DNA of 64,000 nt from Urinicoccus massiliensis (GTDB lineage: Bacteria; Bacillota; Clostridia; Tissierellales; Peptoniphilaceae): assembly GCF_900120405.1 (NCBI RefSeq), contig NZ_LT635492.1, positions 515,478 to 579,477 of the forward strand, written 5' to 3'. A program made the position numbers and the translations under genes. The notes under the pieces are model-generated. The model was not told where the DNA came from and searched no databases. It saw only the letters and a program-made list of their open reading frames with translations. Shown one piece after another: positions 1 through 64,000 of this stretch (positions are counted from its first letter, which is position 1; each line of letters opens with the position of its first letter).

Positions 1-448
1 CCATGGCTATGGAGCTGGGGCCACATCCATGGGTGGCCATAATCCCCCTACTAAAGGCATGGTAGCCCCACCGCCGGTCCCATTGGGCATAATAGGGCAA
101 GGGAGAATCCACAGAAAAATCCTGGGACGTCTTGGCCAAAGAAGGATTGTCCTCTAAAAAGCCCAAAACAAAGGGCCTAGCTTCCTTTTCACAAGCTGCA
201 AGCTTTAAGAGCTTGTCAGGTAAAACTTCCTTTTGTTGGTAAATTTTTTCTGCATCCGGGTCTTGGGAAGCCTCTTCTTGCAAAAGATTTACATAGGTCT
301 CTCTCTGGTCCAGGTCTCCCAGACTTGGGCTGGAAGATAGGGTTAAGTCCTTATTACCCAGCTTGTATTCCTGGTGGGTTGCCAGTAAAAAGCCACCGCC
401 AATAAGGAGAAGGACCAGTAGAAAAAGTCTCCTTAAAAATTTTTTCAT
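1..448 (-). CDS. C39-like secreted cysteine peptidase, 3' end cut by window
   Basis: The reading frame starts at the ATG at 446-448 behind an AGGTGAT ribosome site and runs off the left edge, so only about 149 residues are present. The N-terminus has a short basic stretch (KKFLRR) and a Leu/Gly-rich hydrophobic segment, a signal peptide or anchor, so the protein is probably exported. The last visible residues include LPYYAQWDRRWGY followed by THGCGPSSIAM. This is the usual start of the bacteriocin-processing-like C39/papain-like fold, with the catalytic Cys in HGCGPSS. The catalytic His and Asp would lie outside the window. Substrate unknown. A TATAAT with an upstream TGC (467-475) is a plausible promoter, so it is probably transcribed separately from pncA. 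Confidence 0.8.
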   Translation of the reverse strand, partial: MKKFLRRLFLLVLLLIGGGFLLATHQEYKLGNKDLTLSSSPSLGDLDQRETYVNLLQEEASQDPDAEKIYQQKEVLPDKLLKLAACEKEARPFVLGFLEDNPSLAKTSQDFSVDSPLPYYAQWDRRWGYHAFSRGIMATHGCGPSSIAM

Positions 449-466
449 ATCTATCACCTAGAAAAA

Positions 467-475
467 TTATAGCAG
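467..475 (-). promoter_or_regulatory. extended -10 promoter of the C39-like peptidase gene
   Basis: The minus strand reads TGC-TATAAT, an extended -10 element, about 20 nt upstream of the start codon at 448. No good -35 hexamer is seen 17 nt upstream, as is common for extended -10 promoters. The same TGnTATAAT form recurs at several other promoters in this window. Confidence 0.5.
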
Positions 476-528
476 GGGATTCTTAAGAAAAAATTACAGG
501 TCTTTAAAGGACTTCTTAAATTATAAAA

Positions 529-1068
529 TTATTGAACTTGGATGCCTTGGTCTAGCAAGTCTTGCAAATTTTTTTCATGGTCTTCTTGGTCAATATAGCC
601 CAAGAGATCTTTTAAGACAATGACCTCCCGGCCGGCCTTTTTAAAGTCCAAGGCCGTTTCTCTGACACAATATTCACTGGCAATCCCCGCCAGGTAAATA
701 GGCCCTTCCAGGTCATCCCGCAAGAGATGGCCCAGGTCATTTTCCGCATCAAAGGCAGAATACTCTTCCCGGTCCTTGTCCCTGCCCTTGTAGTAGGATC
801 GGTTGATATCCGCCGGATATTTTGTTTGACTAAACTTTTCATGAACCTTAGCCCCATCAGTATCAGCCACACAATGAGCTGGCCAAAGTCCCCCTTGGTC
901 CTTAAAACTACAGTGGTCTGTAGGGTGGAAGTCCAGACTATAAAAAACCTTTAAATCATCATGGTCTTTTAAAAAATCCACAATGGCATCCACAGTTTCT
1001 TCCCCATTGACTGCTGCCAGGGCACCATGGACAAAATCATTTTGACAATCGATAATTACTAAATTCAT
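529..1068 (-). CDS. pncA: nicotinamidase (isochorismatase-like hydrolase)
   Basis: A 179-residue isochorismatase-family protein. The catalytic triad fits nicotinamidase: Asp7 in VIIDCQNDF, Lys94 in SYYKGRDKD and the nucleophile Cys134 in GIASEYCVRETALD. Metal ligands are likely in the D46-F-H48 and H52 region and in WPAHC. The enzyme hydrolyses nicotinamide to nicotinate for NAD salvage. It starts at an ATG with an AGGAGG site just upstream and follows pgeF with a gap of 9 nt, so the two are co-transcribed. Length is usual for short bacterial PncA. Another amide-hydrolysing member of the superfamily cannot be excluded, but the triad and the WPAHC motif favour nicotinamidase. Confidence 0.85.
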   Translation of the reverse strand: MNLVIIDCQNDFVHGALAAVNGEETVDAIVDFLKDHDDLKVFYSLDFHPTDHCSFKDQGGLWPAHCVADTDGAKVHEKFSQTKYPADINRSYYKGRDKDREEYSAFDAENDLGHLLRDDLEGPIYLAGIASEYCVRETALDFKKAGREVIVLKDLLGYIDQEDHEKNLQDLLDQGIQVQ

Positions 1069-1077
1069 CCCATCCTC

Positions 1078-1803
1078 CTAGTCTTTCATCATAACAATCA
1101 TAGAATTTAAGCCATAGTCCGCCCCATCTCGACGGGCTGAATGAAGGTCCTTGGACCGGTAGGTCGACACCGGACAAATCTCGATTTTTTCCTTCTTGAT
1201 GCCCCCTTCTAAAAGGATGGCCTCATTGGCTCCTAAAAGGTCCAAGTGGTACTTGTCCCCCTTTTGATAAAAAAAGTCATCCCGCTTGGCAAAATCCTCA
1301 AAAGCCTGGTAGACTTCTGGCCCCACCTCGTAACTTTCCTGGTCAATACTGGGGCCGATATAGGCATAGATATCCTCCGGCGAAGAAGAAAAATCCTTGA
1401 CCATCCGGTCCAGGGCCAGAGCAGCAATCTTTCCTGCTGTCCCCCGCCAACCAGAATGGACCAGGGCCAAAACCCCCTTCTTGAGGTCATAGAGGACCAC
1501 CGGTGAACAATCTGCAAACTTCACCAATAAGGCAACTTCCTTCTTATCCGTAATTAAACCATCCGTATTGTAAAAAATTTTCCCATAGACAAAGTCCTGG
1601 CCATTTTCCCCATCACAATATTGGATATTGAGAGAATGGTCTTGGTAGCCTGTGTAAATCATCTTGGGGACAGCCCCCAGGTCATTGCACAAGTCAAAAA
1701 CATAGTGTTTGACCTTCTTGCCCTCTTTTTTATAGGACATAGAAAATTTTTTCCCACTAATATAAGTTAAAAGCCCTTGGCTTTCCAAAAGTTTTGAACG
1801 CAT
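1078..1803 (-). CDS. pgeF: peptidoglycan editing factor / multi-copper polyphenol oxidoreductase family
   Basis: A 241-residue protein of the YlmD/YfiH (DUF152) family. Diagnostic motifs are KFADCSPVVLYD, HSGWRGTAGKIAAL and SARRDGADYG near the C-terminus, which carry the conserved His/Cys metal-site residues. Members are reported as purine nucleoside phosphorylase/adenosine deaminase-like enzymes and, in E. coli, as an editing factor for muropeptide amino acids; which role applies here is not visible. It is the first gene of a pair with pncA. A TTGTTA-18-TATCAT sequence between about 1840 and 1870 may be its promoter. Confidence 0.85.
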   Translation of the reverse strand: MRSKLLESQGLLTYISGKKFSMSYKKEGKKVKHYVFDLCNDLGAVPKMIYTGYQDHSLNIQYCDGENGQDFVYGKIFYNTDGLITDKKEVALLVKFADCSPVVLYDLKKGVLALVHSGWRGTAGKIAALALDRMVKDFSSSPEDIYAYIGPSIDQESYEVGPEVYQAFEDFAKRDDFFYQKGDKYHLDLLGANEAILLEGGIKKEKIEICPVSTYRSKDLHSARRDGADYGLNSMIVMMKD

Positions 1804-1883
1804 TGTTTTCGATCCTTTCTTTACTCATTCCCTATAATGATACCCGAAAAGGGCCAGCTATAACAAGGTCTTAAAAGCTTCTT

Positions 1884-1928
1884 GTTTAATAAAATAAAGA
1901 GACAGACCCCTAAACCTGGGCCTGTCCC
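1884..1928 (-). terminator. rho-independent terminator (minus strand)
   Basis: On the minus strand a hairpin (arms at 1918-1928 and 1899-1910, GGGACAG pairing with CTGTCTC plus a C/G-rich extension) is followed by a T-rich tail, TTTATTTTATT. It lies upstream of pgeF and downstream of a short hydrophobic reading frame, so it seems to end a transcript coming from about 1947-2160. Confidence 0.65.
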
Positions 1929-1946
1929 ATTAAAAAAATCTATTTT

Positions 1947-2075
1947 CTACTTTTTTCTAGTAAAAATACTCAGTAGACCTATTGGAATAAAAAATAGAAT
2001 CCAACCCAGGACGCAGCAAATATCGATGATAAGAGCCAAAATAGCTATGAGACTTGTCTCCTCGTCCTCTTTACT
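1947..2075 (-). pseudogene. short hydrophobic reading frame without a normal start
   Basis: Between pgeF and cls, the minus strand holds a 42-codon open frame: a charged KEDEE stretch, one strongly hydrophobic helix (about 25 residues, LIIDICCVLGWILFF and more) and a basic TRKK end before TAG. A stop lies directly upstream and no ATG or GTG is in the frame; an internal TTG would give about 30 residues but lacks a ribosome site. A good terminator follows. It may be the decayed 3' end of a small membrane protein gene, or a transcript of another kind. The rest of the 392-bp gap shows nothing else clear. Confidence 0.3.
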
Positions 2076-2171
2076 TTATTCTAGCAAAGTAGATCCCCAT
2101 CTTCAATGCTCTTTTAAATCGATAGCTTGATTTTTATAACCCCCATACTATTTAGTTTCTTTATATTACAA

Positions 2172-2197
2172 AAAAACAGCCCCACAAGGGCTGTTTT
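2172..2197 (-). terminator. terminator after cls
   Basis: The minus strand carries AACAGCCC, a short loop and GGGCTGTT followed by a run of Ts, directly at the cls stop codon (2196-2198). It ends the typA-cls transcript. Confidence 0.85.
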
Positions 2198-3674
2198 ATA
2201 ATATAGGCGATAGGAGTCGGGACAGGTCTTCCCGGATCTTGGTCCAATTGGATCGTTTTTGGTAGTCTTCCCAGGTTAGGTGTTTGGAATGGGAAACGTC
2301 CATCCAAAATTTTTTCACCAATTTCCCGTTGATGTCCTCATCAAAAATAAAGGCATTCACCTCAAAATTCAAGATAAAAGACCGAATATCAAAATTGGCT
2401 GTTCCTACCGAGGAGATAAAGTCGTCCATTAAGACCACCTTGGAGTGGATAAAGCCGTCCTGGTAGAGGTAGACGTCGGCTCCTAGAGGTAGAAGGTCTC
2501 CAATAAAGGACCGGCTGGCCCAATGGACAAAGGGATGGTCCCGCTTTTGGGGTATCATAATATGGACATTTTTTCCTGCCATCAGGGCAATCTTTAGGGA
2601 GTTAAAAAGTCCTTCATCAGGAATAAAGTAGGGTGTTTGAATGTAGATATCCTGCTTGGCCCGGGTAATCATCCGGTCATAGCCGTTTCGGATGGAATCG
2701 GCGTGGCTGTCTGGCCCTGAAGAGACAATAACCAGTTCCTTGTCCCCCTTGACTGGGTAGGAAAGTTTGGTAAAGCCAATGAAGTCATCTTCATTTCCTG
2801 CAAAGCGATAGTCTAAGAAAAATCGCCATTGGAGGTCTCGAACGGCAGGGCCAACCAAGCGAAGGTGGGTATCTCGCCAATAGCCAAAGGAGGGGTTTTG
2901 GTTGATGTATTCATCCCCAACATTAAAGCCCCCTACATAGCCAATTTCATGGTCAATCACTACAATTTTCCGGTGGTTGCGGTAGTTCATATGGGTGTTG
3001 AGCCGAGGCAGGATCCCCGGAAAGAAAACGGCAATCTTGATGCCATGGGCCCTTAGCCGCCGTCGATCCTTCAGGGTGAAATTCCGTCCCCCCATACCAT
3101 CAATCAACATCAAAACCCGGACTCCCTCTTCTGCCTTTTGGATTAAAAGGTCCTGCAAGCGCCGGCCTAGGCCGTCTGACTTGAAAATATAGTATTGGAA
3201 GCAGATAAATTCTTTGGCCTCCTGGATATCCTTAATGAGTTGGTTGAACTTGTCGGGACCATTTGTAAAAATCTCTACATCATTGTCCCGGGTCAACATT
3301 TCCCTTTCCCCCCGAATGAACATTTGAAGCATGTCTTCATAGTCCCCTATCCGGGCATTGTGGTAGGTCATAGACCCCCACTTAATTTTTCTAAGCTGTC
3401 TCTTGGCCTGGCGTCTTAAATTGGTATCCACCGATTGCTTTTCAGCAAACATCTTCCGCCGGCTCATGTCCTGGCCCAAAAGTAGGTAGAGGATAAAACC
3501 AAACACAGGAAAAAAGTTCACCGTCATCACCCAAAGTAGGGTGGATGTGGGTTTCTTTCTTTCCAGAAAGATAATCACTGCACTCAAAGCTAGGTTTAAA
3601 ATAAATAAATTGGAAAAGGCCAGAAAATAGGCCCTGATTACCGAATAGGATCCACTTAGAAAATTAGTGAGCAT
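2196..3674 (-). CDS. cls: cardiolipin synthase
   Basis: A 492-residue phospholipase D-superfamily protein. Two hydrophobic segments near residues 13-35 and 42-66 form the usual membrane anchor (PLDc_N). Two HKD motifs are present: HMNYRNHRKIVVID with GGFNVGDEY, and HSKVVLMDDFISSVGTANFD. The enzyme joins two phosphatidylglycerols to give cardiolipin and glycerol at the cytoplasmic membrane. Length and layout match Bacillus/Clostridium ClsA. The ATG is preceded by AGGTGG. It follows typA by 21 nt and is probably transcribed with it. Confidence 0.93.
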   Translation of the reverse strand: MLTNFLSGSYSVIRAYFLAFSNLFILNLALSAVIIFLERKKPTSTLLWVMTVNFFPVFGFILYLLLGQDMSRRKMFAEKQSVDTNLRRQAKRQLRKIKWGSMTYHNARIGDYEDMLQMFIRGEREMLTRDNDVEIFTNGPDKFNQLIKDIQEAKEFICFQYYIFKSDGLGRRLQDLLIQKAEEGVRVLMLIDGMGGRNFTLKDRRRLRAHGIKIAVFFPGILPRLNTHMNYRNHRKIVVIDHEIGYVGGFNVGDEYINQNPSFGYWRDTHLRLVGPAVRDLQWRFFLDYRFAGNEDDFIGFTKLSYPVKGDKELVIVSSGPDSHADSIRNGYDRMITRAKQDIYIQTPYFIPDEGLFNSLKIALMAGKNVHIMIPQKRDHPFVHWASRSFIGDLLPLGADVYLYQDGFIHSKVVLMDDFISSVGTANFDIRSFILNFEVNAFIFDEDINGKLVKKFWMDVSHSKHLTWEDYQKRSNWTKIREDLSRLLSPIL

Positions 3675-3695
3675 ATGGCCACCTACCTATCTTTT

Positions 3696-5513
3696 TTACT
3701 TCCTTTTTGACGCCTTATAGCGGCTTCCTGTATCTAAAATCATTTTTCGGATTCTAAAGTCCGTAGGCGTGACTTCAATCATTTCATCATCTTCGATAAA
3801 CTCAATGGCTTGTTCCAAAGACATGAGGACTGGCGGAGACAACTTTAAGGCATCATCACTTCCGGAGGCCCGGACATTGGTTTGCTTCTTGGTCTTGGTT
3901 ACGCTGACTTCTAGGTCAATCCCCTTGGGACTTTCCCCAACAACCATGCCTTCATAGACATTTTTCCCTGGTCCGATAAACAAGTTCCCCCGTTCTTGGG
4001 CATTGTTTAGGCCATAGGCACTGGAAACTCCCGTATCATAGGAGATAATGGACCCAGTTTTCCGGGTTGGAATGTCTCCCTTGTATTTTTCATAGTCCTT
4101 AAAGACAGAGTTTAAAATCCCGCTGCCCTTGGTGTCGGTCATGAACTCTTGCCGGTAGCCAATGAGACCCCGGGCAGGAATTTCAAAAGTCAAACGAGCA
4201 TATCCCCCTGAAGGTTCTGACATGGAGAGCATTTCTCCCTTCCGGCGGCCAAGCTTTTCAATAACACTACCCACAAATTCTTGACCCACATCAATGGTTA
4301 CAAGTTCAATGGGTTCAAAGCGGGCCCCGTCTACCTCTTTAAAGAGGACCTTGGGCTTGGACACAGAAAATTCATAGCCCTCCCGGCGCATATTTTCAAT
4401 TAAGACTGACAGGTGGAGTTCCCCCCGACCGGACACCTTAAAGGAATCTGTTGTATCTCCATCTTCCACCCTTAGGCTGACATCAGTTTGCAGTTCCTTA
4501 AAGAGCCTGGACCGCAATTGTCTGGAAGTGACAAACTTCCCTTCTTGGCCAGCAAAAGGAGAATCATTGACCCGGAAGGTCATACTGATGGTGGGTTCAG
4601 AAATTTTATTAAAGGCAATGGCTTGGGGATTTTCAAGGTCCGTAATGGTATCTCCTATGGAGATGTCTTCAATCCCTGCAATGGCCACAATATTTCCGCT
4701 GGTTCCTACTTCCGCTGGGACTCTTTCCAGGCCTTCAAATTCGAAAATTCCCGTGATTTTTACCTTTTCCTTTTTTTCAGGGTGTTGGTGGTTGACAATC
4801 AGGGCCTGGTCATTGGCATGGATTGTCCCTTGGCTGATGCAGCCAATCCCAATCCGTCCCACATAGTCGTTGTAGTCGATGGTGGAAATCAAAAGGGCCA
4901 GGGGTTCGTCATCCTTGTCTTCCGGTCCAGGAATGTATTTTAAAATAGCCTCAAACAAGGGCTCCATAGTTCCTTCCCGGTCTTGGGGATCCATGCTGGC
5001 ATAGCCATTTTTGGCCGAGGCATAGATAAAGGGGAAATCCAAGGCGTGGTCATCTGCCCCCAGTTCAATAAAGAGGTCCAAAATTTCCGCTTCCACTTCA
5101 CTGGGTCTGGCCTCGGGGCGGTCGATCTTGTTCATGCAGACCAAAACAGGTAGTTTCAAGTCAAAGGCCTGCTTTAAAACAAACTTGGTTTGGGGCATGG
5201 GACCTTCATAGGCATCCACCAAGAGGACAACCCCACTTACCATCTTTAAAACCCGTTCCACTTCTCCGCCAAAATCGGCATGGCCGGGTGTATCTATAAT
5301 ATTAATCTTTGTTCCCTTGTAGTGGACAGCCGTATTTTTCGAAAGAATGGTAATCCCTCTTTCTTGTTCAATATCTCCGCTATCCATGACCCTTTCACGC
5401 ACTTGTTGGTGTTGGTGAAAGACCCCTGATTGCTTAAGCAATTGGTCTACCAGGGTTGTTTTCCCATGGTCAACATGGGCTACGATTGCGATATTTCGTA
5501 TATTTTTCGTCAT
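3696..5513 (-). CDS. typA: ribosome-associated GTPase TypA/BipA
   Basis: The open frame extends upstream, but the true start is the ATG at 5511-5513: it has an AAGAGG site and begins MTKNIRNIAIVAHVDHGKTT, the usual TypA N-terminus, giving 605 residues. G1 is AHVDHGKTT, G3 is DTPGHADFGG and G4 is NKID, followed by EF-G-like domain II, domain V and the TypA C-terminal region. TypA binds the ribosome in a GTP-dependent way and helps assembly and growth under stress. The longer 5' part codes only a low-complexity Phe-rich stretch and contains the promoter, so it is not translated. Confidence 0.95.
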   Translation of the reverse strand: MTKNIRNIAIVAHVDHGKTTLVDQLLKQSGVFHQHQQVRERVMDSGDIEQERGITILSKNTAVHYKGTKINIIDTPGHADFGGEVERVLKMVSGVVLLVDAYEGPMPQTKFVLKQAFDLKLPVLVCMNKIDRPEARPSEVEAEILDLFIELGADDHALDFPFIYASAKNGYASMDPQDREGTMEPLFEAILKYIPGPEDKDDEPLALLISTIDYNDYVGRIGIGCISQGTIHANDQALIVNHQHPEKKEKVKITGIFEFEGLERVPAEVGTSGNIVAIAGIEDISIGDTITDLENPQAIAFNKISEPTISMTFRVNDSPFAGQEGKFVTSRQLRSRLFKELQTDVSLRVEDGDTTDSFKVSGRGELHLSVLIENMRREGYEFSVSKPKVLFKEVDGARFEPIELVTIDVGQEFVGSVIEKLGRRKGEMLSMSEPSGGYARLTFEIPARGLIGYRQEFMTDTKGSGILNSVFKDYEKYKGDIPTRKTGSIISYDTGVSSAYGLNNAQERGNLFIGPGKNVYEGMVVGESPKGIDLEVSVTKTKKQTNVRASGSDDALKLSPPVLMSLEQAIEFIEDDEMIEVTPTDFRIRKMILDTGSRYKASKRK

Positions 5514-5544
5514 CAAAATCCTCTTTTCTTTTCTATCTTCAATT

Positions 5545-5553
5545 ATTATAGCA
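5545..5553 (-). promoter_or_regulatory. extended -10 promoter of typA-cls
   Basis: TGC-TATAAT on the minus strand, about 32 nt before the typA ATG at 5513. The -35 region is only T-rich. Its position confirms that the upstream part of the typA frame is leader. Confidence 0.55.
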
Positions 5554-5658
5554 GAACTTGGACAAAAGAAAAAGATGGGGGACCTATGGATTATGGGCTT
5601 TTCTTGGCTTTTTTCTCCATAGAGGAAAATTTTTCCCTTTTCAAAAAAATTTTCCCAT

Positions 5659-5687
5659 TTGACAAAAGCGATAAAAAGGATTAAGCT
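5659..5687 (+). promoter_or_regulatory. promoter of the tetR-like operon
   Basis: A perfect -35 TTGACA at 5659-5664 and a weak -10 (TAAGCT, 5682-5687) with 17-nt spacing, upstream of the TetR-type gene. A weak -10 would suit a regulated promoter. Confidence 0.5.
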
Positions 5688-5699
5688 AAAAAAAAAGAA

Positions 5700-5712
5700 T
5701 GACACAATGTCA
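5700..5712 (+). promoter_or_regulatory. candidate TetR operator
   Basis: A palindrome TGACA-CAA-TGTCA with perfect 5-nt arms lies just after the -10 region and 4-9 nt before the ribosome site of the TetR-type gene. A symmetric site in this place is the usual arrangement for an autorepressor. The match is inferred from symmetry and position only. Confidence 0.5.
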
Positions 5713-5728
5713 CTTTTAGGAGGCTTTT

Positions 5729-6286
5729 ATGGCAAAACCCACTTTTTATCAAGTCAACAAGGAAAAACAGGCAAGAATCTATGCCCTTTTAAAGGAATTT
5801 TTTGAAGAGGCCAACTTGGAAGACATCAACGTTGCTTCCATTGTGAAAAAACTCGGCATCCCTCGTGGGTCCTTCTACCAATATTTTGAAGACCTGCCCG
5901 ACTGCTATTTTACTGTTTTGAAAAAAGAAAGCGGCCCAATCCATCATGAGTTTGTCCGCCTGCTTCAAGATAACCACCAGGACCTGGATAAAACCCTCTA
6001 TGCCTACAGGGACTACCTGGTGGACCAACTTTATGATCAAAACTTAAAAAATCTCTACCGGGCCAAGTTTTTTCTCTTCGAAAACAACTTTATCTCCCAT
6101 GGTAAGGCGGCCTTGAAAAAATCCTTGGCAGAAGAAGACTACCAGCGGATGGTCTACCTCATGGCTGTCTTCCACCAACTCATTAAGGAAGCTATTACAG
6201 AAAATTACGACAAAAATCAATTTTTAACCACTTGCAACTTATATATTTTATGGTTACTAGGAGGTCTTTCCCATGCAAGTATTTGA
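5729..6286 (+). CDS. TetR/AcrR-type transcriptional regulator
   Basis: 185 residues. The N-terminal 50 or so form a TetR-type helix-turn-helix: KQARIYALLKEFFEEANLEDINVASIVKKLGIPRGSFYQYFEDLPDCY, with the typical GxPRGSFYQYF recognition helix. The rest is an unclassified ligand/dimer domain. The ATG follows an AGGAGG site. The last 14 nt overlap the next gene, which has its own AGGAGG inside this gene, so the two are translationally coupled and the membrane protein is the likely target. The palindrome at 5700-5712 suggests autoregulation. The ligand is unknown. Confidence 0.85.
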   Translation: MAKPTFYQVNKEKQARIYALLKEFFEEANLEDINVASIVKKLGIPRGSFYQYFEDLPDCYFTVLKKESGPIHHEFVRLLQDNHQDLDKTLYAYRDYLVDQLYDQNLKNLYRAKFFLFENNFISHGKAALKKSLAEEDYQRMVYLMAVFHQLIKEAITENYDKNQFLTTCNLYILWLLGGLSHASI

Positions 6287-7322
6287 ATTATTTTTTGACA
6301 GTCTCTATCTCAGCCTTGTCCTCTTTATCGGCATCCGGATGCTCTTAATCAAGGACAAGTCCGCCCCCCTTCTAGGGGCCATGACCCTGCTTTTGGGCCT
6401 GGGCGATTCCTTCCACCTCATTCCAAGAATCATCTCCCAAGTCATGGACAGCGGCTTTGACCTAAACCAAGGGGCCCTTTTCTTGGGGACCCGGGTTTCA
6501 GCCCTGACCATGTCGGTTTTCTACCTCCTCCTCTACCTTTACATCCGGAGGGAAAATCCCCAAGGCCAAAAAAATTGGAAGCCCTTAAATCTTTTCTATT
6601 ATGGATGCTTCCTGGTCCGGATTCTCACCGTCTTTTTGTCCTTTAAACAATCCCAGACCATGGACCTTATTTCCAACATTCCCTTTGTCCTTATGGGCCT
6701 GGTGGACCTTGTCCTCCTTTGGCAAGGAAGGAACAAGGCCAGCCTTGGCCACCTGGCCATTTATGTCTTCTTTAGCTTCTTCTTCTACATTCCTGTGGTT
6801 CTTTTCAAAAATACCTACCCCCTCATTGGCATGCTTATGATGCCAAAAACCGTCATGTATGTCCTAATCGTTCTGAAACTCTATAAAAACATCAAGAAGG
6901 ACTTTGTGGAAAAAGACATCATGGACTTTGCCCTTTCCTATTTATTCCTGGGAATTTTTGCCGGTGCCCTCTACCGGGAGTTGGGAAAGGTCTACCCTCT
7001 TGGCTCCTACTTTGCCCGGCTCCACCCCCACCTAATTGTCTTGGGTTTCTTAATCCTATCGATTTTTTACCTCCTACTTAGGGGAAAAAATCCGGCCCAG
7101 GACTCCCTGGAAAGGCCCCTGAGAATTTTTAATTTCGGTATCTACTTGACCTTTTCTTCCTTCTTCCTCCATGGCCTGGTGGATCCCTACGACCCCAGCT
7201 CTCTTGTCAGGGCCTGTCTTGTGGGCATGAGTGGACTGGGCCACATCCTCTTAAGTCTAGGCCTTGTCCTTCTTTCTCTCAAGGCCCTAAGGAGCCTGGA
7301 AGAAAGAGAACGCCCTGCCTAA
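6273..7322 (+). CDS. polytopic membrane protein with C-terminal DUF2871-like domain
   Basis: 349 residues with about ten hydrophobic helices. The N-terminal part (1-205) has a conserved-looking LGLGDSFHLIPRI stretch after two helices. The C-terminal part (about 215-345) resembles DUF2871: YLFLGIFAGALYRELGKVYPLG followed by ARLHPHLIVLGFLIL, in which a His pair sits in a membrane helix. In related bacteria these two halves, as far as I recall, are often separate small proteins, so this looks like a fusion. Function is unknown. A short basic/acidic tail ends the protein. It starts at the ATG behind AGGAGG within the regulator gene and is followed by a terminator. Confidence 0.75.
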   Translation: MQVFELFFDSLYLSLVLFIGIRMLLIKDKSAPLLGAMTLLLGLGDSFHLIPRIISQVMDSGFDLNQGALFLGTRVSALTMSVFYLLLYLYIRRENPQGQKNWKPLNLFYYGCFLVRILTVFLSFKQSQTMDLISNIPFVLMGLVDLVLLWQGRNKASLGHLAIYVFFSFFFYIPVVLFKNTYPLIGMLMMPKTVMYVLIVLKLYKNIKKDFVEKDIMDFALSYLFLGIFAGALYRELGKVYPLGSYFARLHPHLIVLGFLILSIFYLLLRGKNPAQDSLERPLRIFNFGIYLTFSSFFLHGLVDPYDPSSLVRACLVGMSGLGHILLSLGLVLLSLKALRSLEERERPA

Positions 7323-7334
7323 ATAAGTTGACAG

Positions 7335-7374
7335 AAAAAAAGCACTCCCCCCTTATGGGTGGAAGTGCTTTTTT
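7335..7374 (+). terminator. terminator after the tetR-like operon
   Basis: AAGCACTCCCCCC, loop TTAT, GGGTGGAAGTGCTT and a T-run on the plus strand, 13 nt after the stop codon. Confidence 0.85.
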
Positions 7375-7434
7375 CTTAAAGGGCCAATTGCCCAAGAAGT
7401 AAACTTACTCCTAAGGCCTTGCTAGTCTCCCCTT

Positions 7435-7815
7435 TTAAATTGTTTTAATGACTATGATTTCATTTCCATTTAACTGGACCCCGTCACTCAAGGCCCGGAC
7501 AATTTGTAGGCCCCGTCCATTGCACTTCATGTTCATCTCGCAATCTTCCTCAAAGTCAATTCCGGGTCCCTCATCTTGGACCTGGATCCTAAGGCAATGG
7601 CTGGAATAGTCAATTCCCAAAGATACATACTTGTCCCTATTGAGCCCATTTCCATGGATAACACCATTCATCAAGAGCTCTTGGATAATCAATTTAATAT
7701 CTAAAGATACTTCTTCATCATAAATCAAACTATGCAGCGACCGACTTGCCAAATCGACAAACTCTTTGGCACAATGAATGTCACTTGGGACTGAACCTGC
7801 AAATATGTAGTTCAT
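7435..7815 (-). CDS. RsbW/SpoIIAB-like anti-sigma factor (HATPase)
   Basis: A small GHKL ATPase, 126 residues from the ATG at 7813-7815. That start is chosen because AGGGGTGA lies 8 nt before it; a GTG three codons upstream would overlap this site. The N box is QELLMNGVIHGN, the G1 box DEGPGI and the G2 box NGRGLQIV, in the order of the RsbW/SpoIIAB kinase fold. Such proteins bind and inhibit a sigma factor or phosphorylate an anti-anti-sigma partner, but no sigma factor or STAS gene is adjacent. It is a single gene, divergent from rubredoxin. Confidence 0.8.
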   Translation of the reverse strand: MNYIFAGSVPSDIHCAKEFVDLASRSLHSLIYDEEVSLDIKLIIQELLMNGVIHGNGLNRDKYVSLGIDYSSHCLRIQVQDEGPGIDFEEDCEMNMKCNGRGLQIVRALSDGVQLNGNEIIVIKTI

Positions 7816-7943
7816 CCCCCTCACCCCTATTCATTATTAGAATCATTATTACAAATAATTGCCTTTATATTCTACCCAATAAAGCGAAAATTAAACCCTG
7901 TCTTTGAATTTCCATAAATTATCCGCCATTTTTTAATAAAGTG

Positions 7944-7972
7944 TTTACAAGATTTCCTTTTTTAGGTATCAT
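7944..7972 (+). promoter_or_regulatory. promoter of rubredoxin
   Basis: TTTACA (7944-7949), a 17-nt spacer and TATCAT (7967-7972). It lies about 50 nt upstream of the rubredoxin ATG. Confidence 0.65.
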
Positions 7973-8020
7973 AGATATATCAATAGAAAGTATTTCATCA
8001 GATGAAAGGAGAAATGAATC

Positions 8021-8182
8021 ATGCAAAAATATGAATGTCAAGCATGCGGTTATATCTATGACCCAAAGGTAGGCGACGAAGACAACGGTATTAAACCAGG
8101 TACCGCCTTCGAAGATCTTCCAGAAGATTGGGAATGCCCCCTATGCGGAGCTTCCAAAGACGAATTCGAACCAGTTGAATAA
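8021..8182 (+). CDS. rub: rubredoxin
   Basis: A 53-residue protein starting at the ATG at 8021, 9 nt after AAAGGAG. It begins [15 protein letters not shown] and has the two CxxC(G) pairs of rubredoxin, CQACG and CPLCG, that hold one iron, plus the conserved [14 protein letters not shown] stretch. Rubredoxin is a cytoplasmic one-electron carrier, in anaerobes often for superoxide reductase, rubrerythrin or flavodiiron proteins; none of these is nearby. It has its own promoter and terminator. Confidence 0.97.
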
Positions 8183-8188
8183 AAATTT

Positions 8189-8225
8189 AAAAGCAGTCAG
8201 GCTCTTGAGTCTGGCTGCTTTTTTC
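8189..8225 (+). terminator. terminator after rubredoxin
   Basis: AAAAGCAGtCAGgCTC, a TT loop, GAGtCTGgCTGC and TTTTTTC on the plus strand, 7 nt after the stop. Confidence 0.9.
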
Positions 8226-8253
8226 TTGGTCATTTTTCTTGAAATTTCCCCAG

Positions 8254-8853
8254 CTAGATGACACCATAAAAGGCCAAGAGGTCCTCTAAAACCTCCCCTG
8301 TTTCTTGGATCAGGTCTTGGTCCTCGGTACTAAAGGGTAGGATTTCCTGTTCTTCCGGACAGCCCAGGCTGGTGTGGATTTTTTTCAGCTGGCGGTTTAA
8401 TTGGTTCCTGGACAGCTTGTCGGCCTTGGTGGCAATGACAATGCCAGAAAATCCATTGTCTACAATCCACTGGTACATCTCCCGATCTTGGCTGGTAGGT
8501 TCAATCCTGGAATCTACCAAGAGGATGATCTCAATAATGTTGGACCGGTTGGCCAGGTAGCCTTCAATCATCTGGGCCCAATCATCCCGCATGGCCTTGG
8601 ACACCTTGGCATAGCCATAGCCCGGCAGATCCACCAGGCGGAAGCAATTGTCAATCCGATAAAAGTTAATGGTCCTGGTCTTGCCGGGTTTGGAAGAGGT
8701 GTAGGCCAATTTTTTCCTTTGGGTCAAGGCATTGATAAAACTGGACTTGCCAACATTACTCCGACCAGCAAAGGCAATTTCTTTCAGGTCAGTTTTGGGA
8801 TACTGGTTGGGCCCTACTGCCATTTGCTCCAGGCTTGCATCATTTATTTTCAT
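8254..8853 (-). CDS. engB: ribosome biogenesis GTPase EngB/YsxC
   Basis: 199 residues of the YihA/EngB family. G1 is GRSNVGKSS, G3 DLPGYGYAKV, G4 TKADKL and G5 near STEDQD. It is needed for assembly of the large ribosomal subunit. It overlaps the end of lon by 14 nt with a GGAGGGAG ribosome site inside lon. The lon-engB adjacency is conserved across Bacillota. It is the last gene of the tig operon and converges on rubredoxin. Confidence 0.96.
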   Translation of the reverse strand: MKINDASLEQMAVGPNQYPKTDLKEIAFAGRSNVGKSSFINALTQRKKLAYTSSKPGKTRTINFYRIDNCFRLVDLPGYGYAKVSKAMRDDWAQMIEGYLANRSNIIEIILLVDSRIEPTSQDREMYQWIVDNGFSGIVIATKADKLSRNQLNRQLKKIHTSLGCPEEQEILPFSTEDQDLIQETGEVLEDLLAFYGVI

Positions 8854-11188
8854 GGGCTCCCTCCACAGCTAAATCCAAAATTTCACGGACATTCTTGACC
8901 CCAATAATTTCCAGGGGCTTGGTAACTTCTTCATCAAAATCCAAGAGGTCTTTTTCATTTTCCTTGGGGATAAAGACCCTCTTAATACCTGCCCTTTGGG
9001 CGGCCAGGAGTTTTTCCTTTAAGCCCCCAATGGCCAGGACTTGACCCCTTAGGGTTACTTCTCCTGTCATGGCAATATCCCGGTAGACGGGCTTGTTTAA
9101 AATCGCCGAGTAAAGGGCCGTGGTAATGGTCACTCCTGCAGAAGGTCCGTCCTTGGGAACGGCCCCTTCCGGTACGTGGATGTGAAAATCGTGACTGTAG
9201 CGGAAGTCCTCCAGGTCTTGGTCCAGGCTGGTCATGAGATAGGTCAAGGCCGTCATGGCAGATTCCTTCATAACATCTCCCAGCTTGCCGGTTAAGAGAA
9301 CCTTGCCCTTGCCCTGGCTAATGGTTACTTCCACATCCAGGGTCACTCCCCCCACTGGGGTCCAGGCAAGTCCTGTCACCAATCCCACCTCATTTTTTTG
9401 AGAGGGCGGATTTTTAAGAAACTTCTTCTGTCCGGCAAAGTCCCTTAGGTTTCTTTGGCTGACAGAAATTTTTTCCAGCCCCTCTTCATTCATCTTTAAA
9501 AGCCCCCGGCGGATAATCTTGGCCAGTTCCTTTTCCAAGGCCCGAACTCCCGCCTCCCGGGTATAAAATTCAATTAAAGAATCAATCACCGCGTCGCTTA
9601 TCTTAAAGGTTTTTTCCTCTAAACCAGCATTTTTTAAGAGCTTGGGAACCAGGTATCTCTTGGCAATTTCCTTTTTCTCATAAGGCGTATAGCCCGACAA
9701 GTGCAAAATTTCCATCCGGTCTCTCAGGGGGCCGGGAATGGTGGAAACACTATTGGCTGTCGTAATGAAAAAGACCTTGGACAGGTCAAAGGGAAGCTCC
9801 AGGTAGTGGTCACTAAAACTCTTGTTTTGCTCCGGATCCAAAACTTCCAACAAGGCACTAGCCGGGTCTCCCTGGTAGCTGGAAGACAGCTTGTCAATTT
9901 CATCCAGTAAAAATAGGGGATTGTACGTCCCAGCCTTTTTTATGAGGCTGATGATTTGCCCTGGCAGGGCCCCTACATAGGTCCTGCGATGGCCCCGGAT
10001 GGCAGCTTCATCTCGAAGGCCCCCCAGGCTCATCCGGACATATTTTTTATTTAAGGCCCGGGCAATACTGGCGGCAATACTGGTTTTTCCCACTCCAGGT
10101 GGCCCCACCAAACATAGGATGGGCCCCTTGGCGGAAGGATTGGCCAGTTGCAGGGCGATAAATTCTAAAATTCTTTCCTTGACGTCTTTTAGGCCGTAGT
10201 GGTCCTGGTTTAAAATCTCCCGGGCCAGGGCCAAGTCCGTATTGTCTTGGCTTGCTTCCTGCCAAGGCAGGTCTAAAATCCAATCCAGATAATTTAAGAG
10301 CACCGTGTATTCCGGAGAAGCCGGGTTGATTTGTTGGAGTTTTTTTAACTCCTTCAAGCCCTTGTCTCTTACTTCTTGGGGCAGGTCCTTTTCCTGGAGC
10401 CGGGTCCTGTATTCATCCACTAGGTCTCCCCCGTCTTCGTCCCCATTGAGTTCTTGCCGGATCACCTTAATTTGCTCGTTTAAAAAATATTCTCTTTGGA
10501 CCTTGTCCATATTTTCCTTGACCTGGTAGTCAATGGATTGTTGGATCTTGGCTAATTGAATTTCCTTAACCAGGATTTGATGGAAGACCTGCAACTTCTT
10601 TTCCAGGTCCTGCTCTGCCAAGAGGGCCATGTTGTCCTCTGTAGACAGGTCCAGGTAGTTGGCTGCAATTTCAACAAAGTCTTCCAGGTTCCCAAAAATC
10701 AAGGAGGGGTCCAAAATTCCCGCCAGGAGCCTTGGACTCATAGTTACATATTGGTTCAGGTCCTCTTCAATTAACCTTTGGTAGGCTTCTTTTTTCAAGG
10801 GGTCTGCAATCCCCTTTATCGGTAAAGTTTTAATAAGGCCACTTAAGGGATTTTCTTCTTCTAATTCCATTAATTGGCCTCTTTCCTCACCCTCCACCAG
10901 GACCCTTAAGAGCCCTCCCGGTAGTTTAATGACCTGTTTGATCCGGGCCAGGGTCCCTACTTCATAGAGGTCTTCCTGGCTGGGGTGTTCTATATCAATT
11001 TGTCTTTGGGCTAGGAGAAAAACTTTACCATCTTTCTTTTGGGCTTCTTCCACGGCCTTGATGCTCATGGGTCGCCCTGCATCAAAATTAGATATTGTTT
11101 TTGGAAAAATAACCTGCCCTCTTAGGGCGATAATTGGCAGCCTTTCCATTTCCATTTCCAGGTCTGCCCCTAACTTTTCTTTTTCCAT
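8840..11188 (-). CDS. lon: ATP-dependent protease Lon
   Basis: 782 residues, the usual length of LonA. Order of domains: N-terminal substrate-binding LON domain (PIIALRGQVIFP onward), coiled-coil, AAA+ module with Walker [10 protein letters not shown] and Walker B FLLDEIDKL, and the S16 protease domain with the Ser/Lys dyad in PKDGPSAGVT and GGLKEKLLAAQRAG. It degrades misfolded and regulatory proteins in the cytoplasm. The ATG follows AGGAGAG; the gap to clpX is 15 nt. Confidence 0.97.
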   Translation of the reverse strand: MEKEKLGADLEMEMERLPIIALRGQVIFPKTISNFDAGRPMSIKAVEEAQKKDGKVFLLAQRQIDIEHPSQEDLYEVGTLARIKQVIKLPGGLLRVLVEGEERGQLMELEEENPLSGLIKTLPIKGIADPLKKEAYQRLIEEDLNQYVTMSPRLLAGILDPSLIFGNLEDFVEIAANYLDLSTEDNMALLAEQDLEKKLQVFHQILVKEIQLAKIQQSIDYQVKENMDKVQREYFLNEQIKVIRQELNGDEDGGDLVDEYRTRLQEKDLPQEVRDKGLKELKKLQQINPASPEYTVLLNYLDWILDLPWQEASQDNTDLALAREILNQDHYGLKDVKERILEFIALQLANPSAKGPILCLVGPPGVGKTSIAASIARALNKKYVRMSLGGLRDEAAIRGHRRTYVGALPGQIISLIKKAGTYNPLFLLDEIDKLSSSYQGDPASALLEVLDPEQNKSFSDHYLELPFDLSKVFFITTANSVSTIPGPLRDRMEILHLSGYTPYEKKEIAKRYLVPKLLKNAGLEEKTFKISDAVIDSLIEFYTREAGVRALEKELAKIIRRGLLKMNEEGLEKISVSQRNLRDFAGQKKFLKNPPSQKNEVGLVTGLAWTPVGGVTLDVEVTISQGKGKVLLTGKLGDVMKESAMTALTYLMTSLDQDLEDFRYSHDFHIHVPEGAVPKDGPSAGVTITTALYSAILNKPVYRDIAMTGEVTLRGQVLAIGGLKEKLLAAQRAGIKRVFIPKENEKDLLDFDEEVTKPLEIIGVKNVREILDLAVEGAHENK

Positions 11189-11203
11189 ACACTCTCCTAA
11201 ATC

Positions 11204-12463
11204 TTATTTTTCTCTATATATTTTTTTAGGCTTTTCCTGGCCTAGGACACTTTCCTTGGTGATGATGACTTTTTCCACATCCTCTTCCGAGGGAAGTTCG
11301 TACATCAAGTCCATCATGGATTCTTCAATAATCCCCCTGAGCCCCCGGGCTCCTGACTTCTTTTGAATGGCCAAATGAGCAATTTCTTCCAGGGCCTCTT
11401 GGGAAAATTCCAAGTCCACCTGGTCCATTTCAATAAGTTTTTGATATTGCTTAACCAGGGCATTCTTGGGTTTAACCAAGATGTCCATCAGGGCCTTTTC
11501 GTCCAATTCTTCCAGGGTTACCACCACAGGAAGCCGGCCTATAAATTCAGGAATTAAGCCATACTTAACCAGGTCTTCCGTTTGGACCTTGGCTAGAAGT
11601 TGACCCAGGTTCTTGTGGGATTTTTTAATATCCGATCCAAAGCCAATGCCGCTTTTGCCCATCCTAGACTCAATAATCTTTTCAATCGAGTCAAAGGACC
11701 CGCCCAGGATAAAGAGGATATTGGTGGTGTCCACCTCAATAAATTCTTGGTTGGGGTGCTTGCGGCCCCCTTGTGGAGGCACATTGGCCACAGTTCCCTC
11801 AATAATTTTTAAGAGGGCCTGTTGGACTCCTTCGCCACTGACATCTCGGGTTATGGACACATTTTCAGACTTCCGGGCAATCTTGTCAATTTCATCAATA
11901 TAGATAATCCCGTGCTCAGCCTTTTCAATATCATAGTCTGCCGCTTGGATCAACTTCAGGACAATATTTTCAACATCTTCCCCTACATAGCCGGCTTCTG
12001 TCAAGCTGGTTGCATCGGCAATGGCAAAGGGAACGTCTAAAATCTTGGCCAGGGTTTGGGCCAAGAGGGTCTTTCCAGACCCAGTGGGGCCAATCATGAG
12101 GATGTTGCTCTTTTGCAATTCCACATCATCCACCTCTGCTGTCATCCGTTTAAAGTGGTTGTAAACAGCCACAGCTAGAGATTTTTTGGCCCTTTCCTGT
12201 TGGATGACATATTGGTCTAAAATCTTCTTAATGGCCTTGGGAGTCGGAAGTTCTTGCATTTCAGGAAAAGGAGCCAGTCCTTCCTCTTGGTCCAAGTCCA
12301 CCAGGTTCTTGTCCATGAGTTCCTGGCAAACTTCAACACATTCATTGCAAATATTGACCCCGTCTCCGGCAAATAATTGGTCTACTTCTTTATTGCTCTT
12401 ACCACAAAAAGAACAAAAAGCTTCTTTTGTTCTTTCCTGGTCCTTCATATTCTTATCTGACAT
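11204..12463 (-). CDS. clpX: ClpXP unfoldase subunit ClpX
   Basis: 419 residues. The N-terminal zinc-binding domain has CSFCGKS and CNECVEVC, the four Cys ligands. The AAA+ core has Walker A GPTGSGKT, Walker [11 protein letters not shown], and the pore loop GYVGEDVE. The IGF-type ClpP-docking loop is present as SGIGFGS. ClpX unfolds substrates and feeds them to ClpP, encoded 9 nt upstream. Confidence 0.97.
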
Positions 12464-12472
12464 CTAGGCACC

Positions 12473-13057
12473 TCATCCTCGTGAGCTGACGACTTTATCG
12501 ATTAAGCCATAGTCCACTGCTTCATCGGCAGTCATATAAAAGTCGCGGTCTGTGTCTCTCTCAATATCTTCGTAGGACTTTCCTGTCCGGTCTGACAGGA
12601 TCCTATTTAAGCGTTCCCTGGTCTTTAAGATTTTTTCCGCATGGATTTTAATGTCCGATGCTTGACCTTGGGCCCCTCCAAGAGGTTGGTGGATCATAAT
12701 ATCCGCATTTGGCAGAGCATATCTCTTTCCCTTGGCACCTGCTGCCAGTAAAAAGGCCCCCATGGAAGCTGCCATTCCGATACAAATTGTAGAGACGTCG
12801 GGCTTGATATATTGCATGGTGTCATAAATAGCAAAACCTGCACTGACAGACCCCCCAGGGCTGTTGATATAAATTTGAATGTCCTTGTCGGGATCTTCTG
12901 ATTCTAAAAATAAAAGTTGTGCCACGATTAAGTCCGCCATAACATCATTGACTTCGCCACTTAAGAAGATAATTCTTTCCTTCAAAAGTCTTGAATAAAT
13001 GTCGTAAGACCTTTCTCCGCGATTTGTTTGTTCTACAACCATTGGTACTAATGCCAA
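12473..13057 (-). CDS. clpP: ATP-dependent Clp protease proteolytic subunit ClpP
   Basis: A serine protease of 194 residues when started at TTG 13055-13057. That start is chosen because TGAGGTGAT lies 4-5 nt upstream and the product then begins [25 protein letters not shown], the usual ClpP N-terminus; an ATG 9 codons further upstream has no ribosome site. Catalytic Ser is in GMAASMGAF, His in IHQPLGG, and the Asp follows in the C-terminal third. It forms the tetradecameric chamber used by ClpX. It lies 44 nt after tig. Confidence 0.95.
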
Positions 13058-13101
13058 ATTTATCACCTCATCTATGACCTGCAAAAAATCCGCAAACCAC
13101 C

Positions 13102-14439
13102 TTATTCTTGGTCATCTGCTTCTTTTTTGTCGTCTTCTTTCTTTTCTACTTCTTTTGCATGTTCCAGTAAGAAGTCCACTGCCTTGCGGTAGGTTAAATC
13201 TTGTTTGAGTCGCTCGTCATTGCTGTTGAGCATGAATTTAACCATTTCTTCCTTTTGTTTTTCGTCTTCACCGAAATACTTGTCGGCAATTTCTTGGGCT
13301 TCTTCTTTGATTTCTTCTTCCGTTACTTCAAAGCCTTCTTGGCGGACAATTTCATCCATGGCCAGGCGGGTAATAACCACTTTTTCTGCATCTTCTTTTA
13401 GAGAATCTCTAAAGTCTTCCATGTTGGTATTGAGCATGGCCAGGTATTGGTCCATGGAAATTCCTTGTTGTTGGAAGTTTTGAGAATAGCTGGATACCCG
13501 GTCATCAATGACTCTTTCCACCATGACTTGGGGCAGGTCAACCTTGGTAATTTTTACCAATTCTTCCATCAATTCTTCTTCTCGTTTTTGACGAGCATAG
13601 GCCTTGTTGGATTCAGCCAAATGTTCCTTAATATGGTTTTTGTAGTCATCCACTGTGTCGAATTCACTGATGTCCATAATGAAGTCATCGTTGATTTCTG
13701 GAAGTTCTTCCTTGGAAATGGCCTTTAGGGTTACTTCAAAGACAGCATCCTTGCCTTCCAATTCCTTGGCTTGGTATTTTTCAGGAAAGGTTACATTGAC
13801 ATCAAAAGTTTCGCCAATTTCCTTGCCAACAATTTGTTCTTCAAAGCCGGGAATAAAGGTGCCAGACCCCAATTCTAATTCTTGGTCTTGGGCAGATCCG
13901 CCTTCAAATTCTTCCCCGTCTACACGGCCCACATAGTCAATGGACACAATGTCTCCGTCTTCTGCCTTCCGGTCGTCAATGTTGACCCGTCTTGCATTCT
14001 TTTGGCGTTCTTGTTCCAAACGAGTATTGATTTGGTCCTCTGTGACTTCTTCAGAAACCTTGGCAATTTCCAACTTCTTATAGTCGCCAATTTCTACATC
14101 AGGGCTTACTTCTACTTCAATTTTTACTTCCACATCTTGGCCGGAATTGTATTCGTCAATGGTCACTCTTGGTTGGTCAATGACATCCAGGTCCAATTCC
14201 TTGATTTTTTCTTCATAGACCTTGGGAAGCACTTCGTTAATGGCATCTTCTACAAAGAAGTCCTTGCCATACATGTTTTCGATTAATTTCTTAGGAGCTT
14301 TTCCCTTACGAAAACCGGGAATATTAAAATATTGTCTATTCTTTTTGTAAACTGCATCTTCTGCTTTTTTTACATCTTCTGCTGGCAGGCTCAAGCTAAA
14401 GCGTACCGTATTCTTTTCCTTTTCGTAACTTTTATCCAT
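13102..14439 (-). CDS. tig: trigger factor chaperone
   Basis: 445 residues from the second ATG (14437-14439), which has GGAGG at good spacing; the first ATG touches the GGAGG. The ribosome-binding signature is FRKGKAPKK (GFRxGxxP type). A PPIase FKBP-like domain follows ([20 protein letters not shown]), then the helical C-terminal arms, ending in an acidic/Lys tail. It binds nascent chains at the ribosome exit. It leads the tig-clpP-clpX-lon-engB operon. Confidence 0.96.
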
Positions 14440-14471
14440 TTTCATCCTCCATTTTGCATATTAACTAATTA

Positions 14472-14500
14472 ATTATACCATAAGCCCATTTTAACAACAA
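14472..14500 (-). promoter_or_regulatory. promoter of the tig-clpP-clpX-lon-engB operon
   Basis: The minus strand has TTGTTG (14495-14500), a 17-nt spacer and TATAAT (14472-14477), with TGG just before the -10 (extended form). It lies 32 nt upstream of the tig start. No CtsR-type heptad repeat was noticed. Confidence 0.7.
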
Positions 14501-14507
14501 GAAAGAC

Positions 14508-14909
14508 CTAGGTCCGAACCTCAAACTGCCGGTGGCATTCCTTACAGGTTACCCTTATCTTACCCAAATTCTTAGGGGCACGCAAGGATTTATGGCAATT
14601 TGGACAGGTAAAATAGACATACTTCTTGTCCCTGGGTTTTTTTCGTAAATTTTTCCTCAGGGGCCAGGAAATCTTGCGAAACTTTTCATTTTCCAGCCGC
14701 CGCAAGGCCATATTCCCCGACAGGGCCCTGTAGGCAAAAAAGACAAAGAAAGAAATGGCAAAGGTGGATAAAAATCCGGCCAACTTAACCTTGTCATAAC
14801 TTGCTGCCAGCCCCTGGAAGATAGATAGGACCAAGGATGCCAAGATGAGAAACTTGTTTAAGCTGTCCATGCCATAGCGGCTTTTGATAAACTTTTTAAA
14901 GCGGTCCAT
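14508..14909 (-). CDS. small membrane protein with C-terminal zinc ribbon
   Basis: 133 residues. Two hydrophobic helices (about 20-40 and 45-65) are followed by a basic linker (RKNLRKKPRDKK) and a CPNCH...CKECH zinc ribbon at the C-terminus. The arrangement suggests a membrane-anchored protein with a cytoplasmic metal-binding end. Function unknown; similar unnamed proteins occur in Clostridia. It lies 7 nt after the YdbC-like gene and is probably co-transcribed. Confidence 0.65.
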   Translation of the reverse strand: MDRFKKFIKSRYGMDSLNKFLILASLVLSIFQGLAASYDKVKLAGFLSTFAISFFVFFAYRALSGNMALRRLENEKFRKISWPLRKNLRKKPRDKKYVYFTCPNCHKSLRAPKNLGKIRVTCKECHRQFEVRT

Positions 14910-14916
14910 AGGCCAC

Positions 14917-15138
14917 CTAGTCCAGGTCCAAGGAATTTAGCAGGTCTCTCAGGGCCACCAGTTCCTCCTTGGTCAGGGTGATCCCCTTGGCCATCTTTTC
15001 ATGGTCCGGAGCCCATTGTCTCAGGTCGTACTTGCCCTCTTGGTCATTGTAGGAGACAATATTCAGCTCCTTGGTCCAGCCACTGGCTGACTCCGACAAG
15101 ACACCTAAGGATTCCAACAATTCATATTTAAAGGCCAT
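14917..15138 (-). CDS. YdbC/PC4-like single-stranded DNA-binding protein
   Basis: 73 residues matching the YdbC family, a bacterial relative of the PC4 transcription coactivator fold: KYELLESLGVLSES, SGWTKELNIVSYN, KYDLRQWAPDHEKMAKGITLT and a final helix. Family members bind single-stranded DNA as dimers. The ATG has a GGAGGAG site. A hairpin sits just upstream. Confidence 0.85.
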   Translation of the reverse strand: MAFKYELLESLGVLSESASGWTKELNIVSYNDQEGKYDLRQWAPDHEKMAKGITLTKEELVALRDLLNSLDLD

Positions 15139-15158
15139 TTTTCTCCTCCATTAAACTA

Positions 15159-15178
15159 AAAGAGCCCCCAGGCTCTTT
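15159..15178 (-). terminator. hairpin in the leader of the YdbC-like gene
   Basis: AAAGAGCC, a 4-nt loop and GGCTCTTT, a perfect 8-bp stem. The minus-strand tail is TAGTTTAA, only partly T-rich; the plus-strand side is also T-rich. It may be a second terminator after copA or an attenuator. Direction uncertain. Confidence 0.45.
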
Positions 15179-15277
15179 CTTCTTTATATCTTCACTTTAC
15201 TCTTTATTTGCCTCCAGGTCAAGGAATACTTGGCAGAAAAGTCCACCTTGCCTTCTTTGGTCTGGACTTCCCTTCCT

Positions 15278-15309
15278 TAAAAGAAGAACCGGGTCCTTCC
15301 GGGCCCGGT
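15278..15309 (-). terminator. terminator after copA
   Basis: On the minus strand ACCGGG...CCCGGT encloses a short GC-rich loop and is followed by TCTTCTTTT, 11 nt after the copA stop. The 100 bp between here and the next hairpin hold nothing recognised. Confidence 0.65.
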
Positions 15310-15320
15310 AGAGTCACTTT

Positions 15321-15524
15321 TTAGGAAACCACTTCATAGCCAGCTTCTTGGATGGCGTCCTTTAAGTCTTTGACAGACACTTCATCAGGATAGGAAATCG
15401 TCACTTGTTTTTCTTCCAAGGACACTTCCCCCTTGACTCCTTCAAGAGCCCCTAGGGCCTCTTCTACTCTTTTTTTACAATGGCCACAAGCCATTCCTTC
15501 TACCTTTAATACGATTTGATTCAT
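15321..15524 (-). CDS. possible internal start giving a free CopZ-like copper chaperone
   Basis: Inside copA, an in-frame ATG (15522-15524) is preceded by AAAGGAAGG with 5 nt spacing. Translation from it would give a 67-residue protein, MNQIVLKVEGMACGHCKKRV onward, the size and sequence type of CopZ. So one frame could give both the long pump and the small chaperone. The internal ribosome site could also be chance, or a relic of a separate copZ gene fused to copA by loss of a stop codon. Confidence 0.4.
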   Translation of the reverse strand: MNQIVLKVEGMACGHCKKRVEEALGALEGVKGEVSLEEKQVTISYPDEVSVKDLKDAIQEAGYEVVS

Positions 15525-17834
15525 GGAATCCTTCCTTTCTATTTTTTCTATTTTTTCATCATGACCTTCTTTAACAAGACTTGCCGGCCTGGATTCTTGG
15601 TCCACCGGCAGGGTCTTGGCCTTAAAGGCATTGAGCCTCAGGGCATTGGTCACCACAAAAAGACTGGACATACTCATGGCAAAGGCCGCAATCATGGGAC
15701 TTAAACTCAGGGAAAAGGCCCGGTAAAAGACTCCCGCAGCAATGGGAATCCCAATGACATTGTAGAAAAAGGCCCAAAATAAATTTTCCTTGATATTTTT
15801 CACCGTGGCAGCACTGAGGTCCCAGGCATAGACAAAGTCCCCCAGGTCAGAGTGCATTAAAACCACATCCGCCGAGTCAATGGCAATGTCCGTTCCGGCC
15901 CCAATGGCCACCCCGACTTCTGCCCGGGCCAAGGCCGGAGCGTCGTTGATCCCGTCTCCCACCATGGCCACCTTACCCAATTTTTGTCCTTGCCGAACCT
16001 GCCCTTCCTTTTGGTCCGGGAAAATCCCAGCTACAATTTCATCCAGGGCTAAGTCCTTGGCAATGGCTTGGGCTGTCAGGGCATGGTCTCCGGTTAACAT
16101 GACGGTTTTCAAACCCCGGGCCCTTAATTGGTCAATGGCCTCCTTGGACCCATCCTTAATCTTGTCAGCCAGGGCCACTGCCCCTAAAAACTTTCCTTCC
16201 TTGGCCACATACAAGAGGGTTTTTCCCTCCCTAGACAGGCCCTCCAGGTCCTTCAAATCTTGAACTTCGATGGAAAAAGCATCCATTAATTTTTTATTGC
16301 CTAATAAAAGCCGGCCCGAGGCAAAATCCCCCACCAGGCCCTGGCCCAGAATGTTTTGGAAGTCAAAATCTTCTTTTTCTCCTTGGACCTCAGGCAAATA
16401 ATCCACCAGGGCCTTGGCCAGAGGGTGTTCCGATTGGCCCTCTAAAAGAGCAATCCGTTCCTTCTCCCCATCCAAGCCCCCATAGTCAATCCAATCCACC
16501 ACCTGGGGTTGGCCCTGGGTAATGGTTCCAGTCTTGTCCAAAAAGACTCCTTTGACCTTGTGGAGTTCCTCCAGGGCCTCGGCATTTTTAAACAAGATCC
16601 CCTTCTTGGCCCCCATACCTGTTCCCACCATAATGGCCACAGGCGTCGCCAGGCCCAAGGCACAGGGACAGGAAATCACCAAGACGGCAATCATCTTGCC
16701 CAGGGCAAATTCCAAACCATAGCCCAGAAAAATCCAAACGAAAAAAGTTAAAAGACTAATGGCCATAACCGCCGGCACAAAAATCGCAGAAATTTCGTCC
16801 GCCAACTTGGCAATGGGAGCCTTGCTGGCATTGGCATCCTTTACCAGGGCAATAATCTTATTGATGGTGGTTTCTTCCCCTACCCGGTCCACCTGGACTT
16901 CAATATAACTTTCCAGGTTGATGGTGGCAGCCAAAACCTGGTCTTGGACCCCCTTGTCCACCGGGAGACTTTCCCCCGTTAGAGAAGATTGGTCCACTGT
17001 GGTCTGACCCTTAACGATTACCCCATCTACAGGAATGGATTGGCCAGGCTTGATTAAAACCAAGTCCCCCAACCTCACCTGGTCCAGGGGGATGGTTTCT
17101 TCCACACCCTCCCGGCGAACCGTGGCCAGGTCCGGCGTCAAGTCCATGAGCTGGTCAATAGCCCCAGTGGTCTTGGACTTGGCCCGGGCTTCCAACCACT
17201 TACCCATGGTTATCAAGGTTAAAATCATCCCTGCCGATTCGAAATAAAGGTCGTGGTGGTAGCGATCAATCCTTGCCATATCCTGGTAGGAAAACCCATA
17301 GGCCAGCTGGTAGATGACAAAGAGGCCATATAAAAAGGCCGCCCCGGACCCTACAGCCACCAAAGAATCCATGGTGGGTCGCCGGTGGATCAAGGCCTTA
17401 AAACCCGAAATAAAATACCTCCGGTTGAGGATTAAAATCGGCAAGGTCAAAAGACACTGGCTCAGGGCCAGGATCAAACTATTTTGCATCCCTTGGAAAA
17501 AAGAAAAAGTCGGCAGCCCCATCATGGGCCCCATGGCAATATAAAATAAGGGGATTAGAAAAATCAAAGACGACAAAAAGAAAGTCTTTAGGTCTTCTGC
17601 CGGGTCCTCCTTGGCCGGGGCCCCTTGACCTGCCGGGTCTTTTACCCCGTAGCCTGCCGCTTGGACAGCCCGGACCACCTCTTGCCTTAGGTCACCTTGG
17701 CCCTCCACCAACATGTCCCCCGTCAAGAGGTTAACCGAAACCGATTCAACTCCCTTGACAGACCCGACACTTTTTTCCACAGCATTTTGACATGCCGAGC
17801 AGGTCATACCTGTGACGATAAATTTTTCCTTCAA
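15321..17834 (-). CDS. copA: Cu(I)-exporting P1B-type ATPase with N- and C-terminal HMA domains
   Basis: 837 residues from TTG 17832-17834, which lies 8 nt after AGGAGG; a GTG three codons earlier overlaps that site. N-terminal HMA domain with GMTCSACQ (about 10-70), transmembrane helices, TGE loop (SSLTGES), metal-site CPC (ISCPCALGLATP), phosphorylation DKTGTITQG, SEHPLA, GDGINDAP. The last helices carry YN and MSMSS, the Cu(I) signature. It pumps Cu(I) out of the cell. After the last helix a charged linker leads to a second HMA domain (GMACGHCKKRVEE) that looks like free CopZ. No CsoR or CopY gene is adjacent. Confidence 0.95.
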   Translation of the reverse strand: MKEKFIVTGMTCSACQNAVEKSVGSVKGVESVSVNLLTGDMLVEGQGDLRQEVVRAVQAAGYGVKDPAGQGAPAKEDPAEDLKTFFLSSLIFLIPLFYIAMGPMMGLPTFSFFQGMQNSLILALSQCLLTLPILILNRRYFISGFKALIHRRPTMDSLVAVGSGAAFLYGLFVIYQLAYGFSYQDMARIDRYHHDLYFESAGMILTLITMGKWLEARAKSKTTGAIDQLMDLTPDLATVRREGVEETIPLDQVRLGDLVLIKPGQSIPVDGVIVKGQTTVDQSSLTGESLPVDKGVQDQVLAATINLESYIEVQVDRVGEETTINKIIALVKDANASKAPIAKLADEISAIFVPAVMAISLLTFFVWIFLGYGLEFALGKMIAVLVISCPCALGLATPVAIMVGTGMGAKKGILFKNAEALEELHKVKGVFLDKTGTITQGQPQVVDWIDYGGLDGEKERIALLEGQSEHPLAKALVDYLPEVQGEKEDFDFQNILGQGLVGDFASGRLLLGNKKLMDAFSIEVQDLKDLEGLSREGKTLLYVAKEGKFLGAVALADKIKDGSKEAIDQLRARGLKTVMLTGDHALTAQAIAKDLALDEIVAGIFPDQKEGQVRQGQKLGKVAMVGDGINDAPALARAEVGVAIGAGTDIAIDSADVVLMHSDLGDFVYAWDLSAATVKNIKENLFWAFFYNVIGIPIAAGVFYRAFSLSLSPMIAAFAMSMSSLFVVTNALRLNAFKAKTLPVDQESRPASLVKEGHDEKIEKIERKDSMNQIVLKVEGMACGHCKKRVEEALGALEGVKGEVSLEEKQVTISYPDEVSVKDLKDAIQEAGYEVVS

Positions 17835-17857
17835 TTTCGACACCTCCTATCAATATT

Positions 17858-17886
17858 ATTATAAGAGAAAAGTTTCCTTTATGCAA
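17858..17886 (-). promoter_or_regulatory. promoter of copA
   Basis: TTGCAT (17881-17886), 17 nt, TATAAT (17858-17863) on the minus strand, 24 nt before the TTG start. No clear CsoR or CopY box was recognised. Confidence 0.55.
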
Positions 17887-17890
17887 ACTC

Positions 17891-18829
17891 CTAGACCCTT
17901 AAAAACTTTCGGTAGTCCCCGCCCAGGTAGTCCCGGGCAATCCGGTCCAACTTTTCCGGAATGGGGCTCAAAACTTCCAGCCCATCCAAGTAAGCCAGGT
18001 CCCCCTGGGTGTGAAAAACCACTTGATAATTATGGAGCCATTGACCCCGGCCCCCATCTCCGTACTTCTTGTCCCCCAAAATGGGAAAGCCCAAACTTTG
18101 GAGGTGGTAGCGAATTTGGTGGGTCTTGCCTGTCAAGAGGTCCGCGTCCACCAAAGAATAGTCCCCGGAAACCACCGGCCTAAAAACCGTCTCCATGGCC
18201 AGGTCCTCCCCAGCCACCATCTTATTTTTCTCCCGGAGTTTTTTCCCAGACTTGGTCACCCGGGCCTCCTCCTGAAAATTTCCCCGGACCAGGGCATAAT
18301 AGTGCTTTTCAATTTCCCTGGCCTCCATGGCCCGGTTCAAAAGCCTCAAGGCCTGGGCATTCTTGGCCCCAATTAAAATCCCCGACGTATTCCGGTCCAG
18401 CCGGTTGCAAAAAGCCGGCGTAAAAGTCCTTTCCAACCTGGGATTATAGTCCCCCTTTTGGATCAAATAAGCCACCAGGTCATCCACCATGTTGCCCTCC
18501 CGGCAATCCTTAGAAGAATGAGTCAGTCGACCCCCAGGCTTGTCCAGCAAGATGATATTGTCATCCTCATACAAGACCTTGACCCCTTGGCCCACAAACT
18601 TTTTCGCCTCCTTGCCAAACTTGTCCAAGGTTTCATCCGAGAAAAAAACCTTCACCAAGTCCCCCTCTTGGACCATGTCCTGGGGCGAGGCCTTCTTTCC
18701 ATTTAAAGTAATATTCTTCTTTCGCAAGGACTTTTGCAAAAGCCCCTTGCCGGCCCCCGGCAAAAGCTTGGCCAGGTAGCGGTCCAACCTTTGACCCGCA
18801 TCATTTCCATCAATCCTAAATTCCTTCAT
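17891..18829 (-). CDS. RluA-family 23S rRNA pseudouridine synthase
   Basis: 312 residues: an N-terminal S4 RNA-binding domain (QRLDRYLAKLLPG...LLQKSLRKKNITLNGKKA) and a RluA/RluC catalytic domain with NRLDRNTSGILIGAKN, in which Asp of RLDRNTSG is the nucleophile, then GKTHQIRYHLQSLGFPILGDKKYG. It changes uridine to pseudouridine in large-subunit rRNA. Which positions are modified cannot be told. It is a single gene, divergent from the MltG-like gene. Confidence 0.92.
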   Translation of the reverse strand: MKEFRIDGNDAGQRLDRYLAKLLPGAGKGLLQKSLRKKNITLNGKKASPQDMVQEGDLVKVFFSDETLDKFGKEAKKFVGQGVKVLYEDDNIILLDKPGGRLTHSSKDCREGNMVDDLVAYLIQKGDYNPRLERTFTPAFCNRLDRNTSGILIGAKNAQALRLLNRAMEAREIEKHYYALVRGNFQEEARVTKSGKKLREKNKMVAGEDLAMETVFRPVVSGDYSLVDADLLTGKTHQIRYHLQSLGFPILGDKKYGDGGRGQWLHNYQVVFHTQGDLAYLDGLEVLSPIPEKLDRIARDYLGGDYRKFLRV

Positions 18830-18851
18830 TGTTTCCCCTTAATGAATTTTT

Positions 18852-18860
18852 TGCTATAAT
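18852..18860 (+). promoter_or_regulatory. extended -10 promoter of the MltG-like gene
   Basis: TGC-TATAAT on the plus strand, about 50 nt upstream of the ATG at 18911. The -35 is not evident. Confidence 0.55.
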
Positions 18861-18910
18861 AGACCTATACTAGATTATTATAACAGACAATGATAGAAAA
18901 GAGGAATATT

Positions 18911-19522
18911 ATGAAATTTAGTCAACGACTGTCCCAGGGCCTGGTCCATATCGGCCGGATCCTGATTACCATCCTGATCCTAACCGTCTTTCTAGGCGTC
19001 GTCTACCTGGGAATAAAAAACCTCACCAGCCGGGCCCACCTGTCTAAGTCCGCAGCCCCCCTGATTGAAGAAGAAGTTGAAACTCCCAAGGGCAAAGAAA
19101 TTAGCCTAGAAGGCCAAGTAGATATCAACACCGTTGCCGACACCCTCCTGGCCCAAGACCTCATTAAAGACAAGGCCAGCTTCATCCAAGTCGCTACAGA
19201 AATGGGCGTCTATAACTACTTCGGCCCCGGAGACTTTACCATTCCCCAAGACGCCACCGTTAAAGAAATGATCCATAGCCTAACCAAAGACAAAATAGCC
19301 AGCCTGCAAGATGTCAGCGTAACCCTGCCCCATAACGTCACCAGCGACCAAGTCGCCGATATCCTCCTGGCCCAAGGCCTCATTTCCAGCAAACCCGCCT
19401 TCGTGCAAAGAGTCAATAGCCTAGGTGTCCAGGGCCAATTCAAGGCCGGTAGCCATAAAATATCCGCCCCCATTAAAGTCGACGATTTAATTAAAAGCCT
19501 CTGCCAAGAAGTGGGAAAATAA
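18911..19522 (+). CDS. membrane-anchored protein with two MltG-type LysM-like repeats
   Basis: 203 residues from the ATG at 18911, which follows GAGGAA; an ATG seven codons upstream lacks a site. One membrane helix (about 12-37) is followed by a linker and two similar repeats: VADTLLAQDLIKDKASFIQ...GVYNYFGPGDFTI and VADILLAQGLISSKPAFVQ...GVQGQFKAGSHKI. The pattern (VADxLLAQxLI, F.Q, F..G) is that of the LysM-like N-terminal domain of YceG/MltG, the endolytic transglycosylase. The catalytic YceG domain is missing. It may bind cell-wall glycan outside the membrane. Single gene with its own terminator. Confidence 0.7.
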   Translation: MKFSQRLSQGLVHIGRILITILILTVFLGVVYLGIKNLTSRAHLSKSAAPLIEEEVETPKGKEISLEGQVDINTVADTLLAQDLIKDKASFIQVATEMGVYNYFGPGDFTIPQDATVKEMIHSLTKDKIASLQDVSVTLPHNVTSDQVADILLAQGLISSKPAFVQRVNSLGVQGQFKAGSHKISAPIKVDDLIKSLCQEVGK

Positions 19523-19528
19523 AAAATA

Positions 19529-19559
19529 ACCAGTCGGGAAAAGCCGGCTGGTTTTTTTG
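19529..19559 (+). terminator. terminator after the MltG-like gene
   Basis: ACCAGtCGG, loop, CCGgCTGGT and seven Ts on the plus strand, 6 nt after the stop. Confidence 0.9.
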
Positions 19560-19583
19560 TTGGGTGGATGAATAAAAACAATT

Positions 19584-19607
19584 GTAGGGGCCGGCCTCGT
19601 GTCGCCC
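19584..19607 (+). repeat. REP-like element A (degenerate)
   Basis: GTAG head followed by GGGCCGG...GTCGCCC and then GTATT. The left arm matches the element at 52323, the right arm the element ending at 20213, so the stem pairs only at its base; it looks chimeric. The downstream 35 bp (TATATGGATATtGGG) recur after 20213. Confidence 0.6.
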
Positions 19608-19690
19608 GTATTGTTAAGCAGAGTATATGGATATTGGGAATACATCCCTATTTAAAATCTCCCCTGTATTCATTCTTTTCCCTATATATT

Positions 19691-19836
19691 GGGGAAGGAA
19701 GTAGGGCGTTCACTGTCAATTTCTACCAATCGGCCTTCGTTTCGCTCGGCCTCTTGGGAAATCTTAGTATCTGACCTTCTATAACTCGCTTCGCTCGTTA
19801 AGATAGGTCATGATTTCTTCGCCCTATCCTTCCCCA
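19691..19836. repeat. long inverted repeat enclosing smaller hairpins
   Basis: Arms GGGGAAGGA-GTAGGGCG (19691-19708) and CGCCCTAT-CCTTCCCC (19820-19836) pair almost completely around about 110 bp. Inside lie a CCAA..GGCC/GGCC..TTGG palindrome (about 19727-19757) and the hairpin at 19772-19810. A second pair of arms, TAGGTCATGATTtCTTC (19804-19820) and GAGGAAGcAATCATGACCTA (19865-19884), overlaps it, so alternative folds are possible. Confidence 0.6.
19772..19810. repeat. TGACCTA-type hairpin, copy 1
   Basis: TGACCT at 19772 and TAGGTCA at 19804-19810 flank an inner palindrome built on CTCGCTTCGCTCG. It shares its outer arms, but not its inner sequence, with the elements at 19878-19921 and 20111-20148. 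Confidence 0.55.
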
Positions 19837-19877
19837 AACCCCAACCTCTCACCCTAACGCCCTGGAGGAAGCAATCA

Positions 19878-19921
19878 TGACCTAACCCGACGAGAGCAAA
19901 GCTCGAGTCGCAGGTAGGTCA
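19878..19921. repeat. TGACCTA-type hairpin, copy 2
   Basis: TGACCTA (19878-19884) and TAGGTCA (19915-19921) with inner stems CC/GG, CGAC/GTCG and GAGAGC/GCTC. The whole 44 nt fold into one interrupted hairpin. Confidence 0.6.
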
Positions 19922-19923
19922 GA

Positions 19924-19962
19924 TATCGCCTTGTTTCAAATCTTTGATTTGTCAAAGGCGAT
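19924..19962. repeat. hairpin with AAATC-TTT-GATTT core
   Basis: ATCGCCTT pairs with AAGGCGAT around an inner AAATC-TTT-GATTT stem-loop. The same core is inside the hairpin at 20111-20148. Confidence 0.55.
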
Positions 19963-19966
19963 GCAA

Positions 19967-20033
19967 TCGACAAGCCTAAAAATTCAAAACTCGCTTCGCT
20001 CAAACATTGAATTTTTTTAACGGCTCATCGATT
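19967..20033. repeat. nested hairpin with GAGCGAAG-type core
   Basis: Outer arms ATCGA-n3-GCC and GGC-n3-TCGAT enclose a 10-bp stem AAAAATTCAA/TTGAATTTTT whose loop holds CTCGCTTCGCTC, the same core as in 19772-19810. Confidence 0.6.
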
Positions 20034-20091
20034 TTTTCTCTCAATCTGAATCATCGAATCGTTACATTTTCTGGTAATGTGGGGTTGGTCC

Positions 20092-20213
20092 GTGGGGGCG
20101 ACCTTGTTCATGACCTAAGCCGAAATCTTTGATTTCGTAGCTAGGTCATATGCAGTCTTTCACAGCGAAAGGAGCGAGAGCGAACTTGAGCTGATGAAAA
20201 GTTGTAGTCGCCC
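20092..20213 (+). repeat. REP-like element split by a 104-nt insert
   Basis: The left part is a GTGG head plus GGGCGAC (20096-20102); the right part is GTCGCCC (20207-20213) followed by GTATT as in the elements at 19584 and 52323. The two arms pair perfectly over 7 bp, the same stem length as in the intact elements at 52323-52584. The 104 nt between them carry the hairpin at 20111-20148. This suggests an insertion into the loop of an older REP. Confidence 0.55.
20111..20148. repeat. TGACCTA-type hairpin, copy 3
   Basis: TGACCTA (20111-20117), then GC and GAAATC, a TTT loop, GATTTC, GC and TAGGTCA (20142-20148). It is the most regular of the three copies and lies within the split REP. Confidence 0.6.
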
Positions 20214-20283
20214 GTATTCGTATACAAGATATATGGATATAGGGCATAATATAAATACGCAGAAAATCTCAAACCCCCACAGA

Positions 20284-20309
20284 AAAAAGAGTCCCTAGGG
20301 ACTCTTTTT
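20284..20309. terminator. bidirectional terminator after the SLH protein gene
   Basis: A perfect palindrome: AAAAAGAGTCCC followed by its complement GGGACTCTTTTT. It gives a T-tail in both directions and ends the SLH gene on the minus strand, 16 nt after its stop. Confidence 0.9.
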
Positions 20310-20325
20310 CTTGCTCTTTTAACTT

Positions 20326-23300
20326 TTATTCCCAATCTGCTTTGATATCCAAAATTCTTAACCAGGTCTCCACTTGGCTTCCCTTGACTCTTTGGTATTC
20401 ATGGCTATTGGCTGCTTCCATGATTTCGCAATAGGCCCAGTGGTTTTCATTGATGTCGGTAAAGCGGATGAGGTCTTTTTTGACTCCTTCCATTCCCGGT
20501 ATATTGACATTTCTGTTGGCATATTGGTTTAAGATTCTGGCTGCTTCTGCCCTTTGGATATAGGCATTGGGTTTGAAGCTTCCATCGGGATAACCGGCGA
20601 TCCGGTCATTTCCATAGGCTTGGTTGATGGCTGCTTCAAATTCGTGGCCTTTGACATCGGCAAAGGGTGCGACCTTGTCGTTTTTCTTGTCGATATAGTA
20701 AAGGGCTCTGGCAAATTCTCCCCGGGTAATGGGTTCGTTGGGACGGAAATTGCCGTTTTTGTCGCCAAACATGAGGTCTTTTTTCACCATGATGTTGATG
20801 GCTGAATTGTACCAGGCAGAGGGGGTGTCCTTGAAGTTGGGTTTGGTCTTGTCGGTCATGTCTAATTCGGCCAAGCGGGCAATTAAGGCTGCTGCTTCAG
20901 ACCGGGTGATCATGCCTTCAGGACGGACGGCCTTGTCTACATAACCATAGAGGTACTTGTAGTGGCGACCGATTTCCATTTCAGGACTCTTCTTGGTGGT
21001 TTCCACTTGTACCGGGTTGGCTCCCAGGTACCAATAACCCTTCCAGGTAATGGCTGGAACTGGAGAGGACTTGCCTGGTTTTTTGGCCTTCTTATAGGCC
21101 CTAGCCTGGATGTCTTTCTTAGTAGTATTCGGCTTTAACTGCTCTTTTGGAATAGTTATTTCCCCATTATCCGGATTCACTTGAATTCCTTCAGGCCCTT
21201 TAAACTTCCCGTCTTCACCTTTTGTTACGGTAATTTTTTTATCCTTGTTTTCCGGATCCTTGTATTCTACAGTTACACTTGTGGTGTCCTTGTCGGTGGG
21301 AGTGATGGTTACATTATCATCTCCAACCTCAACCTTGGGTTCCGATGTCTCTTCTTGTGTCGTTGGCGTTTCTTCTGAAGTCTTGTCTTTCCAGATTGCT
21401 TTTACTACTGTGTCTTTTTCTACAGTGATTTCGGTTCCCGGTGCTACTTTTTGACCATCTACTTCCCAAGTATCAAATTCTTGGGTGTCATCTGGGGCTT
21501 TGAAAGCATTTGGTAATACTGTGTAGTCTGATCCTTTATCAACAGTTTTACCTTCCATTGTTCCTTTGCCGCCATTGGCATCGTAGCTTACAGTTGCTTG
21601 GCTCTTTTTCCAAAGAGCTTTGATTACTGTATCTTTGTCTACTTTGATTTTTGTGTTTGGCGCTACTTTTTCTCCATTTACTTCCCAAGTATCAAATTCT
21701 TGGGTGTCATCTGGGGCTTTGAAAGCATTTGGTAATACTGTGTAGTCTGATCCTTTATCAACAGTTTTACCTTCCATTGTTCCTTTGCCGCCATTGGCAT
21801 CGTAGCTTACAGTTGCTTGGCTCTTTTTCCAAAGAGCTTTGATTACTGTATCTTTGTCTACTTTGATTTTTGTGTTTGGCGCTACTTTTTCTCCATTTAC
21901 TTCCCAAGTATCAAATTCTTGGGTGTCATCTGGGGCTTTGAAAGCATTTGGTAATACTGTGTAGTCCGAGCCTTTATCAACAGTTTTACCTTCCATTGTT
22001 CCTTTGCCGCCATTGGCATCATAGCTAACAGTTGCTTGGCTCTTTTTCCAAAGAGCTTTGATTACTGTATCTTTATCTACTTTGATTTTTGCTCCTGCTG
22101 CTACTTCTTTGCCATCTACTTCCCATGCTTTAAATTCTTGGGTGTCGTCCGGGGCTTTGAAAGCATTGGATAGAATCTCATATTCAGCGCCCTTATTTAC
22201 GGTCTTACCTGTCATTTCGCCGGTGCCTTTGTTGGCATCGTAGCTAACAGTTGCAGTTTCGAGAGTCTTGGTTGCCTTATCTGAATCGAGCTTATCGGTG
22301 TCACCTTCAAGACCACCATTATCCTTTGCGGTTGCCTTGATGGTTCCAGCGAGTTCGATCTTTTCCACACTCAGGGTGATCACACCGGTGTTCTCATCAA
22401 CACCAGGTCCGCTCCATTTATTGGTTTGCAAATCTCGCGTTGCGGTGACGGTTTTCTTCGCTCCAGAATTATCTTTATAGGTAATCGTGTAAGACAGCAA
22501 GTCGGTATCATCACCAAGATCTTTATAAGCCGGTGGGGTAATAGTTACTTCACCCTTATCTGTATCTACCTTAATCGCAGGGGATTTAGGTGCGATATTT
22601 TTCACCAGGTCTTTGGCAGGGATTGTTATTTTTGGTTCAGCTCCATCCTTTACCTTGTATGAGCCATCTGCATTTGTTTTCGGAACAAAAGTCCCTTCAC
22701 TGTCCCAATCACCTGCTACATCATTACCGCTAAATATCTTGACATTGCCGCTGTCATCAATTTGTATAACTGCCGGTACTTCTTCATAATATCCGGTTCC
22801 GTTTGGTAATTTAGATTCTCCATTTACTGTGTATGCTGCTCTTATAGCAGCATCAATTGCTTTTTTGTCTTTAGCTGTTAATTTTCTAGGGTCTTTAACT
22901 TCTGTCTTTTCAGGTATTACTGGTTTTACAGTAGTTGTAGAACAAGATACAAATTTATGGGGTTCTTTTACTGTAACGCCGACTACTTGATCAAGTTTTA
23001 AGTCAGGGTTTGGAATTGTATATGTGAATTCTCCTGTTTTACCATCTACAGTTGCATCTACCGCTTTAGATGAGTCTTTGTCAACTGTACACTTGTTTTC
23101 ACTACAAAATTTACCTTTATCTGCTTCGCTAAGCTTCAAAATAATCTGAACCTTTATATCAGTAAAAGGTTTCTCTCCTGATAGTTTTCCCTTAATTACA
23201 TTGTCTACAATTGTAATACTGCCAAGAGTAGCTCCTCTAGAATGTTCAGTAACTTGTTTTATTTTTAAATTTGGAGCTTCTACTTTACCTGATGTCGAAC

Positions 23301-23916
23301 CATCAGTATAGGTTACTTCATAATAAGCATGTTCAGCAGTATTAATAGAAAACTTAACTGTGCTAATATCACCGGCTATTGCAGTGTTTTCATTATTAAA
23401 CATTTCAACAGCTTCTGCTTGTTCATCAGCGTTAACTATATTGGATGAAGTTTGTTCTATCCAAATTTCTCCACTTGGCATTTTAAGAGTAACTGAAGAT
23501 GCCTTAGATGCTTGTGCAGTTACATTTACTTCCGGTGATTTATCTTCACCTATTTGTTGGTAGACTGTGACCTTATCGCCTTTTGCAACTTTAACGCCTT
23601 CAGGTAAGTCTACCTTCCATGTTGTTCCCTTAGTAGGGTTATCAGAAAGAGTGGCTTTTACTGTGCCACCTTCACCTTTTAACGTTACATGGACTGTCGC
23701 TATTACAGTCTTTTTCTTTCCATCAACTTTAACATGAGCTTTTGCTAAATTTGCTCCCGAAATCGTCGTGGCATCGTAGAATACCGGGTTAATTGTCGGT
23801 TTCTTTACAGCAGCCGCATACACGTCCATAGCACCCATGACATGGGTCAAGACCATGACCAGGGCTAAAAGGAAGGCGCCCAGGGGTTTTAGGGTCCTTG
23901 TTTTCTTGTCTTTCAT
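20326..23916 (-). CDS. SLH-domain cell surface protein with InlB-type repeats
   Basis: 1196 residues. A signal peptide (to about residue 36, ...VYAAA) is followed by a Lys/Thr-rich beta-type region (to about 430), an Ig-like part, four 73-residue InlB B-repeat/Flg_new modules (residues 555-845, each starting ATVSYDAN), a further Ig-like stretch and three SLH domains (about 985-1165: GMITRSEAA, PITRGEFARAL, YIQRAEAARIL) that anchor to secondary wall polymer. The protein is thus displayed on the cell wall; adhesion is likely but inferred. Modules 2-4 are nearly identical. The N-terminal part looks more A+T-rich than the rest. Two Cys (SCSTT and SENKC) are unusual for a Gram-positive surface protein. 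Confidence 0.92.
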   Translation of the reverse strand: MKDKKTRTLKPLGAFLLALVMVLTHVMGAMDVYAAAVKKPTINPVFYDATTISGANLAKAHVKVDGKKKTVIATVHVTLKGEGGTVKATLSDNPTKGTTWKVDLPEGVKVAKGDKVTVYQQIGEDKSPEVNVTAQASKASSVTLKMPSGEIWIEQTSSNIVNADEQAEAVEMFNNENTAIAGDISTVKFSINTAEHAYYEVTYTDGSTSGKVEAPNLKIKQVTEHSRGATLGSITIVDNVIKGKLSGEKPFTDIKVQIILKLSEADKGKFCSENKCTVDKDSSKAVDATVDGKTGEFTYTIPNPDLKLDQVVGVTVKEPHKFVSCSTTTVKPVIPEKTEVKDPRKLTAKDKKAIDAAIRAAYTVNGESKLPNGTGYYEEVPAVIQIDDSGNVKIFSGNDVAGDWDSEGTFVPKTNADGSYKVKDGAEPKITIPAKDLVKNIAPKSPAIKVDTDKGEVTITPPAYKDLGDDTDLLSYTITYKDNSGAKKTVTATRDLQTNKWSGPGVDENTGVITLSVEKIELAGTIKATAKDNGGLEGDTDKLDSDKATKTLETATVSYDANKGTGEMTGKTVNKGAEYEILSNAFKAPDDTQEFKAWEVDGKEVAAGAKIKVDKDTVIKALWKKSQATVSYDANGGKGTMEGKTVDKGSDYTVLPNAFKAPDDTQEFDTWEVNGEKVAPNTKIKVDKDTVIKALWKKSQATVSYDANGGKGTMEGKTVDKGSDYTVLPNAFKAPDDTQEFDTWEVNGEKVAPNTKIKVDKDTVIKALWKKSQATVSYDANGGKGTMEGKTVDKGSDYTVLPNAFKAPDDTQEFDTWEVDGQKVAPGTEITVEKDTVVKAIWKDKTSEETPTTQEETSEPKVEVGDDNVTITPTDKDTTSVTVEYKDPENKDKKITVTKGEDGKFKGPEGIQVNPDNGEITIPKEQLKPNTTKKDIQARAYKKAKKPGKSSPVPAITWKGYWYLGANPVQVETTKKSPEMEIGRHYKYLYGYVDKAVRPEGMITRSEAAALIARLAELDMTDKTKPNFKDTPSAWYNSAINIMVKKDLMFGDKNGNFRPNEPITRGEFARALYYIDKKNDKVAPFADVKGHEFEAAINQAYGNDRIAGYPDGSFKPNAYIQRAEAARILNQYANRNVNIPGMEGVKKDLIRFTDINENHWAYCEIMEAANSHEYQRVKGSQVETWLRILDIKADWE
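21382..22254 (-). repeat. four tandem 219-bp repeats within the SLH protein gene
   Basis: Units start at 22254, 22035, 21816 and 21597 on the minus strand, exactly 219 bp apart. Units 2, 3 and most of 4 are almost identical at the DNA level, down to synonymous sites; unit 1 differs in its first half. This points to recent expansion and to possible length variation between strains. Confidence 0.9.
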
Positions 23917-24015
23917 TCTATCTCCTCTCTTGTTTTCTCTCTTGGCTTGCTTTATCTCGGCGGGGCCAAGTCTGATTTTTTCTTGCTTGGTTTTCTGATA
24001 GTATCTCTTACTTTA

Positions 24016-24044
24016 ATGATAGCTAATTTACTTGATTTATGCAA
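24016..24044 (-). promoter_or_regulatory. promoter of the SLH protein gene
   Basis: TTGCAT (24039-24044), 17 nt, TATCAT (24016-24021) on the minus strand, giving a leader of about 90 nt. The rest of the 247-bp gap up to the guaB terminator shows nothing clear. Confidence 0.55.
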
Positions 24045-24127
24045 GTTTTTTTGACTTTTTTTAGGGCCTTGGCTCTCTTCCTTGCTGGCGGATGAAGGTT
24101 GGTTTTTATGGCTGGGTTCCTCTTCCT

Positions 24128-24160
24128 ATAAAAAGAGCCGGGACTCTGGATCCCGGCTCG
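24128..24160 (-). terminator. terminator after guaB
   Basis: GAGCCGGGA, loop, TCCCGGCTC with a TTTTTAT tail on the minus strand, directly after the guaB stop. Confidence 0.9.
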
Positions 24161-24163
24161 GTT

Positions 24164-26845
<2,682 letters not shown>

Positions 26846-26862
<17 letters not shown>

Positions 26863-27682
26863 GGTCTGTGCCTCCTATCTTGTCCATTAGGTTTTCCAGG
26901 GGTTGGACCTTGGGTTCGTAGACCTGGTCTAGGATGTATTCCAGGGTGGTGAGGTCGATGTGTCTGGAAATTTTTCCGTTTTCTGCTGTGGAGATGGCTC
27001 CGGTTTCTTCGCTGACGATGATGGACAGGCTGTCTGACCGTTCGCTTACGCCGATGGCGGCCCGGTGGCGGGTGCCTAAATCTTTGGCCAGGTTTCGATT
27101 GTCTGTCAAGGGTAAAAAGCAAGCTGCGGCTACAATCCGATCTCCCCGGATGATGACGGCTCCGTCATGGAGGGGGGTGTTGGGGATAAAGATGTTGATC
27201 AAAAGGCCGGAGGAGATAAAGGCGTCTAAGGCGGTGCCTGTGTCAGCGATTTCGCTCAGGCCTGTTTGGCGTTCAATGACGATAAGGGCGCCAATTTTTT
27301 GCCTGGACAGGGATCCCACGGCTGAGGTGATTTCTGTAGCCAGGGCGTTAGTACGTTTGGCTCCCAGGCCCATGCCCTTGCGGAAGGAGGAACTCCGTCC
27401 AATGAATTCCAAGCCTCTTCTGAGTTCGGGTTGGAAGACGATGAGGATGGCCACCATACCCAGGGTAATGAGGTGGCTTAGGATCCAATTGATGGTGTAG
27501 AGTTCCAGGCTCTCGCTGATTTGGGTTAGGACTAGGATTAAAATAATTCCCTTGCTCAACTGCTCTGCCCGGGTTCCTCTTAGGATTTTAATTAAGTTGT
27601 AGACAAGCACGGCAACGATCAGGATGTCGACCAGGTCACGAATCCGGATGCTGCTGAGGCGAGATGCAATAAATTCAGTCAT
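26846..27682 (-). CDS. cdaA: diadenylate cyclase CdaA
   Basis: 278 residues. Three membrane helices in the first 85 residues precede the DAC (DisA_N) domain with the DGA motif (LHDGAVIIRGDRIVAA) and the RHR motif (GTRHRAAIG). It makes c-di-AMP from two ATP, controlling potassium and osmolyte balance and wall homeostasis. It overlaps the upstream DUF5317 gene by 8 nt and cdaR by 17 nt. The usual partner glmM is not next to cdaR; guaB takes its place. Confidence 0.95.
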
Positions 27683-28214
27683 GGGACATCTCCTTTTCTA
27701 TGGGTTGAAGGATAAGTAGGTAGGCCAGACCCAGGCTCATGAGAATATCTCCGGGGCTGATGACCCGGGCCAAGGGGTAGGCCTTGGGCAGGGGGATCCA
27801 GTCTCCTAAGTAGGCCTGGAGGCCACCGGTCATAAGGCAATGGCTGGTGGATTGGTTTTGGATTAAAAGTTTTAGGACGGACTCTTGGCCTGCCTGGACC
27901 AGGGCAGAGGGGTCCACGGGCATCCGGCCATAGAGGGCCAACATGAGACCATTTAAAAAGAGACCTATACTAAAAAGTATAAATCCAAGTCTGGGTTTTT
28001 GCCTAACTAGTAGCAGGCTCAGGCCTATGATTAAAGGACCTTGAAGCCGGTAGATGGTTTGTGGGGCCTGGGGATTTAGGCGGATGATAAAACGAAGCAC
28101 AAGTAAGAGGGCCAGGATCCCCAGCATGGTTTTGAGGTAGTCCAGGTCCAGGCTTATTTTTTTCCAAAGGACGGCTTGGACCAAAAGTCCTATTACAATG
28201 ACTTCTATCAGCAT
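27675..28214 (-). CDS. DUF5317 membrane protein
   Basis: 179 residues from the ATG at 28212-28214 (GGAGG 5 nt upstream); a longer frame extends 12 codons upstream without a site. Five or six hydrophobic helices, with the LYGRMPVD, STSHCLMTGG and LGDWIPLP stretches and a final VISPGDILMSLG that fit DUF5317 as I recall it. Function unknown. It begins the operon with cdaA, cdaR and guaB. Confidence 0.7.
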   Translation of the reverse strand: MLIEVIVIGLLVQAVLWKKISLDLDYLKTMLGILALLLVLRFIIRLNPQAPQTIYRLQGPLIIGLSLLLVRQKPRLGFILFSIGLFLNGLMLALYGRMPVDPSALVQAGQESVLKLLIQNQSTSHCLMTGGLQAYLGDWIPLPKAYPLARVISPGDILMSLGLAYLLILQPIEKEMSHD

Positions 28215-28233
28215 ATTTCCTCCATTAGGATAG

Positions 28234-28263
28234 GAAAAATGCGCTCTCATAATGAAAGCGCAC
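28234..28263 (-). terminator. terminator after ispH-rpsA
   Basis: GTGCGCTTTC, a 5-nt loop, GAGAGCGCAT and TTTTTCC on the minus strand, between the S1 stop and the DUF5317 start. It separates the two operons, possibly with some read-through. Confidence 0.8.
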
Positions 28264-28280
28264 TATCCTAGTCCTCTAAC

Positions 28281-30398
28281 TTATTCTTCTTCAGATTCAG
28301 TTACTTCTTCAGTTTCTTCAACAGGAGCTTCTTCAGCTGGTGCTTCTTCTGTTAAAGTTTCCGGAGCTTCAGGGAAGTCTTCTTTTTGCCCTTGAAGAAT
28401 TTCACCGATGGATAGAGTAAAGTCGTTATTTTCTTCTTGTTTTTGAACGGGTTTTTCAATCTTACGTTCTCTTTTTTTCGGTTTTTCTTTCGGCTTTTCT
28501 TCTTGTTTGGGTTCGGTTAAGGCCTTAATGGACAGGCTGATTTTCTTGTCTTCTTCGTTGATGTCTGTAACCTTAACTTCAATTTCATCTCCGATGGCTA
28601 ATTTGTCGGATGGTTTTTCTACGTGTTCTCTAGAAATTTGAGAAACGTGAAGGAGTCCATCTACGCCGGAATCAAGACGAACAAAGGCGCCGAAGTCCAG
28701 TAGGTTGACAACTTTACCCTTAACAACATCTCCAACTTTTACTTCTTCTGTGAAGACATCCCAGGGTTTTTCGGTGGTTTGTTTTAAGCCTAGGGCAATA
28801 CGATTGCGTTCACGGTCCATTTTTAGGACTTGAACTTGGACTTCTTGGCCTGGTTCTACAACTTCGGATGGGTGTTTTACCCGGTTCCAGGAAAGTTCAG
28901 AAATGTGGATCAGGCCGTCTACTCCTCCGATGTCTACAAAGGCACCAAAGTTGGTTAGACGTTGAACGGTTCCTGTAATGACGTCGCCTTCGTGGATTTC
29001 GTTGTAGACCTTGTCACGTACTTCTTCCATTTCTTCTTCTTCAACGTTTTTACGGGATAGGACAAATTTACGTTTATTTTTATCGAAGTCAATGATTTCG
29101 CATACCATGTCTGTTCCTACGTATTTTTGTAGGTCTCTTTGGAAGCGAGTGGATACGTGAGATGCTGGAATGAATCCGTTTAATCCGTCTACATCGCAAG
29201 TCAAGCCGCCCTTAACAACAGATTTGATGCTGGCGGTGACGCGTTCTTTGTTGTTGTATTTTTCTTCCATGTCGTCCCAAATCTTCATGTTTGCAACGCG
29301 TTTGGCTGAAAGTACAACATTGCCGTCTCCGTCATCCATTTTCATGACATAAACTTGGATTTGGTCTCCAGGTTTATATAAGTCTTTTGGCAAGGCGTCT
29401 GGGTCGCTGGATAGTTCTTCACGAGAAATTATCCCATCAGCCCGGTAGCCAATGTTGACCATGACTTCATTCTCTGTGACAAATAAAACTTCGCCCTCTA
29501 CGACTTCTCCCCTGCGAACACGAGTAAAGGAGTTGTCGATGGCCTCCATCATCTCATTGTTCATTGCTTCATTGTTTAAATTTTCCATACAGTTAACTGC
29601 CTCCTTGATTACACAATCCGGTGTGGAAGCACCGGCGGTAATGCCTATTTTATTTATTTTTTTCAAGCCATCGAGGTCTAATTCTCCAACGGATTGAATA
29701 AAAATCACTTTATTGCAATGCTTTTGTGCGACTTGTGCAAGTTTTTTGCTATTGGAACTGTTTTTTCCACCCAGGACAAGCATACAATCTACTTTTTTTG
29801 CCAGGGCTTCTGTTTCTTCCTGACGAATAGATGTAGCATTACAAATAGTATTATATACTAAAATATGCCCTGTGAAAACACCTAAAATCTCATTTACTAA
29901 AGAATTAAAAAAATCTTTCCTGTTTGTGGTCTGGGAAACCAGGACATAATTTTTATTTTTTGGAATTTTTTCCAGGTCTTGGGGGCCGGAAACCACATAG
30001 CCCTCCCGGGCTCTAGACAGGATTCCTTCAACCTCGGGGTGGTTTTTCATCCCCAAGACCAGGACTCCATAGTCCTTTTGGTTGGCCTCTTGGACCCGGT
30101 CATAAATTTTTTTTACATAGGGACATACGGTTTCTATGACCTTGTTGCTTTTTTGAAAGTTTTTTAAGCGTTGGAGGTCCAGACCATGGCTCCGGGTGAT
30201 AATGGTGGCGCCTTGGACTTGGTCTGATTGCAAGTCTTGGACTCCCAGGTCTTTTAGGTCCTGGTTGACCCGGTCGTTGTGGACCAACTGGCCGTCTAGG
30301 TAGACATTTTCTTCTTCCCGGGCTGTTTTTTCCGCCAGGGCTACGGCTCTTTGGACTCCAAAGCAAAAGCCTGCATGTTGGGCTAAATAAATCTTGAT
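28281..30398 (-). CDS. fused IspH reductase and ribosomal protein S1
   Basis: 705 residues if started at ATC 30396-30398. Residues 1 to about 285 are IspH (LytB), the last MEP-pathway enzyme, making IPP and DMAPP with a 4Fe-4S cluster. Cys ligands are in GFCFGV, ETVCPYV and NTICNAT; conserved His are in LVHND and NHPEVEG. Four S1 domains and an acidic tail follow, the rpsA part. This fusion is known in Clostridia. No ATG, GTG or TTG lies between the plsC stop and the conserved [16 protein letters not shown] sits 5 nt after AGGTG and is the best start. The first usual codon (TTG 30285-30287) would remove the first Cys ligand. Confidence 0.88.
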
Positions 30399-30413
30399 AC
30401 CATCACCTATTCT

Positions 30414-30989
30414 TTACACTTTATAAATTTCATCCATAATGGCCAGGGCCACTTCTTGGTAGATTTCTTGGCCCTTGTCCTTGTCTTGGACCAGGTCTTG
30501 AACCTTGATGGCCGGATGGATGATGATTTTCATCTTGGAAAAAATTTTGTAGTTTCCCAGGATGGTTATGGGGGAAACCAGGCCCTGGGTCTTAAGGGCC
30601 AAGAGGCCCACTCCGGGCTTTACCAGGTTTTTATCTCTTTTTTTCACCCGGGTTCCCTCGGGAAAGATGCCTACATTGTCGCCTTTTTTTGCCAGACGGA
30701 TGGCTTTTCCCATGGCCGTAAGGTCGTTTTTATCTCTTTGGACTGGGAAGGCTCCCAGCCGGGCCAGGATCTTGGCCAAAAATTTATTTTCAAAGAGCTC
30801 ATGCTTGGCCATCCACTTAATGGGGTGGGGATAAAAGGTTGAAATAAAGATGGGGTCCCAGGCGCTGATATGGTTGCTGCAAACCAAGGCCCCGGATTCC
30901 AGGGCGTTTTCTTGGCCTTGGACCTGGATTCTATAAAAGATCCTTAGGATGATTTTTGCCAGAATAACAAAGAACTTATAGAGTCCCAT
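30414..30989 (-). CDS. plsC: 1-acyl-sn-glycerol-3-phosphate acyltransferase
   Basis: 191 residues from the ATG at 30987-30989, preceded by GGAGG. One N-terminal membrane segment, then motif I NHISAWDP (HX4D), the FPVQRD stretch, and motif III FPEGTRVK. It adds the second acyl chain to lysophosphatidate at the membrane. It overlaps cmk by 14 nt. A single-subunit PlsC is usual in this place, between cmk and ispH, in Clostridia. Confidence 0.92.
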   Translation of the reverse strand: MGLYKFFVILAKIILRIFYRIQVQGQENALESGALVCSNHISAWDPIFISTFYPHPIKWMAKHELFENKFLAKILARLGAFPVQRDKNDLTAMGKAIRLAKKGDNVGIFPEGTRVKKRDKNLVKPGVGLLALKTQGLVSPITILGNYKIFSKMKIIIHPAIKVQDLVQDKDKGQEIYQEVALAIMDEIYKV

Positions 30990-31620
30990 TTTTCGCCTCC
31001 ACAATGGCTGCCATTTTTTCCACGGTTTCTTCCAGGGTCAAGTTGCTGTTGTCTATGACTATGGCATCCTCTGCTTGTTTTAAGGGAGCCAGGCTCCGGT
31101 TGCAGTCTCTATGGTCTCTTTCTTTCAGGTCTTTTTCCACCTGGTCCAGGGGGATTTGGATGCCCTTTTCCAGGTTTTGCTGGTAGCGGCGCTGGGCCCG
31201 GACTTGGTCTGAGGCTGTTAAAAAGAATTTTACCTTGGCATCTTTTAAAACGACGGTGCCAATGTCTCTACCCTCCATGACCACGTCTTGGTCGCTGCCA
31301 AGTTTTCTCTGGTAGTCCAGGAGGTAGGCCCGAATGGCAGGTTCCTTGGAGAGCTCGGAGGCTCTTTTGGAAACCTGGCCGGTCCGTAATTCATCGGTTA
31401 AGAGTTTGTCTTTATAGTAGATCCCTTCTGGGGATATTTTTAAGTTCATTTCTTCCAAGGCCCGGTGGTGGTCCTGGGGGTTGCCCATATCCATAAAGGC
31501 ATAGGCCAGAGCCCGGTACATGGCTCCTGTATCCACATAGGCTATCTTTAATTTTTTGGCCAGGGCCTTGGCAATGGTACTTTTGCCGGCTCCGCTGGGC
31601 CCGTCAATGGCTATGGACAT
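30976..31620 (-). CDS. cmk: cytidylate kinase
   Basis: 214 residues from the ATG at 31618-31620, 8 nt after GGAGG. The P-loop is IDGPSGAGKSTIAKAL; DTGAMYRALAYA and EGRDIGTVVLKDA are the CMP-binding signatures. It phosphorylates CMP and dCMP. The cmk-plsC-ispH/rpsA order is the classical cmk-rpsA cluster. Confidence 0.96.
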   Translation of the reverse strand: MSIAIDGPSGAGKSTIAKALAKKLKIAYVDTGAMYRALAYAFMDMGNPQDHHRALEEMNLKISPEGIYYKDKLLTDELRTGQVSKRASELSKEPAIRAYLLDYQRKLGSDQDVVMEGRDIGTVVLKDAKVKFFLTASDQVRAQRRYQQNLEKGIQIPLDQVEKDLKERDHRDCNRSLAPLKQAEDAIVIDNSNLTLEETVEKMAAIVEAKNGTL

Positions 31621-31638
31621 CTTGATTCCTCCCATGGT

Positions 31639-31668
31639 AAAAAATCACTAACAAGTGTTAGCGATTTT
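31639..31668 (-). terminator. terminator after the flavoprotein gene
   Basis: AAATCGCTAAC, short loop, GTTAGTGATTT and Ts on the minus strand. It closes the long asp23-to-flavoprotein operon. Only 18 nt separate it from cmk, so cmk either uses a promoter overlapping the hairpin or read-through. Confidence 0.75.
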
Positions 31669-31712
31669 ATCTCTTCAGCTCATTTAACTGTTTTCTTATT
31701 ATATCCAATTTT

Positions 31713-32921
31713 TCAGGATTTTTCAAATCCTTTCCCGGCACTTTCCCCGGCAAGGTGGCCTGTGGAAAAGGCAATTTGTAAATTGTAGCCCCCGGTGAGG
31801 GCGTCTAGGTCCAAGACTTCGCCACAAAAGTAGAGGCCTGGAACTTTTTTGGACTCCATGGTGGAGGGGTCCACTTCTTTTACATCCACTCCCCCGCTGG
31901 TGATGATGGCATGGTCTAGCTTGTCCAAGCCCCTATAGTGGAGGGGGAAGTTTTTCATGGTTTCCACCAGACTCTTTCTTTGGGCCTTGGTAATTTCGTT
32001 GACTTTTTTATGGGGGTCCAGGTCCAGGACACTTAAAAAGACATCCACCAGCCTATGGGGCAGGCGGCCTGCCAGGATGGTTTGGATTTCCTTGTTGGGT
32101 CCTTCTTGGAAGTCTCTCAAGATGGCTTGGTCTAATTTTTCCGGTGTCAGACCAGGTTTTAGGTCCAGGGCCAGGTCCACTTTTTTCCAGCGGTTGATGT
32201 AGGAGCTCATGGTTAAGGCTATGGGACCAGACAGGCCTTGGCCGGTAAAAAGGGCTTCTCCGAAAAGAGAAAGTTTTCTATCTCCCCGGACCTTGAGACT
32301 GATGTTTTTCAAGCTAAGGCCTTCCAGGTCTTTGACAAAGGAATCTTCCAGGAGGATGCCCACTAGGCCTCCCCTAAGGGGGACCAGGCTGTGGCCAAAT
32401 TTTTGGGCAAAGCGGTAGCCGTCTCCTGTGGACCCGGTAACAGGATAGGACCTGCCTCCTGTAGCCAGAATAACCCGGTCAAAGGCTTGGTCCCCCTCCT
32501 GGGTCTTTAAAATAAATTGATCCTTTTTCTCCAGGTCCAGGACCGGGGTATTCTTATAGACTTGGACTCCGGTCTCCCGGAGGATTTTTTCCAGGGCCCG
32601 GATGACGTCGGAGGACTTATCGGATTGGGGGAAGACCCGGTCTCCCCTTTCTACCTTAAAATCCAGGGGGATCAAGTTTTGCAGGTCCTGGTTGGTAAAT
32701 TGGTAGAAGGCGGAATATAAAAATTCAGGGTTGCGAACCACAGCCGGAAAAAATTCAGAAATATCCTTGTTGTTGGTAAGGTTACAGCGACCCTTGCCCG
32801 TTATGTAAAGTTTTTTTCCCAATTTTTCATTTTTTTCAAAGAGGCTGACTTGGCCATGGCGACTGGCAATAATTCCAGCCATCATACCAGCAGGTCCGCC
32901 TCCAATTATGGCAATTTTCAT
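31713..32921 (-). CDS. HI0933/YhiN-type FAD-dependent oxidoreductase
   Basis: 402 residues. Dinucleotide fold at the N-terminus (IAIIGGGPAGMMAGI), then GKGRCNLTNN, a characteristic of this family, LATGGRSYPVTGSTGDGY, and the C-terminal FCGEVLDLDALTGGYNLQIAFSTG. The family includes BaiN-like bile-acid reductases by name, but most members have no known substrate. It overlaps mnmM by 4 nt (ATGA) and is the last gene of the long operon. Confidence 0.85.
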   Translation of the reverse strand: MKIAIIGGGPAGMMAGIIASRHGQVSLFEKNEKLGKKLYITGKGRCNLTNNKDISEFFPAVVRNPEFLYSAFYQFTNQDLQNLIPLDFKVERGDRVFPQSDKSSDVIRALEKILRETGVQVYKNTPVLDLEKKDQFILKTQEGDQAFDRVILATGGRSYPVTGSTGDGYRFAQKFGHSLVPLRGGLVGILLEDSFVKDLEGLSLKNISLKVRGDRKLSLFGEALFTGQGLSGPIALTMSSYINRWKKVDLALDLKPGLTPEKLDQAILRDFQEGPNKEIQTILAGRLPHRLVDVFLSVLDLDPHKKVNEITKAQRKSLVETMKNFPLHYRGLDKLDHAIITSGGVDVKEVDPSTMESKKVPGLYFCGEVLDLDALTGGYNLQIAFSTGHLAGESAGKGFEKS

Positions 32922-33475
32922 TTCTTCTTCCTTTTTTCAATGGCAAAAAAGACCGGGGGTTGATTTTTTTGGTTATAAAATTCAATCCTTTGGACCCGAT
33001 AGTCTTTTTGGTCCAGGCTCCGAATGAATTCTTCCACGGCGGCTACTTCTTCTGCGGCTCCTGGGTGGGACCGGTAGACCAGGAGGGTAAAGAGTCCTCC
33101 AAGCTTTAAGGCCTCCAGGGCCTTTTCAATGGCCATAACTGTCGTGGCGGCCTTGGTGATGATGGTCTTGTCTCCCCCAGGAAGGTAGCCCAGGTTCATT
33201 ACGACCAGGTCCACTTCTTGGTCCAGGTAGCTATCCAGGTTTTGGTGGCCATCCAAGATGGTTTGGAGCCGGTCTTGCTTTTTCAAATTTTCCCTGACCC
33301 AATCCAGGGCTTCTTCTTGGATGTCAAAGGCCAGGACCCGACTTTCGGGGTAGGTTTCCAGGATAAACTTGCTGTCTTTTCCCCTGCCCAGGGTCAGGTC
33401 AAGAGCTAGATGGACTTCTTTTTTATATCTTTGAATAAAATTTTGCATGAGGACAATGGCATTTTCTTCAAGCAT
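32918..33475 (-). CDS. mnmM: tRNA wobble-uridine methyltransferase MnmM (YtqB)
   Basis: 185 residues. A class I SAM methyltransferase fold of the YtqB family: DLTLGRGKDSKFIL (SAM motif I), VLAFDIQEEAL, DLVVMNLGYLPGGDK and LVYRSHPGAAEE. B. subtilis YtqB methylates nm5s2U34 of tRNA. The assignment rests on the NLGYLPGGDK and LVYRSHPG motifs. Overlaps rluB by 8 nt. Confidence 0.85.
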   Translation of the reverse strand: MLEENAIVLMQNFIQRYKKEVHLALDLTLGRGKDSKFILETYPESRVLAFDIQEEALDWVRENLKKQDRLQTILDGHQNLDSYLDQEVDLVVMNLGYLPGGDKTIITKAATTVMAIEKALEALKLGGLFTLLVYRSHPGAAEEVAAVEEFIRSLDQKDYRVQRIEFYNQKNQPPVFFAIEKRKKK

Positions 33476-34175
33476 GGCCTTCTTTTAACTCCTTTACTTC
33501 TTCCGGGGTGAGTTTCCTGTATTGGCCTAGGTCCAATCCCTTGAGGTCCAGGTTATCCAGGGATAGGCGGTGGAGTTTTTTGACACTAAAGCCAATGGCC
33601 TGACACATTTTTTTCACCTGGTGGTTTTTCCCCTCGTGGATGGTAAGGTCAAATTGACTTTGGCTCTTGCCGGGAAGGACCCTGGCAAACTTGGCTGGGG
33701 CATAGGATTCTCCATGAAAGTGGATGCCCTTTTTTAGGGGAAGCAAGTCTTTTTCCTCCAGTCTCCCCTGGACGGTGACCCGGTAGCATTTTTCCACCTC
33801 ATGGGAGGGGTGGGTCATGGCATAGGTAAAGTCGCCGTCATTGGTTAAGATCAAAAGGCCTGTGGTGTTAAAGTCCAAGCGGCCAACGGGGTAAACTCTT
33901 TTTTCTTGGGGAACCAGGTCCAGGACAGTCTTGCGTCCCTTTTCATCCGAACTGGTGGTGACATAGCCGGCGGGTTTATTTAAGAGGTAGTAGACTTTTT
34001 CTTCCTGCAAGTCTACCGGCTTGCCGTCAAAGGTCACCTGGTCCCCGGGTCCCACCTTGGTCCCTAGACTGGTGATAATTTCCCCATTGACGGCCACCCG
34101 ACCCTGTAAAATGTAGTCTTCACTTTTTCTTCGGGAGGCCAGGCCGGCATGGGCCAGGTATTTTTGTAACCGCAT
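33468..34175 (-). CDS. rluB: RluB/RsuA-family pseudouridine synthase
   Basis: 235 residues. N-terminal S4 domain (MRLQKYLAHAGLASRRKSED), then the RsuA-type catalytic domain with VGRLDFNTTGLLILTNDG, whose Asp is the nucleophile. Probably modifies the peptidyl-transferase region of 23S rRNA. The start codon overlaps the scpB stop (TGATG). The scpA-scpB-rluB order is common in Bacillota. Confidence 0.93.
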   Translation of the reverse strand: MRLQKYLAHAGLASRRKSEDYILQGRVAVNGEIITSLGTKVGPGDQVTFDGKPVDLQEEKVYYLLNKPAGYVTTSSDEKGRKTVLDLVPQEKRVYPVGRLDFNTTGLLILTNDGDFTYAMTHPSHEVEKCYRVTVQGRLEEKDLLPLKKGIHFHGESYAPAKFARVLPGKSQSQFDLTIHEGKNHQVKKMCQAIGFSVKKLHRLSLDNLDLKGLDLGQYRKLTPEEVKELKEGHA

Positions 34176-34714
34176 CAGTCTTCCTCATCTTCCAGGTTAA
34201 AGTCTTCTTTAAAAAGGTCAATATCCGGCAGGTCTTGGATGCTTTTCAAGCCAAATTTCTTTAAAAAAAGGTCCGTAGTTCCATAGAGGCTGGGCTTGCC
34301 GGGCCGGTCCAGGGTCCCTCTTTGCTCAATATAACCAATCTTCATCAGGGTCCTGATGATGCTGTCGCATTGGACCCCCCGGATGTCTTCCACCTCAACC
34401 TTGGTCACTGGTTGCTTGTAGGCAATAATGGCCAGGCTTTCCAGGCCTGCATTGGAGAGGTTTTTCTTTTTCTTGTCCTCGAAGAATTTTTCAATTTCTT
34501 CAAAACAGTCCTCTTTGGTGGACAATTGAAGGGTATTTTTCACCCGGATTAACTTGAGACCCGAATCTTCTTGGGCATATTTTTTTTCCAAGTCTTCTGC
34601 TGCTTCATAGAGGCGGGGCAGGGGGATGTCCAAGACCCGACTGATTTCTGTCAGAGCCAGGGGATCTGCCCAGGCAAATAGGATGCCCTCTAAAACTGCT
34701 GTAAGTTTTTCCAA
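34175..34714 (-). CDS. scpB: segregation and condensation protein ScpB
   Basis: 179 residues with two winged-helix domains, including ESLAIIAYKQPVTKVEVEDIRGVQCD, the ScpB signature, and a Pro-Gly-Lys-Pro turn before YGTTDLFLKKFGL. It is the accessory subunit of the SMC condensin. One base separates it from scpA. Confidence 0.95.
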   Translation of the reverse strand: MEKLTAVLEGILFAWADPLALTEISRVLDIPLPRLYEAAEDLEKKYAQEDSGLKLIRVKNTLQLSTKEDCFEEIEKFFEDKKKKNLSNAGLESLAIIAYKQPVTKVEVEDIRGVQCDSIIRTLMKIGYIEQRGTLDRPGKPSLYGTTDLFLKKFGLKSIQDLPDIDLFKEDFNLEDEED

Positions 34715-34715
34715 G

Positions 34716-35435
34716 TTATTCCTCCCTTCTTTCGATAAATAATTCCCTGGCTTGGGGCCGGTAGGCTAGGCGGCAACCACCTGCCTTGGCCAATTCCAAG
34801 ATGGCCAAAAAGTTTGTAATGATCTCCTCCCGACAGGGTTGGTCGCTTAAGAGGCTGTCAAAAGATACCTTCTTTTGGTCCACCAGGCAAAAGCGGATTT
34901 TTTCAATGCAGTCGCTGACCTTGAACCTTTCTGCATAAATGGGTCTTAACTCCTCATTGGTCCGGTCCTGGTACTTGATGAGGATTTGGGCAAAACAGGT
35001 TACCAGGTCCTGGGTTTCCAAGTCTTGAAGGAGGTAGGCCTCCTCCTTGGATATAATTTCTTGGGGCAGGCGGGTCAGGAGTTTTTGTCCCTCTTCTTCC
35101 CGTCCTTTAAAGTCCTGGGCCACTTCCTTGTAGATTTGGTATTCCAAAAGTCTACGAACCAGGGCGTCCCGGGGGTCTTCTTCCTCTTCTTCATCTTCAG
35201 ACTGGCTTTCCTTTTTTGGCAAGAGAAGCTTGGACTTGATTTGCAAAAGAGTGGAGGCCATCAGGAGGAAGGAGGACAGGGTGTTCATGTCTAGGTCCCG
35301 GCTGTTCATTTCCCGGATAAATTCCGTGGTTAAAAAGGCTATGGGGATGTCGTAAATGTCCAATTCATTTTTCTTAATCAGGTCCAGGAGGAGGTCCATG
35401 GGCCCCTGGTAGACCTCAAGCTCTACATCATACAT
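34716..35435 (-). CDS. scpA: segregation and condensation protein ScpA
   Basis: 239 residues. Kleisin N-terminus YQGPMDLLLDLIKKNELDIYDIPI, an acidic linker (EDEEEEED) and a C-terminal winged helix (FLAILELAKAG) that binds the SMC head. Overlaps the site-2 protease gene by 8 nt. Confidence 0.95.
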   Translation of the reverse strand: MYDVELEVYQGPMDLLLDLIKKNELDIYDIPIAFLTTEFIREMNSRDLDMNTLSSFLLMASTLLQIKSKLLLPKKESQSEDEEEEEDPRDALVRRLLEYQIYKEVAQDFKGREEEGQKLLTRLPQEIISKEEAYLLQDLETQDLVTCFAQILIKYQDRTNEELRPIYAERFKVSDCIEKIRFCLVDQKKVSFDSLLSDQPCREEIITNFLAILELAKAGGCRLAYRPQARELFIERREE

Positions 35436-36054
35436 AGAAAATGTGCCCCCAGAAGTTTAAAAAGTAGTTGATGAGACCATTTAAAATTGGTCCCAAGACC
35501 TTGTCAATGGCTCCAGAAAAAATCGCAACAAGCAAGAGGACATAGGCATATTTTTCATACTGGTAAAAGGTCTCCTCCCAGGCCCGAGGCAAGAAACTGG
35601 CTAAGACCTTGGACCCGTCTAGGGGTGGCAGGGGAACCAGGTTGAAAATTCCCAACATGATATTGTACCAAAGGAGGTTTTCCACCAGGAGCTGGATAAA
35701 GTTGCTGGCCGTGGGATGGAAGTAGAGGTAGGCAAAGACGCCGGAAAAGATAAAGGCCATGACCAGGTTATAGACCACCCCGGCCAGGGAGACGGTAATC
35801 ATGCCCAATTTTCGTTTCCTAAAGGCATAGGGGTTAATGGGCACAGCCTTGGCCCAACCAAAGCGAAAGATGACCATACAGACCAGGCCCAGGGGGTCCA
35901 CATGGTTGATGGGGTTGATGCTTAACCGTCCATCCCGCTTGGCCGTAGTGTCTCCATTTAAATAAGCCACATAGCCGTGGGAAATTTCATGGCCTATAAT
36001 GGCCACCAAAAGTGCCAGGATCCGAGCAGCATAAATTTCTACGGTGCCATTCAT
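35428..36054 (-). CDS. site-2-type M50 metalloprotease
   Basis: 208 residues with four to five membrane helices. The zinc motif is GHEISHGYVAYLNGD (HExxH) in an early helix; the second ligand motif PPLDGSKVL follows LVPL. The short form without PDZ resembles YwhC-like rhomboid-independent S2P proteins that often precede scpA. Substrate unknown. Start overlaps the pdp stop by one base. Confidence 0.9.
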   Translation of the reverse strand: MNGTVEIYAARILALLVAIIGHEISHGYVAYLNGDTTAKRDGRLSINPINHVDPLGLVCMVIFRFGWAKAVPINPYAFRKRKLGMITVSLAGVVYNLVMAFIFSGVFAYLYFHPTASNFIQLLVENLLWYNIMLGIFNLVPLPPLDGSKVLASFLPRAWEETFYQYEKYAYVLLLVAIFSGAIDKVLGPILNGLINYFLNFWGHIFYV

Positions 36055-37355
36055 TAGCGGACCTCATGTAAGATCAAGGTCGGTGCTTGGACCGGGTCCT
36101 TGCTGTAAGTGATACCAGCCTGGATGTCTTGAATGATTTCTTGAATTTCAGAAGAGTCCTTGCCATAAAGTTCCAGTATGGTTTCCCCTTTCGTCACTTT
36201 TTGACCGATTTTCTTCACCAGGTAGATTCCAGCTCCAGGATCAATGACATCTTCCATGGACAGACGACCGGCTCCCAACCTCCGGGCTGCTTCCCCAATG
36301 GTCAGGGCATGAAGGGAGGCCAGGTAGCCATCTTCTTGGGCCTTCACTTGACCCAGCAAGGGGCTGAGGTCTTGGTCTAAAAGTCCTTGGGCATCTATTT
36401 GGCCACCTTGGGCCTTAATCATTTCATTGAACTTGTTCAAGGCTTGACCATTTTTTATGGTTTCCTTCAGGGCCTCCAGGGCTTGGTCTTCTTGGTCAAA
36501 TTTTTTGGCCAAGACCAAAACCTTGGCTCCCAGGTTAAGACAGAGGTCTTCCAGGTCTTGGGGACCTTGGCCCATAAGGACCCGGATGGCCTCTTGGACT
36601 TCAATTAAGTTTCCCACAGCCTGGCCCAGGGGTTCTTCCATGGAAGTAATCAGGGCCATGACATTGCGGTTAAAGGCCTTGCCTAATTTTACCAGGGCGG
36701 TAGAAAGTTTTTCCGCCTCTTCCTTGGTCTTCATAAAGGCCCCATCCCCAACCTTGACATCCAAAATCAAGGCATCGGACCCAATAGCAATTTTCTTACT
36801 CAAGATACTGGCGGCAATAAGGGAAATATTGTCTACGGTTTGGGTGGCATCCCTCAGGCTATAGAGTTTCTTGTCTCCCGGGGTGATATTGGCTGTTTGG
36901 CCTGCAATGGCCAGGCCGATTTCATTGACTTGCTTGATGAAGTCTTGGACAGACAGGTCCACCGATAGGCCCTGGATGGCCTCTAACTTGTCTAAGGTTC
37001 CCCCAGTGTGGCCCAGGCCCCGACCACTCATCTTGGCAAAGGGGCAACCGGCTGCAGCCACCAGGGGTCCCAGGACCAGGCTGGTGGTATCTCCTACCCC
37101 GCCGGTGGAATGTTTGTCCACCTTGATGCCCTGGATGGAGCTTAAGTCCACAGTGTCTCCTGAATGGAGAAGTTCATTGGTTAGGTCGTAGGTTTCCTTC
37201 TCATTTAAGCCTTGAAAATAAATGGCCATTAAGAGGGCGGACACTTGGTAGTCCTTGATGTCTCCCTTTAAGTAGCCTTGGATCCAATAGTGGATTTCTT
37301 CCGAGCTTAGGTCTTGACCATGTTTTTTCTTTTCGATTAATTCATTGATATGCAT
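36054..37355 (-). CDS. pdp: pyrimidine-nucleoside phosphorylase
   Basis: 433 residues, the usual length. The thymidine/pyrimidine phosphorylase signature SGRGLGHTGGTLDKLEAI is present, with KHSTGGVGDTTSLVLGP for phosphate binding. It splits uridine or thymidine with phosphate for salvage. Next to punA, so the two cover both base classes. Confidence 0.95.
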   Translation of the reverse strand: MHINELIEKKKHGQDLSSEEIHYWIQGYLKGDIKDYQVSALLMAIYFQGLNEKETYDLTNELLHSGDTVDLSSIQGIKVDKHSTGGVGDTTSLVLGPLVAAAGCPFAKMSGRGLGHTGGTLDKLEAIQGLSVDLSVQDFIKQVNEIGLAIAGQTANITPGDKKLYSLRDATQTVDNISLIAASILSKKIAIGSDALILDVKVGDGAFMKTKEEAEKLSTALVKLGKAFNRNVMALITSMEEPLGQAVGNLIEVQEAIRVLMGQGPQDLEDLCLNLGAKVLVLAKKFDQEDQALEALKETIKNGQALNKFNEMIKAQGGQIDAQGLLDQDLSPLLGQVKAQEDGYLASLHALTIGEAARRLGAGRLSMEDVIDPGAGIYLVKKIGQKVTKGETILELYGKDSSEIQEIIQDIQAGITYSKDPVQAPTLILHEVR

Positions 37356-38152
37356 TAAATCACCTGCACAATCTTTTCCACTAGTAACTTAAAGCGGCCT
37401 TCTGCCTTTTTAGAAGCCAGAACAACATCCTCATGGCTTAAGGGCTCCTTACTAACTCCTGTAGCATGGTTGGTAATGAGGGATATACCCAGGACCTTGA
37501 CCCCCCTGTGGTGGGCAATAATAACTTCCGGTACCGTGCTCATGCCGACTGCATCGGCTCCCAGGGTCCTGGCTAGGCGGACCTCTGCTGCTGTTTCATA
37601 GCAGGGGCCTGTAAACCACATGTAGACTCCCTCTTTTAGGTCCATCTTTTCTTCCTGGGCAACTTTTTTTGCCAAGGCAATGGAGTCCAGGTTATAGGTC
37701 TCGCTCATGTCCAAGAACCTGGGGCCCTTGTCATCTTCATTGGGACCGATTAGGGGGTTGACCCCGGTAAAGTTAATATGGTCTGTAATAATCATCAAGT
37801 CTCCAGGGTTAAAGTCCTTGTTGACTCCTCCAGCTGCATTGGTGACAATTAAATTTTTAATGCCCAGGTCGGCCATGACCTTGACGGGCAGGACCACTTG
37901 GCTAATGGGATGGCCTTCGTAATAGTGGACCCGCCCATTCATGGCCACGACCTTCTTGCCAAAAAGCCGGCCAAAGATAAATTCCCCGGCATGGCCTTGA
38001 ACAGTAGAGGCGGCAAAGCCAGGAACTTCTGAAAAGGGAATGTGGATGGCCTCTTCAATATTTTTTGCAAAGTCTCCCAGGCCGGACCCTAAGATAATTC
38101 CCAACTCCGGTTCAATATTTATTTTTTCCTTGATATAGTCCAGTGGGTTCAT
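37355..38152 (-). CDS. punA: purine-nucleoside phosphorylase
   Basis: 265 residues of the trimeric PNP class: GIILGSGLGDFA, VQGHAGEF, GRVHYYEGH, TNAAGGVN and MSTVPEVIIAHHRG. It splits inosine and guanosine. Overlaps nudF by 4 nt and pdp by 1 nt. Confidence 0.95.
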   Translation of the reverse strand: MNPLDYIKEKINIEPELGIILGSGLGDFAKNIEEAIHIPFSEVPGFAASTVQGHAGEFIFGRLFGKKVVAMNGRVHYYEGHPISQVVLPVKVMADLGIKNLIVTNAAGGVNKDFNPGDLMIITDHINFTGVNPLIGPNEDDKGPRFLDMSETYNLDSIALAKKVAQEEKMDLKEGVYMWFTGPCYETAAEVRLARTLGADAVGMSTVPEVIIAHHRGVKVLGISLITNHATGVSKEPLSHEDVVLASKKAEGRFKLLVEKIVQVI

Positions 38153-38691
38153 TCTACTTCCTCCATAAAATCTTTTGCCAGCAAGAGGGCCAGCATGGTT
38201 TTGGCGTCACTAAATTCCCCCAGGTAGACCTTTCGCAAGGCCTCTTCAAAGGGCATGGATTCCAATTCTAAAAATTCATCGTCATCCCTGTTGACCTCTC
38301 CCTGAACCAGGTCTCGGGCCAAAAAGAGATGGATTTTTTCTGTGGAAAAACCCGGAGAGGGATAGAATTCGGTCATAAAGTCTAGGCGACCACAGGTATA
38401 GCCTGTTTCTTCCTGCAATTCTCTCTTGGCAGCCAGGCCAGGTTCTTCACTGGCATTTACAAGCCCGGCAGGAATTTCCAGTAGACTTTTTTCCACCGCC
38501 TTGCGGTATTGTCTCACCAGGACCACCTGGCCATCTTCTGTAATAGCCACAACCCCTACTGCTCCAACGTGCTCTACAATTTCACGTTTGGAGTATTTTT
38601 GGTCGGGCAATTCCACTGTGTCCACCCTAAGGGACAGGATGTGCCCCTCATAAATCTTGTTGGACTTCATGGTTCTTTCTTCGTAATTCAT
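38149..38691 (-). CDS. nudF: NUDIX ADP-ribose pyrophosphatase
   Basis: 180 residues. Nudix box GLVNASEEPGLAAKRELQEETGY is complete (REL-EE-G), preceded by VVLVRQYRKAVEKSLLEIPAG, typical of ADP-ribose pyrophosphatases. It cleaves ADP-ribose to AMP and ribose 5-phosphate. ATG behind GGGAGG; 4-nt overlaps on both sides. Confidence 0.9.
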   Translation of the reverse strand: MNYEERTMKSNKIYEGHILSLRVDTVELPDQKYSKREIVEHVGAVGVVAITEDGQVVLVRQYRKAVEKSLLEIPAGLVNASEEPGLAAKRELQEETGYTCGRLDFMTEFYPSPGFSTEKIHLFLARDLVQGEVNRDDDEFLELESMPFEEALRKVYLGEFSDAKTMLALLLAKDFMEEVE

Positions 38692-40364
38692 AGATCCTCC
38701 CTGCTGTTCTTAATCATGCTTCGAGCTGTTTCTAGGGTGCTTTCATTGATTTCATCCGAGCTAATGAGTCTGGCCAGTTCATAGACCTGGTCTTCCAGGC
38801 TGGACCTTTGGATGCTAGAAACCATCTTGCCATCCTTTAAGGTCTTTTCGATCCGGTAGTGGGCTTGGGCCAGGGCCACCATTTGGGGCAAGTGGGAAAT
38901 CACCAAAACTTGCCGCCCCCGGGCCAGGGCCTTTAATTTTTTTCCGACGATGTGGGCTGTCCGGCCACTAATTCCGGCGTCGATTTCGTCAAAGACCAGG
39001 GTCATGATGTGGTCCCGGTCTGCAATGATGCTCTTAAAGCCCAACATCATCCGGCTCATTTCCCCTCCTGACGCCACTTGGGACAGGGGCTTTAGGTCCT
39101 CTCCCAAATTAGTAGACAGGTAGAAGACCACCTGGTCCATGCCGTCAGGGCCCAGGTCTTTTTCTTCCAAGTGGACCTTGAAGCGAGCATCTTTTAAATT
39201 TAATTGGCTGATTTCATCTTCCACTCTTTTTTCCAGGGCCCGGGCCAGAGTTTCCCGGTCCTTGTGAACCACCAGGGCCAGGTCTTGGAGTTTTTTATGG
39301 GCCTCTTCCAGGTCCTTGTGTTTTTTATTGACCTCTTCTTCATAGTTTTTTAAAAGCTCTAATCGGGCCTGACTTTCTTTATAGTAGGACAAGATTTCCT
39401 GGACGCTGTCCCCGTATTTTCTCTTTAAGTTGTTGACCAGGTTCAGGCGGTCCTCCACTAGCCGAAGGGCTTGGGGGTCTTGGTCGCTATTTTCCAAAAG
39501 ATGGTTTAATCCCTGACCCACCTCGTGGACTTCATGGCGGAGGCTTTGGAGTTGGTCTGCCCAAGCCTTGATTTCCCCATCATAGTCGCTAATCTTATAG
39601 AGGCAGCTTAGGGCCGCATCTATTTGGTCCAAGGCCGACACGGCCTCATAGGAAGTTTGGAGCCTTTGAAGGCTCTCTTCCAAGCCCTCCCGGATGGATT
39701 CTTGGTTTTCCAATTTTTTATAGTCTTGCACCAGGTCTTCTTCATCTTCTGGCGTCAATTGGGCCTCTTGGATTTCTTGGCATTGAAAGTCCAAGAGGTC
39801 AATTTCTCGCATCCGGCTTTGGTCGTCCATGGTTAGCTTGTCCAGGTCCTTTTTCAGGGCCTGGTAGGCCTCATAGGTCCGGGCCAGGTCTTCCAGGTGG
39901 TGGCTGTGGGTCTTGTCACCAAAGGAGTCCAGGATAAATTTTTGCTTGTGGCTGTCCAAAAGGGCCGGCCCCTCATGTTGGGCAAAGATGTCCACCAACT
40001 GGCCGGTAATTTCCTTGAGTTGGTTGAGGGAAATCACCTGGCCATTGACCCTTAAGAGGCTGGGTCGGTCCAGGAAGATTTCCCGGCTAATGGTTAAGTA
40101 GTCCTCTTGAGCCAGGCCATTTCTTTCCAGGCTCTTTTTGAGACCGGCCTCCTGGTTGAAAAAGACCCCTTGGACAAAGGCCGAAGAGGCTCCTGTCCGG
40201 ATGTAACTTTTGTTGGCCCGGCCTCCTAGGATCATGTCCAGGGCATCAATTAAGATGGACTTTCCCGACCCGGTCTCTCCTGTTAATACATTCAAGCCCT
40301 TGGAAAACTCCACACTTAAATCATCAATGATGGCAAAATTTTTAATATTTAACTCAACCAGCAT
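38688..40364 (-). CDS. recN: DNA repair ATPase RecN
   Basis: 558 residues from the ATG at 40362-40364, which has GGAGG upstream; two earlier ATGs do not. SMC-like: Walker A LTGETGSGKSILIDAL, long coiled-coils (about 150-380), ABC signature SGGEMSRMMLGF and Walker B LVFDEIDAGISG. Acts early at double-strand breaks. The place after tlyA is conserved in Bacillota, although argR/ahrC, often between them, is absent. Confidence 0.95.
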   Translation of the reverse strand: MLVELNIKNFAIIDDLSVEFSKGLNVLTGETGSGKSILIDALDMILGGRANKSYIRTGASSAFVQGVFFNQEAGLKKSLERNGLAQEDYLTISREIFLDRPSLLRVNGQVISLNQLKEITGQLVDIFAQHEGPALLDSHKQKFILDSFGDKTHSHHLEDLARTYEAYQALKKDLDKLTMDDQSRMREIDLLDFQCQEIQEAQLTPEDEEDLVQDYKKLENQESIREGLEESLQRLQTSYEAVSALDQIDAALSCLYKISDYDGEIKAWADQLQSLRHEVHEVGQGLNHLLENSDQDPQALRLVEDRLNLVNNLKRKYGDSVQEILSYYKESQARLELLKNYEEEVNKKHKDLEEAHKKLQDLALVVHKDRETLARALEKRVEDEISQLNLKDARFKVHLEEKDLGPDGMDQVVFYLSTNLGEDLKPLSQVASGGEMSRMMLGFKSIIADRDHIMTLVFDEIDAGISGRTAHIVGKKLKALARGRQVLVISHLPQMVALAQAHYRIEKTLKDGKMVSSIQRSSLEDQVYELARLISSDEINESTLETARSMIKNSREDL

Positions 40365-41163
40365 CTTGTCCTCCACTTGCATGAGCATCTTTTACAATTT
40401 GGGCAAGCCCAAGTTCTTTTTCTTGGTAGCCCTTTTCCAGGAGGGCTAAAAATTCTATATTTCCCTTGGTCCCATGGATGGGAGAAGGGGTTAGACTTTC
40501 TACATCTAGGTCCAGGTCTTTAAAAAGACCGGCCATCTTATTAAGTACTTCCAGGTGGACCTTGGGGTCTCGAATAATTCCCCCCTTGCCAACCTTGTCC
40601 TTGCCAGCTTCGAATTGGGGTTTCACCAGGGCACAAATTTGTCCCTGGTCTTTTAAGAGGTCTCTGGCTACATCCAGGACCAATTCCAGGGAGATAAAGG
40701 AAACGTCAATGCTAATAAAGTCTGCCCTTTCTTCAAAGGTCTCCGGGTCCAGGTGGCGGATATTGACTTTTTCCATATTCACCACTTGGGGGTTTTGACG
40801 GAGGCTGTAGTCTAGTTGGTTGTAGCCCACATCAATGCAGTAGACTTTTTTAGCCCCATGTTGGAGCATACAGTCGGTAAAGCCCCCTGTGGAGGCTCCA
40901 ATGTCAATACAGACCTTCCCCTTGAGGTCAATTTTTTCATTTTCCAAGATTTTTTCCAGCTTGTAGCCTCCCCGGCTGACATACTTCATCTGGCCCTTGA
41001 GGCGGAGCTGGTCTTCCCGGTTTAAAAGTTGGCCGGGCTTGTCAATTCTTTCGCTGCCATGGACCACAAGTCCTGCCATAATGAGCCGCTTGGCTTTTTC
41101 TCGACTAGAGGCCAAGCCCTGTTCATAGACTAGGAGGTCTGCCCGAATACGGTCTTTAGCCAT
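40354..41163 (-). CDS. tlyA: TlyA-family rRNA 2'-O-methyltransferase
   Basis: 269 residues. S4 domain (IRADLLVYEQGLASSREKAKRLIMAG), then an FtsJ-like methyltransferase with DIGASTGGFTDCMLQHGAKKVYCIDVG and KPQFEAGKDKVGKGG. TlyA methylates cytidines of 16S/23S rRNA; older records call it hemolysin A. Overlaps ispA by 8 nt and recN by 11 nt. Confidence 0.93.
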   Translation of the reverse strand: MAKDRIRADLLVYEQGLASSREKAKRLIMAGLVVHGSERIDKPGQLLNREDQLRLKGQMKYVSRGGYKLEKILENEKIDLKGKVCIDIGASTGGFTDCMLQHGAKKVYCIDVGYNQLDYSLRQNPQVVNMEKVNIRHLDPETFEERADFISIDVSFISLELVLDVARDLLKDQGQICALVKPQFEAGKDKVGKGGIIRDPKVHLEVLNKMAGLFKDLDLDVESLTPSPIHGTKGNIEFLALLEKGYQEKELGLAQIVKDAHASGGQDAG

Positions 41164-41920
41164 AGAGGGCCTCCTGGATAAATTTTCTCAGCTGTTTGAT
41201 TTCAGGCCGGTTGCTTTCCAGTCTTTCCAGGGCCTTGTCCATGACCTCCCTCAAGATGACCAGGTCTTTTTTGTTGTAGTGGTCCAATTCTTGGTCATCC
41301 ATGTCATCCTTGTGTTGGAAGAGGTTGCCAAAGCTCCGACCACACAATTCCATGTCTCCCCTTTCCTGGCTATCTGCTTCTACCAGGACCAAGGGAATCA
41401 TAAAGGCGGCATAAAAAAGTTCGTTGGTTTTTTTCATATAGTCTTCCTGGTCCAGGCTGGGGTGGAGGTCCACCATTTGCCCTTGGATCATACCATGACT
41501 CCCCGCTGCCTTTAAAAGAAGGTAGCCAGCCTGTAAAAAGTTTTTCAGCCTTTTTCCTTCCAGGCTAAGGCTATGGCGTAAGATTAACTCACTGGCCCCA
41601 TTTAAGAGGGCATCTCCTGCCAAAATGGCCGTGGCTTCATCAAATTTTTTGTGGAGGGTCAGTTGCCCCCGGCGGAAGTTGTCATCGTCCATGCCAGGCA
41701 GGTCATCGTGGATGAGGGAGTAATTGTGAATCCATTCCAGGGCCATCATAAGGACTTCCAGGTCCTCTTCCGGGGCCCGGTAGATATCTCCCACTAGGGA
41801 TAGGATCCTGGGTCTAAGTCTTTTTCCCCCAGCCATAAGGGCGTATTCAACAGGATGGTAGATATAACTATCCTTAAAGTAGTTTAAAGATTCCAGTATA
41901 ACAACTTCTACATCTTTCAA
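41156..41920 (-). CDS. ispA: short-chain polyprenyl diphosphate synthase
   Basis: 254 residues, shorter than the usual 290. The first motif is HDDLPGMDDDNFRRG (FARM) and GGKRLRPRI and HGMIQGQMVDL are present; the second Asp-rich motif reads FQHKDDMDDQ, an altered version of QIxDDILD, and the usual Lys/Tyr stretch after it is lost. It likely makes farnesyl or geranyl diphosphate from the IPP that IspH yields. The xseA-xseB-ispA order supports this. The changed C-terminal part could affect chain length. Confidence 0.85.
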   Translation of the reverse strand: MKDVEVVILESLNYFKDSYIYHPVEYALMAGGKRLRPRILSLVGDIYRAPEEDLEVLMMALEWIHNYSLIHDDLPGMDDDNFRRGQLTLHKKFDEATAILAGDALLNGASELILRHSLSLEGKRLKNFLQAGYLLLKAAGSHGMIQGQMVDLHPSLDQEDYMKKTNELFYAAFMIPLVLVEADSQERGDMELCGRSFGNLFQHKDDMDDQELDHYNKKDLVILREVMDKALERLESNRPEIKQLRKFIQEALYG

Positions 41921-42144
41921 GACTCTTCACCTATTTCCAGTTTCTCAAAAGTTTGGCTTTCTTCCTTGTATTCTTCCAGTCTGCCTTCCAGGTCATTTAG
42001 GGTCTTCATACACTTCTTGTAGTAGGCCAGGGCTTCCTGGTAGCTCTTAAAGCTTTCTTCCAAGGAAATGTCTTCCCTTTGAAGCCTTTCCAGGCAGTCT
42101 TCCAAGGATTTTAAATTTTCTTCATAAGAAAGTTCTTCATGCAT
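41917..42144 (-). CDS. xseB: exodeoxyribonuclease VII small subunit
   Basis: 75 residues from the ATG at 42142-42144 (AAAGGAG site). The family signature SYEENLKSLEDCLERLQREDISLEES followed by a helical hairpin (YYKKCMKTL) is clear. It joins XseA to degrade single-stranded DNA. 8-nt overlap with xseA, 4-nt with ispA. Confidence 0.94.
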   Translation of the reverse strand: MHEELSYEENLKSLEDCLERLQREDISLEESFKSYQEALAYYKKCMKTLNDLEGRLEEYKEESQTFEKLEIGEES

Positions 42145-43462
42145 GGCAGTCTCCTTTGCTTTCAATCCGGGCTCCTCTGGAGCCATCGGGTAAAATCAAT
42201 TCCACATAGTCTTGGTCTTTCAGGTCTTCTATCGATTGAACCATGTGCCCTTGTTTTTTAATCAGGGCCAGAGGGTAGTTCTTTTGAATCTTTTCCAAAT
42301 CTTGGCCCAGGTCCAGGATGTGGCCCCGTCTTTTTTGGATGGCTTCTTTCATGGCTTGGTAGACCTGGTCCTTGAAAAAGCCCATCTTGTCTCTTTCCCT
42401 CTGGCATCTCTTTTGGGGATGGTAAAAATCCACCTGGATCTTGACTTCATCCAGCTTGGTTTTTTGCTTTTGGCAGAATTTTTCCATGCTGGTTTTCAGC
42501 TTCAAGCGGTTTAGGTCCAAGCGGCCATACTCTCTTTCCAGGATTTGGCCAGGAGAATAGTGGCTAAGTCTTAATTTTTCTTGGGCCAGAGCCATTTTTT
42601 TCTCCTGGAGGCCATGGCGAAATTCCTGGTCTATTTGTCTTTTTAAAAGGTCTAGGCCCTGGACCAGGTCCGATTTTTGGGCAACAGCCACTTCTGCTGC
42701 TGCCGAAGGGGTTGGGGCCCGGTAGTCGGCCACAAAGTCGCTAATGGAATAGTCCGTTTCATGACCCACTGCGGAAATAATCGGGGTCTTGGCACAAAAA
42801 ATATCCCGAGCCAGGTCTTCATCTTGGAAGGCCATAAGGTCTTCAAAGGACCCTCCACCCCGACCGATAATAATAACATCCAAGCGGGGGTCTTCCAGGG
42901 CCTGTCCCAGGCTCTTTCTTAGGCTGGCAGGAGCCTGGTCTCCCTGGACCTGGGAGGGATATAAAACCAAGGACACGCCGGGGTTTCTCCTTTTCAAAAC
43001 ATGGATAATGTCTCTTAGGACGGCCCCATCTCTGGAGGTCACCACCCCCAGAGTCTTGACAAAAGAGGGAATTTTTTGCTTGTACTTTTGGTCAAAAAGC
43101 CCTTCTTTTTCTAATTTTTCCTTGGTTTGGAGAAATTTTTGATAGAGGGGGCCCAAGCCCTTGAGGTTCATGGTCTTTACATAGAGGTTTAGCCGGGTTT
43201 CTTTTTCATAAATGGACAGGCCACCAGAAACCAAGACCCGGTCCCCCTCTTTAAAGGAAAATTGTCCGTCTTCTTTTTCCCAGCGGAAAAAAATACAGGG
43301 CAGGCTGGCCTGGTCATCCTTTAAATTAAAGTAGGTGTGGCCAGATTGGTAGGTTTTAACATTGCTAAGCTCCCCCTCCACCAGGACATTGGAAAGGAAG
43401 TAGTCCATGTCAATGGTCCTTTTAATATAGCTGGTTAATTCATGAACCTGGATTGCTTTCAT
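42137..43462 (-). CDS. xseA: exodeoxyribonuclease VII large subunit
   Basis: 441 residues: OB-fold N-terminus (VLVEGELSNVKTYQSGHTYFNLKDD), the catalytic core with GRGGGSFEDLMAFQDE and SAVGHETDYSISDFVADYRAPTPSAAAE, and a coiled-coil C-terminal part. It lies 40 nt after nusB. Confidence 0.96.
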   Translation of the reverse strand: MKAIQVHELTSYIKRTIDMDYFLSNVLVEGELSNVKTYQSGHTYFNLKDDQASLPCIFFRWEKEDGQFSFKEGDRVLVSGGLSIYEKETRLNLYVKTMNLKGLGPLYQKFLQTKEKLEKEGLFDQKYKQKIPSFVKTLGVVTSRDGAVLRDIIHVLKRRNPGVSLVLYPSQVQGDQAPASLRKSLGQALEDPRLDVIIIGRGGGSFEDLMAFQDEDLARDIFCAKTPIISAVGHETDYSISDFVADYRAPTPSAAAEVAVAQKSDLVQGLDLLKRQIDQEFRHGLQEKKMALAQEKLRLSHYSPGQILEREYGRLDLNRLKLKTSMEKFCQKQKTKLDEVKIQVDFYHPQKRCQRERDKMGFFKDQVYQAMKEAIQKRRGHILDLGQDLEKIQKNYPLALIKKQGHMVQSIEDLKDQDYVELILPDGSRGARIESKGDCHA

Positions 43463-43502
43463 AAAAAACTCCTGTAAAAAAGAGGGTTTCTACAGATTAA
43501 AT

Positions 43503-43928
43503 CTATTGGCAACCCTTGTTTTCGATCCTATCTTCGTATTTTTTTATCACAGACCCTAAAATCCCATTGATAAAACGGGAAGAATCATCTGTTGAAAACT
43601 TCTTGGCCAATTCAACAGCCTCATTGATGCTTACCTTGGTAGGAACTTGCGGACAATAAAACATTTCATAGACAGCAAGTCGGATAATGGCCAGGTCTAC
43701 CTTGGCCAGACGGTGGATGTCCCAGCCAACTAGGGTTGAATCAATGACTTGGTCAATTTCCTCCCGGTGGTCCAAGAAGGAAGCAAATTCTTCAATTAAC
43801 GGAGTCGGTTGGTCTTCCAGCCAAGACTGGATGGAGTTCAAATCGGCTCCCTCTTCCTGGATATGAAAGGGCAATTGGAAAATTGCCTGCATCAAAAGGA
43901 TCCGCTTTTTTCTTTGACTAATGGCCAT
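43503..43928 (-). CDS. nusB: transcription antitermination factor NusB
   Basis: 141 residues, all helical. The C-terminal signature VDLAIIRLAVYEMFY...PTKVSINEAVELAKKFSTDDSSRFINGILGSV is typical. It binds boxA RNA with NusE in rRNA transcription. It is 2 nt after the asp23 gene, a usual neighbour. Confidence 0.95.
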   Translation of the reverse strand: MAISQRKKRILLMQAIFQLPFHIQEEGADLNSIQSWLEDQPTPLIEEFASFLDHREEIDQVIDSTLVGWDIHRLAKVDLAIIRLAVYEMFYCPQVPTKVSINEAVELAKKFSTDDSSRFINGILGSVIKKYEDRIENKGCQ

Positions 43929-43930
43929 TC

Positions 43931-44320
43931 TTATGCCTTTGCCACAAGTTCACTGCTAGGGTTTGAAATCCCAACAACATGAACATTGACTTCTACAACT
44001 GATAGGCCGGTCATATTTTCTACAGATTCCTTGACTTTTTCTTGGACTTCATTGCAAATGTCCAAGATGTTTTTGCCATATTCAATGGAAAGAGACAGGT
44101 CGATAACCCCTTCTCCTTCACCAACGGCAACCTTGACCCCCCTAGCCGGAGTCCGAACACCCAATTTTCCTGCAACGTCTGCTACCCCGCTCATTAAATC
44201 CTTGCTGGGATAGTAGACCCCGTCTACATGGGATGCGGCAACAATGGCTATTTTTGCAATGACATCATCTGCTATTTTTACATTTCCATCAGTGGATTGT
44301 TCGTTGACATATTTTTCCAC
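43931..44320 (-). CDS. Asp23/Gls24 family protein
   Basis: 129 residues with the DUF322 pattern: IADDVIAKIAIVAASHVDGV, GVKVAVGEGEGVIDLSLSIEYG, VQEKVKESVENMTGLSVVEVNVHVVGI. In Bacillus the homologue (YqhY) lies between accC and nusB and relates to lipid metabolism. Here it leads the long operon down to the flavoprotein gene. Confidence 0.9.
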   Translation of the reverse strand: MEKYVNEQSTDGNVKIADDVIAKIAIVAASHVDGVYYPSKDLMSGVADVAGKLGVRTPARGVKVAVGEGEGVIDLSLSIEYGKNILDICNEVQEKVKESVENMTGLSVVEVNVHVVGISNPSSELVAKA

Positions 44321-44347
44321 GAAAACACCTCCATAAACTTATACCTT

Positions 44348-44376
44348 ATTATACCAAAAGTTGATATTAAGTACAA
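44348..44376 (-). promoter_or_regulatory. promoter of the asp23-nusB operon
   Basis: TTGTAC (44371-44376), 17 nt, TATAAT (44348-44353) on the minus strand with TGG before the -10. It stands about 28 nt before the asp23 start. It may drive the whole 16-gene run to 31713, as no terminator was seen inside that run. Confidence 0.65.
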
Positions 44377-44404
44377 TCATTGGCTTTTTAAGGACTTTAC
44401 TTTC

Positions 44405-44435
44405 TAAAAAAGAAAAACCGTCGAATCATCGACGG
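44405..44435 (-). terminator. terminator after tRNA-Trp
   Basis: CCGTCGA, 3-nt loop, TCGACGG and TTTTTCTTTTTT on the minus strand, 6 nt beyond the tRNA 3' end. Confidence 0.88.
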
Positions 44436-44440
44436 CACTT

Positions 44441-44515
44441 TGGCAGGGGTAGAAGGATTTGAACCCTCGACATTTGGTTTTGGAGACCAACGTTCTGCCA
44501 CTGAACTATACCCCT
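44441..44515 (-). tRNA. trnW: tRNA-Trp (anticodon CCA)
   Basis: 75 nt including an encoded 3' CCA. Acceptor stem AGGGGTA/TACCCCT, D arm with TTCAGTGG, anticodon stem TTGGT/ACCAA with loop CTCCAAA (CCA anticodon), and T arm GAGGGTTCGAATCCTTC. All stems pair on the minus strand. It is a single gene with its own terminator; a TTGTAA-17-TAAACT promoter lies at 44538-44566. Confidence 0.96.
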
Positions 44516-44537
44516 AGGTCTTAACTTGTACTTATCA

Positions 44538-44566
44538 AGTTTACCATACTGACCAAGAGATTACAA
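44538..44566 (-). promoter_or_regulatory. promoter of tRNA-Trp
   Basis: TTGTAA (44561-44566), 17 nt, TAAACT (44538-44543) on the minus strand, 22 nt upstream of the tRNA 5' end. Confidence 0.5.
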
Positions 44567-44611
44567 GAAAAACTTGGAAAATCTATGGGAATTCCTGACC
44601 CAAAAACTTAT

Positions 44612-44637
44612 GAGAAAAGGGAGGCCCCAGCCTCCCC
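44612..44637 (-). terminator. terminator after alaS
   Basis: GGGAGGC, 4-nt loop, GCCTCCC and TTTTCTC on the minus strand, 17 nt after the alaS stop. Confidence 0.88.
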
Positions 44638-44653
44638 TTGCTATAAAACTCTT

Positions 44654-47275
44654 TTATTCTGCCAAAAATTTTTCCACTGCAGCTATGGCTTCTTGGACCT
44701 TGGCGGGGTCCTTGCCTCCTGCTTGGGCAAAGTCCGGACGTCCACCGCCACCGCCTCCGGCGATTTTGGCAACTTTTCCAATGAGCTTGCCTGCTTGGAC
44801 TTGCTTGGTGAGTTCCTTGGTCACTGCTGAGGCAAAGAGGACCTTGTCCTCCATAACAGAGGCCAGGACCACAACCACAGGTGCGTGGCGGTCCCTGGTT
44901 TCTTCTGCCAGGTTCCTCAGGTTTTCTCCATCTACATTTTCTAAAATTCCTGTAATATAGGAAATTCCATTGACTTCTTTCACTTGGCTCAGACTGGAAT
45001 CCAGGTCACTGGAGGCCACTTGTTTTTTGAAGTCCTCTACTTCTTTTCTCAATTCTTTTTGTTGTTGGAGGACTTGGTCCACCCGGTCAAGTAGGTTTTG
45101 TTCATTGGTCTTTAACTTGGCGGCCAAGGCCTTGTGGCTGGCTTCATAGTCCCGTAAGAGTTTCAAAACATTGAGGCCTGTTGTGGATTCAATCCGGCGA
45201 ACACCAGCGGCAATACCGGATTCAGATAGGATCTTAAAGCTTCCGATGTCTCCTGTAGCCTCCACATGGGTTCCTCCACAAAGTTCCTTGGAAAAGTCTC
45301 CCATGGTTACCACCCGGACCTTTTCGCCGTACTTGCCTTCAAAAAGACCGATGGCTCCTTCTTGTTTTGCCTCATTATAGGCTAGAAGTTCCTTGCTGAC
45401 AGGAACATTAGCCAGGATCATTTCATTGACCCGGTCTTCCACAGCCTTGACTTCTTCCGGAGTCATGGGCTTGTAGTGGCTAAAGTCAAACCGCATCCAA
45501 TCATCTCGAACTTCACTTCCGCTTTGTTGGACGTGTTGACCCAAGACTTCTCTTAGGGCGGCATGAAGAAGGTGGGTGACAGAGTGGTTGCGCATAATGG
45601 CCTTGCGGCGGTTTTGGTCCACTTCTAGGTCAAGCTGACTTCCCACTTCCAAGTTTCCTTGGATGATTTTAACCCGGCTATAGATGGTGCCATTTTTCGT
45701 CTTTTGAGTATCCAGGACTTGTGCCCTGCCTTGAGACCAGGAAATCTGACCTGTATCGGCAATTTGTCCCCCGCCTTCTGGATAGAAGGGAGTTTTTTCT
45801 ACAATGACAAGGCCCTCTTGGCCCTCTTGTAAACTTTGAACTTCATGACCTTGGCAAACCAGGGCCAAGACCTTGGATGTATCTTGCATTTTTTCATAGC
45901 CAGTAAAGTCTGTTTTAAAGTCCAGTTTTAATTCTTCTTCACCAGCTTCCCAGCCCATGTTGCTATCATCTCTGGCAGACCGGGCCCTTTCTTTTTGGGC
46001 CTGCATTTGCCTTTGGAAGCCGTCAAAGTCCACTGTCATTCCGTAATCTTTTAGGATTTCATTGGTTAGGTCCACTGGGAACCCATAGGTATCATAGAGC
46101 TTGAAGGCTCTTTCTCCAGATAGGACCTTTTCATTTTTGTCCTTTAAGTCCTTCACTTGGTCTTCCAATAGGGCCATGCCTGTTTCCAGGGTTTCGTGGA
46201 ACTTTTCTTCTTCCTTGGAAATAACCTCCAAGATCATGGTCCTACGGCTGGTTAATTCTTCATAGTTGACAGACCAGGAGTCCATAACCACCTTGGCAAT
46301 ATCAGCCAGGAAGGGTTGGTCCAGGCCCAGTTTACGACCATGGGAGGCCGCCCGGCGCAGGAGCCGTCTTAAAACATAGCCCCGGCCTTCATTGCTGGGA
46401 ATAACCCCATCTCCAATTAGGAAGGTAATGGCCCGGATGTGGTCTGTAATAACCCGGACTGAAATGTCCAATTTTTTGTCGGTTTTATACTTATAGTTAC
46501 TTAAGTCTTCCACCTTGTGGAGGACTTCTTGTAGGGCGTCAATTTCAAAGATGTTGTCAGTTCCTTGAAGGACGGTGGCAATCCGTTCCAAGCCCATACC
46601 TGTATCAATGTTGGGATGGGATAGGGGGTGGTAGTTGCCCTCCTTGTCCTTGTCGAATTGGGTGAAAACCAGGTTCCAAACCTCGATAAAGCGGTCGCAT
46701 TCACAACCTGGTTTACAATCGGGGTTTCCACAGCCGAATTCTTCTCCCCGGTCTACATAGATTTCAGAGCAGGGACCTGAGGGACCCACTTCCAATTCCC
46801 AGAAGTTGTCTTCTTTTCCCAGGGGGACAATTTTTTCCTTGGCCAGGCCAATTTCTTCTTCCCAAATCTTTGCCGCTTCATGGTCTTCTTCAAAAACCGT
46901 TACCCAAAGGTCCTCTTCCGAGATTTCCAAATTTTCTCTTAAAAAGGTCCAGGCCCAGTTAATGGCCTCTCTTTTAAAATAGTCGCCAAAGGAAAAATTC
47001 CCCAGCATTTCAAAAAAGGTAGCGTGGCGGTCCGTTTGACCTACATTGTCAATGTCTCCTGTTCTCAGGCACTTTTGACAGGTGGTCATCCTCTTGCCCG
47101 GAGGGGTCTTTTCCCCGGTAAAGAACTTCTTTAAAGGGGCCATGCCGGCACCAATTAACAAGAGGGAGGGGTCATCCTTGGGAACCAAGGAAAAACTTGG
47201 GGCAACAATGTGTCCATTTTCTCTAAAATACTCCAGAAATTCACGACGAATTTCATGCAAACCTAAACGTTTCAT
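44654..47275 (-). CDS. alaS: alanyl-tRNA synthetase
   Basis: 873 residues from the ATG at 47273-47275 (AAGGAG site). The class II core is at the N-terminus (LGLHEIRREFLEYF, SLLLIGAGMAPLKKFF). The editing domain has HSVTHLLHAAL and CGGTHVEATGDIG for zinc; the DHHA1 end has GGGGGGRPDFAQAGG. Unlike many Gram-positive aminoacyl-tRNA synthetase genes, no T-box is seen; the leader is only about 50 nt and mostly one hairpin. Confidence 0.97.
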   Translation of the reverse strand: MKRLGLHEIRREFLEYFRENGHIVAPSFSLVPKDDPSLLLIGAGMAPLKKFFTGEKTPPGKRMTTCQKCLRTGDIDNVGQTDRHATFFEMLGNFSFGDYFKREAINWAWTFLRENLEISEEDLWVTVFEEDHEAAKIWEEEIGLAKEKIVPLGKEDNFWELEVGPSGPCSEIYVDRGEEFGCGNPDCKPGCECDRFIEVWNLVFTQFDKDKEGNYHPLSHPNIDTGMGLERIATVLQGTDNIFEIDALQEVLHKVEDLSNYKYKTDKKLDISVRVITDHIRAITFLIGDGVIPSNEGRGYVLRRLLRRAASHGRKLGLDQPFLADIAKVVMDSWSVNYEELTSRRTMILEVISKEEEKFHETLETGMALLEDQVKDLKDKNEKVLSGERAFKLYDTYGFPVDLTNEILKDYGMTVDFDGFQRQMQAQKERARSARDDSNMGWEAGEEELKLDFKTDFTGYEKMQDTSKVLALVCQGHEVQSLQEGQEGLVIVEKTPFYPEGGGQIADTGQISWSQGRAQVLDTQKTKNGTIYSRVKIIQGNLEVGSQLDLEVDQNRRKAIMRNHSVTHLLHAALREVLGQHVQQSGSEVRDDWMRFDFSHYKPMTPEEVKAVEDRVNEMILANVPVSKELLAYNEAKQEGAIGLFEGKYGEKVRVVTMGDFSKELCGGTHVEATGDIGSFKILSESGIAAGVRRIESTTGLNVLKLLRDYEASHKALAAKLKTNEQNLLDRVDQVLQQQKELRKEVEDFKKQVASSDLDSSLSQVKEVNGISYITGILENVDGENLRNLAEETRDRHAPVVVVLASVMEDKVLFASAVTKELTKQVQAGKLIGKVAKIAGGGGGGRPDFAQAGGKDPAKVQEAIAAVEKFLAE

Positions 47276-47289
47276 AGCAACTCTCCTTA

Positions 47290-47321
47290 ATATAAAACCT
47301 CCCAAAGCCCTTTGGGAGGTC
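47290..47321 (-). terminator. hairpin at the 5' end of the alaS transcript / terminator of the upstream gene
   Basis: CCTCCCAAAG pairs perfectly with CTTTGGGAGG, followed by TTTTATATT on the minus strand. It can end the transporter transcript (stop at 47357). However, the alaS promoter lies just upstream, so an alaS mRNA would also begin with this hairpin. Confidence 0.8.
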
Positions 47322-47331
47322 GCTATACTTG

Positions 47332-47360
47332 ATTATAAAATAGCCTGCCGGCTTTGTCAA
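47332..47360 (-). promoter_or_regulatory. consensus promoter of alaS
   Basis: TTGACA (47355-47360), exactly 17 nt, TATAAT (47332-47337) on the minus strand. All 12 hexamer positions match the sigma-A consensus. The -35 overlaps the stop codon of the transporter gene. Confidence 0.85.
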
Positions 47361-48580
47361 TGTAGGTCTTTGTCCACTTGCCTTTGGCGGATTTTCATCA
47401 GGGCAAAATCTTTTAAAATTAAACATACGCTGACAAAGGGAACCGATAAAATCATCCCTATAAAGCCGAACATACCCCCGCCAAGGACAATGGACAAGAG
47501 GACCACCAAGGGGTGGAGGCCTGTTTTAGACCCCAGGATTTTCGGCCCCAAGAGGTTGTTTTCCGCCCATTGGATTAGGACGAAGAGGATGGCTACCCAG
47601 AGGGCCTTGCCGGTGGAGTCCAGGGCTGCAAATAAGACAGCCGGTAGGAGGGCCAGGAAGGGTCCCACATAGGGGATGATGTCAGCGACACAGGTCACCA
47701 GGCCGATGATAATGGCAAAATCAACCCTTAAAATAATCAGGACAATCATGGTCATCAGGCCCACAAAAAGAGCCATAAGCAAGCGTCCCTTGACAAATTC
47801 CAAAAGGGCATTGTTGATTTTCCCTCCTAGATAGAGGATGTCGGTCTTGTGTTTCCTAGGCAGGAGCCTGTAGACAATGTCCTTGAAGTGGTCCTTGTCC
47901 ACGCAGAAGTAAAAGGAAAAAATCATCACCAGCATGATGGAAATCAAACGGGCAAAGAGGGCATTAATCCCTACGGGAATGTCCTTGATCTTGTCACTGA
48001 TGCCGGTTTGGGCATTGGTTAAGAGCTTGTTGATCCCGCTGTTAAATTCATTTTCAATCTGGTCTAGGTTGAGGTTGGACACAGATTCAAACTTCTGGAG
48101 CCATTCTTGGGACCCCTTGTTCCAGGTGTCTAGATAGCTGGGAATTTCCATGAAAAAGGCTCGAAATTCGCTGACGGTTTTGGGTAAAACCACTACAAAA
48201 ACTAGGACCAATAAGAGGGCCAGACTGGCATAGACAATTAAAACGCCATACTTCCTCTTGATATTCTTCCCTTCTAGGTAGGTTACCAGGGGGTTCATAA
48301 CATAGGCCAGGATAATGGCGATAAACAAGGACCCTATGGTGTTGCCAATAATGGGAAAATGATTAAAAATAGCTCGTAAAACATAAATTCCAAAGAGGAC
48401 ACCGCAAATCCGCGCCACGAGTTTCAAGTCAATTTCAATTCGTCGGCTGCGTTCAATCCAAGTATTGCCAATATTGATGAGATAATAAATGGCCAAAACT
48501 AAAAGGATAACCAATAAAGCAGACCTGAGTAAGATAATCAGTTCCGGTGTCACTTCATGTGGAAGAAGCTGAGTGTTCAT
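47357..48580 (-). CDS. AI-2E family transporter (PerM/YtvI-like)
   Basis: 407 residues from the ATG at 48578-48580 behind GGAGT. Seven or eight membrane helices with the typical two at the start, a long extracellular loop, and the conserved GLVTCVADIIPYVGPFLALLPA and GSKTGLHPLVVLLSIVLGGG stretches. Members range from autoinducer exporters to Na+/H+ antiporters; the substrate is not evident. Confidence 0.88.
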   Translation of the reverse strand: MNTQLLPHEVTPELIILLRSALLVILLVLAIYYLINIGNTWIERSRRIEIDLKLVARICGVLFGIYVLRAIFNHFPIIGNTIGSLFIAIILAYVMNPLVTYLEGKNIKRKYGVLIVYASLALLLVLVFVVVLPKTVSEFRAFFMEIPSYLDTWNKGSQEWLQKFESVSNLNLDQIENEFNSGINKLLTNAQTGISDKIKDIPVGINALFARLISIMLVMIFSFYFCVDKDHFKDIVYRLLPRKHKTDILYLGGKINNALLEFVKGRLLMALFVGLMTMIVLIILRVDFAIIIGLVTCVADIIPYVGPFLALLPAVLFAALDSTGKALWVAILFVLIQWAENNLLGPKILGSKTGLHPLVVLLSIVLGGGMFGFIGMILSVPFVSVCLILKDFALMKIRQRQVDKDLH

Positions 48581-48632
48581 AAGCAACTCCTTTTCAGTGA
48601 GGCATCTCTGCCTAATTTATTCGTTATCCTTT

Positions 48633-48641
48633 ATTATAGCA
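48633..48641 (-). promoter_or_regulatory. extended -10 promoter of the AI-2E family gene
   Basis: TGC-TATAAT on the minus strand, about 53 nt before the start at 48580. The leader contains a small GGCA/TGCC hairpin (about 48600-48612). Confidence 0.5.
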
Positions 48642-48668
48642 CTTTTTTTAATTTTGGTGAGAAGTAAA

Positions 48669-48735
48669 AATCATTCTTGAAATTTTTTTCTTCCCTCAAG
48701 GGGCTGTTAGGTGGCCTTAAGGGCCTCTAGCTAGG
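48669..48735 (-). pseudogene. decayed copy of the 3' end of the histidine kinase gene
   Basis: The sequence here matches the end of the kinase gene at 49300-49366 over about 65 bp, including the stop codon and 3' flank: AATCATTCTTG, TTTTTTCTT, CTCAAGGGG, AGGTG and CCTTAA occur in the same order. In frame it reads KAT-stop, then P, L and KKFQE before TGA, against KVTCRVPLREEKTFQE in the intact gene, with substitutions and small indels. So a second kinase copy once ended here, or its end was duplicated. The lipoprotein gene lies between the two copies. Confidence 0.6.
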
Positions 48736-48755
48736 AAAATTCTGATCCATCTAGC

Positions 48756-49241
48756 TTATTCAGGGGCATTGAGCTTGATGTTTTCTTCAAAGCCTGATGG
48801 GTCTCCATGTCTAGCTTGGTCCAGGTATTTGGCAAAGGCTTCTCTTGTGGCGTCATCACACTTGGCTGGGGACATGTAGGTCATCTTTGTTGCTTTTTCC
48901 AATTCTGCCAGGGCCTTTTCGGCTCTTTCAGGGTCTGTTTTGTAGCTATTTAACCATTCTCTTTCCCAGGCGGCTTCCCAATAGAGACTTGCTCTTGTGG
49001 TGCCAAAGCCTTTTTCATAAGATGAGCCGTCTTTTTTATAGTCGATTTCTTTTGGCACTTCATAGCCTTCCGGCCAATTCAAACTTTTACAGGTCTTTAC
49101 AAATTCATCTTGGATTTCTTCATGGGAAACAAGGCTGTTTGAATAACCAGCTGCACTTGCCTTGTCACAAGCTGCTGCACCTAGGGCCAGACATCCTACC
49201 AGTAGGATGGTGCCTAATTTTCTTTTCATGGTTTTTTTCAT
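48756..49241 (-). CDS. putative lipoprotein of unknown function
   Basis: 161 residues. A basic N-terminus (MKKTMKRK) and hydrophobic core end in LGAAAC, a lipobox-like site although Ala instead of Leu stands at -3. The mature part is polar and helical, with YEVPKEIDYKKDG and WEAAWEREWLNSYKTDP, and two further Cys. No family recognised. It lies 60 nt downstream of the two-component kinase, so it may be an output or sensing partner; that is inference from position. Confidence 0.6.
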   Translation of the reverse strand: MKKTMKRKLGTILLVGCLALGAAACDKASAAGYSNSLVSHEEIQDEFVKTCKSLNWPEGYEVPKEIDYKKDGSSYEKGFGTTRASLYWEAAWEREWLNSYKTDPERAEKALAELEKATKMTYMSPAKCDDATREAFAKYLDQARHGDPSGFEENIKLNAPE

Positions 49242-49301
49242 TTTTTCTCCTTAAATTTAATGCACTTCTTCTAGCATGAAGTTTTGGATCTAAAGCTTCA
49301 A

Positions 49302-51509
49302 TCATTCTTGGAAAGTTTTTTCTTCTCTCAAGGGGACCCGGCAGGTGACCTTAAAGAGGTCTCCGTCTACCTTAACTTCCATATCTCCCTTGACTTGTAA
49401 GAGCAAGCTCTTGGCAATGGCCAGGCCCAAACCGTGGCCTGTTCCTGTCCGGGCTTGGTCTCCCCGGGTAAAGCGACCCGTTAAGTCCAGGCTGGGGTCC
49501 AGGGCCATGGCTGAAATATTTCTAAGGCAGATGCAGGCATGGCCATCTTCCCGGTAGAGGTCCACATAGACCCTGGTATTTTCCAGGGAGTACTTGTAGA
49601 TATTGGAGCAGAGGTTGTCCAGGATCCTTTGACCCCGGTTGCCGTTGATGCGGACTGGCAGGGGTCCTTGGTCCTTGTAGACCAGGTCAAGACCCTTGGT
49701 CTTAAAGTCATCTTCCCACTCGCCTAAAACTTGGCTGGTTAGGTCTTTTAGGTCCAGGTCTTGTAAGTCACTTTCCCTTAATTCCTTGGAGGTTTGACTG
49801 ACTTCAAACAAGTTTTCAATGAGGTCCTTTAAGTGGATGGATTTTTCATGGATGACTCCTGCATATTTTTTCAAAGTTTGGGGGTCCTCCTCCTTGTCCA
49901 TTAGGTCTGAATAGTTGATGATTGAAGTCAAGGGGGTCTTGAGGTCGTGGCTGACATTGGTAATTAAGTCACTTTGGACCTTGGCTGAAGACACAGCTTC
50001 AGAAACAGCCTTGTCCAGGTTGGAGGCAATCCGGTTAAAGTTATTGGCAATGCCTTTGAAATAACTTCTTTCCACAGGGATTTGATAGTCGTAGTTTCCC
50101 TTGACAATTTCATTGGACCCCTGGATTAGCCGCTTCATCTCTGCTGAAAAGTCCTTGATAAAGAGGGCAAAGACCAGGAGCAAAAAGGCCAGGAAGAGGA
50201 AGAGAACAAAGGATTCTATCCGTCCTCCCCCCATGGCTCCAACGAAGAAAAAGAGGAAGATCAAGAGGAGACCCAGGCCCAGGTAAAGAAGGGGGGCCCT
50301 GGATGGAGATGAGCCTTCTTGGCTGACGCTGGCTTCCAAGTAGGAAACTCCCGACCCGAAGATTTTTTTCAAGACTTGGATGATCTTGTAGACCAGGGTC
50401 TTTTGCCAGAAACCGTAGGCCAGACCCCTATCCTTGATTTGGATAATCCTCAAGGCCAGGTAGGCGGCTGCCAAAAGCAGGCTAAAGCCCGCAAAGAAGA
50501 TACCGGCAAAGACCAAGAGGTAGCGGTTGATGGAGGTCCAGTCTTGGAGGGGATAGATGATACTGGAAGGCTCATTGCAGATCAGGCCGAAAAGTCCTAT
50601 CCAGATGGCAACTAAAACCGCAGTCACTTCCCAGGGGAAAAAGTCCAAGAAGCGGACAAAGCCAGTTCTTTCTTGGGTCTTGTTAAAGGCCCATAGGCCA
50701 TAGGCCAGGAGGGCAAAAAAGCCCAGGATATAAACCGGAATCAGGCCGACAACCAAGTCAATGGACTGGCGTTGGAAGAGGGTTTCTCCCAAAAAGTTAT
50801 CCAGTTGCTTTTGGGTCATGGCCATGGTTATTTGGGCCGAGGCAATCTTGCTGTCGACACCAAGCTCCACATCCTGGTCTGGGATGTTTAGGTCTATATT
50901 TTCTTCTTTTTCATTAAAGGTATTGGTGTATTCATAGTTGGAAATGCTGTTAAGGACAAGTTCATTGATAATATTTTGGATCTGCCGGATATTCTTATCC
51001 TCTTTGATTTGGGTTTGGTCCAGCTTCCATTTTTGGCCATTGTAGCTATACTTCAAAAAGAGAACATCCTCACTGCTGGGCTTAATATCCTTGGGATCTT
51101 GGCCCTCGTAGCGAGCCCAGTCTTCCGACCGGTTGTCCGCCAGGTAGCTTAAACGGTCATAGTTCAAGTTTTTAAAAAGATCTTTTTCCAGGTCTTGGAC
51201 ATTGCCATATTGGGGGTTGTTTGTTAAAAGATAGTTCCCGGTTCTCTTGGTTAAGTGGCTGGTATAGTAGGTCTTTGTAGCCAGGCTGAAGTTTCGCCCA
51301 TCACCTCCCTCTGTTTCCCCGTAAAACATCTGGTCATTACTTATAAAATTGCTAAAAATGTTTCTAAAATAAGTTTCTGTTGTAATCCAGGATAGGTCCG
51401 CCTTGGGTTCGCTGGAATAAAAGTAGGCCATGGGGCCCAGGCTCACTAGGAGGGCCAAAACCAGGGTTATCAAAAAGACCCGAGGATTATTTTTATTGGT
51501 TTTTTCCAT
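49302..51509 (-). CDS. membrane sensor histidine kinase
   Basis: 735 residues. TM1 (12-30), an extracellular domain of about 210 residues, then five more membrane helices (about 240-440), a HAMP-like linker (SNEIVKGNYDYQIPVERSYFKGIANNFNRI), HisKA with the phospho-His in NVSHDLKTPLTSIINYSD, and a HATPase with N box LDNLCSNIYKYS and TGTGHGLGLAIAKSLL. The canonical DxGxG G1 box is not obvious, as in several related kinases. The signal is unknown. The gene overlaps the regulator gene by 17 nt. Confidence 0.92.
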   Translation of the reverse strand: MEKTNKNNPRVFLITLVLALLVSLGPMAYFYSSEPKADLSWITTETYFRNIFSNFISNDQMFYGETEGGDGRNFSLATKTYYTSHLTKRTGNYLLTNNPQYGNVQDLEKDLFKNLNYDRLSYLADNRSEDWARYEGQDPKDIKPSSEDVLFLKYSYNGQKWKLDQTQIKEDKNIRQIQNIINELVLNSISNYEYTNTFNEKEENIDLNIPDQDVELGVDSKIASAQITMAMTQKQLDNFLGETLFQRQSIDLVVGLIPVYILGFFALLAYGLWAFNKTQERTGFVRFLDFFPWEVTAVLVAIWIGLFGLICNEPSSIIYPLQDWTSINRYLLVFAGIFFAGFSLLLAAAYLALRIIQIKDRGLAYGFWQKTLVYKIIQVLKKIFGSGVSYLEASVSQEGSSPSRAPLLYLGLGLLLIFLFFFVGAMGGGRIESFVLFLFLAFLLLVFALFIKDFSAEMKRLIQGSNEIVKGNYDYQIPVERSYFKGIANNFNRIASNLDKAVSEAVSSAKVQSDLITNVSHDLKTPLTSIINYSDLMDKEEDPQTLKKYAGVIHEKSIHLKDLIENLFEVSQTSKELRESDLQDLDLKDLTSQVLGEWEDDFKTKGLDLVYKDQGPLPVRINGNRGQRILDNLCSNIYKYSLENTRVYVDLYREDGHACICLRNISAMALDPSLDLTGRFTRGDQARTGTGHGLGLAIAKSLLLQVKGDMEVKVDGDLFKVTCRVPLREEKTFQE

Positions 51510-52215
51510 TTTCTAAGCTCCTTTTTTCATTGACAAAACGATAGCCTAGCCCCCAGGCCACTTGGATGTACCTGGGATGCTTGGGGTTGACTTCAATTTT
51601 TTCCCGAATCCTCCGAATGTGGACTGTAACCGTTTTGGGGTCCAGGGCCGGTTCCTTCCAAATCTTTTCGTAGATCTCTTCAATGGAAAAAACCCGTCCC
51701 GGATGCTTCATCAAGAGGGCCAGGATTTGAAACTCAATGGGGGTGAGGGAAATGGACTGGCCCAAAACCTCCACCCTTCTCTGGTCCAAGAGAAGCTTGA
51801 CATCCCCGATTAAAATTTCCGAATCCTTTTCGCCACTGTTGTAGGCGTGGTTACGCCGGATAATGGCATCCACCCGGGCCAAGAGTTCCATGGGGTTAAA
51901 GGGCTTGGTTAAGTAGTCGTCTGCCCCCAGGGTCAGGCCCATGATCTTGTCCAGGTCCTCAGACTTGGCCGACAGGATCAAGATGGGGACTACAGAATAC
52001 CTGCGGATTTCCCGGATGGCATCTTCCCCAGTCATACCCGGCATCATGAGGTCCATAATCACCAGGTCATAGTCCTTCTTTTTCGTTTCCTCCAGGGCAT
52101 CCAGGCCATTTGAAACCCCTGTGGTCTTATAGCGGTCGTTGTTCCCTAAATAAATCTCTATAGAATGTAAAATACTTTCATCATCTTCGGCAATTAATAT
52201 TTCGTAGTCACGCAT
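51493..52215 (-). CDS. OmpR-family response regulator
   Basis: 240 residues from the ATG at 52213-52215, with GAGGTGAT upstream. Receiver domain with acidic pocket EDDES, phospho-Asp in DLVIMDLMMPGMTG, Thr/Ser in LILSAKS and Lys in YLTKPFN; then a winged helix (LTPIEFQILALLMKHPGRVFS, TVTVHIRRIREKIE). It pairs with the kinase. Target genes are not known; the lipoprotein gene is a candidate. Confidence 0.94.
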   Translation of the reverse strand: MRDYEILIAEDDESILHSIEIYLGNNDRYKTTGVSNGLDALEETKKKDYDLVIMDLMMPGMTGEDAIREIRRYSVVPILILSAKSEDLDKIMGLTLGADDYLTKPFNPMELLARVDAIIRRNHAYNSGEKDSEILIGDVKLLLDQRRVEVLGQSISLTPIEFQILALLMKHPGRVFSIEEIYEKIWKEPALDPKTVTVHIRRIREKIEVNPKHPRYIQVAWGLGYRFVNEKRSLENGKNQ

Positions 52216-52233
52216 TCTTATCACCTCAAGGAT

Positions 52234-52242
52234 ATTATAACA
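52234..52242 (-). promoter_or_regulatory. extended -10 promoter of the two-component operon
   Basis: TGT-TATAAT on the minus strand, 19 nt before the regulator ATG. The -35 is weak, which is compatible with activation. Confidence 0.5.
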
Positions 52243-52322
52243 AAGACATGGAACAAATCTTTTAACAAAATCTTACAAATTTCTTAAGATGCCGGGGATT
52301 TTTTTAGATAGACAAGGCACTT

Positions 52323-52345
52323 GTAGGGGCCGGCCTGTCCGGCCC
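52323..52345 (+). repeat. REP element 1
   Basis: 23 nt: GTAG head, GGGCCGG, 5-nt loop, CCGGCCC. Followed by GTATT as in the copies at 19584 and 20213. The GTAG head plus hairpin is the form recognised by RAYT transposases in other bacteria. Confidence 0.7.
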
Positions 52346-52428
52346 GTATTGCTAATCAGAAAATACAAACATAGGGAATAAAACCAATAACCATGATTCC
52401 CCCATAGCAACATTTTCCCCTTGCAAAA

Positions 52429-52451
52429 GGGCGATATAAAATCGCCCCTAC
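52429..52451 (-). repeat. REP element 2 (inverted)
   Basis: On the minus strand: GTAG, GGGCGAT, 5-nt loop, ATCGCCC. Same lengths as the other two, with a different but fully paired stem. Confidence 0.7.
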
Positions 52452-52561
52452 GGTCCATCCAGCAATGTGTTGGAAAATCTACCAATTCAATTATTTCATT
52501 AAACATAGGGAACAAGATCAATACCCAAACCCCAAAATAAACACATTCAGGATTGGGGTAA

Positions 52562-52584
52562 GGGCGGCACAGGGCCGCCCCTAC
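52562..52584 (-). repeat. REP element 3 (inverted)
   Basis: On the minus strand: GTAG, GGGCGGC, 5-nt loop, GCCGCCC. Together with element 1 it forms a head-to-head pair like a REPIN. Confidence 0.7.
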
Positions 52585-52617
52585 AAAATTTTTTGTCCAT
52601 ATTAATTATCTACACAT

Positions 52618-52650
52618 ACAAAAAAGCGACGGGACTAACCCATCGCTTTT
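52618..52650 (-). terminator. terminator after leuS
   Basis: AAAAGCGAtGGG, loop, CCCGTCGCTTTTTT on the minus strand, about 15 nt after the leuS stop. Confidence 0.85.
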
Positions 52651-52664
52651 GGTCTTATCTTCAC

Positions 52665-55073
52665 TTATTTTAAAACAATATTGTAGATTCGGCCAGGAAC
52701 GTAGATTTCTTTTACTACATTCTTGTCCCCAACTTGGTCTGCAAAGGCCTCTTCTGCCTTGACGATTTTTTCTACTTCTTCCTTGCCAGCTTCTCTAGGA
52801 ACCTTGACGGTGAAGCGGACCTTGCCGTTAAATTGGACTGGGATTTCAATACTGTCTTCCACAGTCTTGGCTTCGTCGTATTCTGGCCAGCTGGTATCGT
52901 GGAGGTAGCCTTCAAATCCAGCCAGGGTCCACAATTCTTCTGTAATATGGGGAGCCACAGGGTTCAAAAGGGTCAGGAAAATTTTTAATTCTTCCTGGCT
53001 AATGGACCCCAGGGAGTTGATTTCATTTAAATAGGTCATGAGTTGGGCAATGGCTGTGTTGAACTTCAAGTGTTCATAGTCAAAGCTGACCTTTTTAATG
53101 GTTTGGTGGGTCAGGACTTCCATTTCTGGGCGAATTCCCCCATCTACAATGGAGTCTTGTAATTTCCAAACTCTTTCCAAGAAACGACGGCAGCCCTTGA
53201 CGCCATTGTCGGACCAGGGAGCGGATTTTTCAAAGTCCCCAATAAACATTTCATAGGTTCTCAGGGTGTCTGCCCCGTATTGGTTGACGATATCGTCGGG
53301 GTTGATGACATTGCCCCTGGACTTGGACATCTTTTCCCCATTGTCTCCCAAGATCATGCCATGGGAAGTCCGTTTCATATAGGGTTCCTTAGTGGGAACT
53401 ATTCCAATATCATAGAGGAACTTGTGCCAAAATCTTGAATAGAGCAAGTGGAGGGTGGTGTGTTCCATACCTCCATTGTACCAATCCACTGGGGTGAAAT
53501 AATCCAAGGCTTCCTTGCTGGCCAAGGCTTCTGCATTGTGGGGGTCTGTATATCTTAGATAGTACCAAGAAGATCCAGCCCATTGGGGCATGGTGTCTGT
53601 TTCCCGTTTTGCTGGCTTCCCACATTTTGGACAGGTGGTATGGACAAAGGAGTCAATTTTAGCCAGGGGGGATTCTCCATTGTCTGTTGGTTCATAATTT
53701 TCTACTTCTGGCAGGGTCAAGGGAAGGTCTTTTTCATCTACAGGGACCCATCCACAGTCGTCGCAATAAACGAGGGGTATTGGTTCTCCCCAATATCTTT
53801 GTCTGGAGAAGACCCAGTCTCTTAACTTGTAGTTGGTGTGTCTTTCTCCGATGCCTTCTTTTTCCAACCATTCATACATTTTTTCCTTGGCTTCTTTTAC
53901 AGACAGGCCGTTTAAGAAGTCGGAATTTTCCAAGACGCCATCTTCAATATCTGTATAGGCTTCCTTGGACAGGTCCCCTCCCTTGATAACAGAAAGGATG
54001 GGAAGGTCAAATTTCTTGGCAAATTCATAGTCCCGGCTGTCGTGGCCCGGTACGGCCATAATGGCCCCGGTTCCGTAACTCATCAGGACATAGTCACTGA
54101 CCCAGATGGGGATTTTCTTTTGGTTGACGGGGTTAATGGCATAAAGGCCCTTAATGGCAACCCCTGTCTTTTCCTTGGAAAGTTCTGTCCGTTCAAATTC
54201 ACTTTTCTTGGACACTTCTTCCCGGTATTTTTGGATTTCGTCCAGGTTTTCAATTCGATCCTTAAATTCTTCGATATAGGGATGTTCCGGAGCCAAAACC
54301 ATGTAACTTACACCAAAGAGGGTGTCGGGACGGGTGGTGAAGATCTTCAGCTTCTTGTCACTGTCTTCAACCATAAAGTCCACTTGGGCCCCGTAGGACC
54401 GACCAATCCAGTTGATTTGTTGGGCCTTGATCCGGTCCAGGTAGTCTACGTCTTCCAAATCGTCAATCAAGCGGTCGGCATAGGCTGTAATCTTTAACAT
54501 CCATTGGCTCTTGACCTTGTGGACCACAGGGCTTCCGCAGCGTTCGCAAGACCCGTTTACCACTTCTTCATTGGACAAGCCAACCTTACAGGAGGTACAC
54601 CAGTTAATGGGAATTTCAGACTTATAGGCCAGGCCTTTTTTAAACATTTGTAGGAAGATCCATTGGGTCCACTTGTAGTAGTCGGGGTCGGTGGTGTTGA
54701 CTTCCCGGGACCAGTCAAATGAAAAGCCCAGGGCCTTGAGTTGGTCCTTAAAGTGGTCTACATTATTTTTGGTAACTAGGGCTGGATGGATGTGGTTTTT
54801 AATGGCATAGTTTTCTGTTGGGAGGCCAAAGGCGTCAAAGCCCATGGGAAATAAAACTTCCTGGCCTTGGTAGCGTCTCTTTCTAGCCACAATATCCAAG
54901 GCGGTATAGGGTCTTGGATGGCCTACGTGGAGGCCTTGGCCTGAGGGATAGGGAAATTCTACCAGGGCATAGAATTTTTCCTTGTTGGGGTCCATCTTGC
55001 AATGGTAGACTTCTTTTTCTTCCCAATGTTTTTGCCATTTTCCTTCAATCTCTTTTGGATTATATTCTTTCAT
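52665..55073 (-). CDS. leuS: leucyl-tRNA synthetase
   Basis: 802 residues. Class I synthetase: [19 protein letters not shown] (HIGH-type motif), an editing domain in the middle ([18 protein letters not shown]), KMSKSRGNV, and an anticodon-binding C-terminal end. Zinc-binding CxxC pairs are present (CTSCKVG and CERCG). It lies 9 nt after asnS with AAAGGAGG, so it is transcribed from the asnS T-box leader. Confidence 0.97.
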
Positions 55074-55082
55074 GGGTCCTCC

Positions 55083-56462
55083 TTAAAATTCTGCATGTCC
55101 AACGGTTCTTGGAAAGGCTGTTACGTCCCGGATGTTGGAAACTCCGGTGACATACATGACAGCCCGTTCAAAGCCCAGACCATAACCTGAATGGACGGCT
55201 GTTCCATATTTTCTCAGGTCTAAATACCATTCATAGTCCTTCATGTTGAGTCCGTTGTCCTCAATCTTTTTCTTTAGAATGTCATAGCGTTCTTCCCTTT
55301 GGGATCCGCCAATGATTTCCCCTACGCCAGGAACCAAGAGGTCCATGGCTGCAACGGTTTTTTTATCATCATTTTCCCGCATATAGAAGGCCTTGATTTC
55401 CTTGGGATAGTCTGTAACAAATACCGGGCGTTTGAAGATTTTTTCTGTTAAATAGCGTTCGTGCTCGGTTTGAAGGTCAATTCCCCATTCCACAGGATAG
55501 TCGAACTTTTGTCCGGACTTCTTCAAAAGGTCTACAGCTTCTGTATAGCTAATGCGTTCAAAGTCATTGTCAACCACATTGTGGAGGCGGTCCAAAAGGC
55601 CCTTGTCCACAAACTCATTAAAGAAGGCCATTTCATCTGGAGCATGGTCCAGAACATAAGTGATAATGTACTTAACCATGGCTTCGGCCACGTCCATATT
55701 GACTTGGAGGTCTGCAAAGGCCATTTCTGGTTCAATCATCCAAAATTCCGCTGCATGTCTTTGGGTGTTGGAATTTTCTGCCCGGAAGGTGGGGCCAAAG
55801 GTATAGACATCCCGGAAGGCCAGGGCAAAAACTTCTGCCTGTAACTGGCCAGAAACAGTCAGGTGGGTTTCCTTGTTGAAAAAGTCCTTGGAATAGTCAA
55901 CAGACCCATCTTCTTTTCTGGGAACATCCTTTAAGTCCAGGGTGGTTACCCGGAACATTTCTCCTGCGCCTTCTGCGTCAGATCCGGTAATCAAAGGGGT
56001 TTGGGCATAGACAAAACCTCTTTCTTGGAAGAATTTATGGACGGCAAAGGCCAAGAGGGACCGGACTCGGAAAACAGCTTGGAATAAGTTTGCCCGGGGT
56101 CTTAGGTGGGCAATAGTCCTTAGGTATTCTGCCGAGTGGCGTTTCTTTTGTAGGGGGTAGGAAGGGTCGGATTCTCCCAAGATTTCCAGGGATTCTGCCT
56201 TTAATTCAACATCTTGTCCCTTTCCTTGACTTTCCACAAGTCTTCCTTGAACCTTAAGAGAAGAGGAAATATTTAGCTTGACTTGGTCGTCCATTTTTGT
56301 GTCTTGGTCCAAAACCACTTGAAGGGGTTTAAAACTGGACCCGTCTGTTAGGCTGATAAAGCTGATATTCTTTCCTGTTCTGGCTGTCTTAATCCAGCCT
56401 TCCAGGCTAATGTCCTGGTTTAAATATTTTTCTTTGTCTTGATAAATTTCTCTTAGTTTCAT
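55083..56462 (-). CDS. asnS: asparaginyl-tRNA synthetase
   Basis: 459 residues. OB-fold ([27 protein letters not shown]), then the class II core: motif 2 region [24 protein letters not shown], and motif 3 [15 protein letters not shown]. It charges tRNA-Asn directly. The T-box leader upstream has an AAC specifier, which supports Asn rather than Asp. First gene of asnS-leuS. Confidence 0.97.
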
Positions 56463-56475
56463 AGAACCTCCTTAT

Positions 56476-56690
56476 AAAAAAAGCAGCCTTCTGCATAGGA
56501 CGAATACATCGCGGTGCCACCTATCTTGCTCAAGCCACTTTTATTCTTGTTATCGCCAAGATTACGTCTTTCGATGCTCCGAGTTGTTTTTCTAGTAAAT
56601 CCCACCACCCTTTTCCAGCAAACAAGGGCTCTCTGTAGGCTGATTTACTATACTCTTCTCTTCATAGCAGGAAATTTTTATTTTTAGCTA
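56476..56690 (-). promoter_or_regulatory. T-box riboswitch leader of asnS-leuS (Asn)
   Basis: Minus strand. Stem I arms AGTAAATC (56642-56649) and GATTTACT (56594-56601), AGAGAG-type motif near 56628-56634, candidate specifier AACAAC (56583-56588) on the 3' side of the lower loop, and the T-box AGGTGGCACCGCG (56510-56522), whose GGCA bulge region binds uncharged tRNA ends. Antiterminator arms ATAGG (56520-56524) and CCTAT (56495-56499); terminator TGCAG/CTGC (56483-56495) with a T7 tail (56476-56482). Uncharged tRNA-Asn should allow read-through into asnS and leuS. Confidence 0.88.
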
Positions 56691-56701
56691 CTAATGTAAC
56701 A

Positions 56702-56730
56702 ATTATAGACGATAAAGCCCTGAATGACAA
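56702..56730 (-). promoter_or_regulatory. promoter of the T-box-asnS-leuS operon
   Basis: TTGTCA (56725-56730), 17 nt, TATAAT (56702-56707) on the minus strand, just ahead of the T-box stem I. Confidence 0.75.
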
Positions 56731-56741
56731 GACTTTTCTCC

Positions 56742-58070
56742 CTATTCTTCCCAATCCTTCTTGCCATCCCAACGTTTGGTCTGCCTTTCTTGGATTTTCT
56801 TTTCATATCCCCGGTCTGAAGGCTTGTAAAAGACCAAGTCTTGAAAGCCCTCTGGCAGGTAGTCTTGTTGGACAAAAGCGTCTGGATATTGGTGGGGGTA
56901 CTTGTAGCCCCCTTCCTTTTCTCCTTGGACCCTTGGGTTGTGGGGGTCTCTTAAATACATGGGAACGCCAGCTGTGGGATGGCTTTTGACAAAATCCATG
57001 GCGGCATTAATGCCCTGGTAGGCCCGGTTGGATTTTTCAGCACAGGCTAAATAGCTGGCACATTGGCCCAAGTTGATCCTGCATTCCGGTAGGCCAATGA
57101 CTTCCACAGCCTTAAAGGTGGATGTGGCCAAAACCAGGGCCATGGGGTCGGCATTGCCAATGTCTTCTGAGGCAAAAATCACCATCCGCCGGGCAATGAA
57201 TTTTGGATCTTCTCCCGCCACCAACATCTTGGCCATCCAGTAAAGGGCAGCATCAGGGTCAGACCCCCGTAAACTTTTGATAAAGGCCGAAATGGTGTCA
57301 TAGTGGTCGGTGCTCCCCTTGTCATAGAGGATGGGTTTTTCCATCATACTTTGGCTAATGTCATCCTTGGTCAAGACCAGCTGGTCTCCTTTTTTTGTCG
57401 TGGTTAGAACTGCCATTTCCAAGGCTGATAACATGACCCGGGCATCCCTGTTGGAATGGCTGACTAAAAAGTCCAGGGCCTGGGGTTCCAGGCTGGCTTG
57501 GAAGTCTTTTAGGACCTGGTCTTTTTCCAGGGCCCTAAGGGCCAATTTTTTCAAGTCCTCTTCATCCAGTTCATGGAAGTTTAAAATTTGACAGCGACTC
57601 ACCAGGGCCTTGTTGACTTCGAAATAGGGGTTTTCCGTTGTAGCGCCGATAAAGAGAATCTTCCCCTGTTCCACATAGGGCAAGAGAGCGTCCTGTTGGC
57701 CCTTGTTAAAACGGTGGATTTCATCGATAAAGAGGATGGTTTGCCGGCCCCTGATTTTTAAATCTTCTTCGGCTTCTTTCAAGGCCTCTCTCAGGTCTTT
57801 GACCCCGCTGGTAACAGCCGATAATTCTATGAAGTTGTGGTCCATGGCCTGGGCTATGATATAGGCCAGGGTGGTTTTTCCCACTCCCGGAGGTCCATAA
57901 AAGAGCATGGACCTAAGCCGGCCACTTTTAACCATCCGGTTGATAAATTGATTTTCTCCAATAAAGTGGCCTTGGCCTACAAAGTCTTCAAGACTCTTGG
58001 GCCTCATCCTCTCCGGCAAGGGGGCTGTGGTTTTTAACTTGTTTTCCATTTCCAGGGTAAATAAATCCAT
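56742..58070 (-). CDS. rarA: replication-associated recombination ATPase RarA/MgsA
   Basis: 442 residues. AAA+ clamp-loader-like: Walker [16 protein letters not shown], Walker [21 protein letters not shown], sensor [12 protein letters not shown], then the MgsA C-terminal tetramer domain ([34 protein letters not shown]). It works at stalled forks. A GGAGAAGG site precedes the ATG. The C-terminal tail is rich in Lys/Trp. Confidence 0.95.
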
Positions 58071-58116
58071 TCCTTCTCCTTATCCCATTCTTAAAGACCT
58101 TTTTCAAGGCTTCTTT

Positions 58117-58335
58117 CTATTGATCGTATTTTTCCTTTAACTTGGGGATGTCCTCTAGGTCCACCCATTCTTCTGTAAAGCCACAAGTACAACAAACATA
58201 GCGGTTGACTAAAACTGCCGAAAAAATGCTGTGCCCTATCATAATATTATTTCCACTTCCATAGGCACCTGCCTTTCCAGGCACCAATAAAAGATCCTTT
58301 GAGCCACACTTTGGGCAAAGTCCCGTATTCTTCAT
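58117..58335 (-). CDS. small double-CxxC zinc protein
   Basis: 72 residues: CPKCG near the N-terminus, a Gly-rich GKAGAYGSGNNI stretch, and CCTCGFTEEW near the C-terminus. The Cys pairs probably hold one zinc. Similar unnamed proteins are found in Clostridia. Function unknown. It has AAAGGAGGGGG and follows the racemase-like gene after a hairpin. Confidence 0.65.
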   Translation of the reverse strand: MKNTGLCPKCGSKDLLLVPGKAGAYGSGNNIMIGHSIFSAVLVNRYVCCTCGFTEEWVDLEDIPKLKEKYDQ

Positions 58336-58349
58336 TCTCCCCCTCCTTT

Positions 58350-58393
58350 AACAAGGGACCTAGTTCAGTTTTTCTGACTAGGCCCCTTGTTTT
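58350..58393. terminator. strong hairpin between the racemase-like gene and the zinc protein gene
   Basis: AAGGGaCCTAGT, an inner loop, ACTAGGcCCCTT: about 11 bp paired. The T-run lies on the plus-strand side (GTTTTTC), while on the minus strand the hairpin is followed by TTAAAGGAGG. As the genes here read on the minus strand it may act as an attenuator, an mRNA end or a barrier to antisense transcription. Confidence 0.5.
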
Positions 58394-58409
58394 TCTCGTT
58401 AAAAATTCT

Positions 58410-59474
58410 TTAGATAATCTCAACATCTACATATTCAGATGTACAAGTCATCAAGATCCCTACATAGTCCAGGGTAAAGTCTACAATATCCCCAACTTGG
58501 TAGTCCTTTTGACAGTCCGAAATATCCAAAATGGTGTGGTCACTGGACCCTCCCAGGACAATGATATCCTTGTCCACGGGATTCAGGGACTCATTAACAA
58601 TGTCTTGCTTGCCTAGGGCAATGAGGGCCCTCTTTCGAACTCCCCGGTCTACGAAAACCGGTTCATGGCCAAAGGCATCCAGGCCAGTTTCTTCCACAGG
58701 AACCGAAGGTTTTTCCTTGATTTCAATAATTTGGGCTTGGAGGACCCAGCCCTTGGAATTGGTCCCTGGTAGTTGTTGACCATAGGAGGACTCGGTTCCC
58801 CGGATCAGGGTTTCTCCTAGACGGAGGTTGTTGATACTGGGAAGTTTTTCCTTGCCCAAAAGGTAGACAGAGGATGAGTTTCCCCCACTAACAATCTTAA
58901 GGTCATAGCCAAAGCGGTCCTTGACTCCTTGTTTGTAGTCATCCAGACGCTTTAGGATGTGGGGCTTGGGAATCACAGCTCCATAGCAGGTGAGGTTGGT
59001 GCCGATTCCTTCTAAAATCAGGTGGTCCATCTTCAGGACTTCTTCTACAGCTTGGTAGAAGTCTTCTTCCTGGAAGAAACCCTCTCTCAGGTCTCCTAGG
59101 TCCACCATGAGGATGACCTTGTGGCGGCAACCTGCCTTGCCGGCAGCTTCATTTAATTTTCTTAAGGTAGAGATTTCTGAATTTAGGCTGATGTCTGCAT
59201 AGCGGACCACCTGGTCCACTTCTGAATGTTGGGGTAGTCTCAAGAGGATTTTATCAATATCAAAATTTTGCAATTTTTTCAAATTTTGAATCCTGGAATC
59301 CGCCAGGCCATCTACGCCCCCTTCAACGTAAATTTGGGCAAGTTCCGGGTCTGCACAAAAAACCTTGGTGACGCCATAAAGAACCCCCACTCCATTTTCA
59401 GAAGTTAGTTTTTTCAAGGCCTTAACATTCTTTAATACAATGTCTCTTTTCACCAATAGTTTCGGATAGGTCAT
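58410..59474 (-). CDS. alanine/ornithine racemase-family PLP enzyme
   Basis: 354 residues with a PLP-binding alanine-racemase-type barrel: YGVTKVFCADPELAQ holds the Schiff-base Lys, LRLPQHSE, VDLGDLREG and VSGGNSSS follow, and a C-terminal beta domain (IILG type) ends the protein. The sequence resembles ornithine racemase (Orr) of amino-acid-fermenting Clostridia rather than Alr. If so, it makes D-ornithine for oxidative ornithine breakdown. Overlap with nrdR is 4 nt. The substrate is not certain. Confidence 0.8.
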   Translation of the reverse strand: MTYPKLLVKRDIVLKNVKALKKLTSENGVGVLYGVTKVFCADPELAQIYVEGGVDGLADSRIQNLKKLQNFDIDKILLRLPQHSEVDQVVRYADISLNSEISTLRKLNEAAGKAGCRHKVILMVDLGDLREGFFQEEDFYQAVEEVLKMDHLILEGIGTNLTCYGAVIPKPHILKRLDDYKQGVKDRFGYDLKIVSGGNSSSVYLLGKEKLPSINNLRLGETLIRGTESSYGQQLPGTNSKGWVLQAQIIEIKEKPSVPVEETGLDAFGHEPVFVDRGVRKRALIALGKQDIVNESLNPVDKDIIVLGGSSDHTILDISDCQKDYQVGDIVDFTLDYVGILMTCTSEYVDVEII

Positions 59475-59935
59475 TTTTTCTCTCCCTTTCTGTCGTCAAT
59501 AAACTGGCTCAGCTCATCCATAAATGAAGATACGTCCTTAAATTGCCGGTAGACGGAAGCAAAGCGGACATAGGCCACTTCATCAACCTCTTTCAAGGCC
59601 TCCATGACCCGCCGGCCCAGCTCTGCTGAGCTGACTTCTTTTTTAAATTCATTCCGGATACTTTTTTCAATATCTCCTACAATGGCCTCCAAAGTTGCCA
59701 TTTTCACAGGCCTTTTTTCGCAGGACCGGAGCATGCCGTTTAAGAGCTTGTCCGGGTCAAAAGATTCCACGGTCTTGTCTTTTTTCACCACCATCAAGGG
59801 GGTTTTTTCAATCCTCTCATAGGTGGTAAAGCGGCCTCCACACTTTACGCACTCCCGTCTTCTCCGGATGGCTTCATCCGAAGGTCTGGAGTCGATAACT
59901 TTAGAGTCTGGGTAATTGCAATATGGACACTTCAT
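59471..59935 (-). CDS. nrdR: transcriptional repressor NrdR
   Basis: 154 residues. N-terminal zinc ribbon CPYCNYPDSKVIDSRPSDEAIRRRRECVKCGGRFTTYERIE, then the ATP-cone domain (VVKKDKTVESFDPDKLLNGMLRSC). It represses ribonucleotide reductase genes according to dNTP level. No nrd genes are in the window. Confidence 0.96.
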   Translation of the reverse strand: MKCPYCNYPDSKVIDSRPSDEAIRRRRECVKCGGRFTTYERIEKTPLMVVKKDKTVESFDPDKLLNGMLRSCEKRPVKMATLEAIVGDIEKSIRNEFKKEVSSAELGRRVMEALKEVDEVAYVRFASVYRQFKDVSSFMDELSQFIDDRKGEKK

Positions 59936-59960
59936 AGATCCTCCAAATAGATAAAAATAA

Positions 59961-59993
59961 ACAAAAAAATACGTATCCCTGAGGATACGTATC
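59961..59993 (-). terminator. terminator after ftsZ
   Basis: ATACGTATCC, short loop, GGATACGTAT with a run of Ts on the minus strand, 5 nt after the ftsZ stop. Confidence 0.88.
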
Positions 59994-59997
59994 CTTG

Positions 59998-61080
59998 TTA
60001 TCTACGTAAAAAGTCAGGAATTTGTAATTCTCCTGTATTCTTTTTATCTTCTTTATTTTCCAAGTCTTCCTTCATCTTATTTCTAGCTGCATCCAAGGGG
60101 TTGGTAGATGAGGCCTTGTCTTCATTGTAGATGTCAAAGTCTGTTGCAATAACAGTAACCTTTACTTGGTCTTTTAGGCTTTCGTCAATGCCTGCGCCGA
60201 AGATGATGTTTGCATCTTCGTCTACTGCATCCCGAATCAGGTCTGCTGCTTCAGTGACTTCAAAGATACCTAAGTCTCCACCACCGGTAATATTTAATAA
60301 AACGGACCGTGCTCCTTCAATGGATGTTTCTAAAAGAGGTGATTGGATAGCCATCTTGGCTGCTTCCTTGGCTCTTTCATCTCCAGAGGCATAGCCAATA
60401 CCCATGTGGGCAATTCCCTTGTCGTACATAACTGTCTTTACATCGGCAAAGTCAAGGTTAATCATGCTGGGAACACTGATTAGATCACTAATACCTTGGA
60501 TCCCTTGTTTCAGGACCTCATCAGCCATTTCAAAGGCTTCTGCAAAGCTTGTTTTCTTGTCGCTGATTTGAAGTAGGCGGTCATTTGGAATGATTACCAG
60601 GGTATCTACCTTGTCTTTCAAAGCCTTGATTCCTGCTTCAGCTTGTTTTTTTCTCTTGACCCCTTCAAAGGTAAAGGGACGGGTAACAACGCCAACTGTT
60701 AAGGCGCCCATTTCCTTGGCTACTTCAGCAATGACAGGTGCAGCACCAGTACCGGTTCCACCGCCCATACCTGCTGTAATGAATACCATGTCTGCCCCTT
60801 CTAAGGCTTCACGAATTTCGTCAAGACTTTCTTCTGCAGATTGTTCTCCCACAGATGGGCTTGCTCCAGCTCCAAGACCCTTGGTTGTTTTTTCACCAAT
60901 TTGAATCTTAGTTTCAGCAAAGGAATTTTTCAGGGCTTGACGGTCTGTGTTAAAAGCAACAAAGCCAACTCCCTTTACTCCATTGTTAATCATTCGGTTT
61001 ACGGCGTTATTTCCACCGCCACCAACGCCAGCTACTTTAATTCTGGCAAAGTCTTCATGATCCATATCAAAATCCAACAT
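59998..61080 (-). CDS. ftsZ: cell division protein FtsZ
   Basis: 360 residues. Tubulin-type GTP-binding signature [34 protein letters not shown] at the start, T7-loop [11 protein letters not shown] and the C-terminal anchor peptide (IPDFLRR) after a linker. It forms the division ring. It has its own promoter; ftsA is not beside it. Confidence 0.98.
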
Positions 61081-61133
61081 CTCATTCCTCCTATATTTTC
61101 GACAGTGATTCTTAGGTAGAGTTATATACTTCT

Positions 61134-61162
61134 ATTCTAGTAATAAATGACAAAATAGTCAA
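61134..61162 (-). promoter_or_regulatory. promoter of ftsZ
   Basis: TTGACT (61157-61162), 17 nt, TAGAAT (61134-61139) on the minus strand, in the gap between ftsQ and ftsZ. Confidence 0.65.
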
Positions 61163-61173
61163 CTATTATCCCT

Positions 61174-62010
61174 TTATTCCCGGGAATCTTTCTCTTCTTT
61201 TTCTCCTCTGCCTCCCTCTAGGGGAGTCATATTATTGGCATCTTCCCTGGCCTGGGCCTTGTTACTTTCTGTAACGGCCACAGGGTCCTTGCCCTTGTCC
61301 ATTAAAATCATGCTGATATTTTTATCCATGGTCTTTATTTTTTCCAAGACCACCAAGAGCTGCTTGCACTTATAGTCGCTGTCCTTGGTGGAGTCAAAGA
61401 CCACCTGGATGTCGTCCTTGGTTAAAAGGTCCAGCCCCTGGTCTTTAATGTCAATGGCCTGGATCTTGTCCCTGAGGTCCCCTTCCAAGACCCCCGTCAC
61501 CATCTTTCGCAGGTCTTTTTGCTTGTCATTTAAAAAGAGGTAGGACCCCATTTGTAGGTTTTTAATGGTGAGGCCGTTGATTTTAATGTAGTCCGGTTGG
61601 AACTGCATGGTCTTTTCCAAAATCCGCAGGTCCTGGTCTACATTGACATAGTGGTCCCGAAAGTTTAACTGGGCCACAGGGCTTCTCTCTTGAACCCGGA
61701 TGGATAAGATACCCCGGATGCTTCTTTTGACCTTGGCATCTTTGATGTAGGGGATGGCCTCAATCTTTGCTTCAATGGCCTGGGCGTCTTGCTTGTAGAG
61801 CTTACCTCCCAGGTCCACCCTGCCTCTTTTTAAGATTTCCTCCCGGGAAACCTTCTTGTTCCCCTGGATTCTTATGTCCTTAATGGTTACCAGGTTGTTT
61901 TTAACCAGGTGGACTCCTATAGTTATGATGGCTATAAAGAGAATACTAAAGAGAGCCCGGCGACGGTTTCTTTGTTTAGCTGTTAGCCTTTTCCTTCTTC
62001 TTTTTGCCAT
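61174..62010 (-). CDS. ftsQ: cell division protein FtsQ/DivIB
   Basis: 278 residues from the ATG at 62008-62010. A very basic cytoplasmic end (KRRRKRLTAKQRNRRR), one membrane helix (about 20-37), and a POTRA domain (VTIKDIRIQGNKKVSREEILKRG). The C-terminus is acidic. It joins the divisome. It overlaps murG by 35 nt. Confidence 0.9.
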   Translation of the reverse strand: MAKRRRKRLTAKQRNRRRALFSILFIAIITIGVHLVKNNLVTIKDIRIQGNKKVSREEILKRGRVDLGGKLYKQDAQAIEAKIEAIPYIKDAKVKRSIRGILSIRVQERSPVAQLNFRDHYVNVDQDLRILEKTMQFQPDYIKINGLTIKNLQMGSYLFLNDKQKDLRKMVTGVLEGDLRDKIQAIDIKDQGLDLLTKDDIQVVFDSTKDSDYKCKQLLVVLEKIKTMDKNISMILMDKGKDPVAVTESNKAQAREDANNMTPLEGGRGEKEEKDSRE

Positions 62011-63076
62011 ATGCCCCCAACTCCAATACTCGCTCTGCAATTTCCTTCACTGCATCCTTGTTACACATGCGGTTTGCACACCGCCCCATGTCTTGACGCA
62101 TTTGGTCATTTTCCAATAATTTTTCAATGCTAGCATAGAGTTTTTCCCCTGTTAGGTCCTCTTCATAAAGTAGGATTGATGCCCCTTGGGACTCGTAACT
62201 CTTGCCGTTAAAGACTTGGTGGTTCCCGGCTGTATAGGCCTTGGGGATTAAAATACTGGCCTTGGACAGGGCACTGATTTCTGCCAGGGTCATGGCAGAA
62301 GAACTGGCAATAACCAGGTCCGCCCCCTGCATCAGCTTGGGAATTTCCATGGAAAAAGATAGGATTTCCACATCCTCTCTTTCCTCCAGGCCTTCCATAA
62401 ATTCATCATAATAGTCCCGGCCTGTAATGTGGACCAGGTGGAAGGGCAGCCGGTCATGGTGGGCCAAAATTTCCTTAATGGCGTCATTGGTTGACTCTTG
62501 TCCCCCGGACCCACCAAAGGATAGGACCACTTTTTCTTCCCGAGATTGGCTACTAGAAGCCTGGTCCAAAAAGGCTTGACGAACAGGGTTTCCTGTGTAG
62601 ATTAAATTGTCCTTCCTCTTGAAGTAGACCTTGGCTTCCTTAAAATTCAAGGCCACAAAGGAGGCCTTCCTGGCCAAAAAGCGGTTGGCCTTGCCGGGAA
62701 AGGCATTTTGTTCCTGTAAAACTGTGGGAATGCCAAATTGTTGGGCCTTTAAGACCACAGGAGCACAAACATAGCCTCCTGTTCCAATAACAACATCCGG
62801 TTGGATCTTTTTGAGAATCCTTCCGCAAGCCTGCATGCCTTGAAAGAGGGACCACATGGTGTGGATGGTCTTGGTGGAGACTTTTTTCCTGGGCAGGCCC
62901 TCTACGGGAATGGGGTAGAATTTTATCCCCTCTCTTTGCACCAGCTCCTCTTCCAAGGAACCCTCCTTACCTACATAAAATACCTCAACGCCCTCTGTTT
63001 TTTTTAATTCCTCTGCAATGGCCAGGGCCGGCATAATGTGCCCCCCAGTACCACCGCCTGATAAGATAATCCGCAT
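61976..63076 (-). CDS. murG: UDP-GlcNAc:lipid I N-acetylglucosaminyltransferase MurG
   Basis: 366 residues from the ATG at 63074-63076 (AGGAGG site). GGGTGGHIMPALAIAEEL at the N-terminus, VIGTGGYVCAPV, LQEQNAFPGKANR, VLSFGGSGGQ, and ITGRDYYDEF. The second domain has the SSSAMTLAEISALSKASILIP UDP-GlcNAc site. It makes lipid II at the membrane. It lies 8 nt after ftsW. Confidence 0.96.
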   Translation of the reverse strand: MRIILSGGGTGGHIMPALAIAEELKKTEGVEVFYVGKEGSLEEELVQREGIKFYPIPVEGLPRKKVSTKTIHTMWSLFQGMQACGRILKKIQPDVVIGTGGYVCAPVVLKAQQFGIPTVLQEQNAFPGKANRFLARKASFVALNFKEAKVYFKRKDNLIYTGNPVRQAFLDQASSSQSREEKVVLSFGGSGGQESTNDAIKEILAHHDRLPFHLVHITGRDYYDEFMEGLEEREDVEILSFSMEIPKLMQGADLVIASSSAMTLAEISALSKASILIPKAYTAGNHQVFNGKSYESQGASILLYEEDLTGEKLYASIEKLLENDQMRQDMGRCANRMCNKDAVKEIAERVLELGAYGKKKKEKANS

Positions 63077-63084
63077 AAAGCCTC

Positions 63085-64000
63085 CTAGTGGTTTTTCGAA
63101 CGTCCCAGTAAGATCCCGGCAGCCACCAGACAAACCCACAATGAGGTTCCCCCATAGGAAATAAAGGGAAGGGTCAAGCCTGTAACTGGTAGGATCCCAA
63201 TGGTAACTCCCATATTAAAAAACGCTTGAACGGAAATACATATGGTAATTCCCGTTGCGATTAATTGCTCATAAAGATTTTTACACCGACCGGCAATTTG
63301 CAAGCCCGAAAGAGTAAAGAGAAAATAGAGGAGGACCACAAAGGTCGTTCCTAAAAATCCCCATTCTTCTCCAATAATGGGAAAGATAAAGTCATTGTAA
63401 CTCATGGGCAAGTAGCCTTGTTTTAACCGGCTATTTAAATAGCCCACGCCCCAAAAACCTCCAATGCCATGGGCAAAAAGCGAATTGGCCAATTGCCAGT
63501 CCGTATCCTGGATGTCATCAAAGGGGTCTATAAAGCTCATCATTCTTTCCATCCGATAGGGCATCATCCGAATCATGATAAAGGCCAGGGCTCCCCCACC
63601 CAACCCCGATAGGGCATATTGGTAGGGCTCCATTCCCAGGACGAAAAAGAGGGACATAAGGCTTAGGCCAATAACCATACCTGTGGAAAAGTCTTTTAAA
63701 ATAACCAAACCCGTCGATAGTCCAATTATACCAATAATCATGGCAAATGTCTTAAATTTTCTAGTGGTCCGTCGGTTTTTAACCAAATAATCGCTTAAGT
63801 AAAAAATGGACGCATACTTTAAGAGGTCTGAAGGCATAAACTCAAAGCCAACCAGGGGGATTTGTAGCCAGCGGACACTGTTGTAGTGGCTGACCCCCAG
63901 GGGGGTGTAGAGTAGGGCACAGAGAAAGACGCTTAGGGCGAAAAAGGGCAGGCTCATCCGCCGGATAAAGTCTATAGACAGCCTGGAGGCAAAGACAAAA
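63085..64000 (-). CDS. ftsW: lipid II polymerase FtsW (5' end outside the window)
   Basis: The open frame reaches the right edge in frame, so the start is not seen; about 304 residues remain. SEDS family: several membrane helices, HYNSVRWLQIPLVGFEFMPSDLLK (the usual ARRWI...FQPSELAK), a large extracellular loop with DIQDTDWQLANSLFAHGIGGFWGVG, and the final GVTIGILPVTGLTLPFISYGGTSL. It precedes murG, which favours FtsW/SpoVE over RodA. Confidence 0.9.
   Translation of the reverse strand, partial: FVFASRLSIDFIRRMSLPFFALSVFLCALLYTPLGVSHYNSVRWLQIPLVGFEFMPSDLLKYASIFYLSDYLVKNRRTTRKFKTFAMIIGIIGLSTGLVILKDFSTGMVIGLSLMSLFFVLGMEPYQYALSGLGGGALAFIMIRMMPYRMERMMSFIDPFDDIQDTDWQLANSLFAHGIGGFWGVGYLNSRLKQGYLPMSYNDFIFPIIGEEWGFLGTTFVVLLYFLFTLSGLQIAGRCKNLYEQLIATGITICISVQAFFNMGVTIGILPVTGLTLPFISYGGTSLWVCLVAAGILLGRSKNH

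Follow-up and report, generated by a model that had tools for sequence, protein, structure and literature searches.

Does the hairpin at positions 20092 to 20213 represent a REP whose loop has been opened by a second mobile hairpin and, if so, what is the guest and how could it have arrived there? The window, by which we mean the whole 64,000-nt stretch analysed, sits in a 2.09-Mb genome (G000:C12:515478-579477). An earlier, sequence-only reading had taken 20092-20102 and 20207-20218 to be the two halves of a single REP stem, and both can be read directly (GTGG, GGGCGAC, then CTTGT on one side; GTCGCCC, then GTATT on the other). It also placed 104 nt with one 38-nt hairpin between them. That hairpin, H1, is present, but the 104 nt consist of a 5-nt loop and a 99-nt insert, and the insert holds a second hairpin, H2. 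The outer element is a GTGG-tagged REP (stem of 7 bp, loop of 5 nt). The 99-nt element that splits it, which we call insert A, begins directly after the REP loop and ends directly before the 3' stem arm, and no target sequence is duplicated. The parts of the locus are as follows.

19965-20089, plus strand: left flank, 91% over 125 bp with a paralogous empty site in L052
20092-20107, plus strand: 5' half of the REP, with tag GTGG (20092-20095), arm GGGCGAC (20096-20102) and loop CTTGT (20103-20107)
20108-20206, plus strand: insert A, double-hairpin element of 99 nt, TCATGACC...GTTGTA; ends from 35 copies, the L109 tandem and the empty-site alignment
20111-20148, plus strand: hairpin H1, TGACCTA..TAGGTCA; from the fold and the copy alignment
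about 20157-20201, plus strand: hairpin H2, CTTTCACAGC...GCTGATGAAAAG; from the fold and the copy alignment
20207-20213, plus strand: REP 3' arm GTCGCCC, followed by GTATT; read from the sequence
20214-20270, plus strand: REP-type right flank, common to the flanks of intact REPs; 20208-20268 matches L053 at 85%, and from the empty-site alignment

When 20082-20260 is folded as single-strand DNA it gives a z of -3.46, and none of 200 shuffles is as stable. H1 and H2 are both predicted within the REP stem in the centroid fold; the minimum-energy fold keeps H1 and H2 and pairs the REP arms otherwise, so that the REP stem is not formed. The REP arms of the composite can still pair round the insert, which would produce a three-way junction. 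Two REP-like half-sites flanking a hairpin could also be a product of chance, the more so as the tag of the window copy, GTGG, is one mismatch from the commonest tag, GTAG. Of 2000 dinucleotide shuffles of 19523-20325, 14 contained a GTRGG tag together with a perfect 7-bp stem in a span of about 137 nt, and over the whole window (plus strand) tag and stem were counted 5 times, compared to a mean of 1.6 and a maximum of 5 in 30 shuffles. Because the whole-window count equals the shuffle maximum, the stem by itself is not decisive, and it is the flank homology that decides. The 14 of 2000 stands against chance even before that homology and 13 further composites are brought in, and chance pairing, rejected on the flank homology and the shuffles, is to us a negligible explanation.

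The outer element conforms to what is described for GTAG REPs, namely the tag, a stem of at least 7 nt, a loop of 2-5 nt and a RAYT (PMC3733652 and PMC6006769), where the tag may be GTAG or GTGG (PMC6006769). Its GT[AG]G tag immediately precedes a 7-bp stem on the 5' side, its loop measures 5 nt when the insert is discounted, and it is multi-copy. The pattern GTAGGGGCN{7,12}GCCC has 51 matches in G000 and 45 in the congener G001, with 0 in the reversed control, and whole REPs with a 5-nt loop make up 43 of the 51 and 38 of the 45. The stretch at 52323-52584, cited by the sequence-only reading for its intact elements, does hold intact REPs, as three separate ones (52323 on the plus strand, 52451 and 52584 on the minus strand). 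The RAYT (Y1) gene that it suggested looking for is present as well. The RAYT in G001 scores 81.7 bits, above the NF047646 cut-off of 80, and the Y1 protein of G000 scores 72 bits as a RAYT, under that cut-off and well over its own IS200 score of 39.1; both score best as REP-associated tyrosine transposase, and their genes adjoin REP clusters. The likeness to GTAG REP/REPIN systems with their RAYT is that of the split outer element, in its tag, 7-bp stem, 5-nt loop, roughly 40 whole copies per genome and RAYT gene. The difference is that the insert itself is no GTAG REP and is found in the next genus (g2), where GTAG REPs are at background: the same pattern has 1 match in each of three g2 genomes compared to 4-5 in the reversed control.

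The flank homology comes from paralogs of the site within the same genome, two of them filled (the window and L055) and two empty (both in L052, on the reverse complement at 13690-13440 and 17975-17740). In both empty paralogs a homologous left flank leads to an intact REP, and the filled copy of L055 matches the left flank of the split REP at 81% over 315 bp, insert included. In the alignment of filled and empty paralogs the gap falls exactly at 20107|20207 and equals the element, with nothing duplicated. L052 further holds a tandem array in which a filled, an intact and a rearranged REP follow one another. The alignment may of course be read in the opposite direction, with the composite as a conserved structured RNA or DNA element (the three-way junction) and the intact REPs as its deletion derivatives, and the outer arms and both hairpins do pair with compensatory differences, as that would lead one to expect. 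We rejected deletion by slippage between the TTGT repeats because it would leave an extra A that the intact REPs do not have. The numbers also go the other way, with 43 and 38 whole REPs compared to 4 and 10 insert-A composites in G000 and G001, and the insert is also found outside REPs. We consider this direction highly unlikely.

An empty site in a related genome had been proposed as the check on insertion, and here the answer is divided: paralogous empty REPs exist in the same genome, but no orthologous uninterrupted REP was found in the two intervals compared between G000 and G001. In each of these one genome is without the whole REP block, which is not counter-evidence. The comparison used one genome per species, and of three proteins sought, two led to intervals that were read, the third ortholog being 45% identical with a broken frame. 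Gene names here are those we presume from protein sequence. From the mltG-like gene to guaB (24164-25624 in the window), G001 has little more than a terminator; the block at 19523-24163, with its REPs, three double-hairpin elements and a 1196-aa SLH-domain gene, is missing between the same neighbours. The ald-hemA interval has REPs and two composites in G001 and none in G000. Downstream of rplA a composite is found in both genomes with different REP arms, which may mean that certain sites were inherited and not hit afresh.

The sequence-only reading had also asked whether the insert occurs elsewhere. Searching G000 and G001 with insert A gave 19 matches, 14 of which include H2 (4 in G000 and 10 in G001) and 5 only H1, and 22 more copies were extracted from g2, for an alignment of 35 copies together with 13 from the genus of the window (g1). 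The fourteenth g1 copy is a 192-nt form with extra hairpins between H1 and H2, which takes the nesting up to three levels. All 14 g1 copies lie inside REPs, in a single orientation to the REP tag. When the joined flanks of 13 of them were folded, 11 placed the junction at the 3' loop edge and the other 2 a single nt within the loop. Cognate REP arms round the inserts form Watson-Crick pairs at 91 of 98 positions, compared to a permuted mean of 73.9 with 0 of 20000 permutations as high; when each arm combination is counted once (10 distinct), the figure is 63 of 70 pairs, with 2 of 20000 as high. In L109 two copies stand head to tail, as GTTGTA|TCATGACC, which fixes both ends of the insert. Across g1 and g2 the ends and the linker are invariant and the hairpin interiors vary with pairing maintained, such that 95.4% of cells are paired while slid controls reach at most 34.1%. 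Five pairs have changed on both sides (0 of 500 shuffles). H1 in the window copy has G-C where other copies have C-G (columns 12/40), and both-side changes in H2 separate the two genera at columns 59/98 and 63/93.

These copies bear on a further possibility, in which the composite was copied whole by the RAYT as one larger REP-type element and the insert itself is now immobile. A left flank and composite common to the window and L055 would be explained in this way, and the RAYT genes are beside REP clusters in both genomes. The inserts of G001, however, are 95-100% identical while the REP arms enclosing them differ: among the 9 of 10 copies that are of equal length (36 pairs), the inserts differ at 0-5 of 105 nt with a median of 3, and the 18 nt of the REP arms differ at a median of 5. 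Copying by a RAYT is also hard to reconcile with the presence of insert A in g2, given that GTAG REPs do not rise above background there and that its full-length Y1 matches score as a strong IS200 type (most 128-143 bits compared to 42-44 for RAYTs; the weaker ones are partial). Whole copying is decidedly unlikely. Since insert A is multi-copy in g2, the REP is probably the landing site only and not the motor of the insert. The g2 copies lie in a hairpin loop in 5 of 22 cases, after GGRCCC in 14 and behind other left flanks in 3.

We regard it as very likely that 20108-20206 is an insertion in a REP loop and belongs to a wider double-hairpin family. The idea of a second mobile hairpin element in the REP loop is supported by the empty paralogs, by near-identical inserts in differing arms and by the presence of the insert in g2, a genus with background numbers of GTAG REPs. 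That reading needs amending on the guest, which is not a single hairpin: it consists of two and represents a much wider family.

Related arrangements were seen along the way. At L052:6511-6725 and on the minus strand of L052 at 18353, hairpins in an insert in a REP give three-level nesting, and the last hairpin differs between the two copies, which suggests module exchange. REP loops are also split by another double-hairpin insert, composite B (TGAAGCCCTAGCCC...GACGGCT), which among the matches listed interrupts them in mid-loop and not at the 3' edge; its sites include L055:3598, L052 (11726 on the minus and 13314 on the plus strand), L057:11329 and L060 (9012, minus strand). Its right side is GT or AT, in accord with the type of the REP arm.

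How far the family extends was estimated with R1, a covariance model built from the insert. R1 E-values are rough; its matches occur in 89 of 249 genomes of the order, in 32 of 92 genera and six families, and insert A is one case of an apparently undescribed family of double hairpins of about 100 nt. The block to the left of the split REP holds two more members, one of them in another nested hairpin.

19584-19607, plus strand: REP with ill-matched arms (GTAGGGGCCGGCCTCGTGTCGCCC); from the sequence and the REP pattern
19689-19837, no strand assigned: second hairpin-in-hairpin, outer stem TTGGGGAAGGA..TAGGGCG / CGCCCTA TCCTTCCCCAA
19709-19813, minus strand: family member within that stem, H1 and a different second hairpin; boundaries by eye
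19875-19965, plus strand: third family member, H1 and a TTGTTTCAAATC hairpin; model R1, G000:C12:535352-535442, E 8.8e-10

The outer hairpin of 19689-19837 has copies with the loop AATCAAGA only, in L052 near 13705 and 18002. The same L052 stretch also carries a THF riboswitch at 15647-15737 (RF01831, 51.4 bits).

To see where members of the family lie we used 89 listed matches in 80 stretches, which are the strongest listed outside the insert-A copies and known loci and so are not a random sample. Twelve of the 89 start 0-2 nt past the 3' end of a tRNA on the same strand, 10 of them at exactly 0, and the tRNA species flanked (Asp, Ala, Gly, Val, Glu and Ile) come from four families of the order. 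Val, Glu and Ala account for three cases each, probably orthologs or repeats, so the 12 come down to about six independent loci. Wherever a listed same-strand match has a tRNA within 300 nt upstream, the nearest tRNA is 0-2 nt away; for seven other listed elements the tRNA is on the opposite strand, with its 3' end 35-86 nt away. Depending on the genome, the element stands behind Glu, Val or Asp in the Glu-Val-Asp-Thr tRNA operon; the Val-Asp spacer measures 129 nt where it contains an element (G238) and 27 nt where it does not (G013). Three of the 89 listed matches adjoin rRNA 3' ends (5S twice, at 1 and 2 nt, and 23S once, with a 2-nt overlap) and 16 follow a T-run, most with a preceding hairpin and four behind T-box leaders. 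Most of the remaining rows belong to none of these three classes.

A general rule that the element always lies 3' of a hairpin was tried and found little support. In 87 of the 89 rows (two were dropped for too little or masked upstream sequence), a stem of at least 6 just 5' of the element start was found in 17, compared to 13.6% of 2578 control positions, and one of at least 7 in 11, compared to 6.6% of controls, which is a weak excess only. A choice by these elements of the 3' ends of structured RNAs, or of the single-stranded hairpins that encode them (tRNA CCA, 5S and 23S, terminators and REP loops), would tie the classes together, and we hold it tentatively, at somewhat less than even probability. 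If true, 3'-end targeting would be a mode for which we found no description among bacterial non-autonomous elements in the open-licence literature, and hairpin-in-hairpin nesting would be a by-product of it.

The tRNA and rRNA positions could alternatively point to an RNA intermediate, with the element RNA joined to, or reverse-transcribed beside, the free 3' ends of RNAs (tRNA CCA, 5S, 23S or a terminator U-tract) and copied back into DNA. The distance to the last stem varies while the mature RNA 3' end is constant, with 0 nt after CCA in 10 of the 12 listed tRNA cases, and among the listed matches rRNA 3' ends and T-runs are used too. This route would fit the tRNA and rRNA ends better than a Y1 transposase does, but not the REP loops: no RNA 3' end is known at a REP loop, at the GGRCCC site or at a phage stop codon. 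It would also have to form the right-hand junction, and the seven near-tRNA elements on the opposite strand do not suit it. On the whole we think it unlikely.

The stop codon site is seen in viral contigs (25 stretches), where in 9 of 22 distinct sites the upstream frame stops at the start of the element, its stop codon being the leading TAA of TAATGACC; the 9 come from two gene junctions seen repeatedly. Prophages of other genera (L067, L068, L072, L073, L078 and L088) show the element after a truncated 5' copy of a phage gene, whose product we take to be either a tail protein or a prohead protease of the ClpP type. Past the element the gene is present once more, as a complete, diverged copy, seen in full for L067 and L088. 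In the L181 prophage the frame of the portal gene runs into the element and would gain about 29 C-terminal codons. A plasmid search with one element gave no match.

Returning to insertion at the DNA level, our best explanation is that a mobile, non-coding element of about 100 nt with two adjacent hairpins inserts at the 3' loop edge of a GTAG-type REP. Its target would be a folded single strand, either a hairpin loop or a structured 3' end, and the element itself would move as a single strand through an enzyme acting in trans, possibly a Y1 (HUH) transposase working on exposed single-stranded DNA. Two terminal hairpins, the lack of duplication and the T-runs left of the resident IS200-like copies make Y1 in trans a fitting candidate. 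Among the 17 listed IS200-like copies of g1 and g2 (located in L001-L004 and L117-L144, with the L004 copy directly after an intact REP), 12 have at least 3 consecutive T within the final ten bases of the left flank. MITEs derived from IS200/IS605, such as the PATE-like ones, resemble the insert in the two terminal hairpins, the absence of target duplication, the strand-specific orientation and the frequent T-runs on the left. They are unlike it in their ends, in that the insert has no conserved target sequence and in that there are carriers without Y1. The ends of all 17 listed IS200-like copies differ from those of the insert, for which reason we rejected it as a MITE of the resident IS200, and the left flanks of the elements (CTNGT, TTTAT, TTGCGATT, GGRCCC, CCA and others) amount to no fixed target sequence. 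Matches to PF01797 (Y1) occur in 40 of 55 R1-positive genomes of the bacterial family and in 34 of 75 others (p 0.002, kinship ignored); the 15 R1-positive genomes of the family with no match include G021 (8 element matches), G041 (6) and G089 (12). No autonomous element with the ends of the insert was seen. For the Y1-in-trans step the balance is somewhat against, and we put it forward as a possibility worth keeping.

Other candidates were tried and rejected. Mobilisation by IS110/IS1111 does not agree with PF01548, which occurs in 1 of 10 genomes and is absent from G001 and from all four g2 genomes that carry insert A. Rfam covariance models at the gathering score gave no known RNA over the element in the stretches searched. 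The CTGATGA and GAAA motifs of a hammerhead ribozyme are in the insert, yet by eye they fall in stem positions.

Parts of this picture have precedents. Insertion sequences in REPs are described in PMC1525189 and, together with REP dimers within palindromes, in section 7 of PMC3733652, and PMC8450116 presents ISPpu9 as a REP-targeting IS. Our case shares with these ISs (IS1397, IS621, ISKpn1 and ISPpu9), and with REPs within palindromes, the insertion into a REP or palindrome; it differs in that the guest is a non-coding double hairpin of 99-105 nt and the REP is the host. Stem-loop families are treated in PMC2267715. A closer likeness in shape is found in fungal mitochondria, examples being the DHE of Allomyces, the ultra-short invasive elements of Podospora and the palindromes beside tRNA genes of Neurospora. 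Such double-hairpin elements are argued to be mobile, are non-coding and in some cases lie beside tRNA genes (cited in PMC7218506 and PMC2800124). The insert is like them by description only, in having two hairpins, being non-coding and being present or absent at like sites, and the present family differs in residing in bacterial chromosomes and phages. What was known already is therefore that ISs enter REPs, that REPs enter palindromes and that fungal mitochondria have double hairpins; in the open-licence literature we found no bacterial family of such shape and targeting, nor any bacterial family of double hairpins placed at the ends of tRNAs.

REPs and other small hairpin repeats are usually treated as a single mobile system bound to a single transposase. 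Here REPs serve as landing sites for a second hairpin family, unrelated to them, and in other genomes members of that family stand flush with the mature 3' ends of tRNA and rRNA genes. The REP-nested insert thus offers a testable case of structure-guided insertion and a source of compound hairpins of two and three levels. Such insertions may have effects on RNA 3'-end processing and also on the recognition of REPs by the RAYT, because loop bases of the REP are read by some RAYTs (PMC8266576). Elements with no necessary dependence on the RAYT can in this way remodel REP arrays.
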